A stretch of DNA of 64,000 bases from NCBI RefSeq assembly GCF_003688495.1, contig NZ_REFH01000007.1, positions 496,001 to 560,000 of the forward strand. The letters run 5' to 3'. This document shows positions 1-64,000 of this stretch, one piece after another; positions within the stretch are counted from its first letter, which is position 1, and every line of letters starts with the position of its first letter. Source of the stretch: Flavobacterium weaverense. GTDB lineage: Bacteria; Bacteroidota; Bacteroidia; Flavobacteriales; Flavobacteriaceae. Under the pieces are notes generated by a model. That model ran no database searches. It was not told where the DNA came from and saw only the letters and a list, made by a program, of their open reading frames with translations. Position numbers and translations under genes: made by a program.

Positions 1-328
1 TGATGAGATTTTATGGAGACAAAAAGAACAATTTTCTGATGGAGTAGGGTACAGTTGGATCGATGAGTTAATCGAGTATTGCTCTTCGCAAGTTACTGAT
101 GAGCAGTTAGAAGGTGCCACCAAGGAATTTTTATATAACGCACCTACAACTAAAGAAGCCTACTTATATCGATCTATTTTTAATAAGCATTTCCCGCAAG
201 TGAGCGCTGCTCAAACAGTGAGGAAATGGATTCCTAAATGGCAAGAAAATCAAGATCCAAGCGGAAGAGCAAATGCTGCACATGTAAAAGCAGATGCTGC
301 AATTGCTAAAAAAGCAAATGCTGTATAA
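1..328 (+). CDS. asnB: Asparagine synthase B (glutamine-hydrolysing), C-terminal part
   Basis: Only the last ~108 codons lie in the window; the reading frame is open from base 2 and stops at 326-328. The visible protein begins with DEILWRQKEQFSDGVGYSW and continues through a segment on hexose-like helices (TTKEAYLYRSIFNKHFP) to an Ala/Lys-rich tail. This matches the end of the ATP-pyrophosphatase (synthetase) domain of AsnB, which makes asparagine from aspartate, glutamine and ATP in the cytoplasm. The N-terminal glutaminase domain and most of the synthetase domain must lie upstream. No other family known to me carries this C-terminal pattern; identification is by recall of the family, not by a search. 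Confidence 0.88.
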   Translation, partial: DEILWRQKEQFSDGVGYSWIDELIEYCSSQVTDEQLEGATKEFLYNAPTTKEAYLYRSIFNKHFPQVSAAQTVRKWIPKWQENQDPSGRANAAHVKADAAIAKKANAV

Positions 329-654
329 AGTACTATTTTGTTTAATCATTATTTTTTGAATAATACGATTTTTAAACAAAATCTCTAGTTAATATCTATT
401 GCTCTATTCACCTGTGTAAGTTTTTGTAAAATCGATTTTATGCGACTAATTTTTGTAGACGAACTTTAATAAAAATTTTAGAATTATAATTAGTGTGAAA
501 CCATTGAATAATATGACTTTTTACTTTTAAAAAGTCGCGCTTGGAACCTAGGTATTTAGTAATGAAATTTGTTTTAGAACAGACAAATTCACTTTGTTTA
601 GGAGATAAATGCAGTATAAATTGATCTCAGTATTACAAAAAAAAAGCTATTTTA
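329..654. other. Intergenic region between asnB and the TrmH-like gene
   Basis: 326 bases, very AT-rich, between two convergent genes. I see no clear GC-rich hairpin with a T-run, no -7 element leading into a gene, and no credible short gene; both genes may end at weak or Rho-dependent sites here. Confidence 0.5.
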
Positions 655-1113
655 TTACGACCTCGGTTTATTTAATCCTCTATCATATAGCACGATAGTT
701 CCAGCAACCGAAACATTTAAGCTTTTTTCTGATTTGAATTTTACTAAAAAATGGCATTTTTCAATTGCCTGTTTAGTAAGTCCGTTATCTTCAGCGCCTA
801 ATAAATAAACACATCTTCGTGGATGTTCGAAAGCTTCTAAGTCTTCTGCATTTTCATCCAATTCAACGCCAACTAATCGCGCGCCTTTTGGTAAATTTTT
901 ATAGAAATCTTCAAAATTTTCATAGTGGAAATACGGCATAGATTTTACAGCATTATGCGTATCACAAGCTTGTTTTGCGTATCGATTTCCGATTGTGAAA
1001 ATATAACTAGCACCTAAGTTTTGCGCAGAGCGCCATAAAACGCCCAGATTTTCAGGTGTTTTACCATTTTGTATTCCGATACCGAAATATTCAGTCGTGA
1101 AGTTATCGTTCAT
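655..1113 (-). CDS. TrmH/SpoU-family RNA 2'-O-methyltransferase
   Basis: About 152 residues when started at the ATG at 1111-1113. It has the SPOUT (knotted) C-terminal signatures: motif II-like YLLGAEDNGLTKQAIEKC and motif III-like SLNVSVAGTIVLYDR, where N and the SLNVS loop bind S-adenosylmethionine. The N-terminal NPENLG-like step is seen as KTPENLGVLWRSAQNLGA. These enzymes methylate ribose 2'-OH in tRNA or rRNA; the substrate cannot be told from sequence. An upstream in-frame TTG at 1126-1128 was rejected as start because a perfect promoter -7 element (CAAAAATA on the plus strand, 1118-1125) overlaps it. The gene is divergent from gyrB. Confidence 0.85.
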   Translation of the reverse strand: MNDNFTTEYFGIGIQNGKTPENLGVLWRSAQNLGASYIFTIGNRYAKQACDTHNAVKSMPYFHYENFEDFYKNLPKGARLVGVELDENAEDLEAFEHPRRCVYLLGAEDNGLTKQAIEKCHFLVKFKSEKSLNVSVAGTIVLYDRGLNKPRS

Positions 1114-1117
1114 ACTA

Positions 1118-1148
1118 CAAAAATACAAACAGTTATTTATAATAGCAA
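1118..1148 (-). promoter_or_regulatory. Promoter of the TrmH-like gene
   Basis: Reading the minus strand, TTG (1146-1148), 20 bases, then TATTTTTG (1125-1118): an exact match to the Bacteroidota TTG/TAnnTTTG layout. Only four bases separate the -7 element from the ATG, so transcription probably begins at or next to the start codon (leaderless). Confidence 0.65.
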
Positions 1149-1267
1149 AATTTTAATTTTACTAAAAAGTTTAAATTATTAGCGTTTTTAATAGTTTGAA
1201 ATGGGAAAATGTTAATAACTTAAAGGCTTTAAAAGGTAATTTAACGCTTATCTAATTTGCGTTTTTA

Positions 1268-1275
1268 TATATTTG
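1268..1275 (+). promoter_or_regulatory. gyrB promoter -7 element
   Basis: TATATTTG matches TAnnTTTG; it lies 38 bases upstream of the gyrB ATG. No convincing TTG is seen at the expected -33 distance. Confidence 0.5.
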
Positions 1276-1304
1276 CGTGTTAGACAAAAATTACATTTTT
1301 TTAG

Positions 1305-3257
<1,953 letters not shown>

Positions 3258-3266
3258 AAATTTATT

Positions 3267-3305
3267 AAAACGTTCGCCTTTTATTCGAAAAGCGAACGTT
3301 TTCAT
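3267..3305 (+). terminator. gyrB terminator
   Basis: An 11-bp perfect stem (3267-3277 with 3292-3302, core ACGTTCGC/GCGAACGT) starting 9 bases after the gyrB stop and ending in TTTT. Confidence 0.85.
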
Positions 3306-3340
3306 TTAATATTGACAAACAACCAAATAAACTATAAAAA

Positions 3341-4276
3341 ATGAAAGTTACCATTATAGGAGCAGGAAATGTAGGAGCAACGTGTGCAGATGTAATTTCT
3401 TATAGAGGAATTGCTAGCGAAGTAGTATTATTAGATATCAAAGAAGGTTTTGCTGAAGGTAAAGCTTTAGATATTATGCAATGTGCTACTAATACAGGTT
3501 TTAATACAAAAGTGACTGGTGTTACTAATGATTATTCTAGAACAGCAGGAAGTGATGTAGTAGTTATTACATCAGGAATTCCTAGAAAGCCAGGAATGAC
3601 ACGTGAAGAACTAATAGGAATAAATGCAGGAATTGTAAAAACAGTAGCTGAAAATGTATTAAAGCATTCTCCGAATACTATTATTGTTGTAGTTTCTAAT
3701 CCTATGGATACTATGACGTATTTAGCGTTAAAATCAACGGGATTGCCAAAGAATAAAATTATAGGAATGGGTGGAGCGTTAGATAGTTCTCGTTTTAGAA
3801 CTTATTTGTCTTTAGCTTTAAACAAACCAGCTAACGATATTTCTGCTATGGTTATTGGTGGACACGGAGACACTACAATGATTCCTTTAACAAGATTAGC
3901 TTCTTACAATGGAATTCCAGTTTCTCAATTTCTATCTGAAGAGCAATTAAATAAAGTGGCTGCTGATACGATGGTTGGTGGTGCAACACTTACAGGTCTT
4001 TTAGGAACTTCAGCTTGGTATGCTCCAGGTGCTTCTGTTGCTTTCTTAGTAGATAGTATATTAAATGACCAAAAGAAAATGATTGCATGTTCTGTTTTTG
4101 TAGAAGGAGAATACGGTCAAAATGATATTTGTATTGGTGTTCCTTGTATCATTGGTAAAAATGGAGTTGAAGAAATTCTTTCTATTGAATTAAATGATGC
4201 TGAAAAAGCTTTATTTTCTAAAAGCGCGGATGCTGTTAGACAAATGAATGACGCTCTAAAATCGATTTTGGTATAA
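3341..4276 (+). CDS. mdh: Malate dehydrogenase
   Basis: 311 residues, typical of the LDH-like NAD-dependent malate dehydrogenases. N-terminal Rossmann fold with GAGNVGAT and an acidic residue at the end of beta2 (LLDIKEG) favouring NAD; substrate-loop arginines in PRKPGMTREELI; the conserved VSNPMDTMTY segment; and the catalytic histidine in IGGHGDTTMIPLTR. It interconverts malate and oxaloacetate in the TCA cycle. It sits between two strong terminators, so it is probably monocistronic; no exact TAnnTTTG is visible in its 35-base upstream space after the gyrB terminator. Confidence 0.94.
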   Translation: MKVTIIGAGNVGATCADVISYRGIASEVVLLDIKEGFAEGKALDIMQCATNTGFNTKVTGVTNDYSRTAGSDVVVITSGIPRKPGMTREELIGINAGIVKTVAENVLKHSPNTIIVVVSNPMDTMTYLALKSTGLPKNKIIGMGGALDSSRFRTYLSLALNKPANDISAMVIGGHGDTTMIPLTRLASYNGIPVSQFLSEEQLNKVAADTMVGGATLTGLLGTSAWYAPGASVAFLVDSILNDQKKMIACSVFVEGEYGQNDICIGVPCIIGKNGVEEILSIELNDAEKALFSKSADAVRQMNDALKSILV

Positions 4277-4296
4277 AAATTACATAAAAGAAATAG

Positions 4297-4322
4297 AAGA
4301 CTGCAACTTTGCAGTCTTTTTT
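4297..4322 (+). terminator. mdh terminator
   Basis: Stem AAGACTGCAA / TTGCAGTCTT with a two-base loop (4297-4318), followed by T-rich sequence, 21 bases after the mdh stop. Confidence 0.88.
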
Positions 4323-4345
4323 CTTGCGATTAATCGATAAATAAA

Positions 4346-4376
4346 TTGGTTAATCTTAACCATAATTATATATTTG
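4346..4376 (+). promoter_or_regulatory. secDF promoter
   Basis: TTG (4346-4348), 20 bases, TATATTTG (4369-4376). This is a textbook Bacteroidota promoter and would give a leader of about 120 bases before secDF. Confidence 0.7.
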
Positions 4377-4406
4377 CTCGGTTTAAAAAAAATTAGGTTG
4401 CTCAAT

Positions 4407-4460
4407 ATGTTCTTTTTTCATCTTAAAAAAGTTCCTGAAGTGCTTCTGTATAGGGTTTAA
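4407..4460 (+). CDS. Possible leader peptide upstream of secDF (17 codons)
   Basis: Within the long secDF leader there is ATG plus 16 codons and TAA, encoding MFFFHLKKVPEVLLYRV. It ends 42 bases before the secDF ATG and lies wholly downstream of the predicted transcription start. A small hairpin (CTTTTTT/AAAAAAG) falls inside it. SecDF and SecA genes in other bacteria are sometimes controlled by translation-arrest leader peptides, but those known to me are much longer. Short ORFs of this length are frequent by chance, so this is a candidate only. Confidence 0.2.
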   Translation: MFFFHLKKVPEVLLYRV

Positions 4461-4502
4461 AGCAAAAATAAATAAATAAAAAATAATTAATTTTTAGTAA
4501 TA

Positions 4503-7475
4503 ATGCAGAATAAAGGACTTATTAAATTTTTCGCAATTCTATTTGCATTGGTAAGTATTTACCAACTTTCTTTCACTTTTGTTGCAAGTAAAGTAAAAAA
4601 CGATGCAAAAGCTTTTGCTAATGGGAATTCTGAGAAGGAAGTTAAATATTTAGACTCTATTGGTAAAGAGAAAGTATTTAATCTTGGTTTTACCAATTTC
4701 ACTTTCAATGAAGTTAGTGATAAACAAATCAACAAAGGTCTTGACTTAGAGGGAGGAATAAATGTTATTCTTCAAATTTCGGTTAAAGATATCTTGAAAG
4801 GATTATCTAATAATTCTAAAAATCCAGTTTTCAATAAGTCTTTGGCTGATGCAACTGCGAATCAAAAAGGAAATCAAACCTATTTAGATGCATTTTATGA
4901 CGCTTTTGATGCTAATTCAAATGGAACTGTAAAATTAGCTGCTCCAGACATTTTTGCAAACAGAAGCTTGCAAGGTGAAGGTGGAGTAGATTTCCAAATG
5001 ACTGATGCACAAGTAAAAAAGGTTATTTCTAGAAAAGTTGATGAGTCTGTAGAGAGTGCATTTGGCGTATTAAGAAAACGTATCGATAAATTTGGTGTAA
5101 CACAACCTAATATTCAAAAATTAGGAGAATCTGGAAGAATTCTTGTTGAACTTCCTGGTGCTAAAGATGTTGATAGAATTAAAAAATTATTACAAAGCAC
5201 AGCTCAACTTGAGTTCTGGGAAACTTATAAAATTGAAGAAATTGGTAATTTTTTAATGGCTGCTAATGAGTCATTGAAAAAAACTGAGGTTAATATTGCT
5301 GAGGTAAAACCAGTTGTAAAAGATTCATTAAGCGCTTTGTTATCTGATGGTAAAGATTCTGCTGCGACTAAAAAAGGAAACAATCCTTTATTAGATAAAA
5401 TCATGGCTCAAGGTGGTGGACCAGTTTTAGGTCTTTTCTCACCAAAGGATACTGCTGTTGTTAACGGTTATTTTAAGAGAGCAGATATTAGAATTTTACT
5501 TGCGGGAGATCAACGTTACGCAAAATTTGTTTGGGGAATTCCTTCAGCAATTAAAGATGCAAACGGAAAATCAGTAGATGCAGTTGAATTATATGCATTA
5601 AAAGGAAATAGAGACAACGTTCCTGCTATGAGCGGTGGAGTTGTTACTGATGCAAAAGATACTTTTGATCAATTAGGTAAGCCAGCTGTTTCTATGCAAA
5701 TGGACGGTCAAGGTGCAAAATCTTGGGAAGAGTTAACAGGTAGAGCTTACACTCAAAAAAGTAATATTGCTATTGTACTAGATGATGTGGTTTATTCTGC
5801 ACCAGGAGTTTCTAGCGGACCTATTTCAGGTGGAAGATCTGAAATTTCAGGAGCGTTTGATGTAACGCAAACTAAAGATTTAGCTAACGTTTTAAGAGCA
5901 GGTAAATTACCAGCTGCTGCTGACATTGTTCAGTCAGAAGTGGTAGGACCATCCCTAGGACAAGAGGCAATTGATAATGGTACTAGTTCAGCAGTTTGGG
6001 GATTAATTATTGTATCACTTTGGATGATGTTTTTCTATGGTAAAGCAGGATGGTATGCTAACGTTGCATTAGCAGTTAACTTACTTTTCTTATTTGGTAT
6101 TCTTGCAAGTCTTGGTGCTGTATTAACTTTACCTGGTATTGCTGGTATCGTTCTTACAATGGGAACTGCAGTAGATGCGAATATTATTATCTACGAAAGA
6201 GCAAAAGAGGAGCTACGTGCTGGTAAGTCACTTGATGAAGCCGTTAAGACTTCTTATAGCTGGAGAGGAGCGATGTCATCTATTACTGATGCGAATGTGA
6301 CACACATATTAACTGGAGCTGTATTATTTATATTTGGTTCAGGACCAATTAAAGGTTTTGCTACTACATTGTTAATTGGTATTATAACTTCATTGTTTAC
6401 TTCTATTTTCATCGCTAGAATATTTATTGATTGGAATATTAGTAAAAAGAATGATTTAACTTTTGTTACTAAATACTCTAAAAACATATTTACAAACTTC
6501 CATTTTAATTTCTTAGGTATGAAGAAATGGACGTATTTAATCTCTACGATTATTGTAATTGTAAGTTTCACGTCATTAGCTGTAAATGGTTTGGATCAAG
6601 GTGTAGATTTTGTTGGAGGTAGAACATTCCAAGTACGTTTTGAAAAGCCAGTTTCAACTGAAACAGTAAAACAAGAGTTAGAAAAAGTTTTTGATGGTAG
6701 CGCCGAGGTAAAAGTATTTGGTAGCGACAATCAGTTAAAAATAACTACTAAGTATAAAGTTCAAGAGCCAGGAACTAAAGCTGATGAAGAAGTTAACAAG
6801 TTGTTGTTTGAGAATTTAAAACAACATTATTCTGCTGCGATGACTTACGATAAATTTGTTAACGCTTATGATGGTAAGAATTTAGGAGTTTTACAAGCTT
6901 CTAAAGTTGGACCAACTGTTGCAGAAGACATTAAAACAAATGCGTATTGGGCTGTTTTAGGTTCATTAGCATTAGTGTTCCTATACTTAATGATTAGTTA
7001 TAGAAAATGGCAATATAGTTTAGGTGCGATTGCTGCAGTAGCGCATGACGTAATCTTTGTACTAGGTGTTTATTCATTATGTTATAAATTCATGCCTTTT
7101 GGAATGGAAATCGATCAGCATTTCATCGCTGCGATTCTAACCGTTATTGGATATTCAATGAATGATACTGTTATTGTATTTGATAGGGTTCGTGAATATT
7201 TAGCAGGTAAAACTAAAGGTACATTTGCTGACATCGTAAATCAATCTATTAACACAACAATGTCAAGAACTATAAATACTTCGTTAACAATGATTGTTGT
7301 ATTGTTAATTATGTTTGTTTTTGGTGGAGAATCAATCAGAGGATTTATATTCGCTATGTTGATTGGTATTGTAGTAGGAACTTATTCTTCACTATTTATC
7401 GCAACACCAATCCTTGTAGATACAATCTCTAAAGAAGATAAAGATAAAGTTGAAGTTAATCACTTAGAAGCTTAA
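4503..7475 (+). CDS. secDF: Protein translocase SecDF fusion
   Basis: 990 residues; a single protein combining SecD (about 1-640) and SecF (about 660-990), as is usual in Bacteroidota. N-terminal membrane helix, then the SecD D1 motif GLDLEGGINVILQI, a large periplasmic P1 domain (about 75-480), the transmembrane motif MGTAVDANIIIYERAKEEL, then the SecF start GVDFVGGRTFQV and its membrane motif IGYSMNDTVIVFDRVREYL. Twelve membrane helices are expected. It uses the proton-motive force to pull exported proteins out of the SecYEG channel at the periplasmic side. It is preceded by a long leader with a clear promoter and followed by a strong terminator, so it is monocistronic. Confidence 0.95.
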   Translation: MQNKGLIKFFAILFALVSIYQLSFTFVASKVKNDAKAFANGNSEKEVKYLDSIGKEKVFNLGFTNFTFNEVSDKQINKGLDLEGGINVILQISVKDILKGLSNNSKNPVFNKSLADATANQKGNQTYLDAFYDAFDANSNGTVKLAAPDIFANRSLQGEGGVDFQMTDAQVKKVISRKVDESVESAFGVLRKRIDKFGVTQPNIQKLGESGRILVELPGAKDVDRIKKLLQSTAQLEFWETYKIEEIGNFLMAANESLKKTEVNIAEVKPVVKDSLSALLSDGKDSAATKKGNNPLLDKIMAQGGGPVLGLFSPKDTAVVNGYFKRADIRILLAGDQRYAKFVWGIPSAIKDANGKSVDAVELYALKGNRDNVPAMSGGVVTDAKDTFDQLGKPAVSMQMDGQGAKSWEELTGRAYTQKSNIAIVLDDVVYSAPGVSSGPISGGRSEISGAFDVTQTKDLANVLRAGKLPAAADIVQSEVVGPSLGQEAIDNGTSSAVWGLIIVSLWMMFFYGKAGWYANVALAVNLLFLFGILASLGAVLTLPGIAGIVLTMGTAVDANIIIYERAKEELRAGKSLDEAVKTSYSWRGAMSSITDANVTHILTGAVLFIFGSGPIKGFATTLLIGIITSLFTSIFIARIFIDWNISKKNDLTFVTKYSKNIFTNFHFNFLGMKKWTYLISTIIVIVSFTSLAVNGLDQGVDFVGGRTFQVRFEKPVSTETVKQELEKVFDGSAEVKVFGSDNQLKITTKYKVQEPGTKADEEVNKLLFENLKQHYSAAMTYDKFVNAYDGKNLGVLQASKVGPTVAEDIKTNAYWAVLGSLALVFLYLMISYRKWQYSLGAIAAVAHDVIFVLGVYSLCYKFMPFGMEIDQHFIAAILTVIGYSMNDTVIVFDRVREYLAGKTKGTFADIVNQSINTTMSRTINTSLTMIVVLLIMFVFGGESIRGFIFAMLIGIVVGTYSSLFIATPILVDTISKEDKDKVEVNHLEA

Positions 7476-7498
7476 TTAGCTTTAAAGTATATTTACAA

Positions 7499-7534
7499 AA
7501 AGAGATTCAGCGAAAGTTGAATCTCTTTTTTTTT
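7499..7534 (+). terminator. secDF terminator
   Basis: Nine-bp stem AGAGATTCA / TGAATCTCT (7501-7526) with a GCGAAAGT loop and a run of T, 25 bases after the secDF stop. Confidence 0.9.
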
Positions 7535-8015
7535 GGCGTAAAATAATATTTGTAGGTAACAAATAAATTAGGCAAACAGTTTATACTTTAGTGAGGTAAG
7601 AATTAAACGCCTACTTAATTTATTTTAGTTAAGTTCTAAAGTTCTAAGTACGTGTAAGTATAAATCTAATTTTAAAGTATCTCAAAGATGAGATGGGTGG
7701 CTGACAATAGTCAAATAACAAGGTTAATAATGATAGCAGCTGCGATTAGAAAATTAAACACCTCAAAATATAATAATATTTCGATTAAAAGCAATTTTTG
7801 TGGAATCTGATTCGAGTCCATTAAAGATACCTCTATTTTACAATTAAATAAGTACTATCACATTGTCAAGCTGGAAGCGTCTCGACTAATGCGCTCTTAA
7901 TAATTTATTTCAGACATCATTAGAATTTAAAACAGTTTCTTTTAATTAATCTATTTCAGAATTGAAATACTATTTCAACTTCAAGTTGCTCTCAATTTTA
8001 TATTAAATTGCAATC
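7535..8015. other. Long intergenic region between secDF and lgt
   Basis: About 480 bases between two convergent genes. No ORF with family resemblance is seen and no complete promoter. The only structure I can point to is a pair of mutually exclusive small hairpins at 7952-7978 built from TATTTCA / TGAAATA / ATTTCAA. It may be degenerated sequence. Confidence 0.4.
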
Positions 8016-8021
8016 ATAAAA

Positions 8022-8054
8022 AAAGCGCTATCTAAGATAATTAGATAGCGCTTT
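8022..8054 (-). terminator. lgt terminator
   Basis: A 13-bp perfect stem (8022-8034 with 8042-8054, core AAAGCGCTATCTA) and, on the minus strand, a run of T after it; it lies 21 bases beyond the lgt stop. Confidence 0.88.
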
Positions 8055-8075
8055 CTTATTTTAATTTATTTTTTA

Positions 8076-9029
8076 TTAATTTACATGTTCCTTTTGAGCT
8101 GTAAATATAAAATAAAGACCAATTATGATGAAAGGTATACTTAGCCACTGTCCAGTTGAAAACAGACCTAAGGCGCTTTCAAAACCACCTTGGCTTTCTT
8201 TAACTGATTCTACGATAAATCGAACTGTGAAAAGTAGAACTAGGAACATACCAAAAATGTAACCGGTGTATTTTCTTTTTTCTGTTTTCCAATACATGAA
8301 AAATAATACTGCAAATACAAAAATATAACAAAATGCTTCATATAATTGCGTGGGATGTTTTGCCGGCACTTGCGTTAATAATGCAGAGAATTTTGGGTCG
8401 TGAGCTATAGCTGCGTAAGCTGCTTGCGGATTTGGTATTCCAGTAGCATTTACAGCATCCATTGGACTGAAATGATCTCTTACAAATCGTATTCCAAAAC
8501 TAGAAGTTGTTTCATGACCTATAATTTCAGAATTGAAAAAGTTTCCTAAACGTACAAAAATAGCGCCACTAGCAACTGGAATTACTACACGATCTAAAAT
8601 CCACATTTGTGGTCTTTTTAAAACATTTTTGCTGTAAAAATACATCGCTATTATTATTGATATAGCAGCTCCATGACTCGCTAATCCAGTAAAACCTGTA
8701 AATTCCCATCCTTGTATAATATTAAATAAGGATTCATTTGGGTTTTCTCTAATAGGTAATAGAATTTCCGTCAAGTGATTGCTGTAATATTCCCAATCGT
8801 AGAAAAACACATGTCCTAAACGTGCACCAAGTAATGTCGCTAGAACAGTCCAAATGAATAAAGAATCCAGTTTTTCTATAGATTCGCCTTCTCTCTCGAA
8901 AATATTTTTCATTATGTACCAACCCAAGCCAAAGGCGATTACAAACATCAAGCTATAATACCGAATCATAAAAAAACCTAGATCTATTCCCTCTGATGGA
9001 TTCCAAACGATGTTTAAAGCATGTGTCAT
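8076..9029 (-). CDS. lgt: Prolipoprotein diacylglyceryl transferase
   Basis: 317 residues, a seven-helix inner-membrane enzyme that transfers diacylglycerol from phosphatidylglycerol to the lipobox cysteine of prolipoproteins. Recognisable parts are GARLGHVFFYDWEYY (active-site region with Arg and His), the Lgt signature region RLGNFFNSEIIGHETTSSFG, and HPTQLYEAFCYI near the C-terminus. It is slightly longer than the E. coli enzyme because of an extra loop before HPTQLYE. It is the last gene of a leftward group cysS-yidD-lgt; gaps are 32 and 65 bases. Many lipoproteins encoded in this window would be its substrates. Confidence 0.94.
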   Translation of the reverse strand: MTHALNIVWNPSEGIDLGFFMIRYYSLMFVIAFGLGWYIMKNIFEREGESIEKLDSLFIWTVLATLLGARLGHVFFYDWEYYSNHLTEILLPIRENPNESLFNIIQGWEFTGFTGLASHGAAISIIIAMYFYSKNVLKRPQMWILDRVVIPVASGAIFVRLGNFFNSEIIGHETTSSFGIRFVRDHFSPMDAVNATGIPNPQAAYAAIAHDPKFSALLTQVPAKHPTQLYEAFCYIFVFAVLFFMYWKTEKRKYTGYIFGMFLVLLFTVRFIVESVKESQGGFESALGLFSTGQWLSIPFIIIGLYFIFTAQKEHVN

Positions 9030-9094
9030 TTATTGTTTTTTTTTAATCAGTTGTAAAAATATGTAATAAAAGGAAGGTTTCTACTAATAAAAGG

Positions 9095-9343
9095 TTAATG
9101 TTGGTGATTGCATTTCTCATTAGGAACCGGGTCATATCCACTGCCTCCCCAAGGATTACAACTCACAATCCTTTTTAGGCCTAAAAAGCCACCATAAAGT
9201 AATCCGTGTTTTTGCAATGCTTGTAGCATATAGGTAGAACAAGTCGGCTCAAATCTACAAGATGCAGGTGTAAAAGGAGAGATTGCAGTTTGGTAAAAAC
9301 GCACTAATACCACAAAAGGAAATATGAGAATTTTTTTAATCAT
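9095..9343 (-). CDS. yidD: Membrane protein insertion efficiency factor YidD
   Basis: 82 residues, the normal size. It shows the conserved cysteine pattern and motifs of Yid[55 protein letters not shown]. YidD assists YidC-dependent insertion of inner-membrane proteins and carries an amphipathic N-terminal segment ([16 protein letters not shown]). It is usually found beside rnpA/yidC; here it is between cysS and lgt, transcribed in the same direction with a 32-base gap from cysS. Confidence 0.94.
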
Positions 9344-9375
9344 ATTTAATCAGTTCTGATTTTTAAATAGATATA

Positions 9376-10854
9376 CTAAACGCTAAAAGTAGTTCCTTCT
9401 TTTCCATCTTTCAACTGGATTCCTAAAGCAACTAATTGATCTCTAATTTGGTCAGATAAGGCAAAATTCTTATTATCTCTAGCTTGCTTTCTCATTTCGA
9501 TCAACATATTAACTGTTCCTTCTAGTTTGTCGTTATTGCTGTCAGATACTTTCTCGTCTTCTAAACCTAAGACATCAAATACAAAAGCGTTCATAGCTTT
9601 TATAAAAGATTCTAAGTCAGCAGACGTCAAATTTTCTTTACCGTCATTTAGTAAATTGATGAATTTTACACCTTCAAATAATTGTGCTATCAATATAGGT
9701 GAATTGAAATCGTCATTCATTGCATCGTAACATGACTGTTTCCAAGCTGATATGTCAATAGTACTTTTTGAATTTGGGGTAATTTCTTTTGCTACACTCA
9801 GTGCTTCCATCAATCGTTTGTACCCTTTTTCTGCAGCAACAATTGCATCATCAGAAAAGTCAAGAATACTTCGGTAATGAGCTTGTAACATGAAAAATCG
9901 TGCTACAGAAGCTGAAAATGCCTTACTAAGAATTGTGTTTTCTCCCGTAAGTATTTCTCTTGGTAAAATATTATTACCTGTTGATTTGGCCATCTTTTTA
10001 CCGTTCAACGTAAGCATGTTGGCATGAAGCCAGTAATTAACTGGAGTTTGACCAGTACAAGCTTCGTTTTGAGCAATTTCGCATTCATGATGCGGGAATT
10101 TTAAGTCCATTCCGCCTCCGTGAATGTCAAAGTGATTACCTAGATATTTTGTACTCATTGCAGTACATTCTAAATGCCATCCTGGAAAACCATCGCTCCA
10201 AGGTGAGGGCCAACGCATAATATGCTGTGGTTCTGCTTTTTTCCAAAGTGCAAAATCTTGTGGATTTCTTTTGTCAGTCTGACCATCAAGATCTCTAGTA
10301 TTAGCTAACATATCCTCAATATTACGACCACTTAATCTGCCATAATGATTGGTTTTATTAAATTTCACTACATCAAAATAAACAGACCCATTTGCTTCGT
10401 AACCTATTCCATTATCAATTATAGTTTTGATAATTTCTATCTGCTCAATGATATGACCTGTAGCTGTCGGCTCAATGCTTGGTGGCAAAAAGTTGAATGC
10501 GTTTAGGATGTCGTGGAAATCTACCGTGTATCGCTGAACTACTTCCATAGGTTCCAGCTGTTCTAAACGAGCTTTTTTTGCAATTTTATCTTCACCTTCG
10601 TCTTCATCATCAACAATATGTCCAACATCAGTAATGTTTCTAACGTAACGAACTTTATAATCTAAATGTAAAAAATACCTAAAGATCACATCAAAAGACA
10701 TGAAGGTACGTACGTTTCCTAAATGCACATTGCTATAGACTGTAGGTCCGCAAACATACATTCCAACATTTCCTTGATGGATTGGTTTAAATGTTTCTTT
10801 TTCTCCTGAAAGAGAATTGTATATTTTGAGTGTTTGCGTTTCGTATAAAGGCAT
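9376..10854 (-). CDS. cysS: Cysteinyl-tRNA synthetase
   Basis: 492 residues, class I aminoacyl-tRNA synthetase. The HIGH motif appears as HLGN (residues 44-47) within [17 protein letters not shown]; the zinc site uses the Cys in MYVCGPTVY together with later ligands in GWHLECTAM and HHECEIAQ; the KMSKS loop is KMAKSTGN near residue 285. The C-terminal DALR-type helical region follows. It attaches cysteine to tRNA-Cys. It starts a leftward group with yidD and lgt. A dispersed intergenic repeat element lies directly upstream (10871-10952). Confidence 0.96.
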
Positions 10855-10870
10855 TTAGTTTATTTTTTTT

Positions 10871-10952
10871 AGGAGCTAATTCCTGCTTTTCGCTTCAATC
10901 TTTCTATTTTTTCGTAAAACTAGAAAGGATTTCCACTGCAATCAGGGCTAGG
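10871..10952 (+). repeat. Dispersed palindromic intergenic element, copy A
   Basis: Begins AGGAGCTAATTCCTGCT and ends CAATCAGGGCTA. The middle contains an internal stem TCTTTCTA / TAGAAAGGA. Copies B (23741-23834) and C (27492-27585, opposite orientation) share the end blocks GGAGC, CCTGCT, CGCT, ATCTTT on the left and AGGAT, CGCT, ATCAGGGCTA on the right, while the loop differs. It lies between folE and cysS. Confidence 0.7.
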
Positions 10953-11027
10953 ATTTATTGCTGATAACTTAATTTAGACTTACTTCTATTTCCCCTTTAA
11001 TTACCGCCGTAACGGGATTATAAGGAT

Positions 11028-11699
11028 TTAGAACTTAGTTTCTAGTTTAATGTAATCTAAGAATTCTCTTCGAGTAACACTATCTTTAAATTTCCCACCA
11101 AACTCTGAAGTTACGGTACTACTTTCAATATCGCTGATTCCTCTTGAGTTTACACAAAGGTGTTTTGCATCAATTACACAAGCAACGTCTTCCGTTCCTA
11201 GTGCTAGTTGCAATTCTTGAACAATTTGCATAGTCAAACGCTCTTGTACTTGTGGCCTTTTAGCGTAATATTCAACAATTCGGTTCATTTTTGATAAACC
11301 AATAACTCTTCCGTTTGAAATATAAGCTACATGAGCTCTTCCTATTATTGGTAATAAATGGTGCTCACAAGTAGAATATACAATGATATTTTTCTCTACC
11401 AGCATTTCGCCATACTTATAGTTATTATCAAATGTTGAAGCTTTAGGTTTTTTTTCTGGATTAAGACCACCAAAGATTTCCTTCACAAACATTTTAGCAA
11501 CACGATTAGGTGTTCCTTTTAAACTATCGTCTGTCAAGTCCATTCCTAATGTCAGTAAAATACTCTCAACATCTTTTTTTATTTTCTCAATTTTCTCATC
11601 ATCAGAAATGGCAAAAGCATCATCTCTCACTGGGTTTTTTGCGGATAAACTAACGTGATTATCTCCTATTTCGTCTTGAAATTCTTCTTTATTTATCAT
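11028..11699 (-). CDS. folE: GTP cyclohydrolase I
   Basis: 223 residues. The C-terminal two thirds is a T-fold enzyme with the zinc and catalytic motifs STCEHHLLPIIGRAHVAY, the IGLSKMNRIVEYYAKRPQVQ segment and CVIDAKHLCVNSRG (second zinc cysteine). The homodecamer converts GTP to dihydroneopterin triphosphate, the first step of tetrahydrofolate synthesis. The first ~35 residues are a poorly conserved acidic extension, common in this family. Transcribed leftward; it is separated from cysS by 173 bases holding repeat element copy A, and probably has its own promoter in the 329-base space to its right. Confidence 0.95.
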   Translation of the reverse strand: MINKEEFQDEIGDNHVSLSAKNPVRDDAFAISDDEKIEKIKKDVESILLTLGMDLTDDSLKGTPNRVAKMFVKEIFGGLNPEKKPKASTFDNNYKYGEMLVEKNIIVYSTCEHHLLPIIGRAHVAYISNGRVIGLSKMNRIVEYYAKRPQVQERLTMQIVQELQLALGTEDVACVIDAKHLCVNSRGISDIESSTVTSEFGGKFKDSVTRREFLDYIKLETKF

Positions 11700-11935
11700 T
11701 AAAAGGAACTATTATATTTTGTAATTTTATTTAAAGCGTAAAGGTAAATAATAATAATTAAAGAATTTCTATAGCGTGCACTATTTCAGTTCAAACTCGC
11801 ACTTTTAAAAACGTTAAAGCTAGCATAATTAAAGGTTCGGTGCTAAATTGAGAGTAGTCGTACATTTATTAATACTACATTTTAAAAATACGATTGATTT
11901 TTCCTGATTGAAATGTATCTCGGACTGTAGACCAA

Positions 11936-11972
11936 AAAAAAATGCAGCAACTATAAAGTTGCCGCATTTTAA
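11936..11972 (-). terminator. Terminator of the aminotransferase gene
   Basis: Hairpin with stem AAAATGC/GCATTTT and GCAACT/AGTTGC around an AT-rich loop, flanked by A-runs on the left that become a T-run on the minus strand; about 57 bases beyond the aminotransferase stop. Confidence 0.8.
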
Positions 11973-12008
11973 AAAAAAATATATTTCGTTTCCACGAGTA
12001 CAGAAATC

Positions 12009-12031
12009 TATTATTATTATTATTATTATTA
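12009..12031 (-). repeat. Tandem TAA stop-codon microsatellite
   Basis: On the minus strand the aminotransferase ends GCA followed by seven consecutive in-frame TAA codons and then TAG. It is a trinucleotide repeat starting exactly at the stop codon. Confidence 0.85.
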
Positions 12032-13234
12032 TGCTTTAACCTGCATAGCGTTATAAACAGGAATTGCAGCTTTTAAAATTCTTACTGCGCTTATTAAATC
12101 TTCTTTCTTTAAAACATAAGCAATTCGAACCTGATTTAAACCCATTCCTGGAGTAGAGTAAAAGCCTGCCGCTGGAGCAACCATTACAGTTTCACCATTC
12201 AAATCGTAGCTTTCTAATAACCATTGAGCAAAAGCATCAGCATTGTCAATAGGCAATTGTGCGATACAGTAAAAAGCACCTTTCGGTTTGCTCACAATCA
12301 CCCCATCTATTTTATTTAGCTCTTCAACTAATGTATCTCTGCGTTCTCTATATTCAGAAATTACTTCGTCAAAATAACTTTGCGGAGTATCTAATGCTGC
12401 TTCACTTGCAATCTGCTCTATTGTTGGCGGACTTAATCTAGCTTGTGCAAATTTCATTGCAGTGGTCATCAATTCCTTATTCTTAGAAACAATACAACCT
12501 ATTCTAGCACCACACATACTGTATCTTTTAGAAACAGAGTCAATCATAATTGCATGCTCTTCAAGTCCAGGAACATTCATCACTGAATAATGGATATCTC
12601 CATCATAAGTGAACTCTCTATAAACCTCATCAGAGATTAAGAATAAATCGTGCTTTTTAACTAAAGCAGCTAACTGCATGATTTCCTCTTTCGAATATAA
12701 GTATCCTGTTGGATTTCCAGGATTACATATAAGAATAGCTTTTGTTTTCGCAGAAATTAGTTTTTCAAAATCAGCAATTGCTGGTAATGCAAATCCAGTA
12801 TCGATAGTCGAAATAACTGGTATTACATTAACTCCTGATGCCGTTGAAAATCCATTGTAATTAGCATAAAAAGGTTCTGGAATAATAATTTCATCTCCTT
12901 GATCCATTGTACTTCCCATAGCAAACATCAAAGCTTCTGATCCACCAGTAGTAACAATAATGTCCTCAATGTTTACAGGAATTCCTTGATTTGTATAATA
13001 GGCAGCTAGTTTTTTTCTATAACTCTCGTTTCCTGCAGAGTGACTGTACTCAAGAATTGTTAAATCGATATTTTTAACAGCTTCCATCGCAACCTCAGGA
13101 GTTTTGATATCAGGTTGACCTATGTTCAAGTGATATACTTTATGTCCTTTTTTCTTAGCTATTTCCGAATACGGAACTAATTTACGTATCGGTGATTCAG
13201 GCATTAGTTTGCCCTTGTTTGATATTTTTGGCAT
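12029..13234 (-). CDS. Class I/II pyridoxal-phosphate aminotransferase
   Basis: 401 residues when started at the ATG at 13232-13234 (MPKISNKGKLMPESPIRKL), which fits family length; the in-frame extension to 13327 adds 31 residues of low-complexity sequence lacking conservation. Fold type I features: TTGGSEALMFAMGS (PLP phosphate region), CNPGNPTGYLY, SDEVYREF, and the Schiff-base lysine in DSVSKRYSMCGARIG, with the substrate-carboxylate arginine near the end in QVRIAY. It is of the aspartate/aromatic aminotransferase type; the exact amino-donor cannot be fixed from sequence. Monocistronic on the minus strand. Confidence 0.88.
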   Translation of the reverse strand: MPKISNKGKLMPESPIRKLVPYSEIAKKKGHKVYHLNIGQPDIKTPEVAMEAVKNIDLTILEYSHSAGNESYRKKLAAYYTNQGIPVNIEDIIVTTGGSEALMFAMGSTMDQGDEIIIPEPFYANYNGFSTASGVNVIPVISTIDTGFALPAIADFEKLISAKTKAILICNPGNPTGYLYSKEEIMQLAALVKKHDLFLISDEVYREFTYDGDIHYSVMNVPGLEEHAIMIDSVSKRYSMCGARIGCIVSKNKELMTTAMKFAQARLSPPTIEQIASEAALDTPQSYFDEVISEYRERRDTLVEELNKIDGVIVSKPKGAFYCIAQLPIDNADAFAQWLLESYDLNGETVMVAPAAGFYSTPGMGLNQVRIAYVLKKEDLISAVRILKAAIPVYNAMQVKA

Positions 13235-13357
13235 AGTCTTAATATTATTGAATTGCAAATTTGCGATTTTTTTTCGGAATTTATTGCAAATAAAAAGTGT
13301 ATAAATTGTTAAATCTGCATTATTCAATGGATTAATTCATTATTTTTATGTAAAAGA

Positions 13358-14692
13358 ATGACGATGCTAAAAAGACTTTTTTTAATTACTATTTCGCTAC
13401 TTTTTTTACCTGTGTTTTCGCAGCAAGGATTTCTATTTGAAGATGGAAATTCTAAAATTAAAATCCCTTTTAAATTAATTAATAACCTAGTATTTGTTCC
13501 CATCAAAGTAAATGGTATCGAACTAAATTTTTTATTAGATACTGGAGTTTCAGAGACTATTCTTTTCAGTCTAGAGGAAAAAAAAGAAATGCGTTTTTTA
13601 AATACTGAAAAGGTTTTGTTGAGAGGCCTGGGGAATCAAACGGCTGTTGAAGGGTTGAAATCTACAAATAATGTTTTAGAATTCAGCACTTTAAAAATGA
13701 GGCAGCATATGCTATACATTGTTTTAGATCCTGAATTTAATTTATCCTCTCAAATTGGGATTCCTGTAAACGGTATTATAGGATATCAGTTTTTTAAAAA
13801 TAATTTGGTCGAAATTAATTATCGAAAGAAAGTAATTGTCGTCTATAAAGACAGCCCAAGAAATAAAAGTAGAATAGAAAAAAAGTTTAAAGTAATTCCT
13901 ATCACGGTCGAAAAGTCTAAGCCCTATTTAAAAACTACTGTCACTTTAGAAAATGAAGAAATACCAGTTAAATTATTAATTGATATTGGAAATAGTGACG
14001 CTGTGTGGCTTTTTGAAGATCGCACAAAAAAAATAAACATTCCTTTTAAAAACTTTGATGATTTTTTAGGAAAAGGATTTAGTGGCGATATTGAAGGAAA
14101 ACGCGGTAGAATACAAAAATTTAAAGTAGCAGATTTTGAATTTAGCAATTTAGTAGCCTCTTTCCCGGATTCCATTTCGATTCGGAATGTAAGTATGGTT
14201 CCCGGTAGAATGGGTTCAATTGGTGGCGAAATAATGAAGCGTTTTGATGTGGTTTTCGATTATCAAAACGAGCTACTATATCTCAAAAAAAATGGTAATT
14301 ATGCTGCTGCTTTCAGTTACAACAACAGCGGTATCGAAATCCAACATAACGGATTACAATGGGTTCAAGAAACAGTACCTATGGAAACAGTTCCTTTAAG
14401 ATCTAGAACCAGCGAAACCAACGTTTACAGCACGAAATCGGACTTTAAATATAAATTCAAATTAAAACCTATTTATGAAATCGCACATGTTCGTAAGAAT
14501 TCTGCGGCGGCAAATATAGGATTGCAAAAAGGTGATATACTTTTAAAAGTAAACAGCAGCGCTACTTATAAATATTCTTTAGAAAATATTAATTCGATGT
14601 TCCGGTCTGAAGGTTTAAAATGGATTACACTAGAGGTAGAACGTGACAATCAAGTTCTTAAATTCAGATTTAAATTGGATGATATTTTATAA
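13358..14692 (+). CDS. Secreted two-lobed aspartyl protease-like protein with PDZ domain
   Basis: 444 residues (442 if the second ATG, codon 3, is used). A signal peptide (hydrophobic segment residues 4-21, ending at FSQQG) is followed by two retropepsin-like halves. The first has the catalytic motif LLDTGVSETILF (Asp61); the second has LLIDIGNSDAVWLF (Asp209), with Ile replacing the usual Thr/Ser of D-T/S-G. A PDZ domain occupies about 365-440 (VRKNSAAANIGLQKGDILL). Such proteins are frequent in Bacteroidota and act in the periplasm or on the surface; substrates are unknown. It is divergent from the aminotransferase and converges on the DUF1573 gene, with a shared terminator. Confidence 0.8.
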   Translation: MTMLKRLFLITISLLFLPVFSQQGFLFEDGNSKIKIPFKLINNLVFVPIKVNGIELNFLLDTGVSETILFSLEEKKEMRFLNTEKVLLRGLGNQTAVEGLKSTNNVLEFSTLKMRQHMLYIVLDPEFNLSSQIGIPVNGIIGYQFFKNNLVEINYRKKVIVVYKDSPRNKSRIEKKFKVIPITVEKSKPYLKTTVTLENEEIPVKLLIDIGNSDAVWLFEDRTKKINIPFKNFDDFLGKGFSGDIEGKRGRIQKFKVADFEFSNLVASFPDSISIRNVSMVPGRMGSIGGEIMKRFDVVFDYQNELLYLKKNGNYAAAFSYNNSGIEIQHNGLQWVQETVPMETVPLRSRTSETNVYSTKSDFKYKFKLKPIYEIAHVRKNSAAANIGLQKGDILLKVNSSATYKYSLENINSMFRSEGLKWITLEVERDNQVLKFRFKLDDIL

Positions 14693-14695
14693 AAA

Positions 14696-14728
14696 AAAAT
14701 GCTTCTGAAAAACTTTCAGAAGCATTTT
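14696..14728. terminator. Bidirectional terminator
   Basis: Stem AAAATGCTTCTGAAA / TTTCAGAAGCATTTT with a three-base loop, flanked by A-run and T-rich sequence, between convergent stops at 14692 and 14748. Confidence 0.9.
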
Positions 14729-14747
14729 GAATTTAAGAGTGAATAAG

Positions 14748-15134
14748 TTACTTAGTAATTACTTCTCCTTTTATTTTTAAAGCAACTCTTCCTTCATCGT
14801 AGTTCACTGCATTTGATTCTACAGTTATAGTTTTTCTGATTGGTCCAGGAGCCATATTGTATTTAACTGTAATCTTACCTGTTTTTCCTGGCATAATAGG
14901 TTCTGCAGGTTTTGTAGGCACTGTACATCCGCAAGTAGAAAGTACATTAGTGATAATCAATGGTGCATTACCAGTGTTTGTAAAAACGAAATCGCGCGTA
15001 CCATTTTCTGTTTTGGTAACCTTTCCATAATCGATTGTGTTATCAGGTGCAGAGAATACAATCTTTGGTCCATTTTGTGCAAAACCAATGCTGCTTATCA
15101 GTGCAAATGCGAATAAAATTATCGTTTTTTTCAT
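14748..15134 (-). CDS. DUF1573 domain secreted protein
   Basis: 128 residues. N-terminal signal peptide (MKKTIILFAFALISSIGFAQ), then one Ig-like DUF1573 domain with its hallmark NVLSTCGCTVPTKPAEPI Cys-Gly-Cys segment and the following GKTGKITVKYN strand. Members of this family are abundant in Bacteroidota and are exported; their function is not established. The gene is divergent from valS (the space between them carries two -7-like elements for valS). Confidence 0.85.
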   Translation of the reverse strand: MKKTIILFAFALISSIGFAQNGPKIVFSAPDNTIDYGKVTKTENGTRDFVFTNTGNAPLIITNVLSTCGCTVPTKPAEPIMPGKTGKITVKYNMAPGPIRKTITVESNAVNYDEGRVALKIKGEVITK

Positions 15135-15224
15135 TTTTAGTTATTTAGAATCATTTAGTAAAAATAGTTTCTTTTAATTAATGCACAAATTTTTATTTAT
15201 CTTTTTATAGTGTGCAGAATTATT

Positions 15225-15275
15225 TACTTTTGTTCACTATATCAATTACAAATATCAGACCAAAGTATAATTTTG
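15225..15275 (+). promoter_or_regulatory. valS promoter region (two -7 elements)
   Basis: Two exact TAnnTTTG matches upstream of valS: TACTTTTG (15225-15232) and TAATTTTG (15268-15275). Neither has a clear TTG at 18-22 bases. The second would place the transcription start about 14 bases before the ATG at 15295. Confidence 0.5.
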
Positions 15276-15294
15276 GTTTTAACAGTTGCTTTAT

Positions 15295-17928
15295 ATGACT
15301 ATTCCTGCACAATTTGACGCTAAAACTATAGAAAACAAATGGTATGACTACTGGATGAAAAATAATTATTTTCATTCTGAGCCAGATCATAGAACCCCAT
15401 ATACCATTGTAATTCCACCGCCTAACGTTACAGGCGTTTTGCACATGGGACACATGTTAAACAATACCATTCAAGATGTTTTAATTAGAAGAGCGCGTCT
15501 TAAAGGATTTAATGCTTGCTGGGTCCCCGGAACGGATCATGCTTCGATAGCGACAGAGGCTAAAGTGGTGGCAAAATTAAAAGCGGAGGGAATTAATAAA
15601 AATGACCTAACTCGTGAGGAATTTCTTGCTCACGCTTGGGAATGGACTGATAAATATGGAGGTGTAATTCTTGACCAACTTAAAAAACTGGGAGCTTCAT
15701 GTGATTGGGAGAGAACCAAGTTCACCATGGATCCAGATATGTCGGCATCTGTAATAAAGTCTTTTGTTGATTTATATAACAAAGGTTTGATTTATAGAGG
15801 ATACCGTATGGTAAACTGGGATCCTGAAGCTAAAACAACTTTGTCTGACGAAGAAGTAATTTATGAAGAACAGCAAGGAAAATTATATTTCCTAAAATAT
15901 AAAATAGAAGGAACTCAAGACTTTCTTACTATTGCTACAACGCGTCCGGAAACTATTTTTGGAGATACTGCTATTTGTATAAATCCTAATGATGAGCGTT
16001 TTGCTCATTTGAAAGGGAAAAAAGCAATCGTTCCTATTTGCGGGAGAGTGATTCCTATTATAGAAGATGAATATGTAGATATCGAATTTGGAACAGGATG
16101 CTTAAAAGTTACTCCTGCTCACGATATGAATGATAAAGCTCTAGGTGAAAAGCATAATCTTGAAATTGTTGATATTTTCAATGAAGATGCTACTTTAAAT
16201 AGTTTCGGTTTACATTATAAAGGGAAAGACCGTTTTGTAGTTCGTGAAGAAATTGCAAATGAACTAGAGAAAATTAGCGCTTTAACAAAAACGGAGATTC
16301 ATTTGAATAAAGTTGGAACTTCAGAGAGAACAAAAGCAGTTATCGAACCTCGTTTGTCTGATCAATGGTTTTTGAAAATGGAGGATTTGGTGAAGCCAGC
16401 AATTCAATCTGTTTTAGTTGATGGTGATATTAAATTACACCCAGCACGTTTTAATAATACGTACGCACACTGGTTGAATAATATTCGCGATTGGAATATC
16501 TCTCGTCAATTGTGGTGGGGACAACAAATTCCTGCTTATTTCTACGGTGACGGAAAAGAAGATTTTGTAGTAGCTGAATCTATTGAAGAAGCTTTGGCTT
16601 TAGCCAAAGAAAAAACGTCTAACAACGAACTTCAAATTTCTGATCTTAGACAAGACGTAGATGCTTTAGACACTTGGTTTTCTTCTTGGCTATGGCCAAT
16701 GTCTGTTTTTGGTGGAATTATGGATCCAGAAAGTGAGGATTTTAAATATTATTACCCAACAAATGACTTAGTGACTGGTCCAGATATTTTATTTTTCTGG
16801 GTAGCTAGAATGATCATTGCGGGTTATGAGTATACAGATAAAAAACCATTTACAAATGTATACTTGACTGGATTAGTTCGTGATAAACAAAGACGTAAAA
16901 TGTCTAAATCATTAGGGAATTCACCAGATCCTTTGGATTTAATCGAGAAATTTGGTGCTGATGGTGTTCGTGTTGGGTTGCTTTTAAGCGCTTCGGCAGG
17001 AAACGATATTATGTTTGATGAGGAGTTATGCAATCAAGGAAAAGCATTTACAAACAAAATCTGGAATGCATTCAAATTGATTAAAGGTTGGGAAGTTTCA
17101 GATGCAATTCCGCAACCAGAATCTTCAAAAGTGGCAATAGAATGGTATGAAGCTAAACTGCAACAAACATTGCTAGAAATTGAAGATAATTTTGAGAAAT
17201 ACAGAATTTCTGATTCTCTAATGGCAATATACAAATTGGTTTGGGACGATTTCTGTTCTTGGTTTTTGGAAATGATTAAACCTGCATACCAACAGCCAAT
17301 TGACAGCGTAACTTTTGCAAAAGCGATTGAAATGCTAGAAAACAACTTGAAATTATTGCATCCATTTATGCCTTTTTTGACAGAGGAAATTTGGCAAATT
17401 ATTGCTGAAAGAACTACAGAAGAAGCATTAATTGTATCTACTTGGCCAGAAATAAAACCTTTCAATACAAAGCTAATCGCAGACTTTGATCACACAATAG
17501 AAGTGATTTCTGGAATTAGAACAATCCGCAAGGACAAAAATATTCCTTTTAAAGATGCAATCGAGCTTAAAGCAATTAACAACGATAAAGCCTCAACTTA
17601 TTTTGATTCGGTTGTAGCCAAATTAGGCAACATTACTGCAATGGAATATGTTTCTGACAAAGTGGATGGCGCTTTATCTTTCCGTGTTAAATCTAATGAA
17701 TATTTTATTCCTATAACTGGAAACATTGATGTTGAAGCTGAAATAGCTAAACTAAATGCGGAACTTGTTTACACGCAAGGTTTTCTAAAATCAGTTCAAA
17801 ACAAACTTGCAAACGAGAAATTTGTGGCTGGAGCACCAGAGAAAGTTTTGGCAAACGAAAGACAAAAAGAGGCGGATTCATTAGCCAAAATTGCGACTAT
17901 CGAACAAAGTTTAGCTGGATTAAAATAA
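15295..17928 (+). CDS. valS: Valyl-tRNA synthetase
   Basis: 877 residues from the ATG at 15295 (MTIPAQFDAKTIENKWYDYW); an in-frame TTG at 15286 was rejected because it is three codons upstream and a -7 element ends just before it. Class I synthetase: HIGH motif as HMGH in NVTGVLHMGHMLNNT, CP1 editing domain (about 190-340, TTRPETIFGDTA, CLKVTPAHDMND), KMSKSLGN loop, anticodon-binding domain, and a C-terminal coiled-coil arm typical of ValRS (last ~70 residues rich in Glu/Lys/Ala). It charges tRNA-Val and edits misacylated Thr. Monocistronic, with a strong terminator. Confidence 0.96.
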   Translation: MTIPAQFDAKTIENKWYDYWMKNNYFHSEPDHRTPYTIVIPPPNVTGVLHMGHMLNNTIQDVLIRRARLKGFNACWVPGTDHASIATEAKVVAKLKAEGINKNDLTREEFLAHAWEWTDKYGGVILDQLKKLGASCDWERTKFTMDPDMSASVIKSFVDLYNKGLIYRGYRMVNWDPEAKTTLSDEEVIYEEQQGKLYFLKYKIEGTQDFLTIATTRPETIFGDTAICINPNDERFAHLKGKKAIVPICGRVIPIIEDEYVDIEFGTGCLKVTPAHDMNDKALGEKHNLEIVDIFNEDATLNSFGLHYKGKDRFVVREEIANELEKISALTKTEIHLNKVGTSERTKAVIEPRLSDQWFLKMEDLVKPAIQSVLVDGDIKLHPARFNNTYAHWLNNIRDWNISRQLWWGQQIPAYFYGDGKEDFVVAESIEEALALAKEKTSNNELQISDLRQDVDALDTWFSSWLWPMSVFGGIMDPESEDFKYYYPTNDLVTGPDILFFWVARMIIAGYEYTDKKPFTNVYLTGLVRDKQRRKMSKSLGNSPDPLDLIEKFGADGVRVGLLLSASAGNDIMFDEELCNQGKAFTNKIWNAFKLIKGWEVSDAIPQPESSKVAIEWYEAKLQQTLLEIEDNFEKYRISDSLMAIYKLVWDDFCSWFLEMIKPAYQQPIDSVTFAKAIEMLENNLKLLHPFMPFLTEEIWQIIAERTTEEALIVSTWPEIKPFNTKLIADFDHTIEVISGIRTIRKDKNIPFKDAIELKAINNDKASTYFDSVVAKLGNITAMEYVSDKVDGALSFRVKSNEYFIPITGNIDVEAEIAKLNAELVYTQGFLKSVQNKLANEKFVAGAPEKVLANERQKEADSLAKIATIEQSLAGLK

Positions 17929-17951
17929 GTTTACATCTAATACTATAATTG

Positions 17952-17996
17952 AAAAATCCCAATACTGATTAATTCAGAATTGGGATTTTTTATTTT
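17952..17996. terminator. valS terminator, probably bidirectional
   Basis: A 12-bp stem AAAAATCCCAAT / ATTGGGATTTTT (17952-17963 with 17979-17990) with an inner CTGA/TCAG extension and T-runs on both strands. It lies between the convergent valS and PepSY genes. Confidence 0.9.
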
Positions 17997-18023
17997 AAGT
18001 AACAGTATTTGTTTTTGAATCCT

Positions 18024-18593
18024 TTACGCTAATAAAAATAAGAAGATAAGCGGGAAAATGATTCCTGCTAAAGCTAGTTTCCAACCGCGTTCTTTAAAAC
18101 TAAATTTACCACCTTTCACCATTATAGTTCCAGTTAACGCTATTGCGATTAAACTCAAAGCAAAAATGTCAGAATAGTAGATCCAGAAATTAGAAGTGCT
18201 TTTGTGCAATTTCATCGTCTGGCTGATAATTGGTGTTTTTAAAAATGTTACTATTTCACCTTTTCCAGTTGCAATATCAATTTCAACATCATGCTTTTCA
18301 TATGATATTTTCAAAGTACCTTTCTTAACATTGTGGCGGCGAAATTTATCATCGATACCAAGCTGTTTTCCTAAATCTTCAGCAAACTTTTCATTGATTT
18401 TATCCTCTTCGGGAAGTTGAATTGAAATCGACTTAGTTTCTGTAGTATATTTTTCAGGGTGCCAAGAGTCTCTGTGATTCATCATAAGTCCTGAAGCGGC
18501 GAATGAAATGATTAGTCCGATATAAAAATAACCTAAATCTCTATGTAAGTTACGGAAGGTTTTCTTTTTCATTACTTTTTTTAGTTTTTGCAA
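18024..18593 (-). CDS. PepSY-associated membrane protein next to a siderophore receptor
   Basis: 189 residues from the first ATG, or 182 from the ATG at codon 8 (MKKKTFRNLHRDLGYFY), which looks like the usual family start. The N-terminal helix (about 20-40, HRDLGYFYIGLIISFAASGL), a soluble PepSY-like segment (about 60-135), and two C-terminal helices (FALSLIAIALTGTIMV and LALAGIIFPLIFLFLL) match PepSY-associated TM proteins. Relatives are often linked with iron uptake and may assist ferric-siderophore reduction in the inner membrane; that role is inferred from the adjacent receptor gene. A 17-bp hairpin separates it from the receptor. Confidence 0.78.
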   Translation of the reverse strand: MQKLKKVMKKKTFRNLHRDLGYFYIGLIISFAASGLMMNHRDSWHPEKYTTETKSISIQLPEEDKINEKFAEDLGKQLGIDDKFRRHNVKKGTLKISYEKHDVEIDIATGKGEIVTFLKTPIISQTMKLHKSTSNFWIYYSDIFALSLIAIALTGTIMVKGGKFSFKERGWKLALAGIIFPLIFLFLLA

Positions 18594-18625
18594 GTGCGAA
18601 AATAATAATTTCTAATATAAATAAT

Positions 18626-18670
18626 AAAGACTTTTTTCTGAATTAATTTGTAGTTCAGAAAAAAGTCTTT
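18626..18670 (-). terminator. Long perfect hairpin between receptor and PepSY genes
   Basis: Seventeen-bp perfect stem (18626-18642 with 18654-18670; ends AAAGACTTTTTTCTGAA). On the minus strand it follows the receptor stop by 16 bases and precedes the PepSY start. Its T-run is inside the stem, not after it, so it may attenuate rather than fully stop transcription. Confidence 0.7.
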
Positions 18671-18686
18671 TAGCAATGATAACAAC

Positions 18687-21080
18687 TTAGAATTTGTACT
18701 TTAATGCTGTCATCACTTGGCGTGGAGCTATAGGATTCACACTATAGTTTTCATGCACTGTATAATTTAACTCATTTGCAACATTTGATAGTTTACATAA
18801 TATTGAAAACTTACCCCACTCATATCCAGCAGATACATCAATAGTCGTGTAATCATTTAAAGGAATTTCTCTATCAAATATTCCGTTAGGTTCTGCAGCT
18901 CTATATTGATTGTTCCATCCACCTACGCGATTTCCGATATAGTTTGCAGAAGATCCAAATGATAATCCTTTTAACGCTCCAGAAGGTAAAGTGTAAAAGA
19001 AGCTTAAATTTGCAGTATTTGCAGGTGTTCTAGCTAAACGGTCACCAACTATAAAACTTCCTTCTAATCCAGATGTTTTAGTGTATTGCATGTCATTATA
19101 ACTGTATCCAGCTAAAATACTTAACCCTTCAATAGGTCTCGCAGTAATATCTAGTTCCACACCTTTACTTTTTGTTGAACCGCTTAATACTTTAATACTA
19201 GAATCAGTATTGCTTGATCCGTCTGCTTTAAATTCTGCAGTTTGTGCTAAATTGCTATTTTCAATTTGGTAAAAAGTGATATTCGTACTCAATAATCCTC
19301 TCCAGAAATCTTTTTTAATTCCTAATTCATACTGATCAATCAATGATGGTTTGATCACTTTTAAATCTACCGTTGTTCCCGAATTTGGAGTGAACGAGTT
19401 CGAATAACTTGCAAATAAAGACATGTCTTTCGTTGGTTGGTAAACTAAACCTATTTTCGGTGTGAAAGCTTGATCAATTCGTTTAACATCCTCTTTAACA
19501 ACTACTGGATTTTTAGTTAAATCACTTGTGTTTGCTTGTGATTCTTGCCATGACCATCTAATTCCTGCAAGTACTTTAAATTTATCAGTAAGAGAAATTA
19601 AATCTTGTGCATAGATACCAAAACGGTTCGTATCTGTTTTTACTATTTTAGTATTAGTTCCTTCAGGTATTGCTCCACCTTGATTAAAATTATCAAAATC
19701 AAAGATGTTTCCACTTCCATAAGTTTTTGGATCGAATGCAAAAGTGTATGCTTGTAAAAATGAATTTTCAAAGTCAACTCCAGTAAACAATTGGTGTTTC
19801 ACATTTCCAGTTGAGAAGTTACCTTGAAGACTAACTTGTTCACCAATTACTTGTTCTAAATTTCTATTTTGACCTAATGGACGTTTCCAATCTCCGTTTG
19901 CTTCTGGTTGAATACGTTCTGTTCCTTTTGATGTTCTTTCATAATTTTGGAAAGAGCTATTAAAATTTAGCTTCCAGTTTTCATCGAATTCATGTTTTAC
20001 TAATCCAGAAACGCTCGCTTGTCTGGTTTGACCGTTTGACCACTCCGCCCCTAAATAAGTGTTTCTAGGAATATCTGCAATTGTTTTTCCAATAATTCCT
20101 GTTCCAAAATCTGGTGTCCAGTTGTCGTGCAAATAATCTCCTTGTAAAACAATTTCTGTTTTTTCACTTGCTTTAAAAAGAACCGATGGATTAATATAGT
20201 AACGTTCTTTTTTTACTACATCTCTAAAACTCTCAGAGTTCTCATAAGAACCAGTAAATCGATACGCTATATTCTTATCTAAAGGACCGTAAATGTCGAT
20301 AGAAGGTTTGTAAAACGCATTACTTCCTAATTGCATAGTTATCTCACCACCGCTTTTAAACGACGGTTTTTTAGTTACCATATTTAAGATTCCTCCTGGA
20401 GCAACGTTACCGAATAATAACGCAGCGCTTCCTTTTAATACCTCTACTCTTTCAAGAGAAGAAACTTCAGGCATAGATCCATTAGTGAAACGGAAACCGT
20501 TTTTAAACATATTGTTTGCTGACATATCGTAACCTCTAGACCAGAATGACTCTTGAGCACCACCACGAGCTGAACCTACGTAAACACCGTTTACGTTTTT
20601 GATAACATCACTCATTCTCACTGCTTGTTGCTGCTCGATAACATGATGTCCTATTATTTGAATACTTTGAGGAAGATCAATTGGTTTTATATTTAAACCA
20701 GATAGTACAGTTTCCTTTTTCTTGTTAGGACTCTGTTTGATCTTAATCACTAACTCTTTTAAAGTTGTAATATCTTCAACTAATTTAAATTGTACATAAT
20801 TAGTTTGATTTGGTATTACTTTAATTTCTTTTGATTGTTTTTTCATACCGCTTCCTTCTAGAGTGATAGTATGATTTCCTGCTGGAAAGTTGTTAAAGAG
20901 GAACTCACCATTAACATCTGTTTCTGTAGTTTTAGCTACTTTTCCTAATTTGATTGCGATTCCCGGAAGAGGAAATCCATCTGCCGAAAGTATCTTACCT
21001 TCGATAATTCCGCTGTCTTGCGCTTGTATGTAAAATGTTGTAAATAATAAGATGAAAAGTGCTTTAATTCTATTGCTCAT
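18687..21080 (-). CDS. TonB-dependent siderophore receptor
   Basis: 797 residues. Signal peptide (residues 1-20), a carboxypeptidase-regulatory-like domain (about 22-100, GIIEGKILSADGFPLPGIAIKLG) that is typical of Bacteroidota receptors, plug domain (about 125-240: MSDVIKNVNGVYVG, SLERVEVLKGSAALLFG, GGILNMVTKKP) and a 22-strand barrel ending in a C-terminal Phe (TALKYKF). The plug and barrel resemble FhuA/FpvA-type ferric siderophore receptors. Energy comes from TonB-ExbBD. A perfect promoter lies upstream, with an ATTTA-GAT-TAAAT inverted repeat immediately before the -33 element that could be an iron-regulator site. The downstream PepSY gene supports an iron role. Confidence 0.9.
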   Translation of the reverse strand: MSNRIKALFILLFTTFYIQAQDSGIIEGKILSADGFPLPGIAIKLGKVAKTTETDVNGEFLFNNFPAGNHTITLEGSGMKKQSKEIKVIPNQTNYVQFKLVEDITTLKELVIKIKQSPNKKKETVLSGLNIKPIDLPQSIQIIGHHVIEQQQAVRMSDVIKNVNGVYVGSARGGAQESFWSRGYDMSANNMFKNGFRFTNGSMPEVSSLERVEVLKGSAALLFGNVAPGGILNMVTKKPSFKSGGEITMQLGSNAFYKPSIDIYGPLDKNIAYRFTGSYENSESFRDVVKKERYYINPSVLFKASEKTEIVLQGDYLHDNWTPDFGTGIIGKTIADIPRNTYLGAEWSNGQTRQASVSGLVKHEFDENWKLNFNSSFQNYERTSKGTERIQPEANGDWKRPLGQNRNLEQVIGEQVSLQGNFSTGNVKHQLFTGVDFENSFLQAYTFAFDPKTYGSGNIFDFDNFNQGGAIPEGTNTKIVKTDTNRFGIYAQDLISLTDKFKVLAGIRWSWQESQANTSDLTKNPVVVKEDVKRIDQAFTPKIGLVYQPTKDMSLFASYSNSFTPNSGTTVDLKVIKPSLIDQYELGIKKDFWRGLLSTNITFYQIENSNLAQTAEFKADGSSNTDSSIKVLSGSTKSKGVELDITARPIEGLSILAGYSYNDMQYTKTSGLEGSFIVGDRLARTPANTANLSFFYTLPSGALKGLSFGSSANYIGNRVGGWNNQYRAAEPNGIFDREIPLNDYTTIDVSAGYEWGKFSILCKLSNVANELNYTVHENYSVNPIAPRQVMTALKYKF

Positions 21081-21114
21081 GATTCTTTATTTGGAATAAT
21101 TAAAAATAACGATG

Positions 21115-21144
21115 CAAATATAAAACCTCATTTTGAATTCACAA
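21115..21144 (-). promoter_or_regulatory. Promoter of the siderophore receptor gene
   Basis: Minus strand: TTG (21144-21142), 19 bases, TATATTTG (21122-21115), 35 bases before the ATG. Just upstream at 21150-21162 is ATTTAGATTAAAT, a small inverted repeat that might bind a Fur/DtxR-type regulator; that last point is a guess. Confidence 0.65.
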
Positions 21145-21325
21145 AGCTTATTTAGATTAAATATCAATAATAATTTTAGATGTTTATTATATGCTTGAAT
21201 ATCAGTATTTTACTAAAAATATTTAACTTTTGTTCAAATATAATAGCTGCTATTAGTAGAAAATGTATTCAAACTGATATAACTAATAAGGTGTTTTTGT
21301 TATTCTAAAACTTACTTAAAGTCAG

Positions 21326-23641
21326 TTATTTAGCACTATTTTTTAGTATTTGATGAACAATTTCTTTTGTTGGTTTCTGATCTTTTAGTTTCGATCTAAC
21401 TTCATCAAAAGTAACTTTAAAGTCGCAACCGAGCTTATATTGGTCGCAACCGTAAGCTATTTTTCCTTTTAAAATTGTTCCTTTTTGACATTTTGGACAA
21501 GCCAACGCATCAGAATTTATCTTGTTTTCAGTCACTGGTTTTAGATTTGCTGTTTTCTTAACTTCAAGGATAAGTTTGAAATCTTCTCCAAATCTAATAA
21601 GTCCTTCTTGTAAACCAGCATCAGTTTTAAAGTCTTTTAAATTAACTGTCGACCCTTTTTGAAGTAATCGCAAATACTGATTCTCTGATATTTTTTTATC
21701 TGCAAAAACATATGGAAGTAAGAATGTACAGCCTGCTTTATATTCGCTACAGCCATATGCTGATTTTCCTTTTATAAGAGAACCACTTTTACATTTTGGA
21801 CAAGCTTCTGCCAAAATTCCAGCAGCTTTCTTTTTCTCTATTTTTACAACTTCTTTTGGAGCAGCTGCAGCGTGCGAAATATTAGCATGTCGCTTTTCAC
21901 TGCGAACTTCATCTACTAAAACTTCGATCATTCGCTTCATATTATTAATAAACGATCCAGCAGTATAAGTTCCCTTTTCAATATCTTTTAATTGCTTTTC
22001 CCAAGAACCAGTCAGCTCCGCTGATTTTACTAAATCGTTCTGAATAGTATCGATTAGTTGGATTCCTGTTGGAGTAGGTAGCACTTGTTTTTTATTTCTA
22101 ACGATATATTGCCTTCTAAAAAGAGTCTCAATAATATTAGCTCGTGTCGATGGTCGGCCAATACCGTTTTCTTTCATCAATTCTCGTAGATCTTCATCAT
22201 CAACTTGCTTTCCCGCAGTTTCCATCGCACGTAATAAAGTAGCTTCTGTAAACTGATTGGGCGGTTTAGTTTCTTTTTCTAAAAATGAGGGTTGGTGCGG
22301 ACCTTTCTCTCCTACAATGAAAGTTGGTAAAATATCAGCTTCTTTTTCTTTACTGTTGGGATCTTCAAAAACGATACGAAAACCTTTTTTCAAGATTTCT
22401 TTTCCAGTTGTTTTAAAAGAAACATCAGCTGCTTTTCCTATAACTGTCGTGTTAGCTACTAAACAGTCATCATAAAACACAGCTATAAAACGTTTTGTTA
22501 TTATATCATAAACTTGCTGTTGGTTGTATTGCAACTTATTCTGAATTCCAGTGGGAATAATGGCGTGGTGATCCGTTACTTTTTTATCATTAAAAACCTT
22601 TGGTGATTTTTTAATCTTTTTTCCTAAAAGAGGTTGTGTCAACGCAGCGTAATTAGTCAAATTTTGTAAAATCCCAGGGACTTTCGGATAAATATCGCTT
22701 GGTAAGAAAGTAGTATCTACTCTAGGATACGTAACTACCTTTTGTTCATATAAGGTCTGAACGATTTTTAAAGTCTCATCAGCTGTAAAACCAAATTTTG
22801 TATTGCAATATACTTGAAGTCCTGTTAGATCAAATAATTTAGGAGCAAATTCATTACCATTCTTTTTTTCGACAGAGATTATCTCAAAATCACTTTCCTT
22901 TACTTTATTCGCTAGAAGTTCTCCATCTTCTTTTTTTAGAAAACGGCCTTCTTCATAACTGAATAGTACATCTCGATATAAGGTTTGTAATTCCCAGTAA
23001 GGTTGTGGTTTGAAGTTCTCAATTTCTTTAAAGCGGTCTACCACCATGGCTAATGTTGGCGTTTGAACTCGTCCTATAGACAGAACTTGTTTATATCCGC
23101 CATGTTTTACGGTGTATAAACGGGTAGCATTCATACCTAATAACCAGTCACCAATAGCTCTAGAGAATCCTGCGTAATATAAATTATCGTAATTAGCAGA
23201 CGGTTTTAAGTTTTGAAAACCTTCTTTTATTGCTTCGGTGGTTAGAGATGAAATCCATAAACGCTGGACTTCGCCTTTATACTTTGCTTCGTTCATCACC
23301 CAGCGCTGTATTAATTCTCCTTCTTGTCCCGCATCCCCACAATTAATCACTAATGTGGCTTTATCAAATAAACTTTTAATGATTTTAAATTGCTTTTGAA
23401 TCCCAGAATTCTCTACTACTTTAGTTTCAAATTTTTCAGGAAGCATGGGTAAATTATTCAAATCCCAACTTTTCCAATGTGGTTTGTAATCGTTGGGTTC
23501 TTTTAATGTGCATAAATGTCCAAAGGTGTACGTCACCGCATAACCATTACCTTCATAATAACCATCATGTTTGGTATTAGCTCCTAATACAGATGCAATT
23601 TCTCGTGCAACACTTGGTTTTTCGGCAATACAGACCTTCAT
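21326..23641 (-). CDS. topB: DNA topoisomerase III (type IA)
   Basis: 771 residues. TOPRIM domain at the N-terminus (CIAEKPSVAREIASVLG, with acidic residues again in NCGDAGQEGELIQRWV), then the type IA core with the active-site tyrosine in VVTYPRVDTTFLPSDIYP, and the conserved ENGIGRPSTRANIIETLF. The C-terminus carries two similar Cys-containing modules (CPKCKSGSLIKGKSAYGC and CPKCQKGTILKGKIAYGC), zinc-ribbon-like repeats that bind single-stranded DNA. It relaxes negative supercoils and decatenates. TopB homologues occur both in chromosomes and on conjugative elements; no other element genes are nearby, so I take it as chromosomal. Confidence 0.92.
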   Translation of the reverse strand: MKVCIAEKPSVAREIASVLGANTKHDGYYEGNGYAVTYTFGHLCTLKEPNDYKPHWKSWDLNNLPMLPEKFETKVVENSGIQKQFKIIKSLFDKATLVINCGDAGQEGELIQRWVMNEAKYKGEVQRLWISSLTTEAIKEGFQNLKPSANYDNLYYAGFSRAIGDWLLGMNATRLYTVKHGGYKQVLSIGRVQTPTLAMVVDRFKEIENFKPQPYWELQTLYRDVLFSYEEGRFLKKEDGELLANKVKESDFEIISVEKKNGNEFAPKLFDLTGLQVYCNTKFGFTADETLKIVQTLYEQKVVTYPRVDTTFLPSDIYPKVPGILQNLTNYAALTQPLLGKKIKKSPKVFNDKKVTDHHAIIPTGIQNKLQYNQQQVYDIITKRFIAVFYDDCLVANTTVIGKAADVSFKTTGKEILKKGFRIVFEDPNSKEKEADILPTFIVGEKGPHQPSFLEKETKPPNQFTEATLLRAMETAGKQVDDEDLRELMKENGIGRPSTRANIIETLFRRQYIVRNKKQVLPTPTGIQLIDTIQNDLVKSAELTGSWEKQLKDIEKGTYTAGSFINNMKRMIEVLVDEVRSEKRHANISHAAAAPKEVVKIEKKKAAGILAEACPKCKSGSLIKGKSAYGCSEYKAGCTFLLPYVFADKKISENQYLRLLQKGSTVNLKDFKTDAGLQEGLIRFGEDFKLILEVKKTANLKPVTENKINSDALACPKCQKGTILKGKIAYGCDQYKLGCDFKVTFDEVRSKLKDQKPTKEIVHQILKNSAK

Positions 23642-23740
23642 TTTATGCTAATTATTTGAAGTCGCAAATTAGGAATTTAGAAATTGGTACCGAAGTGAAA
23701 TCATCAGGAGTTATGAACGATGTCGTTTTTCAAAATTGTT

Positions 23741-23834
23741 AGGAGCAAAACTTCCAGATTTATCAAAGCGTTTTGTCCTGCTGTCCGCTGTATCTTTCCG
23801 CAATGCTACGAGGATGCCGCTTCCATCAGGGCTA
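23741..23834 (+). repeat. Dispersed palindromic intergenic element, copy B
   Basis: Starts AGGAGC, then after a ~30-base insertion relative to copy A continues with TCCTGCTGTCCGCTGTATC and ends AGGATGCCGC...CATCAGGGCTA. It lies between the lipoprotein gene at 23905 and topB. Confidence 0.65.
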
Positions 23835-23904
23835 TTAATATCGCTTAGTTTTCATAAGAGCTGGTAATTTGAAGAACTAACTAACTTATTGTTATTTGGG
23901 ACTT

Positions 23905-24390
23905 TTATTTGATCCTACTCATTATAAATTTCTCACTACTTGCTTTTCCCTGCTGAATTCCTGAAACTTCAGCAGCGATACTATCTTTAGAAATTTGAGT
24001 ATAACTTATTTTTTTAGGATAATCGTTTTTTAAGTTTTCAAAAACTAATTTGCTCTCTGTTGATTCAAGTTGATTGAATGTAACGGGTTTGTCATCATTT
24101 TGTCCTTTTACTGCAGCTACATAAGTAAGCTGTTCACCGTTTTGTTGTAAAGTAATCGATTCATGATGCAGTGTATCTTTCATCTTGATAAAATAGGAAG
24201 TAGCTTGGTAGGTGCTATCATTTAGTTTGCTCCATTCTTCCGTAAGTTTGCCATCAACTGATTTATTTTCCCATTTGCCTAATAGCCAGTTTCCAACAAT
24301 CATTTTGTCCTTTTCTATATTTTCAGACTCATTATTTTTACACGAACATAAAGCAAAAAATACTATTAAAATTGTGATTTTATTTTTCAT
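23905..24390 (-). CDS. DUF6265-like lipoprotein
   Basis: 161 residues. A lipoprotein signal peptide ends at Cys17 (ALCSC-KNN). The mature part begins with NWLLGKWENKSVDGKLTEEW and contains alternating strands (STYQATSYFIKMKDTLHHES; QNGEQLTYVAAV), the pattern I associate with DUF6265 proteins of Bacteroidota, which are predicted lipocalin-like beta proteins. Function is unknown. It is monocistronic on the minus strand; repeat element copy B lies downstream of its stop. Confidence 0.75.
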   Translation of the reverse strand: MKNKITILIVFFALCSCKNNESENIEKDKMIVGNWLLGKWENKSVDGKLTEEWSKLNDSTYQATSYFIKMKDTLHHESITLQQNGEQLTYVAAVKGQNDDKPVTFNQLESTESKLVFENLKNDYPKKISYTQISKDSIAAEVSGIQQGKASSEKFIMSRIK

Positions 24391-24549
24391 AAAAGAGAAG
24401 TAAAGTTTTTGATATTGAACCCATGTAAAACTATGAAAAAGACAGTAAAAAGCCTATCTAAAAAACAGCGTATTAAAATTATATCTAATTCTTGAAAAGA
24501 AAGATAAATTCAGGTAACTCTAAAAAATAAAATTTTAAAAGATTATTAT

Positions 24550-24557
24550 TATATTTG
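24550..24557 (+). promoter_or_regulatory. Promoter -7 element of the DUF3891 gene
   Basis: TATATTTG, exact TAnnTTTG, 38 bases before the ATG. No clear -33 TTG. Confidence 0.5.
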
Positions 24558-24595
24558 ATTTAAACCAAATTTCACTTATTAATACCTTTTAAATT

Positions 24596-25336
24596 ATGAT
24601 TGTTGCATCACACATAAAAGGATGGAAGATTATTAATCAACGATCTCACGGATTGCTTGCTGCCATGTTAGCTTATGAATATGACATTGACGTTCCAACT
24701 GATATTCTCGTTCCAACGCTTATTGCAATTGCTGAACATGATGATGGAATTGCTGAGACGCAAGAAAATAAAAACTTGACGGAAGCTGGAGCACCAAGAC
24801 ATTTTTTAGTTAGTGATGAATCGAATAAAACAGATTTGAAACAACAATATAATGTGATGGAGAACGCGACGTCAAAATCACAATTGAATGCTTTTTTAAC
24901 TTCGATGCATATTGATTTTATTTTTGGAGACAAAACTGATGGTGAGGATAAAAAATTAGATAAATATTTAAAGGAACAAGAAGTAAATCGGAAAAATATT
25001 CTAAAACACCTCAAAATTGATAAAAAATACGCGGAGCGATTGTATAGATTTGTTGAATGGTGCGATGCTTTTTCACTTCTTATTTGTATGGATAAAATAC
25101 AGCCAGAAGGTAGAAAAATGGAAATTTCTCAAGGTCCAGATGGTAATATGAATCAAACTTTTTATAAAGATGAGAATGTTATTACAGTGGAACCTTGGGT
25201 ATTTAAAAGAGATTCCTTCAAAGTTTTCTATGAGTATAAAATAATAGAACAATTACATTTTAAATCTGTCGAAGAATTCAATGAAGTTTGTAAAAACACA
25301 GCTGTTCAAAGACAAGAATTTAAATTTTCTAAGTAA
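24596..25336 (+). CDS. DUF3891 family protein
   Basis: 246 residues, cytoplasmic, no signal peptide. The N-terminal segment MIVASHIKGWKIINQRSHG and IAIAEHDDGIAE, with several conserved His and Asp residues (H after RS, then EHDDG), recalls DUF3891 proteins, which I believe to be distantly HD-domain-like helical proteins. A later conserved segment is YRFVEWCDAFSLLICMD. No enzymatic activity is established. It stands alone between a lipoprotein and a kinase gene, both on the opposite strand. Confidence 0.72.
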   Translation: MIVASHIKGWKIINQRSHGLLAAMLAYEYDIDVPTDILVPTLIAIAEHDDGIAETQENKNLTEAGAPRHFLVSDESNKTDLKQQYNVMENATSKSQLNAFLTSMHIDFIFGDKTDGEDKKLDKYLKEQEVNRKNILKHLKIDKKYAERLYRFVEWCDAFSLLICMDKIQPEGRKMEISQGPDGNMNQTFYKDENVITVEPWVFKRDSFKVFYEYKIIEQLHFKSVEEFNEVCKNTAVQRQEFKFSK

Positions 25337-25355
25337 TTTTACGTTTTAAAATTAA

Positions 25356-25492
25356 AGAATGTATTATCATGTTTTAGAAGTAAATCGGTGACTACTTGCT
25401 CAAATTAGATTAAACATACTTTTACATGAGATTCTCTAAAACATTTCATTAACAAAAGTATTTGTGCCAATAACAATCCTTAAATACATTCT
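25356..25492. other. Nested inverted repeats downstream of the DUF3891 gene
   Basis: AGAATGTAT (25356-25364) pairs with ATACATTCT (25484-25492), and inside it ATGTTTTAGA (25369-25378) pairs with TCTAAAACAT (25435-25444). The two pairs are nested, as a folded RNA or a decayed palindrome would be. It may be chance. Confidence 0.3.
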
Positions 25493-25533
25493 GTCCTTAT
25501 AAATATTATAATGGCAGAATTGAGTAAAAAAAC

Positions 25534-25566
25534 AAAACGCAATCATAAATTAGATTGCGTTTTTTA
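25534..25566 (-). terminator. Terminator of the repeat-containing kinase gene
   Basis: Stem AAAACGCAATC / GATTGCGTTTT (25534-25544 with 25553-25563), A/T-runs on both sides, three bases from the kinase stop; could serve both strands. Confidence 0.8.
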
Positions 25567-25568
25567 AA

Positions 25569-27230
25569 TTAATGCTGTGCAGGAATGTAAATATCGAATC
25601 GGGCACCTTGATTGAGCACTCCTTCACCAGTAATTATTCCATTATGATTTTCAACAATTTTTCTCGCTATTGTAAGCCCAATTCCAGTTCCTGAGTAGTT
25701 TTTTCGATCGTTTAATCGTTGGAATATCTCAAAAATTTTGTCTTTGTATTCCGCCTCAAATCCAATACCGTTGTCTTTGATACTGATGTGATAGTAATCT
25801 GATTTTAATTTAAAATTTTTTGTACTGTTTTCATCGTACGCTACAAAGTTACTTTTGATTATTATGTGTGGCTTTTGACCAGGAATCGAAAATTTAAGTG
25901 AATTACTAATTAAGTTTTGTATTAATTGACGAAATTGAAATGGAATAATATTTATTTCACATAAGTCATCAAACTCGATCGTTGCATCTGTTTGAAGCAA
26001 GTCGTCCTTAAGCATTTCCATAGCTTCTTTAACCACTTGGTTTAAATCACTGTTTACAAATTTTCTTTGGGTAGTATTTGTTCGTGAATAAGCAAGCAAA
26101 TCATTGATAAGAGTTTGCATATGTAATGCAGAGAGCTTTGTTCTCTCTACATAATATTTACCCATAGCTGATAAATTATCATACTCCTCAACAAATATCC
26201 TTCCGGAAAATGATTGGATTTTTCGCAGTGGTTCTTGTAAATCGTGACTAGAAATATAAGTAAATGATTCTATCTCTTTGTTAGCTATCAATAATTCGTT
26301 AGCACGTTTTTCTTTTTCTTTATTTTGAAACTCTAACTCTTCATTAGCAATAATTAGTTCATCCGCTCTTTTTTGCTTTTCTTCATTTTGATACGCTAAT
26401 TCTTGATTGGCAATAACTAGTTCAGCCGCACGCTTTTCCTTTTCTTGATTTTGAAATTCAAGTTCAGTATTGGCGACAATTAATTCTTCAGCTCGTTTCT
26501 GCTTTTCTTGATTTTGGTATGCAAGTTCAAGATTTGCAATAATTAATTCGGCTGCACGCTTTTCTTTTTCTTCATTTTGAAACCCTAGTTCCGTGTTGGC
26601 TACAATTAATTCCTCTGCTCGTTTTTGCTTTTCTTGATTTTGGTAGGCTAGTTCTCGATTAGCAATAATTAATTCAGCGGCACGTTTTTCTTTTTCTTTA
26701 TTTTGAAACTTAAGTTCGGTGTTGGCCACAATTAATTCTTCCGCTCTTTTTTGCTTTTCTTGATTTTGGTAGGCTAGTTCTTGATTAGCAACAATTAATT
26801 CAGCGGCACGATTTTCCTTTTCAATATTCTGAAACTTAAGTTCCGTGTTGGCTACAATTAGTTCTTCCGCTCGTTTTTGCTTTTCTTTATTTTGATACGC
26901 TAATTCTTGATTAGCAATAATTAATTCAGCGGCACGATCCCGCTTTTCTTTATTTTGAAACTCAAGTTGAGTGTTAGCTACAAGTAGCTCTTCCGCTAGA
27001 TTTTGCTTTTCTTGATTCTGAAAAACTAATTCTTGATTAGCAATGACTAATTCGGCGGCGCGATTTTCTTTTTCTTTGTTTTGAAAAACAAGTTTAGCGT
27101 TAGCGATAACTAACTGCGCTTCGCGTGTTTTTGTCTCAATAATTTGTAAAGCTAAATTTTTATTAGCGATCAATAATTGAGCAGCAGAAGTATTTTCGTC
27201 TTCATTTATAGGAGTAATCACTGTAGGCAT
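25569..27230 (-). CDS. Cytoplasmic sensor histidine kinase with ~15 tandem 21-residue repeats
   Basis: 553 residues, no membrane segment. Residues 14-328 are about fifteen 21-residue units (three heptads each), alternating between two forms such as RAAELIIANQELAYQNQEKQ and RAEELIVANTELKFQNKEKE; a continuous coiled coil is predicted. It runs directly into the HisKA phospho-acceptor ISSHDLQEPLRKIQSF (residue ~330) and a HATPase_c domain with the N box QNLISNSLKF, NGIGFE and GTGIGLTIARKI. No PAS, GAF or receiver domain is present, and no response regulator is adjacent, so it is an orphan kinase. The module is closely related to the C-terminal half of the kinase at 30238. Its promoter contains a 16-bp palindrome. 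Confidence 0.88.
   Translation of the reverse strand: MPTVITPINEDENTSAAQLLIANKNLALQIIETKTREAQLVIANAKLVFQNKEKENRAAELVIANQELVFQNQEKQNLAEELLVANTQLEFQNKEKRDRAAELIIANQELAYQNKEKQKRAEELIVANTELKFQNIEKENRAAELIVANQELAYQNQEKQKRAEELIVANTELKFQNKEKEKRAAELIIANRELAYQNQEKQKRAEELIVANTELGFQNEEKEKRAAELIIANLELAYQNQEKQKRAEELIVANTELEFQNQEKEKRAAELVIANQELAYQNEEKQKRADELIIANEELEFQNKEKEKRANELLIANKEIESFTYISSHDLQEPLRKIQSFSGRIFVEEYDNLSAMGKYYVERTKLSALHMQTLINDLLAYSRTNTTQRKFVNSDLNQVVKEAMEMLKDDLLQTDATIEFDDLCEINIIPFQFRQLIQNLISNSLKFSIPGQKPHIIIKSNFVAYDENSTKNFKLKSDYYHISIKDNGIGFEAEYKDKIFEIFQRLNDRKNYSGTGIGLTIARKIVENHNGIITGEGVLNQGARFDIYIPAQH
26247..27191 (-). repeat. 63-bp tandem coding repeats (coiled coil)
   Basis: About fifteen units of 63 bp encoding 21-residue blocks of the form A-x-E-L-[IV]-x-A-N-x-E-L-x-[FY]-Q-N-x-E-K. 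Units alternate in sequence so the higher-order period is 126 bp. Unit 15 merges into the HisKA domain. Confidence 0.9.
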
Positions 27231-27270
27231 ACAAACTATTTTTTTACTACTTTATCTTTTTAAAGCAGTC

Positions 27271-27303
27271 CAAAGGTACTATAAGAACGTTCTTATTTTT
27301 CAA
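27271..27303 (-). promoter_or_regulatory. Promoter of the repeat-containing kinase with internal 16-bp palindrome
   Basis: Minus strand: TTG (27303-27301), 22 bases, TACCTTTG (27278-27271), about 40 bases before the ATG. The spacer contains the perfect palindrome ATAAGAACGTTCTTAT (27281-27296), positioned where a bound repressor would block RNA polymerase. Confidence 0.6.
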
Positions 27304-27491
27304 TTTTATTTTTCATTTAAAAATTAATTTTTAGAGAACTATTTATGAGTTATAGTTTGTGAGAATTAAGAAAGAATAGACCTTTGATTTTATCTCTCTT
27401 AAAAGGGATAGCATTCATTAGAAGATTCAAAAAAGTGACGTATAAAAAACAATCTAGAAATCTAGAAATAATTTTAACTAGCAGAAAATAC
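27304..27491. other. Intergenic sequence between the kinase and prfA
   Basis: Part of the 454-base divergent space between 27230 and 27685. Besides the kinase promoter (27271-27303), repeat element copy C (27492-27585) and the prfA -7 element (27655-27662), I see no gene here. Confidence 0.4.
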
Positions 27492-27585
27492 TAGCCCTGA
27501 TTGTAGCGATATCCTTTTATTTTAGTTAGTAGCGGCAGCATAAAACTAAAATAAAAGATACAAGCGGAAAGCAGGAAGTAGCTCC
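27492..27585 (-). repeat. Dispersed palindromic intergenic element, copy C (inverted)
   Basis: On the minus strand it begins GGAGCTACTTCCTGCTTTCC and ends ACAATCAGGGCTA. The inner stem ATTTTAGTT / AACTAAAAT is long and specific to this copy. Same end blocks as copies A and B. Confidence 0.7.
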
Positions 27586-27654
27586 AAGAAATAGCATTAT
27601 TTAAAAGGAGTAAAATTGAAAAGAGCAAGTATCGAACTATAAATAAAAATTTCG

Positions 27655-27662
27655 TAATTTTG
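27655..27662 (+). promoter_or_regulatory. prfA promoter -7 element
   Basis: TAATTTTG, exact TAnnTTTG, 22 bases before the prfA ATG; no TTG at the expected distance. Confidence 0.5.
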
Positions 27663-27684
27663 CATTCCAATAAAAGAATAGAAA

Positions 27685-28761
27685 ATGTTAGATAGACTTC
27701 AAATAGTAAAGCAACGTTTCGATGAGATTTCGGATTTAATCATTCAACCGGATGTAATCTCAGATCAGAAGCGTTATGTGCAATTGAATCAAGAATATAA
27801 AAGTTTAAAAGCTTTAGCAGAGAAACGCGATGAATACGTGGTTTTGATGGCTAATATCGATGAAGCTAATGAAATAATTGCTGATAATAGCGATGCAGAT
27901 ATGACCGAAATGGCCAAAATGCAGCTTGATGAGGCAAAAGAAAGATTGCCAGCACTTGAGGATGAAATCAAATTTATGTTGATTCCTAAAGATGCAGAAG
28001 ATGCTAAAAATGTTATGGTTGAAATTCGTGCCGGAACGGGTGGGGATGAAGCGAGTATTTTTGCAGGTGATTTGTTTCGTATGTACACAAAATATTGCGA
28101 AAATAGAGGCTGGAGAACTTCTGTAGTTGATATGAATGAAGGAACTTCTGGCGGATTCAAAGAGGTTATTTTTGAAGTAAGCGGGGAAGATGTTTACGGA
28201 ACATTAAAATTTGAAGCTGGTGTTCACCGCGTACAGCGTGTTCCACAAACGGAAACACAAGGTCGTGTACACACTTCTGCAGCGACAGTTATGGTACTTC
28301 CAGAAGCTGAAGAGTTTGATGTGCAAATTGATATGAATGATGTACGTGTTGATTTTTTCTGTTCGTCAGGACCAGGTGGACAATCAGTGAATACAACTAA
28401 ATCGGCAGTTCGTTTGACACACATTCCTACAGGTTTAGTAGCGCAATGCCAAGATCAAAAATCACAACATAAAAATAAGGATAAGGCTTTTGGTGTTTTA
28501 CGTTCTCGTTTATACGAACAAGAATTAGCTAAAAAGCAGGCTGAAGATGCTACTAAACGTACTTCACAAGTAAGTTCAGGTGACCGTTCTGCAAAAATTC
28601 GTACCTATAACTATTCACAAGGTCGTGTTACTGATCACCGAGTTGGGATGGATGTTTTTGATATGGATGGTGTAATGAATGGTAAAATTCAGAAACTAAT
28701 TGATGAGTTACAATTAGTTAACAATATGGAGAAGTTAAAAGAAGCAAGCGAAGTATTCTAA
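27685..28761 (+). CDS. prfA: Peptide chain release factor 1
   Basis: 358 residues. An N-terminal helical domain is followed by the codon-recognition domain and the catalytic domain. The peptidyl-tRNA hydrolysis motif is GGQ in [18 protein letters not shown]; the stop-codon-reading tripeptide appears as PQT in [15 protein letters not shown], at the position of P-x-T in RF1 (RF2 has SPF), so this is RF1 acting at UAA and UAG. There is no self-frameshift signal as in prfB. It is followed by a strong terminator. Confidence 0.95.
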
Positions 28762-28786
28762 ATCAAATTAGAATCTTTTATAAATC

Positions 28787-28827
28787 AAAAGCCAGCGAAA
28801 ATTTATTTTCCGCTGGCTTTTTTTTAT
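28787..28827. terminator. prfA terminator, bidirectional
   Basis: Stem AAAAGCCAGCG / CGCTGGCTTTT extended by AAAAT/ATTTT, with a T-run; lies between convergent stops at 28761 and 28844. Confidence 0.9.
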
Positions 28828-28843
28828 AAACTAACCAATTCAT

Positions 28844-29185
28844 TTATTGTAAAGAGAGATTTTTTTCCTGCTGTAATTTCTTTTCAAATACTATGTTTCT
28901 AAAATCTTCGTATTTTGCTGTAGCAGGATTAATCTTATCATCGAAACGTTTAACATTCTCCAATTTGTCAATTTCTATATTGAGTTCGTTTGACTTCTTC
29001 TCGAAACCTTTCGCGATGTGATTCCAATCAATAATGGCATTGCTAATCCCTTTCTTAGTAACCGAATCAATATATCTAACATAATTGTTTGTCACTATCT
29101 CTGCTTTTTTCTGCTGATCAGTTTTACAGGAAGTAAAAGTAACCAGAAGAACAAAAAGAGTTAATAATGTCGATAAATTTTTCAT
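28844..29185 (-). CDS. Small lipoprotein, function unknown
   Basis: 113 residues. Lipoprotein signal with Cys20 (VTFTSC-KTD). The mature part is helical and charged (KKSNELNIEIDKLENVKRF), without a family I recognise. Its ATG lies 9 bases after the stop of the outer-membrane protein gene at 29195, so both are one leftward transcript. A periplasmic or outer-membrane anchored accessory role is inferred only from that. Confidence 0.7.
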   Translation of the reverse strand: MKNLSTLLTLFVLLVTFTSCKTDQQKKAEIVTNNYVRYIDSVTKKGISNAIIDWNHIAKGFEKKSNELNIEIDKLENVKRFDDKINPATAKYEDFRNIVFEKKLQQEKNLSLQ

Positions 29186-29194
29186 TGTGTTCTA

Positions 29195-29731
29195 TTATAT
29201 TTTAAAACCGTAAGCTAATCTAAGTGAAACTTGACCTAAACCTTCTTTAACAGCTCCGTTTCTAATGATAGCAAAATCATTAAAGTGTTCGTATCTTAAG
29301 CTAATGTCTACTTTACTAGTTGCGTACCCAATTCCAGGACTTAATAACAATGATGTTTTATCATATCCATTAGTTACAGCAAATGCAGCACCAACTTCTC
29401 CCATTAAATACAATTGATCTTTTAAAACGAAAGCTTTAAATCCAGCTTTAGCAGGAATGTATCCTAAGTCGTTATCTTTTCCTGGTGCAAACATATTTGA
29501 AAATCCAGTAGTAAAAGTTAAAGAGTATTTTTGAGACAAATCATATTGAACTCTTGCATCAGCGCCAAGGCTAAAATCATATTGATTATTAATAGGAACT
29601 CCACCATTGATTCCGAAACCTAATCTAAAACCTTGATCGTAATTTTTTGCTTCTTGTGCGCTTGCTGTTGCTAATCCTAGAACTAAAGCTAGTGTTGTAA
29701 GAACTGTTTTGATATTGAAAACGTTTTTCAT
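29195..29731 (-). CDS. Outer-membrane beta-barrel protein
   Basis: 178 residues. Signal peptide MKNVFNIKTVLTTLALVLGLATASAQ-EAK; the mature protein has alternating short strands (FRLGFGINGG, RVQYDLSQKYSLTFTTGF, YLMGEVGAAFAV, VDISLRYEHF) and ends LAYGFKI, as expected for an eight-stranded OmpA-like or porin-family barrel. First gene of a two-gene leftward unit with the small lipoprotein. Specific function is not predictable. Confidence 0.8.
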   Translation of the reverse strand: MKNVFNIKTVLTTLALVLGLATASAQEAKNYDQGFRLGFGINGGVPINNQYDFSLGADARVQYDLSQKYSLTFTTGFSNMFAPGKDNDLGYIPAKAGFKAFVLKDQLYLMGEVGAAFAVTNGYDKTSLLLSPGIGYATSKVDISLRYEHFNDFAIIRNGAVKEGLGQVSLRLAYGFKI

Positions 29732-30237
29732 AGTTTAAGTATTTTATTTAAGTTTTTGTTTGTGCAATCAAATACCATATTTGAGTTTGTATCATTGCGT
29801 TTTTAATTCTACAAAGTTGCAATTTGATTCAAGTTTTGCAGTTACATCCTTTTTGAAAATATTTATAGAATTTAATGGTTTGATTTTTTCTGTTTATTTC
29901 AGCGAAATAATGTCTTTGTTTGTAAAACTATTTATGTTCTATTTTTTAGTTTTTTGATATTAAGTACAAGTCGTTGATGTTCATATTATTAATCGCGTAT
30001 CCTATTTTTGCGCGGAAGTATATTCATTGTAAAATCACTTATAGGAAATATCTATAACTTTTACTTACAGAATTCAACAGAATCTGCTTGAAATACGGTG
30101 AGGTAGTTCTACAAGTAAATTGGGATGTAAAAATTTTTAGAAAGAGAGGAGTAAATCTTTAATGTTGTTTTAGAATTTTTAAGTATAAGCACCACTAAAG
30201 AATCAATTGTTAGCTACAATTTCGACTTGGAGAAATA
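29732..30237. other. Intergenic region between the outer-membrane protein and CHASE3 kinase genes
   Basis: 506 bases, AT-rich. A TATTTTTG -7-like element at 30003-30010 points rightward but no gene follows it on the plus strand, and its nearest TTG is at an unsuitable distance. No hairpin terminator for the kinase gene is seen. Confidence 0.4.
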
Positions 30238-32034
30238 TTAAGCCTGTTTTTGTTCTACTGGCAAGTATATAATAAAGGTAGATCCTTCGTGAAGTACTCC
30301 TTTTGCAAAGATGAAACCTTTATGATTTTCAACTATTTTCTTGCAAATAGCTAATCCTATTCCAGTTCCTTGGTATTCATTTTTATTGTGAAGTCTATTA
30401 AAGAGGACAAAAATATTTTTAGCGTATTCTTGGTCAAAACCTATTCCGTTGTCCTCCACCGTTATCTTGTGGTATTCATGATAAGTGTCAGGCAAGAATT
30501 CTTCTTCGTTAGCAACAATAATAGAGTAATTGATACTAATAGAAGGTGCCTCGTTTGCTTTACTATATTTAAGCGAATTGCCTATCAAATTGATAAATAG
30601 TTGTTGGATTTGGAATGGTATTATTGATAAAGAAGGTAAAACGCTGCTCGTTAACACAGCTTTTTTTTCTTCAATTGTTTGCGCTAATTCTTGTTTTGCA
30701 TTATCCAGTAAGCAATTTAAGTTAGAGAGTTGAAATGTTTTTTCTGCTTTATTTGTTCTAGAGAACTGAAGCAAATCTTCGATGAGAACGCGCATTCTAT
30801 TCGCTGATTTTTGAATACTAGCTATATACTGCTGTCCTGAAGTAGAAATATTATCGTGATCTTTACTTATTAACCTCGAAATAAACGTTTCAATTTTACG
30901 CAGCGGTTCTTGTAAATCGTGACTTGCGATGTAATTAAAGGCACTCAATTCCTTGTTATTACTTTCTAATTCTCTATTTCTTTCTTCAGTAGTTATCTTA
31001 TCATCAATTTCTGAAGTGATGTCTCTAGTTGTACCTATGTATGTTTTATTTTGAGAAGCAAATGAAACCACTTGGCCCATATCTTTAAAATATCTCACTT
31101 CGCCATCTTTTCGAATTACACGGTACATAAATGGAACGCGAGAATCATTCATAACAGCATTATTGGCGCTTTCTTTTACGAATTCTAAATCGTCTGGATG
31201 AATGAACTTCAAAAAGCCTTCTTTACTGGCTTCAAATGATTGTGGTTCACAGCCAAGCAGACGGTATTCATTATCTGAAAAGGTGTAGGTATTTGTTTCA
31301 ATATCTAATTTCCAACTACCAAAATTTCCAACAATTTCAGATAATTTATTGGCTTCAATTTCGACGGTGAGCGTATGAATAGTATTCTTTAATAGAATTA
31401 AATCTCTATTCATTTTGACAAAAGCAATGGTGATTAAAATTAAGGTTATAATCAACGTTAAATAGATAAGTAGCGGAGTATAATTCATAGTTGAATCATA
31501 ATCCTTCTGTCTATTTTTTAAAAGTACCTTTTGTGTAATAATCATATCTTCTATTCTAAGGCGAATAGAATCCATTGATTTTTGCCCAGTGATTAAATTA
31601 TATTCTAATTCATCTTCGCTATATTTCTCATGCTGTACGAGATAAAGATTTTTAGAGAGATAATTTAAACGTTTATTGATATGATATTGAAGAGTTTTAA
31701 GATTGTTTTGCTGTGTTCTACTATTTGAAGTTAGTTCTGAAATTCTTTGATGCGACTTTTTAATCAGTGATCCTGAATTTTGATATGGAATAAGAAATTT
31801 TTTATCCTTACTCAGTAGATAACCTCGTTGTCCAGTCTCAGCATCTTTTATACAAGACATCAAACGTTCTAATTCAATATTAACTTCATAACTATTACTA
31901 ACATAAGCAGACGATTTTTTTAAAACCGTAATATGCTTGAAAGTAATCCCACCAATAAAAAATATGATTGCTACTGAAACAACAAATATTATCTTTAGAA
32001 ACAGAGGTGATTTATGAAGTCCGATACGTTTCAT
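30238..32034 (-). CDS. CHASE3-PAS sensor histidine kinase
   Basis: 598 residues. Membrane helix about 12-34; periplasmic CHASE3-like helical sensor (about 40-180, with the hallmark DAETGQRGYLLS); second helix (about 188-207); PAS domain with PAC (about 232-345: GSWKLDIETNTYTFSDNEYR, VPFMYRVIRKDGEVRYFKD, GTTRDITSEID); HisKA with SHDLQEPLRKIETF; HATPase_c with NLIGNSLKYS, DNGIGFD and GTGIGLAICKKIVENH. It is the last gene of a leftward operon: only one base separates its ATG from the stop of the single-domain response regulator, its likely phosphorelay partner. The signal is unknown. Confidence 0.9.
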   Translation of the reverse strand: MKRIGLHKSPLFLKIIFVVSVAIIFFIGGITFKHITVLKKSSAYVSNSYEVNIELERLMSCIKDAETGQRGYLLSKDKKFLIPYQNSGSLIKKSHQRISELTSNSRTQQNNLKTLQYHINKRLNYLSKNLYLVQHEKYSEDELEYNLITGQKSMDSIRLRIEDMIITQKVLLKNRQKDYDSTMNYTPLLIYLTLIITLILITIAFVKMNRDLILLKNTIHTLTVEIEANKLSEIVGNFGSWKLDIETNTYTFSDNEYRLLGCEPQSFEASKEGFLKFIHPDDLEFVKESANNAVMNDSRVPFMYRVIRKDGEVRYFKDMGQVVSFASQNKTYIGTTRDITSEIDDKITTEERNRELESNNKELSAFNYIASHDLQEPLRKIETFISRLISKDHDNISTSGQQYIASIQKSANRMRVLIEDLLQFSRTNKAEKTFQLSNLNCLLDNAKQELAQTIEEKKAVLTSSVLPSLSIIPFQIQQLFINLIGNSLKYSKANEAPSISINYSIIVANEEEFLPDTYHEYHKITVEDNGIGFDQEYAKNIFVLFNRLHNKNEYQGTGIGLAICKKIVENHKGFIFAKGVLHEGSTFIIYLPVEQKQA

Positions 32035-32035
32035 C

Positions 32036-32482
32036 TTACATTCTCATTAGAAAATTGTCTTTATTTAAACCTGAAGTATGGTACTGCCAGTTCAAAGTCA
32101 CTACTTCTGAAAGTATTTTTTTTAATTTTTCGAAATCATTCGGCTTTTTGATGTAGATATTAGCTCCATTAATGAATGTCTCTTCAATATGCTCTTCCGA
32201 GGATGAAGTTGAATAAATTGCAATTGCAATGTCACTAAATTTTTCGTTTTGCTTAATTTCAAGTAGACATTCTACACCATTTTTTTTAGGCATGTTTAAA
32301 TCTAAAAACAATACGTTAGGCAAAATTGAATCTTCATTATTTAAATAATTCATCAATTCAACACCATCATTAAAAGTACTCACTTTCGTGTTTATTCTTA
32401 ATTCATCAAACGCATCTGTAAAAAACAATCTGTCGTCCTCGTCATCGTCTGCAAGACAGATGTTTATAAAATCAGTATTCAT
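32036..32482 (-). CDS. Single-domain response regulator (Rcp1-like)
   Basis: 148 residues, one receiver domain and no output domain. Acidic pocket ADDDEDD (residues 11-17), phospho-acceptor Asp61 in VLFLDLNMPKKNG, switch Ser/Thr in IAIYSTSSSEEH and Lys in IYIKKPNDF. This Rcp1/CheY-like type with SSEEHI is usually partnered with bacteriophytochrome-like kinases. It lies between an AraC-type regulator gene (16-base gap) and the CHASE3 kinase (1-base gap), so the three are probably co-transcribed and function together. Confidence 0.9.
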   Translation of the reverse strand: MNTDFINICLADDDEDDRLFFTDAFDELRINTKVSTFNDGVELMNYLNNEDSILPNVLFLDLNMPKKNGVECLLEIKQNEKFSDIAIAIYSTSSSEEHIEETFINGANIYIKKPNDFEKLKKILSEVVTLNWQYHTSGLNKDNFLMRM

Positions 32483-32498
32483 GTTTGTAACGGTTTAG

Positions 32499-33059
32499 CT
32501 ATTGTTTTTTATTTGATATTTCTCTTCTTTTAACTATGATTTTTTGAAAAGCAGATGGCGTCATTCCTGTCATATGCTTGAACTGCGTGCTTAAATGTGC
32601 CACACTCGAATAATTTAATTGAATGGAAATTTCGGTTAAATTAAGAGGTGTGTTTATCATCAATTGCTTAGCTAATTCTATCTTTTGTATTATAATAAAG
32701 TTTTCAATAGAAGTGTAAGTAACTTCTGAAAAAACGTTAGACAAGTAAGCGTAGCTAAGGTTTAATTTCTCAGCAATATACACTGAACTTTTTATGTTTA
32801 ATGGAGTTTCACTATGCACCATTTCAACTATCGTATCCTTTATTTTTTGAACCAAAACACTTTTCTGACTCTCCACTATTTCGATACCGTATTCTCTAAA
32901 AACACTAGTGATTTCAGCTATTTTTGAAGAGGGAACTTTTTCTAAAAAATTGAATTCGCCAAAACCAATAAAATTGTATTTATATCCTAATTCAGATAGC
33001 TTTTCCTGAACAATTTTTTTTGTCAGTTGGGCATAATCAAATTTTAAATATACTTTCAT
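32499..33059 (-). CDS. Short AraC-family transcriptional regulator
   Basis: 186 residues. The C-terminal ~100 residues hold two helix-turn-helix motifs of the AraC type (LNLSYAYLSNVFSEVTYTS and the conserved LTEISIQLNYSSVAHLSTQFK followed by MTGMTPSAFQK). The N-terminal ~70 residues (VYLKFDYAQLTKKIVQEKL, EFNFLEKVPSSKIAEITSVF) resemble the small HMA-like ferredoxin fold found in a Bacteroidota subfamily of these regulators; no cysteine metal-binding pair is present, so metal binding is unlikely. First gene of the operon with the response regulator and kinase. Confidence 0.85.
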   Translation of the reverse strand: MKVYLKFDYAQLTKKIVQEKLSELGYKYNFIGFGEFNFLEKVPSSKIAEITSVFREYGIEIVESQKSVLVQKIKDTIVEMVHSETPLNIKSSVYIAEKLNLSYAYLSNVFSEVTYTSIENFIIIQKIELAKQLMINTPLNLTEISIQLNYSSVAHLSTQFKHMTGMTPSAFQKIIVKRREISNKKQ

Positions 33060-33527
33060 AAAAAATTAATTAATGAGTAAAGATATAAAATTGTTGCACT
33101 TAATTGCCTATTTCGCATTAATGCACTAAAAAATTTTTGTAGGTTATTCGCGTAGTAAAAGTTCTATATAGGCTTTTTTACTACACTTTATTTTGATACG
33201 TTTTGATTTATAATCACTTACATTCTGCATTTCTGCTAATGTCCAACAATTTTTTAAAATGAACAAACGTTAAATTCAAAAAATTTTAACAGTACTTATA
33301 CTTTTAATTTTTTTATTTTCTATAGAAAAAACTCACTATTTTATTACAATATTACTTCTGGATTAATTGCTTCTTAGAGTTTCAAATCGTACTTTTCACT
33401 CTAATACGAGAACTAATATTTGTAATCATTTTGAACTGATTGTATTATTATAATTTTTAATAAAAAACTAGCGTAAAGTCATTCTTAAACTGTATTTAAA
33501 AAGTAAAATTTTATTATTATATTTTAT
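33060..33527. other. Divergent intergenic region between the AraC-type operon and pyrF
   Basis: About 470 bases of AT-rich sequence. It has a hairpin GTAGTAAAA / TTTTACTAC at 33152-33184 not adjacent to any gene end, and a TGCATTAATGCA-like palindrome (33114-33125) upstream of the AraC gene. No short gene is seen. Confidence 0.4.
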
Positions 33528-33556
33528 TTGATATGAGCAGTATGTTTGTAATTTTG
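33528..33556 (+). promoter_or_regulatory. pyrF promoter
   Basis: TTG (33528-33530), 18 bases, TAATTTTG (33549-33556). It overlaps the first in-frame ATG (33533), which shows that translation must start further downstream. Confidence 0.65.
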
Positions 33557-33574
33557 CCAAACAACTATTCAAAA

Positions 33575-34393
33575 ATGACAACACAGCAATTAATAGAACA
33601 AATTAAAATTAAAAAATCTTTTCTTACGGTAGGATTAGATGTCGATTTAAATAAAATTCCAACGCATTTACTAGAGTTAGAGGATCCGATATTTGAATTC
33701 AACAAAGCAATTATTGATGCAACTCACGATTTGTGCGTTTCTTATAAGCCTAATACTGCTTTTTATGAAGCGTATGGAATTAAGGGTTGGATTGCATTAG
33801 AAAAAACAATCAAGTATATAAACGCTACTTACCCAGATATTTTTACGATTGCCGATGCAAAGCGAGGAGACATAGGAAATACATCGACTATGTACGCTAA
33901 AGCTTTTTTTGAAGATATGAATTTTGACAGTGTCACTGTAGCTCCTTACATGGGTAAAGATTCGGTAGAGCCTTTTTTAGCTTTCGAAAATAAACATGCT
34001 ATTATGCTCGCGCTGACTTCAAATGAAGGTGCTTTTGATTTTCAGACTTTAAATGTGAAAGGAAAGGAATTGTACAAGCAAGTGCTTGAGACTTCTAAAA
34101 CTTGGAAGAATTCAGATAAACTGATGTATGTCGTAGGAGCAACTAAAGCAGAATACTTTACCGAAATTCGTAAAATTGTGCCAGATAGTTTCTTGCTAGT
34201 TCCAGGTGTTGGTGCACAAGGCGGAAGCCTTTCAGAAGTTTGTAAATATGGAATGAATAAAAATGTAGGTTTACTAATTAACTCTTCTCGTGGGATTATT
34301 TATGCTTCAAACAAAACTGATTTTACTCAAAAGGCCAGAGAAGAAGCTTTGAAGATACAGCAGGAAATGGAGCAAATATTATCTAAGTTTTAA
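33575..34393 (+). CDS. pyrF: Orotidine 5'-phosphate decarboxylase (type 2)
   Basis: 272 residues from the ATG at 33575 ([20 protein letters not shown]). An upstream in-frame ATG at 33533 lies inside the promoter and was rejected. Type-2 OMP decarboxylase features: [22 protein letters not shown], the catalytic [10 protein letters not shown] motif (Asp-Lys-Asp), and VPGVGAQGG near the phosphate site. It converts OMP to UMP, the last step of de novo pyrimidine synthesis. It is apparently monocistronic and about 30 residues longer than the E. coli type-1 enzyme, as usual for type 2. Confidence 0.94.
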
Positions 34394-34461
34394 ATTTATC
34401 TATTCTAAATTCCGAGAATAATTAAAATTAGCGCTTTAATCACTTTATGATCACTAGACAC

Positions 34462-34469
34462 TAATTTTG
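34462..34469 (+). promoter_or_regulatory. Promoter -7 element of the BtuF-like gene
   Basis: TAATTTTG, exact TAnnTTTG, 20 bases before the TTG start codon at 34490; supports the start chosen. Confidence 0.5.
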
Positions 34470-34489
34470 CGTATAAAAAACTGTAAAAA

Positions 34490-35302
34490 TTGAAACAAAA
34501 AACACTTATTGATCAGTTGGGAATATCACATACTTTTGAGATAACGCCTTCAAGGATTATTTCTCTGGTTCCTTCACAAACAGAATTGTTGTATGAGTTA
34601 GGATTAGAAAGTAAACTAGTGGGGATTACTAAATTTTGTGTGCATCCATATCACTTAAAGTCAACTATAAAACCTGTAGGTGGAACTAAAAAAGTGCATT
34701 TTGAAAAAATCAGATTACTGAAGCCAGATATCATAATTTGTAACAAGGAGGAAAACACTAAAGAAATTGTAGAAGAACTTCGCAAAATTTGTACTGTTTG
34801 GGTTACAGATATAATTACAATTGAAGATAATTTTAGAATGATATCTGATTTTGGACAATTGTTTAATTGTAGAACAGAAGCCAAGAAATGGAATGATAAA
34901 TTAGCTTTTGCCTTAGCTGATTTTAAAAATTTCATTAAAGATAAAACTGATGGAAATTCGTGGCAAAAAGTCGCTTATTTTATTTGGAAAGATCCCTATA
35001 TGGTTGCTGGAGCCGACAATTTTATAAATGAATTATTGAAGTTAAATCATTTTGAAAATGTGTATCAAGATCAAGGTCGCTATCCAGAAGTTGATATTAA
35101 AACTATTTCTTTGATCGGAAATCCTGATTTAGTTTTTCTTTCCTCAGAACCGTACCCTTTTAAAGAAGAGCATGCTTTAGAAATTAAACAGTACACAACT
35201 CATGCAAAAACTTTTCTTGTTGATGGAGAAATGTTTTCTTGGTATGGAAGTCGGTTATTGAAAGCTTTTGAATATTTTAAAAAACTACATCAAGAATTAT
35301 AA
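34490..35302 (+). CDS. BtuF-like helical-backbone metal/corrinoid-binding protein without signal peptide
   Basis: 270 residues. It has the two-lobed fold of cobalamin/iron substrate-binding proteins: PSRIISLVPSQTELLYELGL, KPDIIICNKEEN, VAYFIWKDPYMVAGADNFIN, GNPDLVFLSSEPYPF. Start is TTG at 34490; there is no ATG before residue 115, and a -7 element 20 bases upstream supports it. Most substrate-binding proteins have a signal peptide or lipobox; here the N-terminus (LKQKTLIDQLG) has none, so it is probably cytoplasmic. No BtuC/D genes are near. A corrinoid role is suggested only by family and by icmF, a B12 enzyme, 2.2 kb downstream. Its stop overlaps the stop of the small gene on the opposite strand by three bases or so. 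Confidence 0.82.
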   Translation: MKQKTLIDQLGISHTFEITPSRIISLVPSQTELLYELGLESKLVGITKFCVHPYHLKSTIKPVGGTKKVHFEKIRLLKPDIIICNKEENTKEIVEELRKICTVWVTDIITIEDNFRMISDFGQLFNCRTEAKKWNDKLAFALADFKNFIKDKTDGNSWQKVAYFIWKDPYMVAGADNFINELLKLNHFENVYQDQGRYPEVDIKTISLIGNPDLVFLSSEPYPFKEEHALEIKQYTTHAKTFLVDGEMFSWYGSRLLKAFEYFKKLHQEL

Positions 35303-35434
35303 CTCACATTTTTCAAGAACAAGTTCTTCTTCTGAGATGTCAATTTTTTCCAAATCAAAATTTATTTTAGAGAGTTGTTCGTATTCTCTTTTAAGCTTTT
35401 CTATTTCACTTTCTTCTTTCAATAATCCTTTCAT
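35297..35434 (-). CDS. 45-residue small acidic coiled-coil protein
   Basis: A short gene on the minus strand, ATG at 35432-35434, TAA at 35297-35299. The product begins MKGLLKEESEIEKLKREYEQ and ends VLEKCEL; it is charged, helix-forming and lacks Pro and Gly after residue 3. A perfect promoter precedes it (minus strand TTG 35478-35476, 18 bases, TAAATTTG 35457-35450) with a 15-base leader, and codon use matches the neighbours. It resembles other very short Flavobacteriaceae proteins with an E-I/V-E-K-L-x-x-x-Y pattern. Function unknown. It converges tail-to-tail on the BtuF-like gene. Confidence 0.65.
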   Translation of the reverse strand: MKGLLKEESEIEKLKREYEQLSKINFDLEKIDISEEELVLEKCEL

Positions 35435-35449
35435 GGTGTAATTTTTTGG

Positions 35450-35478
35450 CAAATTTACATTTTACAATTATAATACAA
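35450..35478 (-). promoter_or_regulatory. Promoter of the 45-residue gene
   Basis: Minus strand TTG (35478-35476), 18 bases, TAAATTTG (35457-35450), 15 bases from the ATG. Confidence 0.6.
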
Positions 35479-35539
35479 GCAAAATAATTTGTTAAGATTG
35501 GCATTTAAAATTAAAGTTCTATTTTTACAAAAAAAAGGC

Positions 35540-36325
35540 GTGATCAATTATACCATTTATGAAAATAAGAACAGCGAGCAATGGGTTACTTTTGTTCATG
35601 GTGCTGGTGGTAGCTCTTCTATTTGGTTTAAGCAGATTCGTGATTTTAAGAAACAGTACAACGTTCTTCTTTTAGATTTACGCGGTCACGGAGAGTCTAA
35701 AACAACTTTAAAAACGGCTTTCAAACAAAAATATACTTTTTCGGCTTTAGCCAATGATATTTTGGAAGTGTTGGACTTTCTTAAAATTAAAAAATCCCAT
35801 TTTGTCGGTATCTCTCTAGGTACTATTCTAATTAGGCAACTTGCTGAGATTTATCCAGAAAGGGTTCAAAGTATGATATTAGGCGGTGCAATCTTAAAAA
35901 TGAATTTCCGTTCGCAAGTTTTGATGCGTGTTGGAAATATTTTTAAATATGTTTTACCTTATTTATTATTGTATAAGCTTTTTGCTTTTGTGATTATGCC
36001 AAAGAAAAATCATAAACAATCAAGAATCCTTTTTATCAATGAAGCGAAAAAGCTATACCAAAAAGAATTTATTAAATGGTTTAAACTGACAGCTGAAATA
36101 AATCCAGTACTTAAGTGGTTTAGACAAGTAGAATTAAATATACCTACACTTTATGTAATGGGTGAGGAGGATTATATGTTTCTACCTTCTGTTAGAAAAG
36201 TAGTGGAAAGCCATTATAAATCATCTAAATTATTTGTGGTTGAGAATTCTGGCCACGTAGTAAATGTAGAGCAACCTATTGCTTTTAATAAAGCGGTTCT
36301 TTCCTTTATGAAAACAGCTAAATAA
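35540..36325 (+). CDS. Alpha/beta hydrolase
   Basis: 261 residues when begun at GTG 35540 (V/M-INYTIYENKNSEQW), which fits the usual beginning of this fold; in-frame TTG codons at 35489 and 35498 would add 17 or 14 residues. Features: oxyanion-hole FVHGAGGSSSIW, LDLRGHGES, nucleophile elbow GISLGT (Ser in G-x-S-x-G), acid residue likely in GEEDYMF, catalytic His in NSGHVVNVEQP. No signal peptide, so cytoplasmic. Specific substrate cannot be assigned. A terminator follows within 10 bases. Confidence 0.82.
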   Translation: MINYTIYENKNSEQWVTFVHGAGGSSSIWFKQIRDFKKQYNVLLLDLRGHGESKTTLKTAFKQKYTFSALANDILEVLDFLKIKKSHFVGISLGTILIRQLAEIYPERVQSMILGGAILKMNFRSQVLMRVGNIFKYVLPYLLLYKLFAFVIMPKKNHKQSRILFINEAKKLYQKEFIKWFKLTAEINPVLKWFRQVELNIPTLYVMGEEDYMFLPSVRKVVESHYKSSKLFVVENSGHVVNVEQPIAFNKAVLSFMKTAK

Positions 36326-36329
36326 AAAA

Positions 36330-36360
36330 TGCCTGCATTTTTAAAATGCAGGCAATTCTT
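36330..36360 (+). terminator. Terminator after the alpha/beta hydrolase
   Basis: Stem TGCCTGCATTT / AAATGCAGGCA with a very short loop (36330-36354), five bases after the stop; T-rich tail is weak. Confidence 0.75.
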
Positions 36361-36534
36361 TAACTAACCAAAACCAAAATAATAAATAACCAGTTTATTA
36401 CTCTGCAAAGATCATACATAAACCAGCATTGTGTTGTTAAGGATATGTTATTACTTTGTTGTCTATACGTTAACTTTTTTGACAATAAAAAGTAATATCA
36501 TTTTACTGATTTTTGCTTCTTTCGAAAAGAAAAA

Positions 36535-37245
36535 TTACAGCCTCTTATCTTGCATTGCAAAAACCTTTTGTAATAATACTGAGGTTCTAGAACTTATGTT
36601 GGTTCGAATGTTTTTTTCCTCTACTGCTACCATTTTAAAAACACCATTCATTGCTTGATTTGTTACATAATCAGTCAAGTCAGGATTTACTTTGTTAACC
36701 AATGGAATGCTGTTATACTTAGTAATAATATTTGCCCAAACTTTATCAGCGCCTACTTTTGTAAATGAGTTTTTGATTACGGGATTAAATTTTCCATAAA
36801 GAGCAGTCGAAGTGCTATTTTGTAAATAATTAGTCGCTGAGTTTTGACTTCCCATCAAAATTGTTTTAGCATCCATAAAAGTCATATTACGAACTGCGTC
36901 GATAAATATCGGAGTTGCTTCTTTCACTGCATCTTCAGCAGCACGATTTAAAACTTTAAGTCCTTCATCAGCTAATGAGCTTAGTCCTAATTTTCTTAAT
37001 CCAGCGTCAACTTTTCTAAGTTCTTCAGGCATTAAAATCTTTACTGCTTCGTTTCTATAAAACCCATCAGTAGCGGTAAGTTTTGTTACTTGCTTCGTAA
37101 TTCCGTTGTTTAAGGCTTCTTTTAATCCTCCTGCAATATCAATTCCATTTACGCCTTGTGTTTGCGGGAATTGGTTCATTACTTGTTGCATTTCAGCGCA
37201 GCCCGAAAGAGAGACAGCCACCATTAAAATTAAAACTTTTTTCAT
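36535..37245 (-). CDS. DUF4197 lipoprotein
   Basis: 236 residues. Signal peptide with lipobox ending at Cys16 (SLSGC-AEM). The mature helical region (GLKEALNNGITKQVTKLTA, DGFYRNEAVKILMPEELRKV, DAKTILMGSQNSATNYL, LTDYVTNQAMNGVFKMVAVEE) is characteristic of DUF4197, a family of exported helical proteins of unknown function. Single gene on the minus strand, divergent from icmF. Confidence 0.88.
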   Translation of the reverse strand: MKKVLILMVAVSLSGCAEMQQVMNQFPQTQGVNGIDIAGGLKEALNNGITKQVTKLTATDGFYRNEAVKILMPEELRKVDAGLRKLGLSSLADEGLKVLNRAAEDAVKEATPIFIDAVRNMTFMDAKTILMGSQNSATNYLQNSTSTALYGKFNPVIKNSFTKVGADKVWANIITKYNSIPLVNKVNPDLTDYVTNQAMNGVFKMVAVEEKNIRTNISSRTSVLLQKVFAMQDKRL

Positions 37246-37536
37246 TGTCTACTTATTTATTTTATTAATATTACCTCGTGGCGTTTGTAAAAATATTATT
37301 TATTCAAAAACAAAGCCATACTTTTTTTAAACACAAATTATCGATTGTTGTTTTAGTTTAGTAAATGACAATAGTGAAGCATATTTATGTAAATCTGTTT
37401 GAAGTCTGACTAAAGCTTTAGATAAAGACATATTAGTAGTAATTTAACTTTCCTTTTTATTAACAAGCGGCCGTAACTTCAGATAATCTTTAAAATAAAA
37501 TTGTAAATTGCGGTCTTAAATTATCATATTCATAAA

Positions 37537-40500
37537 ATGGAACAACAAAAACCATATATCCCCATCAATAAAGTAAGAATTGTAACCGCAGCCGCGCTTT
37601 TTGACGGCCATGATGCGGCGATTAATATCATGCGTAGAATTATTCAAACTACTGGTGTTGAGGTAATCCACTTAGGTCACGATCGAAGCGTTGAAGAGGT
37701 TGTAAATACTGCAATTCAGGAAGATGCTAATGCTATTGCAATAACTTCGTATCAAGGAGGTCACAACGAGTATTTTAAATATATGTATGATTTGCTTCAA
37801 GAAAAAGGAGCACCACAGATAAAAATATTTGGAGGAGGAGGAGGAGTTATTTTACCTTCTGAAATTGCTGATTTACAAGCATACGGAATCACACGTATCT
37901 ATGCACCAGATGATGGGCGTGCGATGGGATTGCAAGGAATGATTAACGATTTAGTGCAACAGTCAGATTTTCCAACTGGTGATAAATTGACAAATGAGTT
38001 GGAGGAATTAGAATCGAAAAATCCAACAGCCATTGCAAGAATTATTTCTGCTGCAGAGAATTTTCCTGAAATAGCAAAACCTGCATTGGAAGCTATCCAA
38101 AAAATAAATGAGAATTGCAAAACTCCCGTTCTTGGAATTACAGGAACAGGTGGAGCAGGAAAATCTTCATTAGTTGATGAATTAGTACGTCGTTTTCTTA
38201 TTGATTTTCCCGAAAAAACGATTGGTTTAATTTCAGTGGATCCTTCTAAACGTAAAACTGGTGGAGCATTATTAGGCGATAGAATTCGCATGAATGCTAT
38301 TAATAATCCTAGAGTTTATATGCGTTCCTTAGCGACACGTCAATCAAATTTGGCTTTATCTAAATATGTAGCTGACGCAATTCAAGTAATCAAAGCGGCA
38401 AATTATGATATTATAATCCTTGAAACTTCTGGTATTGGTCAATCTGATACGGAAATTATGGATCACTCTGATGTTTCATTATATGTAATGACACCAGAAT
38501 TTGGAGCTGCGACACAATTAGAAAAAATCGACATGCTTGATTTTGCTGATTTAGTAGCGTTGAATAAATTCGATAAAAGAGGTGCTTTAGATGCAATTCG
38601 GGATGTTAAAAAACAGTACCAACGTAATCATAATATGTGGGATGTTAATCCTGATGAAATGCCAGTTTTTGGTACAATAGCTTCACAGTTCAATGATCCA
38701 GGAATGAATACGCTGTACAAAGCGATTATGGATAAAGTCCATGAGAAAACAAATTCTGATTTGAAATCGACGTTCCAAATCACGCGTGAAATGAGTGAGA
38801 AAATATATGTTATTCCGCCACATAGGACGCGTTACTTATCTGAAATAGCTGAAAGCAATCGCAAATATGATGTGACAGCAGTTAATCAAGAACAAGTCGC
38901 TCAAAAATTATACGGTATATTCAAAACATTGGAAAGTGTTTCTGGAAAAGTTCCAACGATTAATAAAGTTGGAATTGATGATGATTCAGTGATGCCAACA
39001 GCAATCGAACTTGAAAAACAGGGAGCTACTGAAAACAAAATTTTCCTTAATCTTTTACTGAATCAATTCGAAAAAGTAAAAATGGATTTAGATCCGTACA
39101 ACTGGGAAATTATATTGACTTGGAATGAAAAAGTAAATAAATATAAGAATCCAGTTTATACTTTTAAAGTTCGGGATCGTGAGATTAAAATGGCTACACA
39201 TACGGAGTCACTTTCGCATTCTCAAATTCCGAAAATCGCTTTACCTAAATATCAAGCGTGGGGAGATATTCTACGATGGTGTCTGCAAGAAAATGTCCCT
39301 GGAGAATTTCCTTTTACTGCAGGATTATATCCTTTTAAAAGAGAAGGGGAAGATCCATCTAGAATGTTTGCAGGTGAAGGTGGACCGGAACGAACTAACA
39401 AGCGTTTTCATTATGTGAGTGCTGGTTTGCCAGCTAAAAGATTGTCAACTGCCTTTGATAGTGTGACTTTATATGGTAATGATCCACATGTACGTCCTGA
39501 TATTTATGGGAAAATTGGAAACGCAGGAGTCTCTATATGTTGTTTAGATGATGCTAAAAAATTGTATTCTGGTTTTGATTTAGTTCATGCGATGACATCA
39601 GTAAGTATGACTATCAATGGTCCAGCTCCTATGTTATTAGGTTTTTTTATGAATGCAGCTATCGATCAGCAATGTGAGTACTATATCAAGGAGAATGCTT
39701 TAGAAAAAGAAGTTGAGCAAAAAATAAATAAAATTTATAAAGATAAGGGAGTAGCAAGACCACATTATCAAGGAGATTTGCCAGCTGGGAATAATGGTTT
39801 AGGTTTATTCCTTCTAGGCGTAACAGGAGATTTAGTTTTGCCTCTTGAAGTTTATAATGAGATCAAAGCAAGAACACTTTCTCAAGTTCGTGGAACGGTT
39901 CAAGCAGATATTCTAAAAGAAGATCAAGCGCAAAACACTTGTATTTTCTCAACAGAATTTGCGTTGCGATTGATGGGAGATGTTCAAGAGTATTTTATTA
40001 CTAAAAATGTCAGAAACTTTTATTCAGTTTCTATTTCTGGTTACCACATTGCAGAAGCGGGAGCAAACCCGATTACACAATTAGCGTTTACACTTTCAAA
40101 TGGATTCACATATGTTGAGTACTATTTGAGCAGAGGAATGAATATTAATGATTTTGGACCTAATTTATCATTCTTCTTTTCGAATGGAGTTGATCCAGAA
40201 TATGCTGTTATTGGTCGTGTAGCGCGTAAAATTTGGGCGAAAGCCATGAAAATTAAATACGGAGCTAATGAAAGAGCACAAATGTTGAAATACCATATTC
40301 AAACATCAGGACGTTCTTTGCACGCACAAGAAATTGACTTTAATGATATTCGTACTACTTTGCAAGCATTGTATGCCATTTACGACAATTGTAATTCGTT
40401 ACATACTAATGCTTATGATGAAGCAATTACGACGCCAACAGAAGAATCAGTTCGTCGTGCAATGGCGATTCAATTGATTATTAATAAAGAGTTAGGTTTA

Positions 40501-40989
40501 GCTAAAAACGAAAATCCAATTCAAGGTGCTTTTATCATCGAAGAATTGACAGATCTTGTAGAAGCTGCAGTTTTAGCTGAATTTGATAGAATTACAGAGC
40601 GTGGTGGAGTTCTTGGTGCGATGGAAACAATGTATCAACGTTCTAAGATTCAGGAAGAGTCGTTGTATTACGAAACTTTAAAGCATACAGGTGAGTTCCC
40701 AATTATTGGTGTAAATACTTTCTTGAGTTCTAAAGGTTCTCCAACGGTTATTCCTGCTGAGGTTATTCGTGCAACGGAAGAAGAAAAACAATATCAAATT
40801 ACGATGTTGAATAATTTACATCAGTCGAATCAAGATAAAGTTAAACAGCAGCTGAACGATATACAGGAAGCGGCTATTAAAAATGAAAACTTATTTGACC
40901 ATCTGATGGAAGCAACTAAAGTGTGTTCTTTAGGCCAAATTACAGCTGCTTTATTTGAAGTGGGCGGTCAGTATAGAAGAAATATGTAA
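37537..40989 (+). CDS. icmF: Fused isobutyryl-CoA mutase (adenosylcobalamin-dependent)
   Basis: 1150 residues in the IcmF order. N-terminal B12-binding domain (about 10-145) with lower-axial His25 in LFDGHDAA and the GGGGGV loop; a MeaB-like G-protein chaperone domain (about 165-420) with P-loop GTGGAGKSS and [11 protein letters not shown]; then the mutase TIM-barrel (about 560-1150) with [20 protein letters not shown] and [12 protein letters not shown]. The fusion and this active-site segment separate IcmF from methylmalonyl-CoA mutase. It isomerises isobutyryl-CoA and n-butyryl-CoA (some members also pivalyl-CoA/isovaleryl-CoA). The built-in G domain guards cofactor loading. It is monocistronic. 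Confidence 0.93.
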
Positions 40990-41027
40990 GCATATAATCA
41001 CTAATTTATAATGAATTAAGTTTTATC

Positions 41028-41058
41028 AAAAAATCCCGATCTACATCGGGATTTTATG
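41028..41058 (+). terminator. icmF terminator
   Basis: Stem AAAATCCCGAT / ATCGGGATTTT with a four-base loop (41030-41055), about 40 bases after the stop. Confidence 0.85.
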
Positions 41059-41185
41059 GTTTTGAAATATTCTTGAAAGCTATAAATTCTCTAAAAATTT
41101 CAGTTGGACGTATCTATAATAGACCATTGTTGTTAAATAATTCTAAATTCTTGATGTTAGAAATAGCAACATATTAGTTTTTAAT

Positions 41186-41193
41186 TATTTTTG
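41186..41193 (+). promoter_or_regulatory. -7 element four bases before the ATG of the 99-residue gene
   Basis: TATTTTTG, exact TAnnTTTG, followed by CGCC and the ATG at 41198. This is the same 4-base spacing as at the TrmH-like gene, implying a leaderless message. Confidence 0.55.
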
Positions 41194-41197
41194 CGCC

Positions 41198-41497
41198 ATG
41201 AAAATTAATCCAAAAAACAGTCTAACTAGTATAATGCTCATAATGAGCATGCTATTGTTTTTTGATATTTGTTTTCAAGAAATCCCCACATCTTCTGTAA
41301 TAGAATTATGCGTTGAGAACCATTCTAACGGCGATTATATTGACTCTGATTCGGAATTAAATGAAGAAGACCAATTAGTTTTTGCAAGTGAATTTTTCGC
41401 TCTACCTGAATCGATTACGCATCACAATTATTTTCATTCGACTACACGTCTGAAATTTCCTTTTTTTCCCGTTTGGCAACCGCCAAAACTTATTTAA
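41198..41497 (+). CDS. Small exported or membrane-anchored protein, function unknown
   Basis: 99 residues. One hydrophobic stretch at the N-terminus (SIMLIMSMLLFFDICF) followed by an acidic segment (GDYIDSDSELNEEDQ) and a C-terminus ending FFPVWQPPKLI. Short proteins with this aromatic/Pro-rich end occur in Flavobacteriaceae; I know no function. A -7 element directly precedes its ATG, which supports it as a real gene. The following 265 bases to the DedA-like gene hold no clear signal. Confidence 0.55.
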   Translation: MKINPKNSLTSIMLIMSMLLFFDICFQEIPTSSVIELCVENHSNGDYIDSDSELNEEDQLVFASEFFALPESITHHNYFHSTTRLKFPFFPVWQPPKLI

Positions 41498-41762
41498 TAG
41501 TCACTGACTTTTCTTAATTGTTTTTGAATCTTATTCACTTACTCCTGCAATATTTTAATTTGTACTGGGGAGTACTGTGTTTGTTAACTCAATCACATTC
41601 TTATAACTTTTTTTCAAATTTTGAAGTAAAAGAAGAAAAATTAGTGAAAGCATGTTGAACTTCCATTCCATTAAAAGCGATTAAAAGTAGATATACTCTA
41701 GGAATAGTGAAAGCGTCATTGCTTGCTAATTAGCAATAATAATACACTTAAATTTAAATAAA
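41498..41762. other. Intergenic space before the DedA-like gene
   Basis: 265 bases, AT-rich, nothing recognisable; presumably includes the promoter for the three-gene membrane cluster, but no exact TAnnTTTG is seen close to its ATG. Confidence 0.35.
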
Positions 41763-42377
41763 ATGAATTGGTTTCGAAAATTATATAATTGGGTTTTAAG
41801 TTGGGCAGAGACAAAGTATGGCATTACTGTTCTTTTCTTACTCGCATTTGCTGAATCAGTTTTTTTTCCCATTCCACCAGATGTTTTGTTGATTGCTTTA
41901 GCTTTAGGAGCATCTTCAAAAGCTTTTAAATATGCATTTACTTGTACATTAGGCTCTGTTCTGGGGGCTTTTCTCGGTTATGCAATTGGGAACTTAGCGT
42001 GGTTAACATCAGCTGGAGAATTTTCATCTTTTGCCAATTTCTTTTTTAACAACGTTCCAGGGTTTTCAATTGAGTTGTATGAAAACATCAAAATTCTATT
42101 TACAAATTGGGATTTTTGGGTAATATTCACAGCTGGTTTCACGCCAATACCTTATAAAGTATTTACTATAACTGCTGGCGCTTTCAATATCAATTTAGGG
42201 ATGTTTGCACTTGCTTCAATTGTAAGTCGAGGAGCGCGATTTTTCCTAATAGCTTGGTTGATTTGGAAATTTGGACCAAGTATTAAAAGTTTTATAAATA
42301 AATATTTTAATCTTTTAGCCCTCAGCTTTACAATCTTTTTGATAGGAGGTTTTGTTTTAATAAAATACATAATTTAA
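41763..42377 (+). CDS. DedA/YqaA-like (VTT domain) membrane protein
   Basis: 204 residues, four or five hydrophobic helices. VTT-domain features: GITVLFLLAFAESVFFPIPP (the E-x3-P-x-P signature of the re-entrant loop), GSVLGAFLGYAIG, and GFTPIPYKVFTITAG. Proteins of this type are undecaprenyl-phosphate or lipid flippases/transporters in some bacteria; for the YqaA branch the substrate is unsettled. It begins a rightward unit with a TerC-family gene (7-base gap) and a zinc-ribbon gene (11-base gap). Confidence 0.85.
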   Translation: MNWFRKLYNWVLSWAETKYGITVLFLLAFAESVFFPIPPDVLLIALALGASSKAFKYAFTCTLGSVLGAFLGYAIGNLAWLTSAGEFSSFANFFFNNVPGFSIELYENIKILFTNWDFWVIFTAGFTPIPYKVFTITAGAFNINLGMFALASIVSRGARFFLIAWLIWKFGPSIKSFINKYFNLLALSFTIFLIGGFVLIKYII

Positions 42378-42384
42378 AATATAT

Positions 42385-43314
42385 ATGGTAATAGATAGTT
42401 TTGTTTGGATTTGCTTTTTAGGTTTTGTCCTATTAATGTTGGCTTTAGATTTAGGTGTTTTTCATCGAAAATCTCACGAGGTTAAAATAAAAGAAGCACT
42501 TGTTTGGAGTGCAGTTTGGATTAGCCTTGCATTAATTTTCAACTACGGAATTTACGTTTTCTTAGGCAAACAGAAAGCAATAGAGTTTTTAACAGGTTAC
42601 GTCATCGAAAAGTCCTTAAGTATAGATAATCTTTTTGTATTCATAATGCTCTTTACGTATTTTAAGGTAGAAGCTAAATACCAACATAAAGTTCTGTTTT
42701 GGGGAATATTAGGTGCGTTAGCAATGCGCGCAGTTTTCATTTTTGCGGGCGTAGCGTTGATAAGTAAGTTTCATTGGATTATTTATATTTTTGGAATCTT
42801 ATTAGTTGTTACAGGAATCAAAATGCTCTTTCATAAAGATGAAGATATACAACCGGATAAAAATCCTTTAGTTAGACTCTTTAAGAAGTTTTATCCTGTG
42901 TCTAAAGAGTCTCATGGTAGTAAATTCTTTGTAAAGATCGATGGAAAGCGATTTGCTACACCTTTATTTGTTGTGCTTTTGATAGTTGAATTTACTGACT
43001 TGATTTTTGCTGTGGATTCCATACCGGCTATTCTCGCTATCACAGATGATACCTTTATAATTTTTACTTCAAATGTTTTTGCAATACTAGGTTTAAGAGC
43101 ACTGTACTTTGCTTTAGCTGGAATTACAAAATATTTCCATTACTTAAAATATGGTTTATCAGCAATTCTAGTTTTTGTTGGAATAAAAATGACAATCGTC
43201 GACTTCTACAAAATTCCAATTTTGTATTCATTACTGGCGATAACAGGAATTTTACTAATTTCTGTTTTGCTTTCCATTGCTTTTCCAAAAAAAAATGATT
43301 TAATAAATAATTAA
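42385..43314 (+). CDS. TerC/Alx family membrane protein (first copy)
   Basis: 309 residues with about nine hydrophobic helices. TerC signatures: ALDLGVFHRKSHEV, IEKSLSIDNLFVF (metal-site Asp/Asn), and EFTDLIFAVDSIPAILAI with FTSNVFAILGLRALYF. This family exports Mn2+ (Alx, MeeF/MeeY) or supports metal/tellurite resistance and protein secretion. It is the middle gene of the DedA-TerC-zinc-ribbon unit. A second, distinct TerC gene is 1.1 kb away on the opposite strand. Confidence 0.93.
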   Translation: MVIDSFVWICFLGFVLLMLALDLGVFHRKSHEVKIKEALVWSAVWISLALIFNYGIYVFLGKQKAIEFLTGYVIEKSLSIDNLFVFIMLFTYFKVEAKYQHKVLFWGILGALAMRAVFIFAGVALISKFHWIIYIFGILLVVTGIKMLFHKDEDIQPDKNPLVRLFKKFYPVSKESHGSKFFVKIDGKRFATPLFVVLLIVEFTDLIFAVDSIPAILAITDDTFIIFTSNVFAILGLRALYFALAGITKYFHYLKYGLSAILVFVGIKMTIVDFYKIPILYSLLAITGILLISVLLSIAFPKKNDLINN

Positions 43315-43325
43315 AAATAAATATT

Positions 43326-43571
43326 ATGAATTGTCCCACATGTAAAATTGCCCTTGTTATGTCAGACAGACAAGGAATTGAAATCGATTATTGTCCAGAA
43401 TGCAGAGGAATTTGGCTAGATAGAGGCGAACTTGACAAGATAATTGAACGATCGACTACAGAGTCAAAAACAATTGTTAGTCCGCCGAATCAATCCTACG
43501 GTAATAATTCTCAACAAGGTTATTATAAAGATCACAAGAAGAAACATTGGTTGAACGAATTGTTTGACTAA
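43326..43571 (+). CDS. Zinc-ribbon protein (TFIIB-type)
   Basis: 81 residues. Two CxxC pairs: NCPTC (3-6) and YCPECRGIWLDRGEL, which with WLDRGEL is the zf-TFIIB motif found in small bacterial proteins often encoded beside membrane transporters. The rest is a Ser/Gln/Asn-rich linker and a basic tail (DHKKKHWLNELFD). It is the last gene of the DedA-TerC unit and is followed by a strong terminator. Function is unknown. Confidence 0.85.
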   Translation: MNCPTCKIALVMSDRQGIEIDYCPECRGIWLDRGELDKIIERSTTESKTIVSPPNQSYGNNSQQGYYKDHKKKHWLNELFD

Positions 43572-43582
43572 CACTTAATTTA

Positions 43583-43622
43583 AAACCGCATTATATTTTA
43601 TATGATGCGGTTTTTTTTTTTC
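43583..43622 (+). terminator. Terminator of the DedA-TerC-zinc-ribbon unit
   Basis: Stem AAACCGCAT / ATGCGGTTT plus an extended AT part (43583-43613) followed by ten T. Confidence 0.92.
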
Positions 43623-43828
43623 GAAATTAAATATAGATTCTTGTAAATTTTCCTTTGGCTTAAAGCCAAAAACAACTAATAAAAATTACAAATTGTACTT
43701 GAAAAAATGAATTTTTAAAAGAAAATAAATAAATTTTTTAGTATCATTATTCTATTGTTTACTAGTAGTTTATAGTTTTATTTTGTTGATTATTTGATCA
43801 TTCGTACTATTGCTTTAGTATACAATAG
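43623..43828. other. Intergenic sequence upstream of the 167-residue lipoprotein gene
   Basis: AT-rich; the 315-base space from 43572 contains the strong terminator at its left end and a -7 element at its right end, nothing else visible. Confidence 0.35.
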
Positions 43829-43836
43829 TAACTTTG
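43810..43836 (+). promoter_or_regulatory. Promoter of the 167-residue lipoprotein gene
   Basis: TTG (43810-43812), 16 bases, TAACTTTG (43829-43836); the spacer is short for the consensus, so the -33 assignment is weak. Confidence 0.45.
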
Positions 43837-43886
43837 GCACAATTAGTGGATATAGTTTTTTAGAAAAAATATAAAAACCACAAATT

Positions 43887-44390
43887 ATGAAAAAAATTAC
43901 CTTGTTGTTAGCTTTCATCGGGATGATGACACTACAAAGTTGTGAAGTAACAGAAGTTTATGATTCGCCAGTAAGTAATAATCCTAGAACAGAAGTGTTT
44001 GAAGTTACAGCGTCATTTAATTCTAATAATAATTATACTAAGTTGGTTGTATTTGATCCGCCAATTTACGCTAACGATTCTGTTTTAATGTATCATTTAT
44101 ATGAAGTTGTAAACGGGCAAGACGTTTGGAAATTAATGCCTCAGACATACTATTTTAATGATGGAGGAGCGCTTGATTACAATTATGACTTTACAAGATT
44201 CAATGCTAAAATATCTCTTTCAGCTAATTTTAATTTAAACACTTTAGCTTCTAGCTGGACTCAAAATCAAACTTTCAGATTAGTAATTATACCTGATGGA
44301 TTTGCTAAAACAGTCAATAAAAATAATATTGATTCCGTTATGTCCGCTTTAAAAGTTAGCAAAAGCGAAGTTAAAAAGATAAGCTTGTAA
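43887..44390 (+). CDS. Lipoprotein, function unknown
   Basis: 167 residues. Signal with lipobox at Cys19 (TLQSC-EVT). The mature part is beta-rich (FEVTASFNSNNNYTKLVVF, SVLMYHLYEV, QTFRLVIIPDGFAK) and ends in a short amphipathic helix. Similar small lipoproteins occur across Flavobacteriaceae without known role. Single gene; it converges on the second TerC gene, sharing a perfect 19-bp hairpin terminator. Confidence 0.72.
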   Translation: MKKITLLLAFIGMMTLQSCEVTEVYDSPVSNNPRTEVFEVTASFNSNNNYTKLVVFDPPIYANDSVLMYHLYEVVNGQDVWKLMPQTYYFNDGGALDYNYDFTRFNAKISLSANFNLNTLASSWTQNQTFRLVIIPDGFAKTVNKNNIDSVMSALKVSKSEVKKISL

Positions 44391-44400
44391 GTTCTACTTT

Positions 44401-44440
44401 AACAAAAAAAGGGAAATCATTTGATTTCCCTTTTTTTGTT
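44401..44440. terminator. Bidirectional terminator
   Basis: A 19-bp perfect stem (44401-44419 with 44422-44440, core AAAGGGAAATCA) and a TT loop, with runs of A and T as the outer arms. Serves the convergent genes on both sides. Confidence 0.93.
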
Positions 44441-44459
44441 TACGATCATTTATAAATAT

Positions 44460-45407
44460 TTAAAGTGCTTCTTTACTGCTTTTTCTCAGTGAGATTACAA
44501 TTCCAAGAATAAGTGAAACTGCTATAAAAGCTAAAGAAACCCATTCTGGTAGTTTAATGAAATCGTGTAGTAGCATTTTGACTCCCACAAAGCTTAAAAT
44601 AGCGATAAGACTGTATTCTAAATAACTAAATTTAGCAAGCATATTAGCGAGGAAAAAGTACATAGACCTCAATCCTAAGATTGCAAAAATATTCGAACTG
44701 AAAACAAGAAATGGATCATTTGTAATTGCAAGAATAGCTGGGACACTATCAATTGCAAAAACGACATCCATCACCTCAATAACTACAAGCGCTACAAATA
44801 ATGGTGTTGCGGCGGTAATATGCCTTCTTTTTACAAAAAAATGTTCTTTGTCAATATGGTTTGATATTGGAACAATCTTTTTAAGCATTTTATAAACGAA
44901 TGATTTTTTAGGTTCAAATTGGTCGTCGTCACCGCTAAATAACATTTTCATAGCTGTGTAGATTAGAAATGCTCCAAATATATAAGTCATCCAAGAGAAT
45001 TTATTGATCAGCATAACGCCAAAAAATATCATAAGACCTCTAAATATTATCGCACCTAATATTCCCCAAAACAAAACACGATGCTGATATTTTTGCGGTA
45101 TTTTAAAAGCAGCAAATATTATCGCAATGACAAAAATGTTATCAATACTTAGTGATAGTTCAATAAGATAACCTGTAATAAACTTTATCGCTGCAGTTGC
45201 AGGTTGTAATCCATCAGGATTTGCTATATAGTTCGTACTGTAAAGCCAGTAAATAACTCCAGAGAACATAAATGACAATGTTACCCATATAGCAGTCCAC
45301 TTTCCTGCTTCTTTTGTACTAATGATATGTGGTGTTTTATTGAAAACACCTAAATCAAGTGCTAGAAATATTAAAACAGCGATTAAAAAAAGAATCCAGA
45401 CAATCAT
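44460..45407 (-). CDS. TerC/Alx family membrane protein (second copy)
   Basis: 315 residues, about nine hydrophobic helices. Same signature set as the copy at 42385: LALDLGVFNKTPH, IELSLSIDNIFVIAI, EVMDVVFAIDSVPAILAI, FSSNIFAILGLRSMYFF. It differs in an insertion in the first periplasmic loop (LYSTNYIANPDGLQPATAA). Identity to the first copy is moderate by eye, so they are diverged paralogues rather than a recent duplication. Single gene on the minus strand. Confidence 0.92.
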   Translation of the reverse strand: MIVWILFLIAVLIFLALDLGVFNKTPHIISTKEAGKWTAIWVTLSFMFSGVIYWLYSTNYIANPDGLQPATAAIKFITGYLIELSLSIDNIFVIAIIFAAFKIPQKYQHRVLFWGILGAIIFRGLMIFFGVMLINKFSWMTYIFGAFLIYTAMKMLFSGDDDQFEPKKSFVYKMLKKIVPISNHIDKEHFFVKRRHITAATPLFVALVVIEVMDVVFAIDSVPAILAITNDPFLVFSSNIFAILGLRSMYFFLANMLAKFSYLEYSLIAILSFVGVKMLLHDFIKLPEWVSLAFIAVSLILGIVISLRKSSKEAL

Positions 45408-45633
45408 AATTTAAAGTATTTAGGTAATTTTTTTTTTTTGTAAAGATACTTTTTGGTTTTATATGTTGGTTAGATATTTTACCTAAAAGCTATCGTTCAC
45501 ATAATTTTATCTCTTTTTAAGCTAATGCTTTATAAAATGATGCTTTTATCTATTACAGAAGCTATATTAATGCTAGATTTTTATTGGCATTATATAAAAA
45601 TTTACTTCAAAACGTAAAAAAAATGGGGGTTGC

Positions 45634-45665
45634 TTGCTGTAAAAGTGACAAATAAATTATATTTG
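45634..45665 (+). promoter_or_regulatory. Promoter of type III glutamine synthetase
   Basis: TTG (45634-45636), 21 bases, TATATTTG (45658-45665), 40 bases before the ATG. Confidence 0.65.
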
Positions 45666-45705
45666 CATGAGATTAGTAGGGGTCTAACTAAATTAAATCA
45701 ATTTT

Positions 45706-47895
45706 ATGTCAACATTACGTTTCCAAGCTTTAAGAGAAGCTTCCACAAGAAAGCCAGTTATATTTGAAGAATCAGATAGAAAATCTAACTTATTTGGTGC
45801 AAATGTTTTTAATGATAAGTCAATGAAGCAGTATTTAACTTCAGATGCTTATAAAGGAGTTCAAGGAGCTGTTCAGCACGGAACTAAAATTGATAGAAAG
45901 TTAGCTGATTATATTGCATTAGGAATGAAAGAATGGGCACTTTCTAAAGGAGTAACGCATTATACACACTGGTTTCAACCACTTACTGGTATAACTGCAG
46001 AGAAGCATGATGCTTTCTTTGAAACATCTATGGATGGAAGCGACCCAGTTGAAAAATTAGGCGGAGCGCAGTTAGTTCAACAAGAACCAGATGCTTCTAG
46101 TTTTCCAAACGGAGGAATTAGAAATACATTTGAAGCAAGAGGATACACGGCTTGGGATCCAACATCTCCAGCGTTTATTTTTGGAACTACTTTATGTATC
46201 CCAACAGTTTTTATTTCGTACACAGGAGAAGCCTTAGATTTTAAAACACCACTTTTACGAGCGCTAACTGTTATCGACGAAGCGGCGACAGAAGTTTGTA
46301 AATATTTTGATAAAAATGTAAAAAAAGTAACTGTAACTTTAGGATGGGAGCAAGAATATTTCTTGATTGATAGTGCATTAGCAAATTCTCGTCCTGATCT
46401 TATGATGACTGGAAGAACATTGTTAGGACATACTTCTGCTAAAGGACAGCAATTAGACGATCATTATTTTGGTTCTATTCCTACTCGTGCTCTTGTGTAT
46501 ATGAGAGATTTGGAACAAGAATGTATGTTACTAGGTATTCCTGTAAAAACACGTCATAATGAAGTAGCGCCTAATCAATTTGAGTTAGCGCCAATTTTCG
46601 AAGAAATGAATCTTGCAGTAGATCATAACTGTTTATTAATGGATGTGATGCAAAAAGTAGCAGAGCGTCACCATTTTAAAGTTTTGTTTCATGAAAAACC
46701 CTTCAAAGGAGTTAACGGATCTGGGAAACACAATAACTGGTCTTTAGCTACAGATACTGGAATTAACTTGTTGAGTCCAAGTAAAACTCCAATGAGTAAT
46801 TTACAGTTTTTGACATTTTTCATTAACACAATTAAAGCAGTGCATGATAATGAGTCATTATTGAGAGCAGCTATTGCTTCTGCAGGTAATGATCATAGAT
46901 TGGGAGCTAATGAAGCACCTCCTGCAATTATCTCTGTATTTATTGGTGGCCAATTGATGAAGGTTTTAGATGAATTAGAAGGTGTAACTCCTGGTAAATT
47001 ATCGCCAGAAGAAAAAACAGACTTAAAATTGAACGTAGTAGGGAAAATCCCAGACGTTCTTTTAGATAATACAGATAGAAATAGAACCTCTCCATTTGCA
47101 TTTACAGGAAATAAATTTGAGTTTAGAGCGGTAGGTTCTACTGCTAACTGTTCTAATTCAATGACTACTTTGAATGCAATTGTTGCGAAACAATTAAGAG
47201 ACTTTAAAGTAGAAGTTGATGCTTTGATTGAATCTAAGGACATGAAAAAAGATGATGCAATCTTTAATGTATTAAGAGAGTATATTAAAAAATCTAAAAA
47301 AATTCTTTTTGAAGGAGATGGATATAGCGAAGAGTGGGAAATAGAAGCAGGTAAAAGAGGTCTGAGTAATTTTAAAACAACTCCTGAGGCACTAAAAGCA
47401 AGAGTATCTAAACAATCTTTAGATTTATTTTCTGAATTGAATATCATGAACCATGTTGAGGTTGAAGCGAGATATGAAATTGAACTAGAAGAATACACTA
47501 AAAAGATTCAGATTGAAGGTAGAGTTTTAGGAGATATTTCTAAAAACCATGTTATACCTACAGCTATTAAGTATCAAAATACGTTAATCACGAATGTAAA
47601 AGGATTAAAAGATATTTTTGGAGCTGAATTTGAAACAATCGGGAAGGAGCAAATTGTTCTTATTAAGCAAATCTCTAAACATATTGAAGGAATTAATTCA
47701 AATGTGGTAGCGATGACTAATGAGAGAAAGAAAGCAAATACTTTAAACGATGCTCAAGAGATGGCAGAAGCATATTGTAATAATGTAAAACCTTATTTTG
47801 AAACTATTAGAAAACATTGTGATAAACTAGAATTATTGGTTGATAACGAAATATGGACTTTAACAAAGTATAGAGAATTACTATTTACAAAGTAA
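45706..47895 (+). CDS. glnN: Glutamine synthetase type III
   Basis: 729 residues, the size of GSIII, much longer than type I (~450). The N-terminal GSIII-specific domain (GANVFNDKSMKQYL, THYTHWFQPLTGITAEKHDAF) precedes the catalytic region with LGWEQEYFLID, KTRHNEVAPNQFELAP, FHEKPFKGVNGSGKHNNWSL and FRAVGSTANCSNSMTTLNA. The enzyme is a double-hexamer ring that makes glutamine from glutamate, NH4+ and ATP; in many Bacteroidota it is a main ammonium-assimilating enzyme. Monocistronic with its own promoter and terminator. Confidence 0.95.
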   Translation: MSTLRFQALREASTRKPVIFEESDRKSNLFGANVFNDKSMKQYLTSDAYKGVQGAVQHGTKIDRKLADYIALGMKEWALSKGVTHYTHWFQPLTGITAEKHDAFFETSMDGSDPVEKLGGAQLVQQEPDASSFPNGGIRNTFEARGYTAWDPTSPAFIFGTTLCIPTVFISYTGEALDFKTPLLRALTVIDEAATEVCKYFDKNVKKVTVTLGWEQEYFLIDSALANSRPDLMMTGRTLLGHTSAKGQQLDDHYFGSIPTRALVYMRDLEQECMLLGIPVKTRHNEVAPNQFELAPIFEEMNLAVDHNCLLMDVMQKVAERHHFKVLFHEKPFKGVNGSGKHNNWSLATDTGINLLSPSKTPMSNLQFLTFFINTIKAVHDNESLLRAAIASAGNDHRLGANEAPPAIISVFIGGQLMKVLDELEGVTPGKLSPEEKTDLKLNVVGKIPDVLLDNTDRNRTSPFAFTGNKFEFRAVGSTANCSNSMTTLNAIVAKQLRDFKVEVDALIESKDMKKDDAIFNVLREYIKKSKKILFEGDGYSEEWEIEAGKRGLSNFKTTPEALKARVSKQSLDLFSELNIMNHVEVEARYEIELEEYTKKIQIEGRVLGDISKNHVIPTAIKYQNTLITNVKGLKDIFGAEFETIGKEQIVLIKQISKHIEGINSNVVAMTNERKKANTLNDAQEMAEAYCNNVKPYFETIRKHCDKLELLVDNEIWTLTKYRELLFTK

Positions 47896-47914
47896 TATTG
47901 TAAATAATTTATTA

Positions 47915-47945
47915 TAAAAAAGAGGCTTTAGTGCCTCTTTTTTTA
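47915..47945 (+). terminator. Glutamine synthetase terminator
   Basis: Stem AAAAAAGAGGC / GCCTCTTTTTT with a TTTAGT loop, 20 bases after the stop. Confidence 0.92.
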
Positions 47946-47969
47946 TGTCCAAAGTCTAAATTTTAATTT

Positions 47970-48003
47970 AATGTTAAAATTCTTACATTAAAATTTTAAC
48001 ATT
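47970..48003. promoter_or_regulatory. 12-bp inverted repeat upstream of the curli locus
   Basis: AATGTTAAAATT (47970-47981) and AATTTTAACATT (47992-48003) are perfect reverse complements separated by 10 bases. It lies after the glutamine synthetase terminator and about 100 bases before the predicted curli promoter. Very AT-rich, so either a regulator site or chance. Confidence 0.35.
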
Positions 48004-48011
48004 TGTGTACT

Positions 48012-48050
48012 TTGTCGACATAATTCTACATCTTGTCGAAAAGTTCTACA
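48012..48050 (+). promoter_or_regulatory. Tandem direct repeats upstream of the curli locus (candidate activator site)
   Basis: TTGTCGA-N5-TTCTACA (48012-48030) is repeated as TTGTCGA-N4-TTCTACA (48033-48050). The half-elements recur at 21 and 20 bases, two helical turns, so both face the same side of DNA. This layout is usual for dimeric LytTR- or OmpR/LuxR-type regulators. It lies about 50 bases upstream of the -7 element. Confidence 0.5.
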
Positions 48051-48099
48051 AAAGGCTGTAAAATAAACATTTATATTTTATCCGTTTTGAAATGTTTTC

Positions 48100-48107
48100 T
48101 ATATTTG
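48100..48107 (+). promoter_or_regulatory. Curli locus promoter -7 element
   Basis: TATATTTG, exact TAnnTTTG, giving a leader of ~130 bases before the first curlin gene. No good -33 TTG at 18-22 bases, which fits an activator-dependent promoter. Confidence 0.5.
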
Positions 48108-48242
48108 AAATAAGATAATCAAACAAGATCATTTTATTATAATAAAAGTCTTGTTATTATTTCTAAAGAAGTGACCTCCCCAGTACTTTTTTATAAAACC
48201 TACATAATAATTTGTATTAACAACCAATTAAATATATTTATT

Positions 48243-49097
48243 ATGAAAAAAGTAATTTTAAGCATCTCCGCGATGCTATTTGTAGGAGCAGTATCATTTG
48301 CTCAAGGTAACATTTCAGCTGTTAATCAAGTTGGGAATTCAGATGTTTCAATTGTAAATCAACACGGTGGTCTTAACAAGTCTAATGTTGATCAATTAGG
48401 AAACAGCAATAAATCTCAAGTTTATCAAGGAATTAAACCTGCTTCATTTAATGCTTTGTCGAATTTAGCTGACGTTATGCAAAAAGGTAATAACAATGAT
48501 GCTTTTATCTCTCAAAGTAATAAAGATAATGAAGCTTACCAAATCCAAACAGGTGACATGAATAAAGCGACTATTTGGCAGGATCAAATAGCAGGAGCTC
48601 CAAATGCAACTCAAGGTTCTGACTGGGCTAAACAAATTCAAACAGGTAAAAGCAACGTAGCTACTATTGACCAAGGAACAACTGGTAATGAAAAACCAGT
48701 ATCTCCTTCTAAATTTAGTGCAGCGCAGTTAGCATTTGCAGCAGCAGTTGTAGTTCCTGTATCGCCACATTTCAATAATGATGCGATCCAAACACAAAAT
48801 GGTGATAGCAATACTGCTTATGCAAGCCAAGGTGGTAAAGAAAATCATTCTTTTCAAACTCAAACTTCACCATCTGGAACTTTAGCAGCAGCTGGAAATG
48901 AGTCAAATCATTATCAATATGGTGATGGTAATACTGCAACGACTACTCAAAATGGTACTAAATTGTTAGATAATACGCTACAAATTGGTAATCTTAACAA
49001 TGCAAGTGTTACTCAAAATGGAATGTCACATGAAAGTCTTGCATTCTCTAAAGGAAACAGCAACTCTATTACTGTAACTCAAAATAACGGAATGTAA
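48243..49097 (+). CDS. csgA: Curlin-repeat amyloid subunit (CsgA-like)
   Basis: 284 residues from the ATG at 48243 (MKKVILSISAMLFVGAVSFAQ, a clear signal peptide); an in-frame ATG 24 codons upstream is not conserved in style and precedes no signal peptide. The mature protein has about nine curlin-like repeats of the form Q-x-G-x-x-N-x-A-x-x-x-Q (QVGNSDVSIVNQ, QTGKSNVATIDQ, QNGDSNTAYASQ, QIGNLNNASVTQ). Such repeats stack into a beta-solenoid that polymerises as extracellular amyloid. It is interrupted at residues 157-177 by an Ala/Val/Pro insert. It is the first gene of the locus and is followed by a strong hairpin, which should make it the most abundant product. Confidence 0.87.
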   Translation: MKKVILSISAMLFVGAVSFAQGNISAVNQVGNSDVSIVNQHGGLNKSNVDQLGNSNKSQVYQGIKPASFNALSNLADVMQKGNNNDAFISQSNKDNEAYQIQTGDMNKATIWQDQIAGAPNATQGSDWAKQIQTGKSNVATIDQGTTGNEKPVSPSKFSAAQLAFAAAVVVPVSPHFNNDAIQTQNGDSNTAYASQGGKENHSFQTQTSPSGTLAAAGNESNHYQYGDGNTATTTQNGTKLLDNTLQIGNLNNASVTQNGMSHESLAFSKGNSNSITVTQNNGM

Positions 49098-49120
49098 TTT
49101 CCTAGGAATACAGTTTTAAG

Positions 49121-49158
49121 ATGAGATAGTCTTAATAAGACTATCTCATTTTTTTTTA
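49121..49158 (+). terminator. Strong hairpin with T-run between the two curlin genes
   Basis: A 13-bp perfect stem ATGAGATAGTCTT / AAGACTATCTCAT with an AAT loop (49121-49149) and eight T. It lies 23 bases after the csgA-like stop and 28 before the next ATG. No promoter is visible after it, so downstream genes must depend on read-through. Confidence 0.9.
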
Positions 49159-49176
49159 ATTCTAAAATATTATAAA

Positions 49177-49713
49177 ATGAAAAATACCTATTTCTTAAGT
49201 AGTGCGATTTTTTTATTTTTCACGCAGCTTACTTTTTCTCAGCAATCAGAGGAAAATTTCGCATTTAAAAATTATAATTCTTCCATTTTTGAGCAGCAAG
49301 ATTCTGCGCTTAATTTTTTAAACTCTTCTAGAAATAGTAACAACAATAAAGAATCTTTTATTAAAATTAAAAATTCGGGCGTTGCTATTCAACAAATTGG
49401 AAATTTTAATGTGACGTTATTAGAAATTAATTCAAAAAAAGCATCTATTTCCGTGAATCAAGAAGGGAATAACAACGAATATAATTTGGTTAAAGATGGA
49501 CGCAGCATAATGGCTGAGATAAGCCAGAAAGGTAATAGGAATATAATTAATGACTATTCCTATAAAACAAATTATGAAACTAACACTTCTATGATTCAAA
49601 ACGGTAACGATCAAAATATTAAAAGTATAGGAACTAATTCTATTTCAAAAGATATGAAAGTTATGCAAACTGGAACTGGAGCCTCTGTTATAATTTTAAA
49701 TAAATTAAACTAA
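49177..49713 (+). CDS. csgB: Second curlin-repeat protein (CsgB-like minor subunit or nucleator)
   Basis: 178 residues. Signal peptide (MKNTYFLSSAIFLFFTQLTFSQ). After a ~45-residue Asn/Ser-rich lead there are about five degenerate curlin repeats (IQQIGNFNVTLLEI, VNQEGNNNEYNLV, ISQKGNRNIINDY, MIQNGNDQNIKSI, VMQTGTGASVIIL). Fewer and more degenerate repeats than the first curlin gene suggest a CsgB-like nucleator at the cell surface; this is inferred, not shown. It is separated by only two bases from the CsgH-like ORF. Confidence 0.75.
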   Translation: MKNTYFLSSAIFLFFTQLTFSQQSEENFAFKNYNSSIFEQQDSALNFLNSSRNSNNNKESFIKIKNSGVAIQQIGNFNVTLLEINSKKASISVNQEGNNNEYNLVKDGRSIMAEISQKGNRNIINDYSYKTNYETNTSMIQNGNDQNIKSIGTNSISKDMKVMQTGTGASVIILNKLN

Positions 49714-49715
49714 AT

Positions 49716-50123
49716 ATGAAAATGCTAAATAGATATTTCTCAATAGTACTATTATTAGCAACTACAATCATATTTGCCCAAAATAGTGTGCCTCAAGATG
49801 TAGTAAAAGCTAAAATTGAGGTAGAAAAGGTTGAAAATAATATTAAAATTACTGGTACAGCTGAAAATTTGACGAATAGTTTAAAAAGCGCGTCATACCA
49901 ATTATCAGTCATAAAGAATAGTGTTGCAACAAATGCAAATAAATCTAATAATTCGCAGGAAGGACTATTTACATTACAACCATCTGAAAAAATAAAGTTA
50001 TCTACAACTCAGGTAAACATTAATGATGATGACGAAGTAATTATTATGCTACTTTTTTTTAATGAAGAAAAACAAATTGTAAGCAAAGAGAGATTAGTTT
50101 TTAATGCCGAAAAAAAAAAGTAG
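49716..50123 (+). CDS. CsgH-like curli chaperone domain; zero-frame part of a probable CsgH-CsgE fusion
   Basis: 135 residues ending at TAG 50121-50123. Signal peptide (MKMLNRYFSIVLLLATTIIFAQ), then a small Ig-like beta domain (KIEVEKVENNIKITGTAEN, SASYQLSVIKNS, SNNSQEGLFTLQPSEKIKL, DDEVIIMLLFF) that resembles CsgH/CsgC, periplasmic inhibitors of premature curlin assembly. The frame ends at GAA-AAA-AAA-AAG-TAG, where the run of ten A (50110-50119) plus G contains A_AAA_AAG. Immediately beyond, in the -1 frame, CsgE sequence starts without any start codon. So this ORF is probably the first half of one 247-residue protein. See also the next entry. Confidence 0.75.
   Translation: MKMLNRYFSIVLLLATTIIFAQNSVPQDVVKAKIEVEKVENNIKITGTAENLTNSLKSASYQLSVIKNSVATNANKSNNSQEGLFTLQPSEKIKLSTTQVNINDDDEVIIMLLFFNEEKQIVSKERLVFNAEKKK
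50114..50120 (+). promoter_or_regulatory. Candidate -1 frameshift slippery heptamer
   Basis: A_AAA_AAG in the zero frame of the CsgH-like ORF, directly before TAG, at the end of a ten-A run. Backward slippage by one base gives AAA-AAA-GTA-GAA and opens the CsgE frame. No strong downstream hairpin is evident by eye. Confidence 0.5.
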
Positions 50124-50458
50124 AAGTAGTTCCTAGCTTACCAGATGAAGGTTTTAATATCAAAGGCATTGTTACTGATAACACTAAAACTAAGGTTGGG
50201 AAGGATTTTTATGATAAATATTTTTATAAATATAATGACATTAATATTAACGCAAATGATATCGTTACCATTGGAGAAGAATTTAGTTATGGACGAAACA
50301 TAAAGCTTAGTATTGAAATAAATAATGAAGTTATTTATGAATTTATGGCACGACCAGATGATGAGTTTCTAGATGAAGTAGCGAGTGAAGCAGTTAAGTT
50401 CACTTATTTCTACTTCAAAGAAAAGGAAAAGCAAAGTAAATATTTCACACAATATTAA
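50120..50458 (+). CDS. csgE: CsgE curli assembly component, only reachable in the -1 frame
   Basis: 112 codons from GTA 50120 to TAA 50456-50458, open throughout. The product VEVVPSLPDEGFNIKGIVTD... aligns by eye with E. coli CsgE: VP-L, D-N/H-T followed by VGKDFYDKYFYKY (cf. IGHDFYRAFSDKW), then a GRNIKLSIEINNEVIYEF strand pair (cf. GSWITITVNQDVIFQ). CsgE caps the periplasmic side of the CsgG pore and delivers subunits. It has no start: the first ATG in frame (50345) leaves only 37 residues, and no GTG/TTG is suitably placed, nor any signal peptide. Expression therefore needs -1 frameshifting from the CsgH-like ORF, unless the ten-A run is a sequencing error or a real inactivating indel. Confidence 0.7.
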   Translation, partial: VEVVPSLPDEGFNIKGIVTDNTKTKVGKDFYDKYFYKYNDININANDIVTIGEEFSYGRNIKLSIEINNEVIYEFMARPDDEFLDEVASEAVKFTYFYFKEKEKQSKYFTQY

Positions 50459-50473
50459 ATTTATACTTCTATT

Positions 50474-50878
50474 ATGAAATACATTTATTTTTTAATATTT
50501 ATACTTTTTTGTTCAGTGTCAATGAAAGCGCAAGCTTTTGTTTATAAGCCTGTGAATCCTGCCTTTGGAGGCGATACTTTTAATTATCAGTGGTTAATGA
50601 GCAGTGCTGAAAATCAAAATAAATTTAAAGATAAGTTAATTGAAGCAGAGAAAAAAACGGACTTACAAAAATTTAAAGAAAGCTTAAATGCACAGTTACT
50701 AAGCCAAATATCAAGTTTGCTTTATAAACAACAATTTGGAACGGACGGCTTAGCAGAAGGATCTTACACTTTCGGAAGTTATTCGATCGATATCTTTCCA
50801 ACTTCGGAAGGATTATCCTTAAATATCCTTGATACTAAAACTGGTGAGCAAACTCAAATAATAATTCCAAATAAATAA
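50474..50878 (+). CDS. csgF: Curli assembly component CsgF
   Basis: 134 residues, signal peptide ending near SMKAQ-AFVYKPVNP. The mature N-terminus FVYKPVNPAFGGDTFNYQWL matches the CsgF segment that inserts into the CsgG channel (E. coli: [20 protein letters not shown]), and the following SSAENQNKFKD matches NSAQAQNSYKD. The C-terminal part SYSIDIFPTSEGLSLNILDTKTGEQTQIII matches the VDI-DGxLxLNVTDRKTG-TSTI end. CsgF links the pore to the extracellular nucleator. It is 15 bases after CsgE and one base before CsgG. Confidence 0.93.
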   Translation: MKYIYFLIFILFCSVSMKAQAFVYKPVNPAFGGDTFNYQWLMSSAENQNKFKDKLIEAEKKTDLQKFKESLNAQLLSQISSLLYKQQFGTDGLAEGSYTFGSYSIDIFPTSEGLSLNILDTKTGEQTQIIIPNK

Positions 50879-50879
50879 T

Positions 50880-52244
50880 ATGAAAATTAAAACCTACTTT
50901 TCTTTATTCATATTGATTTCTTTATCAGGTTGTGCGGGTTTTTACAATCAGCCCACCGGAATAGAAAAAGCAATAATAGGCGAGGGAACGCCTGCTACTT
51001 CTTTACTAAAAAATTTACCCACACCAAAAGAACAAGTTGTAGTAGGAGTGTACAAATTTAGAGATCAAACTGGACAATATAAGCCTCAAGAGAACGGAAG
51101 TAGTTTTAGTACTGCCGTTACACAAGGCGCAACTTCTATTTTAATTAAAGCTTTAGAAGATTCTAAGTGGTTTATCCCTATCGAAAGAGAGAACGTGGGC
51201 AACTTACTACAGGAAAGAAATTTAATTCGCTCGACTAGACAAGAATATATTAAAAGTACTAATCCAAATGACACTCAATTAACGCCGCTTCTTTACGCAG
51301 GAGTTCTTCTAGAAGGAGGAATTGTTTCATATGATTCAAATATAATAACTGGTGGTTTTGGCGCCCGATATTTTGGTGCAGGTGGGTCAGTAAAATATCG
51401 TCAAGATAGAGTAACAGTATATTTAAGAATGGTTTCTACCTCGAATGGGAAAATTCTAAAATCAGTTTATATTTCTAAAACTATTTTATCGCAAGCAGTA
51501 GACCAGAGTTTATTTCGCTACGTTAATTTTAAAAGACTTTTAGAAGTAGAAACAGGTTATACAACTAACGAACCTATTCATATGGCGGTTAGTGAAGCTA
51601 TAGAAAAAGCAGTAGAGTCTATTGTTTTGGAAGGTATAAAAGATGGAATTCTAATAACAGACGATCCAAAAGAAAAAGTTGATGCTTTACTCGACAAATA
51701 CAATAAGGAAAATGAAGTTGCAGATAACTCAAAAATGTATGGAAGAGTTTTGGAGTCAAGAAGAAATAAATTTGGAATTGAAATAGGTGCTGGCACCACA
51801 TTAATGGATGGAGATTATTCAAATCCACTTGCAAGACCATTTGCGAGAGGCGCTTTAAAATATGCATTGTCGCAAAGCTTTAGTATTTCAGCATCAACAA
51901 ATGTTTTAAAACTTGCGAATAAAAATAGTTTAGATGCTGGCTATGTAACTCTGGACTTGAATTTAGAGTGGCTTCTTTTACCTAAAGATAATCTTTCACC
52001 CTTTTTCTATGCAGGTGGAGGATATGGATTTAATAAAAATTTTGAAAACAATCACAGCAAAGTTCAATTTGGAGGTGGTTTAGAATACTTAATCGGTAGT
52101 AATGTAGGTTTAAAGTTATTTGGAGAATATAATATTAATTTCAGTGATAATATTGATTACATAGTGACGGGGAAAAGAGATGATTACTATTATAAATTTG
52201 GTTTAGGAATTACTTATTATTTAGGTAAAAAGAAAAATAAATAG
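50880..52244 (+). CDS. csgG: CsgG curli secretion pore with C-terminal beta-barrel-like extension
   Basis: 454 residues; E. coli CsgG has ~277. Lipoprotein signal to Cys18 (SLSGC-AGF). Residues ~35-275 follow E. coli CsgG closely: VVVGVYKFRDQTGQYKP, FSTAVTQGATSILIKALEDS, WFIPIERENVGNLLQERNLI, GGFGARYFGAGGSVKYRQDRV, SKTILSQAVDQSLFRYVNFKRLLEVE, GYTTNEP. In the constriction loop the Phe of the Y-N-F triad is kept, while Tyr and Asn are replaced. Residues ~285-454 (RRNKFGIEIGAGTTLMDGDY, LSPFFYAGGGYGFNKN, FGLGITYYLG) form about eight amphipathic strands, an OmpA-like barrel not present in Proteobacterial CsgG. Confidence 0.92.
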   Translation: MKIKTYFSLFILISLSGCAGFYNQPTGIEKAIIGEGTPATSLLKNLPTPKEQVVVGVYKFRDQTGQYKPQENGSSFSTAVTQGATSILIKALEDSKWFIPIERENVGNLLQERNLIRSTRQEYIKSTNPNDTQLTPLLYAGVLLEGGIVSYDSNIITGGFGARYFGAGGSVKYRQDRVTVYLRMVSTSNGKILKSVYISKTILSQAVDQSLFRYVNFKRLLEVETGYTTNEPIHMAVSEAIEKAVESIVLEGIKDGILITDDPKEKVDALLDKYNKENEVADNSKMYGRVLESRRNKFGIEIGAGTTLMDGDYSNPLARPFARGALKYALSQSFSISASTNVLKLANKNSLDAGYVTLDLNLEWLLLPKDNLSPFFYAGGGYGFNKNFENNHSKVQFGGGLEYLIGSNVGLKLFGEYNINFSDNIDYIVTGKRDDYYYKFGLGITYYLGKKKNK

Positions 52245-52277
52245 TTGTTGTTGTAATTTTTATAAAAAAAGAGATCG

Positions 52278-53780
52278 ATGAAATATATAAACTCAATCAT
52301 TATTTTAGTTGCATTTTTAATTTTTTCTTCTTGTTCTGAAGAGAAGATTGATGGTACTAGTGAAGTATATGGAACAATAACTGGAAAAGTTGTTTCTGCA
52401 GATGCATTTGTACCTCTAGAAAACGTAAAAGTTTTTTCAAGTCCAACGTCGAGTACTGTTTTTACGGATGCTGAAGGAAAATTTACTATCAAAAATATTA
52501 AAATTGGAGAGTATTCTCTACAAACGCAAATGGATGGTTATCTTTCTAAATTTGAAGCAGTAACAGTTAATAAAAATTTAAATAGTGAAGTAGTATTTGA
52601 ATTAACTAAGAACACAGGAGCAAACCAACCACCATCTGCACCACTAGCTATCGCGCCATTAGATAATGCATTGGGGGAAAATTTAAGTACAAAGCTAGAG
52701 TGGAATGCTACAGATTCCAACAATGACATTCTTACTTACGAAATCACTGTTAGAAATGATAAAAATACCACAATCGCAAAATTTTCAGACATTAAGGTAA
52801 AAGAATTAGTTCTGACAAATCTATTATACGGATCTAAATATTTCTGGCAAGTATCTGTTACAGATTCTAAAAGTAAACCTGTCTTGAGTCAAGTTTTTAC
52901 ATTTTCTACTCTCGCATTTCCAACAACACGTTTTCTCATAGTTAAAAAGATAAATTCTAACAATGTGATTTTTGCTGCAAGCCAAGATAAAACGAGCTAT
53001 CAAATTACAAGTTTAGAAAATAATAGTTGGAGACCAAGAAAGAATAACCAGTCGGATAAGATTGCTTTTATTCAGTCTAACGGCGCTCAAAATCATATAT
53101 TTATTATGAATTCTGATGGTTCGAATAAAACAAAGGTTACTAATTCAGTTCCCATTGCCGGTTTTAATCCAGACTACATCGGTTTCTCGTGGAATAGTTC
53201 AGGAAACAAAATCATTTATCCAAATTTTGATAAATTATACGAAATTGGTAGTGATGGAAGTGGTTTACGAAAAATATTTCAGACTCCAAACGGGAAATTT
53301 ATATCGGAATGTGACTGGAGTAGTGATGGAACGAAAATAGCAATTAAAGTAAATGATAGTAATGGTTACAAGGCTGAAATTTATGTAATTAATTCATCCG
53401 GTGTTGTTATTTCGACTATTTTGCCTGAGCAAACTGGTGCTATTGGTGGGTTAAACTTATCGATAACAGGGAAAAAATTATTGTATACAAAAGATGTTGC
53501 TGAGTATGAAAGTTCAAATTATCGACAACTAGATACAAGAATTTTCGAATACAATTTTATTACAGCTGCGACTCTTCAAATTACAACAGAAAAAATAGGA
53601 GGTACTAATGACCTTGATGCGCGCTATTCTCCTAATGAAGCTGAGGTTATTTTTGTAAATACCTCAAATGATGGAGTTTCTGAAAAAAATATTTTAAAAA
53701 TGGAATTGTATATATCTGGAAATGCTGCTCTAAAAAGAGAAGTTTTGTTTAGCGGTAATTTTATGCCTGACTGGGAATAA
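52278..53780 (+). CDS. Curli-locus lipoprotein with CarboxypepD-like, FN3-like and TolB-like propeller domains
   Basis: 500 residues. Signal with lipobox at Cys19 (IFSSC-SEE). Domains: carboxypeptidase-regulatory-like (about 33-105, ITGKVVSADAFVPLENVKV), an FN3-like domain (about 118-210: PSAPLAIAPLDNA, YEITVRNDKNTT, YFWQVSVTDS), and a PD40/TolB-type beta-propeller (about 220-500) with blades such as DKIAFIQSNGAQNHIFIMNS, CDWSSDGTKIAIKV and ARYSPNEAEVIFV. No Proteobacterial curli locus known to me has such a gene. It follows csgG by 33 bases with a terminator only after it, so it belongs to the same transcript; a surface docking or fibre-handling role is inferred. Confidence 0.78.
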   Translation: MKYINSIIILVAFLIFSSCSEEKIDGTSEVYGTITGKVVSADAFVPLENVKVFSSPTSSTVFTDAEGKFTIKNIKIGEYSLQTQMDGYLSKFEAVTVNKNLNSEVVFELTKNTGANQPPSAPLAIAPLDNALGENLSTKLEWNATDSNNDILTYEITVRNDKNTTIAKFSDIKVKELVLTNLLYGSKYFWQVSVTDSKSKPVLSQVFTFSTLAFPTTRFLIVKKINSNNVIFAASQDKTSYQITSLENNSWRPRKNNQSDKIAFIQSNGAQNHIFIMNSDGSNKTKVTNSVPIAGFNPDYIGFSWNSSGNKIIYPNFDKLYEIGSDGSGLRKIFQTPNGKFISECDWSSDGTKIAIKVNDSNGYKAEIYVINSSGVVISTILPEQTGAIGGLNLSITGKKLLYTKDVAEYESSNYRQLDTRIFEYNFITAATLQITTEKIGGTNDLDARYSPNEAEVIFVNTSNDGVSEKNILKMELYISGNAALKREVLFSGNFMPDWE

Positions 53781-53802
53781 TATATTAAAATGTTGTAATC
53801 GA

Positions 53803-53837
53803 AATACCCTTGCTATACAGTTCGGGTATTTTTTTTA
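53803..53837 (+). terminator. Terminator of the curli locus
   Basis: Stem AATACCC / GGGTATT with a 14-base loop (53803-53830) followed by eight T. Confidence 0.85.
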
Positions 53838-53907
53838 GCTTTTATTTTTGCTTGAAATCAACGTAAAGTCTTCCTAAAAGACCATAGGCAAAACCCAAAA
53901 AAATAAT

Positions 53908-53915
53908 TATCTTTG
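53908..53915 (+). promoter_or_regulatory. purM promoter -7 element
   Basis: TATCTTTG, exact TAnnTTTG, 44 bases before the ATG; no clear TTG at the expected place. Confidence 0.5.
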
Positions 53916-53959
53916 CCCAACAACTACATGCCTAAAATAAGGCTTTACAACTACAATAC

Positions 53960-55138
53960 ATGAGTTCAGATACTTCAAAAAGATATGCGCTTCGCGGTGT
54001 TTCAGCAGCGAAAGAAGATGTTCATAATGCTATAAAAAATATTGATAAAGGATTGTTTCCACAAGCGTTCTGTAAAATTGTGCCAGATTATTTAACTGGT
54101 GATGAAGATTATTGCTTAATAATGCATGCAGATGGTGCAGGAACAAAATCCTCCTTAGCATATATGTATTGGAGGGAAACAGGCGACATATCAGTTTGGA
54201 AAGGAATTGCTCAAGACGCATTAATTATGAATATTGATGATTTATTGTGTGTTGGTGCAACCGACAATATTTTACTTTCATCAACTATTGGTAGAAATAA
54301 AAATCTAATTCCTGGTGAAGTTCTTTCGGCTATTATTAATGGAACTGAAGAGCTAATTCAAGAGTTGGATACATTTGGAGTTACTATTCACTCTACTGGT
54401 GGAGAAACTGCAGATGTGGGCGATATTGTAAGAACAATTATTGTTGATTCCACAGTGACTGCTCGTATGAAACGTAGTAAAGTAATAGACAACGCTAATA
54501 TTAAAGCTGGAGATGTAATTGTAGGATTGGCCTCTTTTGGTCAGGCTACATACGAAAAGAGTTATAATGGCGGAATGGGTAGTAACGGACTTACATCAGC
54601 GAGACATGATGTTTTTGAGAAGTATTTAGCAACTAAATATCCTGAAAGCTTTGATGCAGCGGTTCCAGAAGATTTAATTTATTCAGGCCAAGTAAAATTG
54701 ACTGATAAAGTTGAAAATTCTCCAATCGACGCAGGACAACTTGTTCTTTCTCCAACAAGGACGTATGCTCCAATCATTAAGAAAATTTTAGATAAATATA
54801 CATCTAGTGATATTCATGGAATGGTTCATTGCAGTGGTGGAGCGCAAACTAAAATTTTACATTTTGTAGAAAATTTACATATCATAAAAGATAATTTATT
54901 TCCAGTACCACCTTTATTTCAATTGATACAAGAGCAATCCAAAACGGATTGGAAAGAAATGTATCAGGTTTTTAATTGCGGACATAGAATGGAAATTTAC
55001 GTTCCAGAAAATATAGCTGAGGATATTATTGCCATCTCTAAGTCATTTAATGTTGATGCGCAAATCGTTGGTAGAGTATTAGAATCAGAAAGTAAAAAAT
55101 TAACGATTACCAGCGAATACGGAACTTTCGAATATTAA
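53960..55138 (+). CDS. purM: Phosphoribosylformylglycinamidine cyclo-ligase (AIR synthase)
   Basis: 392 residues, PurM superfamily (AIRS and AIRS_C domains), of the longer Bacteroidota type. Features: MHADGAGTKSSLAYMY, KGIAQDALIMNIDDLLCVGA (ATP/Mg site), STGGETADVGDIVRT, KAGDVIVGLASFGQ, GSNGLTSARHD and the C-terminal GMVHCSGGAQTKILHF and FNCGHRMEIYVP. It converts FGAM to AIR in purine synthesis. Other PurM-fold enzymes (PurL, SelD, HypE) lack the order of these motifs. Followed by a small gene 62 bases downstream on the same strand. Confidence 0.88.
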   Translation: MSSDTSKRYALRGVSAAKEDVHNAIKNIDKGLFPQAFCKIVPDYLTGDEDYCLIMHADGAGTKSSLAYMYWRETGDISVWKGIAQDALIMNIDDLLCVGATDNILLSSTIGRNKNLIPGEVLSAIINGTEELIQELDTFGVTIHSTGGETADVGDIVRTIIVDSTVTARMKRSKVIDNANIKAGDVIVGLASFGQATYEKSYNGGMGSNGLTSARHDVFEKYLATKYPESFDAAVPEDLIYSGQVKLTDKVENSPIDAGQLVLSPTRTYAPIIKKILDKYTSSDIHGMVHCSGGAQTKILHFVENLHIIKDNLFPVPPLFQLIQEQSKTDWKEMYQVFNCGHRMEIYVPENIAEDIIAISKSFNVDAQIVGRVLESESKKLTITSEYGTFEY

Positions 55139-55200
55139 TTAATTTATTGCTGATAGATAAATTTTAAATCTTTCTAATCACAATATTCAACTATTTTAAA

Positions 55201-55560
55201 ATGTACGAATTACTTTTTTGGAATTACATTGACGAAGTTTATTTAAACCATCATGAAGTCTATGAGGCTATAAGTGAGGAGGAATTAGAAATTGATGGAT
55301 TGGAACAACTTCCTGTTCAAGTCATTTTAAATAGAATAGCTTCTGTATTCTCAAAATGGGAAAAAGTAGATGATAGAAGTTGGAAAAACACTGATGGAGT
55401 TGGCGCTTTCCATATTCGGACTACGCCACAGAGCATAAAAATTGACTGCTATGGAACGGAAGGAAAGACTATGGATAGTCTTGTTAGTATAATGGAGGAA
55501 TTTAAATGTCCGCTTTACGATCCTCAAGTGCCACAACGTTACGATGAAATGGCTGATTAA
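55201..55560 (+). CDS. Conserved small cytoplasmic protein, function unknown
   Basis: 119 residues, acidic, no signal peptide. Sequence MYELLFWNYIDEVYLNHHEVYEAI, then IRTTPQSIKIDCYGTEGKTMDSLVSI, ending YDPQVPQRYDEMAD. I recognise no domain. Being 62 bases after purM with no terminator between and a long terminator after it, it is probably co-transcribed with purM. Confidence 0.7.
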   Translation: MYELLFWNYIDEVYLNHHEVYEAISEEELEIDGLEQLPVQVILNRIASVFSKWEKVDDRSWKNTDGVGAFHIRTTPQSIKIDCYGTEGKTMDSLVSIMEEFKCPLYDPQVPQRYDEMAD

Positions 55561-55622
55561 CAATGCTCATAGTTAATTAAGTATTTCATTAAAAGCCTTT
55601 TATAAAAAAGAAATTCGTCTAA

Positions 55623-55672
55623 ATACTAAAATAGCTACTATCGATATTTCGGTAGTAGCTATTTTAGTATAA
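55623..55672. terminator. Bidirectional terminator
   Basis: An 18-bp perfect stem (55623-55640 with 55653-55670, core AAAATAGCTACTA), extended by four more pairs including one G-T. Terminates the purM unit; it is 155 bases from the M16 peptidase stop on the other strand. Confidence 0.88.
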
Positions 55673-55826
55673 ACAAGATTATCATTTGTAATCTTAGATT
55701 TTTTATTTGATGTGCAAGTTTACTGAAATTCTATTAGTGTGTAAACATTACTTAAATAAAGGGAAAATTTGTGCCTTTCCATCTTATCGAAAAAAAAGCA
55801 CAAACTAGATCTTCCAAAATGAATTT

Positions 55827-58655
55827 CTATTTCACCACTGATTCATTTAAAAGTATAGGTTTTCCAAATCCTATTTGTTCTAACTTCTTCAATTGTGTTT
55901 CGGCATCGCCAATTATTAAATAAATCATCTTCTCAGCATTTAAATACTTTTCTGAAAGTTTTTGAACGTCATTAATTTCAATGCTCTTTACAATATCTTC
56001 TTGTTGTTTAGCGTAATCGTTAGCATAATTATAATTGCTAATTTCATATAACATTCCAAGCTTAGCACCTAATGTTTCAAAGGCTCTTGCGTTACTTTTT
56101 ATTAAATATCCTTTTGTTACTGCAAGATCATTTTCATTGTAGTTTTTACCGTAATTATTTACTATTTCCTTGATTAAACTAACTGCTTCAAAAGTTATGT
56201 TAGATCGTACTCCGCTACCAATTACAAATGGCCCTTTGTTAGTAGAACCTGAAAAAGAAGAATTAATTCCATAAGTATATCCTTTACCTTCACGCAGCTG
56301 CTGTGTTAATTGTGAGGCAAAACCACCACCACCTAAACGATAATTCATGATTTCTGCTTTGTAAAAGTCACTATCAGTAGCTGATAGAGCAGGATAGCCA
56401 ATTCTTATAACTGACTGCTTGGCGCCAGGAACATCATAAAAGTATATTTTTGATTGTGTTATCGCATCTGGAACCGGTACTTGAGGAAGCATTACTTTTT
56501 TAGAATTCCAACTTTTATTTAAGCTAGCTAAAGATCGCTCAACTTCTTTTTGAGATACAGCACCTACAATTTGAAAAATTGAAACTGATGGAGAACTATT
56601 CAACGCGTAATAATTTTTTAGATCAGCTATAGATATATTTTCTAATGTATTTTCATCACCAATTCTATTTTGAGATAATATCGACTCTTTACCGTAAATA
56701 AGTTTTTTAAACTCATTTCTGGCAATACTATTAGGATCTGCTTTTTGCTGTTGAATTTGGCTTAAAGTACTTTGCTTAATTAAATTAAATTCGTTCAAAT
56801 CCCATCGTGGTTGTAATACTATTTCCTCCACTAATGCTATTGTAGCGCTGTAGTTCTTTGCAAGTGAACTTCCAGCAATAAATATTCCTTCATCAGTCGC
56901 GTAAGCTCTAATTGTTGCGCCAAGACTTTCAATAGCGTTTTCAAGTTGCTCTGGTGTTTTATTTTTTGTTCCTTTTGTGAGTAGCTCTGCTAACATTGTT
57001 GAAACTCCTATTTTATCTTTCGTTTCTAAACGCATTCCGCCTTTTATTTGAAGTAAAAATTGCACTAGCGGAACCTCATGATTTTCAATTCCTATTGCTT
57101 TCAAACCAGAGGCTGAATTGTTTTTCCATACTGTTGGAAGTTTTACATCTGGGCTTTCGCCGTAAGCTGGTTCGATCGAGCGGTCAAATGTTGAAGGTGT
57201 TTTTTGATATGTTGCTGCAATACTTGCGTCAAAGTCATCTTCTTTACCCTCAACAATTTTTTCTTCAACTACAGTTGCTAATGTTGAACCTTTTAAAACT
57301 AAATCTGACTGACCTTTTGGAACGAAGCTTGTCGCAATAAAATGTTTTCCTTTAATATATTTCTCGTAAACTCGCATAACGTCCTTAGTAGTTACGGCAA
57401 GAATATTTTTTACATCTTGATCGATAAATCCTGGATCTCCCGCAAAAATTTCATATTGAGCTAATTGAAATCCCTTACCTAAAACACTTGACAAGTTGGT
57501 ATAAAAGGCAGTTTCTTGGCCCGCTTTGATTCTACTTAAATCTTTTTCTGAAATTCCTTTTAGTTCGAAGTCTTTGAATGCTTGATCGATTCCACTCAGT
57601 ACCTCATTTAAATTTACCTTTTCAAATGCTGTCACGCTCAACATATATTGTCCAGCGATTTCTGAATTATATTGGTAAAGATCTACTGCGTCAGTTATTT
57701 TTTTATCTTCAACTAAAGATTTGTAAAGCGGCGCCTTTTTACCTTTAGCTAAATAAGATGCTAGAACTTCCAATGCATAACTATCAGGATGGTATTCGTA
57801 AACAGAAGGCCAAGTCAATGTAAGTTGCGGTAAACGTGCAAAATTATCCTCGTAATAGAATTTCTTAGTTTCTTTTAAGGAAACAGCTTGTTTTTCCATT
57901 TTTGGAATTTCGCCACCTCTTTTTATTTCGCCAAAGTATTTTTCAACCCAAATTTTAGTTTGATTGACATCAAAATCACCAGCGATTGTCAATGTCACGT
58001 TGTTTGGAACATACCAGCGATTATAAAAACTTTTTACATCTTCTAGCGTTGCGTTTTGTAAATCTTCTAAAGATCCTATCACATCCCAGTTATATGGATG
58101 CGTTTGAGGATATAAATTTTTAGATATTACTGAAAAAGTATGCCCGTACGGCTTGTTGTCATAGCTCTGTCTTTTTTCATTTTTAACGACTTGTTTCTCT
58201 TTCGCTAAAACGGGTTCAGTAACTGTGTTAATGAAGTAGCCTAATTTGTCTGCCTCCGCCCATATCATTTTCTCTAGAGCATCTTTAGGAACTGTTTGGA
58301 AATAATTAGTCCTGTCTCTGCTTGTAGAACCATTTGCCCCTTCGCCACCAATACGAGCACTCATCTTATCTAATCCACCTTTACCTAAATTCTCTGATTC
58401 TAGAAATAGTAAATGTTCAAATAGATGTGCAAATCCCGTTCTTCCCACTTTTTCTCTTGCTGACCCTACGTGACTTGTTAAAGCTACTGCTACAACTGGA
58501 TCTGATTTATCAACGTGCAAAATGACTTGCAAACCATTATTTAAAGTAAATTTTTCATATTCTACTTTAAATTCTTTTGATTTCTCGTTTTGAGAATAGA
58601 GAGCGAATGAAGCAAAAAACGATAGATAGAGGAGGAGTAATTGGTTAATTTTCAT
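55827..58655 (-). CDS. M16 family (insulinase-type) zinc metalloprotease
   Basis: 942 residues: two M16 halves in one chain. Signal peptide (ALYSQ-NEK). The N-terminal half has the inverted zinc motif HLFEH (His77, Glu80, His81) and the third ligand expected in the KEKQVVKNEKRQSY region; the C-terminal half (from about 500) lacks the motif but has the R/Y-containing LGGGGFASQLTQQLREGKGYTYG segment. Such periplasmic enzymes degrade peptides in a closed chamber. It stands alone on the minus strand with ~270 bases of AT-rich, gene-free sequence downstream. Confidence 0.92.
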   Translation of the reverse strand: MKINQLLLLYLSFFASFALYSQNEKSKEFKVEYEKFTLNNGLQVILHVDKSDPVVAVALTSHVGSAREKVGRTGFAHLFEHLLFLESENLGKGGLDKMSARIGGEGANGSTSRDRTNYFQTVPKDALEKMIWAEADKLGYFINTVTEPVLAKEKQVVKNEKRQSYDNKPYGHTFSVISKNLYPQTHPYNWDVIGSLEDLQNATLEDVKSFYNRWYVPNNVTLTIAGDFDVNQTKIWVEKYFGEIKRGGEIPKMEKQAVSLKETKKFYYEDNFARLPQLTLTWPSVYEYHPDSYALEVLASYLAKGKKAPLYKSLVEDKKITDAVDLYQYNSEIAGQYMLSVTAFEKVNLNEVLSGIDQAFKDFELKGISEKDLSRIKAGQETAFYTNLSSVLGKGFQLAQYEIFAGDPGFIDQDVKNILAVTTKDVMRVYEKYIKGKHFIATSFVPKGQSDLVLKGSTLATVVEEKIVEGKEDDFDASIAATYQKTPSTFDRSIEPAYGESPDVKLPTVWKNNSASGLKAIGIENHEVPLVQFLLQIKGGMRLETKDKIGVSTMLAELLTKGTKNKTPEQLENAIESLGATIRAYATDEGIFIAGSSLAKNYSATIALVEEIVLQPRWDLNEFNLIKQSTLSQIQQQKADPNSIARNEFKKLIYGKESILSQNRIGDENTLENISIADLKNYYALNSSPSVSIFQIVGAVSQKEVERSLASLNKSWNSKKVMLPQVPVPDAITQSKIYFYDVPGAKQSVIRIGYPALSATDSDFYKAEIMNYRLGGGGFASQLTQQLREGKGYTYGINSSFSGSTNKGPFVIGSGVRSNITFEAVSLIKEIVNNYGKNYNENDLAVTKGYLIKSNARAFETLGAKLGMLYEISNYNYANDYAKQQEDIVKSIEINDVQKLSEKYLNAEKMIYLIIGDAETQLKKLEQIGFGKPILLNESVVK

Positions 58656-58837
58656 AGTGTTTGATTATGGTCAGTAATATTTTTTTGAAGCATCTAATGT
58701 ATGAAAAAATAATAATTTTACAGTTGAGTACCTACAGAATTCTTAAATGTAATTAGCAAAATTCTTAGCAGTTTATCCAGTTGATAATTTTAAAAAAGAA
58801 CAGGATTTTCGATAAGAGACAAATGTGTATTTAATAT

Positions 58838-58845
58838 TATATTTG
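58838..58845 (+). promoter_or_regulatory. Promoter -7 element of the GNAT gene
   Basis: TATATTTG, exact TAnnTTTG, 34 bases before the ATG. Confidence 0.5.
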
Positions 58846-58879
58846 AATTAATTTTTTACATTAACAAAATAGAGATAAT

Positions 58880-59482
58880 ATGGATTTTGATTTTAGCCAA
58901 GATTTAATCCTTGAAGACGAAAAACTTTTACTTAGATCTTTAAAGATTTCAGATGTTGAAAATTTAATCGAGTTTTCTATCAACGAACCTGAAATTTGGG
59001 AATATTCTCCAATTGGTGCAGAGGGAAGGGAAAACTTAGAAAAATACATCCAAAATGCTTTGAAAGGAAGAGAAGATAAAATGCAATTTCCTTTTATTGT
59101 TTTCGATAAAGTGAAAGGAAAATATGCTGGTAGCACTCGTTTCTATGATATTAACATCCCTTTTAAAACGTTGCAGCTAGGATACACTTGGTACGGAAAA
59201 GAGTTTAGAGGTACGGGCATCAACAAACATTGCAAATTTTTGTTGTTGCAATATGCTTTTGAAAAAATGCAGATGGAGCGGGTTGAATTCCGTGCTGATA
59301 ATGCCAACAAAAGGAGTATTGCTGCAATGATTAGTATAGGTTGTAAAGTTGAAGGTGTGCTAAGAAGTCACATGCCAACTGCAAAGAACGGAATAAGAAG
59401 AGATAGTATTATTCTAAGTATTTTAAAAGAAGAATGGTTTTTAGAAGTTAAAGAGAACCTTAGAAAAAAATTGCTTTTATAA
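58880..59482 (+). CDS. GNAT-family N-acetyltransferase (RimJ/RimL-like)
   Basis: 200 residues. The RimJ-type fold: LILEDEKLLLRSLKISDVENL at the N-terminus, LGYTWYGKEFRGTGINKHCK (acetyl-CoA pyrophosphate loop R-G-T-G), RVEFRADNANKRSIAAMISIG and GVLRSHMP near the C-terminus. The family acetylates N-terminal amino groups of proteins or small molecules; the substrate is unknown. Single gene with its own -7 element. Confidence 0.87.
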   Translation: MDFDFSQDLILEDEKLLLRSLKISDVENLIEFSINEPEIWEYSPIGAEGRENLEKYIQNALKGREDKMQFPFIVFDKVKGKYAGSTRFYDINIPFKTLQLGYTWYGKEFRGTGINKHCKFLLLQYAFEKMQMERVEFRADNANKRSIAAMISIGCKVEGVLRSHMPTAKNGIRRDSIILSILKEEWFLEVKENLRKKLLL

Positions 59483-59616
59483 AATTTCTCGTGAAATCGC
59501 GCAAGTAAGTGTTCCTTTTACTTCTAATCGATTCTTCGGTTGTCAATAAATTATTAAAGAAAAAATATAGCACACAATGCAAAAATCTTCCCGAACTTTG
59601 CATAAAATAAAAGAAT

Positions 59617-60060
59617 ATGAAAATAAATCCAAAGAACGGAATTGACAAGCTCATTTTCGGTATGAAAGAAAATGACGTTATTGCTATTTATGGCAAACCA
59701 GATAGAAATTATAAAGACGAAGATGATAATGTGATCTTTGCTTATAATAAATTGAAAGTTAGATTAACTTTCTATGTTGAGGAAGAATTCAAATTAGGTT
59801 ATATTGTAGCCTCAAGGAAGGATTTAGAACTTTTTGGAAATAAAATTATTGATAGAAAAATCAGTGATGTCAAAAAAGATTTGACTGCTAAATCAATTAC
59901 GAAGTTCACTCAAGAAGAATTTGACACTTTTGAAAATTACTTTAATGAAGAAAACTGGATCATTTTTCAAACGGAGTTCGACGAAGTTGTCAAATTTGAA
60001 ATAGGAGCAATCATAAATCAAAAAGACGAATTCGACTGGAAGTTTCCTGCTAAGAAATAA
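59617..60060 (+). CDS. Conserved hypothetical protein
   Basis: 147 residues, cytoplasmic, no signal peptide. It starts MKINPKNGIDKLIFGMKEND, then VIAIYGKPDRNYKDEDDN, an arrangement resembling the start of SmpA/BamE-like or YtkA-like folds (G-M-K-x-x-D-V-x-x-x-Y-G-K-P) where a turn precedes a short strand. Later KVRLTFYVEEEFKLGYIVAS and NWIIFQTEFDEVVKFEIGA. No function can be assigned. Converges with the peptidyl-prolyl isomerase gene and shares a terminator. Confidence 0.7.
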   Translation: MKINPKNGIDKLIFGMKENDVIAIYGKPDRNYKDEDDNVIFAYNKLKVRLTFYVEEEFKLGYIVASRKDLELFGNKIIDRKISDVKKDLTAKSITKFTQEEFDTFENYFNEENWIIFQTEFDEVVKFEIGAIINQKDEFDWKFPAKK

Positions 60061-60078
60061 CAAGATTGCATAAAATAA

Positions 60079-60113
60079 AGAAACCCGATAGCTATCAAAC
60101 TATCGGGTTTCTT
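60079..60113. terminator. Bidirectional terminator
   Basis: Stem GAAACCCGATAG / CTATCGGGTTTC (60080-60111) with an eight-base loop, between convergent stops at 60060 and 60135. Confidence 0.9.
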
Positions 60114-60134
60114 CGTTAAATATTCTATTATTTA

Positions 60135-61373
60135 TTATTTTGTAGCGGGTTGTTTTTCAAACATTTCTAGTTCGAATACTAAGTTTGTATTTGGTGGGAT
60201 AACGTCTCCAGCTCCGCGTTCGCCATAAGCTAAACTAGACGGAAGAAATGCTACTACTTTATCTCCGTAAGACATAAGAGATAGTGCTTCTATAAATCCG
60301 GGAATCATTCCATCTTTTTTACCTGCTTCAAAAGGAAAAGCTTGGTATCCATTCTGCATCGCTCTGTTAGCGTCAAATTTTCCGTATTCTTTAGAGACAA
60401 CTTCGTAACTACTGTCAAATAATGTTCCATCCTCAAAATATCCTGCATAGTGGAAGAAGAAAGTACTTTTATCAGCAGGCTTAGTATCAGTTCCTTTTTT
60501 AACTATCTTATAAATTAATCCTGAAGGAGTTGTAGTTGCGCTAGATTTAACTTCAGCTAAATACTTAACTTTTGCAACTGCAACGGGACCGTATTTTGCT
60601 AAATATTCTTTTTTAGCTTCTGCTTGTAAAGCAGCTTGTTTTGCTTTGCTTTCAGCAACTGCTAAATCTTGCTTCATTTGTTCTACTGATTTTGTACTAA
60701 AATAATCAGTAAATACTTTAGCGGCATCAAATTTTTGGGCTAAAACGCCTTTTTTAGAGATAATTACTTTTGTAATTACGTCGTCTTTAACAATTGTGTT
60801 TACAACATTCATCCCCTTAGTTACATGACCAAAAACAGTGTGTTTTCCGTCTAACCATGGTGTTGCTTTATGCGTTATAAAAAACTGACTTCCATTAGTA
60901 GTTGGTCCAGAATTAGCCATAGATAGAATCCCAGCACTACTATGTTTTAAATCTGTAAATTCATCTTTAAAAGAGTATCCAGGTCCCCCAGATCCATTTC
61001 CAGAAGGATCTCCTCCTTGAATCATAAAGTCATTTATTACACGGTGAAATTTTAAACCGTCGTAAAATGGTTTTCCTTTTAATTTTTCATCTTTAACAAA
61101 TGTGTTGTTACCTTCTGCTAATGCTATAAAGTTAGCTACAGTAATTGGAGCTTTCTGATATTCTAATTGAATAGTAATGTCACCCTTATTTGTTGATATA
61201 GTTGCAAAAATTCCTTCAGTTACAACGGCAGTTCTAGCAATTGGCGCTACTGCTTTTTTTACAGTTGCTTTTACTGCAGTCGCAGGTTTTTTAGCAGTAA
61301 CAGTTTTCTTGATCGTTTGCGAATGAACGCTTAACACTCCTAAAAACAATAAAAACAGAATTTTAAATTTCAT
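60135..61373 (-). CDS. Exported cyclophilin-FKBP double peptidyl-prolyl isomerase
   Basis: 412 residues. Signal peptide (MKFKILFLLFLGVLSVHSQ), a Lys/Ala/Thr-rich spacer (about 20-50), a cyclophilin domain (about 55-215: FHRVINDFMIQGGDPSGNGS, NSGPTTNGSQFFITHKATPW, LDGKHTVFGHV), a helical linker, and an FKBP domain (about 280-410: HYAGYFEDGTLFDSSYE, FPFEAGKKDGMIPGFIEAL, YGERGAGDVIPPNTNLVFEL). Both active sites look intact. It assists folding of exported proteins. It is the last gene of the leftward operon DHH-gldI-isomerase-isomerase and a tandem paralogue of the gene at 61408. Confidence 0.9.
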   Translation of the reverse strand: MKFKILFLLFLGVLSVHSQTIKKTVTAKKPATAVKATVKKAVAPIARTAVVTEGIFATISTNKGDITIQLEYQKAPITVANFIALAEGNNTFVKDEKLKGKPFYDGLKFHRVINDFMIQGGDPSGNGSGGPGYSFKDEFTDLKHSSAGILSMANSGPTTNGSQFFITHKATPWLDGKHTVFGHVTKGMNVVNTIVKDDVITKVIISKKGVLAQKFDAAKVFTDYFSTKSVEQMKQDLAVAESKAKQAALQAEAKKEYLAKYGPVAVAKVKYLAEVKSSATTTPSGLIYKIVKKGTDTKPADKSTFFFHYAGYFEDGTLFDSSYEVVSKEYGKFDANRAMQNGYQAFPFEAGKKDGMIPGFIEALSLMSYGDKVVAFLPSSLAYGERGAGDVIPPNTNLVFELEMFEKQPATK

Positions 61374-61407
61374 TTTCTAATTTATTTAAGTTGTAACTTT
61401 TTAAATA

Positions 61408-62532
61408 TTATTGTGGCATACTTTCTAACAATTCTATCTCGAAAATGATATTAGAATTAGGTGGAATAACTCCTCCAGCACCTGCAGCGCCATAACCTAA
61501 TCGAGCTGGAATAAAAACTACTGCCTTATCACCAAAAGATAAATGCTCTAACCCCTCAATGAATCCAGGAATCATGCCATCTTTTTTACCAGCTTGAAAA
61601 GAAATAGGTTGGTAACCGTTTTGCATCGCTCTATTTTCGTCATATTTACCAAAAGTTTTTGAAACACTTTCAATACTTGCGTCAAATAACTCGCCATCTT
61701 CAAGGAAACCTGCGTAATGAATAAATACATTAGTTCCATTAGCTGGTTTTTTACCATCGCCTTTTTTTGTAATAATATATTGTAATCCGGTAGGAGTTCG
61801 TGTAGATTTAGATTTTAAGTCAGCGAAGTAAGCAATTTTTTCTTCTCTCACATTTTTATATTTTTCGTCATAAACCTTTTTATTTTCTGCGTCAATTGCA
61901 GCTTTTTTCTTTTGGTTCTCTGATTCTACTGAAAAATAGTCATTGAAGATTTTTACAGCATTAAATTTTTTAGCAGCTTCACCATTTCTAATGATTGTCA
62001 CCTTTTTAATATAATCTTCTTGCTCAATTTTATTTACATTGTCCATTCCATTTTCGACAACATGCCCAAAAATAGTGTGCTTTCCTTGAAGCCATGGCGT
62101 TGGAACATGTGTGATGAAAAATTGACTACTATTAGTAGTTGGTCCATTATTGGCCATAGCCAAAACACCAGCGTTATCAAAATTTAAATCTGTGAACTCA
62201 TCTTTAAACTTATATCCTGTGTCTCCTGATCCTGTGCCAAGCGGATCTCCTGTTTGTATCATGAAATCTTTTATAACTCTATGAAATTTTAAACCATCAA
62301 AAAACGGTCTATTTTTAAGATTATCATTTGTAATAAAGTCGTTTTTCCCTTCCGCTAAAGTGACATAGTTTGCTACTGTAATTGGCGCTTTTTCGAAATC
62401 TAATTTTACAATTATGTCTCCTTTATTCGTTTCAATTTTAGCATATAGACCATCAGGAAGATTGCTATTGTCTTCTTTACAAGAGTAAAGAGATGCTATT
62501 ACAACTAGTAGAAGTAGGATCTTTTTTTTCAT
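61408..62532 (-). CDS. Cyclophilin-FKBP double peptidyl-prolyl isomerase, lipoprotein
   Basis: 374 residues; the same two-domain layout as the neighbour at 60135, but with a lipoprotein signal (Cys18, ASLYSC-KED) instead of a plain one and without the Lys/Ala spacer. Cyclophilin: FHRVIKDFMIQTGDPLGTGS, NNGPTTNSSQFFITHVPTPW. FKBP: HYAGFLEDGELFDASIE, FQAGKKDGMIPGFIEGLEHL, YGAAGAGGVIPPNSNIIFEIEL. It should be membrane anchored in the periplasm. It lies 16 bases after gldI and 34 bases before its paralogue. Confidence 0.9.
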   Translation of the reverse strand: MKKKILLLLVVIASLYSCKEDNSNLPDGLYAKIETNKGDIIVKLDFEKAPITVANYVTLAEGKNDFITNDNLKNRPFFDGLKFHRVIKDFMIQTGDPLGTGSGDTGYKFKDEFTDLNFDNAGVLAMANNGPTTNSSQFFITHVPTPWLQGKHTIFGHVVENGMDNVNKIEQEDYIKKVTIIRNGEAAKKFNAVKIFNDYFSVESENQKKKAAIDAENKKVYDEKYKNVREEKIAYFADLKSKSTRTPTGLQYIITKKGDGKKPANGTNVFIHYAGFLEDGELFDASIESVSKTFGKYDENRAMQNGYQPISFQAGKKDGMIPGFIEGLEHLSFGDKAVVFIPARLGYGAAGAGGVIPPNSNIIFEIELLESMPQ

Positions 62533-62548
62533 TTCTAAGTTTATTTTA

Positions 62549-63202
62549 TTAATTTAAAGTGTCTTTGGGTTTTGTTAAAACTGGTTTTTCTTCCTGAACT
62601 GTTGCAGTAGCTGCTGGCGTTTTTACTTTTAAAGTATTTTCTTTTTTATACAGCACTTCCGATTTAAAATCGCGAAGTGTTACTGTGCAAATAATAGGTT
62701 GGTTCATACCAATTTTCTTTTGATCACCGCGATAACCATATCCCATATTAGAAGGGAAAATAAAATTGACTTTTTCGCCTTTTCGCATTAGTTTAATTCC
62801 GTCTCTCAATCCCATTATAATATTTTGCTTATCTACATAATATATTTGAGGTCTTAATTCCAGTTCAGAATAAATTATAGTTCCTTTCAAATCTTTAATT
62901 TCGTAATCAAAGAAAGCTACATCTCCTTTTTTTGGTGTCAAAGAGTCCAGTTTGTTTTGTATATCGTATGAATACCAATAGCCTTTTTTAGAAGCACTAT
63001 ATTTTACAGCAGGATTACTTTTTATCAGCGCTTGAATCTGAGTTTCTTCTGTAGCAACTAATTTTTTATTCTTAACAATTGACTTCTTCATAAAACTACC
63101 CGAAGCTTGCGAAATTGGTCTTCTCGCTTCTTGAGGTTGTTTACAGCTAGAAACTAGCACAAGCAAAAGAAATATTGATGTAAATAATTTTAAGTTTTTC
63201 AT
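62549..63202 (-). CDS. gldI: Gliding motility lipoprotein GldI (FKBP-type isomerase)
   Basis: 217 residues. Lipoprotein signal to Cys20 (VLVSSC-KQP), followed by the GldI-typical EARRPISQASGSFMKKSIVK stretch and GYWYSYDIQNKLDSLTPKKG. The C-terminal FKBP domain has IMGLRDGIKLMRKGEKVNF and IFPSNMGYGYRGDQKKIG ending in QPIICTVTLRDF. GldI is needed for gliding in F. johnsoniae and probably helps fold Gld/type 9 secretion proteins in the periplasm. It starts 4 bases after the DHH gene and is followed by two more isomerase genes. Confidence 0.88.
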   Translation of the reverse strand: MKNLKLFTSIFLLLVLVSSCKQPQEARRPISQASGSFMKKSIVKNKKLVATEETQIQALIKSNPAVKYSASKKGYWYSYDIQNKLDSLTPKKGDVAFFDYEIKDLKGTIIYSELELRPQIYYVDKQNIIMGLRDGIKLMRKGEKVNFIFPSNMGYGYRGDQKKIGMNQPIICTVTLRDFKSEVLYKKENTLKVKTPAATATVQEEKPVLTKPKDTLN

Positions 63203-63206
63203 GTTT

Positions 63207-64000
63207 TTAGATGCTAATTTTCATAACTAAATCTTCAAATTTTTCAATAGTCTTTTCCATTGTAAGTTCTGATTTTCCGCCGGCAGCATTTTTATGTCCA
63301 CCACCGTGAAAATGATCTCTAGCAAATTGATTTACATCAAAATCGCCTTGGGAACGGAAAGAAATTTTAATAATATTTTCTTCTTTATTTTCGATGAAAA
63401 TAGCTGCAAAATGAATTCCTTTTATACTCAAGCCATAATTAACAACGCCCTCAGTATCTCCTTTTACATAATGAAAAGTGTTTAATTCCTCTTGCGTAAG
63501 AGTTGTATAAGAAGTTTTACGTTCTTCTATTACTTTCATGTTTTGCAATGCTCTTCCCAAAAGCTGTAAGCGATCATAGCCACTGTTGTCAAATAATAAA
63601 CTGGGAATCTCCGTATTTTCAACTCCTAAATCAATTAGTTCAGCAACAATTCTATGTGTGTTTCCTGTTGTTTTAGGGAAACGGAAAGAACCAGAATCAG
63701 TTAATATTCCAGTGTAAATGCAAGTTCCTATTGTTTTATCAATTTGGTCTTTTTTTCCAAGAAAATTGATGAAGTTATATATCATTTCACAAGTGGATCC
63801 AAACGAAGTGTCAGAGTATGTAACTGCTGCATAATCATCTGGTTTTTGATGATGATCAATCATTACAAATGGAGCTTTAAGCTGTGATAAAACATGTTCC
63901 ATTTCACCTGTGCGGTGTAAAGCATTAAAATCTAAAGTAAAAATAACTTCAGCATCTTGTAATATTTTAGTGCAATTTTCTTTGTCTTTTTCGAATATTT
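63207..64000 (-). CDS. DHH-family phosphoesterase (NrnA/oligoribonuclease-PAP phosphatase-like), incomplete
   Basis: About 264 codons visible; the frame continues past the window end with no start codon there, and NrnA-type proteins are ~335-345 residues, so roughly 75 are missing. The visible part starts in the DHH domain (VIFTLDFNALHRTGEM), then MIDHHQKPDDYA, FGSTCEMIYNF, a central TGILTDSGSFRF (metal site), and the DHHA1 domain ending HFHGGGHKNAAGGKSE. It degrades short oligoribonucleotides or 3'-phosphoadenosine 5'-phosphate. First gene of the gldI operon in view. Confidence 0.9.
   Translation of the reverse strand, partial: IFEKDKENCTKILQDAEVIFTLDFNALHRTGEMEHVLSQLKAPFVMIDHHQKPDDYAAVTYSDTSFGSTCEMIYNFINFLGKKDQIDKTIGTCIYTGILTDSGSFRFPKTTGNTHRIVAELIDLGVENTEIPSLLFDNSGYDRLQLLGRALQNMKVIEERKTSYTTLTQEELNTFHYVKGDTEGVVNYGLSIKGIHFAAIFIENKEENIIKISFRSQGDFDVNQFARDHFHGGGHKNAAGGKSELTMEKTIEKFEDLVMKISI

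Follow-up and report, generated by a model that had tools for sequence, protein, structure and literature searches.

The three related intergenic palindromes in the window, by which we mean the whole 64,000-nt stretch of Flavobacterium weaverense DNA that was analysed, are members of the Rfam family Flavo-1 (RF01705). Our preferred reading, to which we give close to an even chance, is that Flavo-1 would be a repeat that folds at the DNA level on one specific strand, is inherited in place and has an exchangeable apex. The family is already known and named; what goes beyond the published accounts that we found is this DNA-level reinterpretation together with the replacement of the apical hairpin, the latter being the result that was least expected.

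Identity of the three window copies

A whole-window cmscan against Rfam 15 returned exactly three matches at or above a gathering score, all of them to Flavo-1, with scores of 73.8, 63.6 and 51.5 bits (E-values 2.3e-14, 1.5e-11 and 3.1e-8) against a gathering score of 42. Each copy aligned to the model over its full length (positions 1-76 of 76), consensus hairpin included, and the same three places were found by R1, a covariance model built from 22 copies of the F. weaverense genome. The copies, their parts and the neighbouring genes are as follows.

9376 to 10854, minus strand: cysS (cysteinyl-tRNA synthetase), used for the synteny test (PF01406, E 6e-99)
10866 to 10955, minus strand: Flavo-1 copy 1, short type A (Rfam 73.8 bits at 10875-10953; R1 91 bits)
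10900 to 10927, minus strand: variable apical hairpin of copy 1 (read from the sequence; paired in the DNA fold)
11028 to 11699, minus strand: folE (GTP cyclohydrolase I; PF01227, E 4e-61)
21326 to 23641, minus strand: topA-like DNA topoisomerase gene adjoining copy 2 (PF01131, E 4e-117)
23738 to 23839, minus strand: Flavo-1 copy 2, long type A (Rfam 51.5 bits at 23770-23837; R1 46.7 bits at 23759-23839, minus strand)
about 23741 to 23769, minus strand: P3, an additional hairpin at the low-coordinate end of copy 2 (paired in the RNA fold)
27487 to 27591, plus strand: Flavo-1 copy 3, short type A (Rfam 63.6 bits at 27489-27582; R1 75.5 bits)
27514 to 27557, plus strand: variable apical hairpin of copy 3 (read from the sequence; long paired stem in the RNA fold)
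27685 to 28761, plus strand: prfA (peptide chain release factor 1), adjoining copy 3 (PF03462, PF00472)

Copy 1 sits between cysS and folE, sense to cysS, copy 2 between topA and a DUF6265 gene, and copy 3 between a histidine kinase gene and prfA. The preliminary description of this DNA had proposed three intergenic copies of one structured element, the third inverted, with conserved end blocks around a variable, self-complementary middle, and each part of that proposal agrees with the present results: a single Rfam family with covarying stems, not three unrelated terminators, occupies the three places, on strands -, - and +. Its start for copy 2 (23741) extends past the Rfam model because this copy has an extra small hairpin. 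Folded as DNA, copy 1 was more stable than its shuffles (z -2.64; 1 of 200 shuffles as good), and copy 3 was more stable than shuffles as RNA (z -3.51; 0 of 200 as good); the stability of copy 2 as RNA did not exceed that of shuffles (z +0.71).

Distribution and published record

Flavo-1 was discovered in 2010 by comparative genomics and, in the relevant part of that report, is listed for the Bacteroidetes (Weinberg et al. 2010, PMC2864571). Its Rfam type is sRNA, and a 2022 review places it among the most abundant sRNA families, giving no function in the section concerned (PMC9029176). The statement in the preliminary description that neither name nor function was known is therefore corrected in its first half, the name being Flavo-1, and stands in its second, as the openly licensed literature on Flavo-1, RF01705 and flavobacterial palindromic repeats yielded no explanation of function. 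The window copies are like RF01705 in hairpin, strand and taxa as well as members by score. The 76-position Rfam model covers only the helix P2 and the near ends, to which the present analysis adds the type B three-way junction, the P3 hairpin, apex replacement, the conservation of sites and a folding strand independent of the genes.

The F. weaverense genome (3.40 Mb) holds at least 66 matches at E ≤ 1e-3, from 150 of 858 first-look candidates that were scored. Across the genus Flavobacterium, this genome included, Flavo-1 occurred in 93 of 101 genomes, many with at least 41 matches, which bears out the suggestion in the preliminary description that similar sequences exist elsewhere in Flavobacterium; eight genomes had no match and six more had 1 to 5. 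In the Flavobacteriaceae, at least one match was found in 100 of 149 genomes, nearly all of different genera, with at most 29 candidates scored in each.

Anatomy, subtypes and covariation

Classified by pattern, 43 of the 66 F. weaverense copies were type A, 19 were type B and 4 were neither. The unit measures 70 to 150 nt, its left end reads TAGCCC or GCGTGAGGG (GGAGC on the other strand), and both arms, as read from the copies, bear the same internal-loop motif. In the Rfam orientation the 5' part of type A runs from a pyrimidine-rich stretch through TAGCCCNGAT, NGNAGYG, a purine and NATCC into the variable stem, after which the 3' part reads GATNGNAGYG, AGCNGGA, a few bases or a hairpin of ~30 nt (P3), GCTCC and an A-rich end. 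The order in type B is GCGTGAGGGAT, core, AGCCCGACC, variable P3 hairpin and CACGCCCAAA, the pattern of a three-way junction, with a closing helix, P1, that the Rfam model does not reach; P3 was absent from one of these 19 copies. A longer form of ~150 nt has an inner GAGCGAC..GGAAGCTC hairpin, seen in the F. weaverense copy C2_321765 and in copies of the related genome G032, with variants at loci L168 and L170; the same hairpin or its variants were also noted at L279, L290 and L274. The long form may represent a third subtype, one that has a binding partner of its own.

Alignments were made of 22 of the 43 type A copies (A1) and of 18 of the 19 type B copies (A2, the copy without P3 excluded). 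Covariation is strong. In type B (n = 18) the P1 pairing GCGTG/CACGC is replaced by GCACA/TGTGC, GCATG/CATGC and GCGCA/TGCGC, and at the base of P2 GGG/CCC changes to GTG/CAC and AGG/CCT. Of 180 cells in this alignment 98.9% were paired compared with 90.6% in shuffles, 6 of 10 pairs had changed on both sides, and the covariation score of 0.30 exceeded all 500 shuffles and every slid control; on one of the five measures, the number of further pair types, type B was not above shuffles (7 versus 8.1). Among 50 copies from genomes G182 and G008, 98.5% of cells were paired versus 78.3% in shuffles and 15 of 21 pairs had changed on both sides, in an alignment that was fitted to the model. The preliminary description had made its proposal depend on further copies in this genome and on compensatory changes in the stems; the former number at least 66 and the latter are plentiful.

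Strand of folding

A strand that folds tolerates G·T but not A·C mismatches, and its opposite shows the reverse; therefore G·T should outnumber A·C on the strand that folds. We counted both mismatches in 185 distinct apical hairpins drawn from 233 copies (66 from F. weaverense, 59 from G032, 52 from G182, 25 from G008 and 31 from others), a set in which copies are partly orthologous and 9 of the 233 overlap an ORF of at least 120 codons. On the Rfam strand G·T exceeded A·C by 67 to 20 (p 4e-7), and the search models, being strand-specific and scoring G·U above A·C, may favour such copies near threshold. With copies of at least 60 bits (F. weaverense bits from Rfam, G032 bits from R1), the counts were 28:10 for both genomes together (p 0.005) and 17:3 for G032 alone; for F. 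weaverense alone the excess was not significant (11:7, p 0.48). Counting over the entire hairpin, with its fixed internal loops, reverses the direction (G·T 275, A·C 335, p 0.02); the apical helix was taken as the proper region and replaced this count because the internal loops hold fixed non-pairs. The A·C cells of the apex are lopsided, with C on the 5' side in 17 of 20.

The G·T:A·C ratio was similar in every gene setting, at 17:6 where both neighbouring genes are sense and 26:7 where both are antisense (Fisher p 0.75), 14:4 between divergent and 10:3 between convergent genes. By this mismatch count, the same strand seems to fold whether it is sense or antisense to its neighbours.

Genomic placement and promoters

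Judged with a simple ORF caller, 65 of the 66 F. weaverense copies were free of overlap with ORFs of at least 80 codons. Forty-five lay between co-oriented genes, 12 between divergent and 8 between convergent genes, and 1 near a contig end; the 45 co-oriented settings comprised 20 sense and 25 antisense copies. In the set of 233, antisense copies numbered 100 versus 55 sense, these copies not being independent, as sites are common to several genomes. The motif TANNTTTG, which we take to be the flavobacterial -7 promoter motif, was present in 17 of 202 copies in the 60 nt upstream of the element and directed towards it, compared with 14, 15 and 30 in three other placements, and showed no fixed spacing relative to the element in these 202 copies. 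With no sense bias and no excess of promoter motifs, an autonomous Flavo-1 RNA gene is therefore not indicated by the sequence data.

On the single contig of G032, 40 of 59 copies in the stretches fetched were on the plus strand, and binning 49 listed copies by position on the contig revealed no switch of side; GC skew over the fetched stretches of G032 gave no clear origin or terminus by which to judge a replication-strand bias.

Persistence of sites across species

Copies stay at their sites across species, as seen in one species pair and, at the cysS site, in part of the genus. The pair consists of F. weaverense and G032, with about 82-83% identity in the two gene regions compared, and 1.2 Mb of G032 was used: 400 kb of contiguous DNA chosen regardless of copies and 800 kb around known matches. 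Thirty of the 66 F. weaverense sites had both flanks in this DNA, and G032 has a copy at 25 of these 30, always with matching orientation. Within the 400 kb chosen blind to copies, 6 of 6 F. weaverense sites were occupied; that stretch held 14 copies, 8 of them with no counterpart among the 66. The site of copy 3 is occupied in G032 in the same orientation, and at the site of copy 2 (C1_519770) G032 has an internal deletion in which the P2 hairpin is missing and the ends remain. Four of the five unoccupied sites were read, C2_894 being left out. C2_492379 retains a remnant of the right end; C3_277579 and C1_113895 have no recognisable remnant, and their surroundings have changed too. At two further sites that are occupied in G032, G256 and G182, F. 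weaverense has no copy, one of the two having a short remnant. No clean empty site with a target duplication was present among the unoccupied sites read.

Upstream of cysS, Flavo-1 was found in 26 of 80 named loci, 24 times sense to cysS and twice inverted. The same-orientation copies lie 1 to 58 nt before the gene, mostly 7 to 15 nt, and the two inverted ones are sister rows on an 81-row cysS tree, on which presence of the copy needs 12 changes versus 22.8 in shuffles. In F. glaciei, F. psychrolimnae and F. caseinilyticum (L135, L137 and L141) a different palindrome, of the CTCCCTTCCCTTTGGGGAGGG type, stands in place of Flavo-1 at this site.

Replacement of the apical hairpin

G032 has a counterpart for 23 type A sites, and 20 of these entered the comparison of apices, the internally deleted site and two occupied ones being absent. 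Arm identity was 0.87 at orthologous sites versus 0.72 at non-orthologous ones (p 1e-7), and apex identity was 0.60 at orthologous sites versus 0.49 elsewhere (p 0.017). The apex values were widely spread, reaching at least 0.70 at 7 of 20 sites versus 12 of 380 non-orthologous pairs and falling below 0.6 at 9 of 20 despite the common site. A narrower set of 16 sites gave 0.55 versus 0.49 (p 0.29), its pattern having dropped mainly conserved apices; at 16 sites the arms were more alike than the flanks (means of 0.84 and 0.87 versus 0.70 and 0.78). From these identities the apex does not appear to be simply decoupled from its site: some sites have kept it, and others have had it replaced.

At five common sites the apex in G032 is a variant, with 0 to 2 differences, of one 16-nt cassette, CACGCTTTTGGGCGTG, and F. 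weaverense has a different stem; arm identity there is 0.91 to 0.98 at three sites and 0.75 to 0.76 at two. A pattern for the cassette matched 8 sites in the fetched G032 DNA and 4 in F. weaverense. At one site each of four species shows a state of its own: one has the cassette, one a different stem, one a stem built from the CCTGAACTTGTTTCAGG palindrome and one a short remnant. At the site of copy 1 relatives have other hairpins in the apical position. As judged from these comparisons, some sites have had their entire apical hairpin replaced, and the arms keep a site-specific signature. Palindromes of the TTGCGAGGAACGAAGCAATC type, CCTGAACTTGTTTCAGG and the GACCCTTCGACTGCGCTCAGGGTGAC type are presumably repeats in their own right. 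Such palindromes form the apical hairpin in F. weaverense at G000:C2:169548 and C3:84159 and also at L172 and L343; a scan with the TTGCGAGGAACGAAGCAATC-type pattern found none in the window, in the first 400 kb of G032 or in the RAYT loci.

Relation to RAYT transposases and mobile DNA

The preliminary description had suggested a REP-like element and a possible link to a REP-associated tyrosine transposase (RAYT), and this part of it did not hold up beyond a weak association. The F. weaverense genome has one RAYT match:

L068:9300-10700 (G000:C4, around 255,300-256,700): RAYT (NF047646, 92.1 bits, cut-off 80)

Two inverted copies of GATAGCGCGGATTTGCAATCCGTGCC, or of a close variant of it, stand on either side of the gene, and this REP is unlike Flavo-1. 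The GATAGCGCGGATTTGCAATCCGTGCC pattern, with up to 3 substitutions, matched 20 of the 30 RAYT loci compared in the genus, for the most part as inverted pairs by shared words; a strong Flavo-1 match was found in 2 of the 30, about background density, and two further loci gave Flavo-1 at 15.6 and 20 bits, which is noise level. Five genomes with at least 41 Flavo-1 matches each (G002, G008, G023, G039 and G053) had no RAYT match at E ≤ 1e-3, G008 having at least 59 of the former. Uncorrected for kinship and genome size, RAYT over the cut-off was present in 47 of 93 Flavo-1 genomes versus 0 of 8 others (p 0.007) and RAYT at E ≤ 1e-3 in 79 of 93 versus 4 of 8 (p 0.03); for Pfam Y1_Tnp the counts were 74 of 93 versus 4 of 8 (p 0.08). 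By published definition a rayt gene lies between two inverted REPs, each with a GT(A/G)G head followed by a small palindrome, as set out in the relevant part of Nunvar et al. (2010, PMC2817692); the Flavo-1 copies that were read lack this head. Flavo-1 resembles REP/REPIN elements with RAYT in being a short intergenic palindrome with tens of copies and compensatory changes, and differs in not flanking RAYT genes, in the head and in its unit of about 70 to 150 nt. Membership as the REP of the RAYT was rejected on the different REP at the RAYT, the 2 of 30 loci with Flavo-1 and the Flavo-1-rich genomes that gave no RAYT match.

Several side observations concern these genes. The RAYT family usually has an HxH motif; the F. 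weaverense protein reads SSHIN, and the gene may be decaying. The Flavobacterium RAYT genes (L405-L434) have at least two classes of REP, the GATAGCGCGGATTTGCAATCCGTGCC type and the CTGCGCAAAGTCTCCCGACTTTGCGCAG type, and 6 of the 7 matches to the GATAGCGCGGATTTGCAATCCGTGCC class in 1.2 Mb of G032 are in L331, next to its RAYT. By eye, GATAGC-GCGGA-like letters are common to the REP of the RAYT and part of the Flavo-1 5' arms.

Away from chromosomes Flavo-1 was hardly seen. One 77-nt Flavo-1 copy had no match in plasmid or phage records, a weak test with a single query. Two exact patterns run against a viral collection, likewise a weak test, matched 0 and 1 contigs, the single match being one complete copy at L435:475-560 in a 30-kb viral contig; it is possibly flanking host DNA. 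A gene-bearing version of the element was considered and rejected: 13 of 335 5' half-sites (not deduplicated) were without a 3' half within 260 nt, and extending the distance to 4.5 kb gave no unpaired 3' half for any of these 13. The DNA compared showed no enzyme, excision product or transposition event for Flavo-1.

Interpretation and alternatives

Under our preferred reading of Flavo-1 as a DNA-level folding repeat, one fixed strand, that of the Rfam model, would fold into a long imperfect hairpin made of P1 and P2 with a bulged C and internal loops, and in the type B copies into a putative three-way junction with P3 as the third hairpin. Folding would take place in single-stranded DNA. The simplest account of apex replacement would be that folded copies recombine or that templates switch between them, and the arms may have been retained through ongoing conversion or through selection for a folded site that binds a protein. 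The long-ago dispersal of the copies was presumably the work of an enzyme that handles folded single-stranded DNA, other than a RAYT transposase. There are likenesses to known DNA elements: by description, to repeats of the BIME and ERIC type, which are intergenic imperfect palindromes of similar length, stable in place, and, in architecture only, to integron attC sites, in which one strand folds into a structure with a variable terminal hairpin, a bulged base and conserved arms. A stronger version, in which Flavo-1 would be no RNA gene family at all and a recombination activity would swap apices in place, making no new sites, by exchange between sites and perhaps also with other palindromic repeats, we consider unlikely.

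The alternative that we rate highest is a true RNA element, a cis-acting leader, UTR structure or small RNA that was dispersed and is functional as a transcript, and we regard it as rather unlikely. It would agree with the Rfam type, with the strong covariation, with the excess on one strand of G·T, which is G·U in RNA, and with the sense copy before cysS in 24 of the named loci; Flavo-1 matches in F. psychrophilum coincide with several transcribed 5' regions, although the same account describes the matches as sense or antisense indistinctly and many as lying outside transcribed regions, in the part of the report that deals with them (PMC9723704). The absence of a sense bias in F. weaverense, the folding of antisense copies on the same strand and the lack of a promoter-motif excess also speak against it. 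On balance the strand, promoter and orientation data lean towards DNA over structured RNA, as far as sequence comparison can tell. All of these results would also allow the element to act as RNA at individual sites, above all at cysS, where site conservation and sense orientation could just as well be those of a cis-acting leader. A transcription terminator or attenuator is highly improbable and was rejected as a candidate: stable hairpins between genes would suit it, but the right end of the 43 F. weaverense type A copies is rich in A and not in T on the folding strand, where a Rho-independent terminator would have a T-run after its hairpin, orientation is not tied to gene direction, and the 12 copies between divergent genes are also against it.

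A site of chromosome architecture or protein binding, selected at fixed places and with no mobility of its own, seems to us decidedly unlikely. BIMEs bind gyrase or IHF, and a comparable role would be in keeping with the conservation of 25 of 30 testable sites in place and orientation, the common internal-loop motif of the two arms and arms that are more alike than their flanks; against it are the genomes of the genus with no or few matches and the two sites at which F. weaverense lacks a copy that three other genomes have, and plain duplex binding would need no covarying pairs. That Flavo-1 is a REP or REPIN moved in trans by RAYT is very improbable. Its palindromic form, intergenic position and many copies, the one RAYT of this genome, the association uncorrected for kinship and the letters common to both repeats are in favour of such mobilisation, and are set against the different REP that flanks the RAYT genes, the background density of Flavo-1 at these loci and the genomes rich in Flavo-1 with no RAYT match.

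The DNA-level reading and the apex replacement should be of interest to specialists on repeats and on bacterial RNA families. The apex replacements offer a concrete, testable system in which bacterial hairpins appear to be exchanged in place without being lost, and the copy before cysS, at the same place in many species, is a site for a clean test of an RNA role. If Flavo-1 is a DNA element, then, judging from its copy numbers, many loci now annotated as sRNA genes would be mislabelled.
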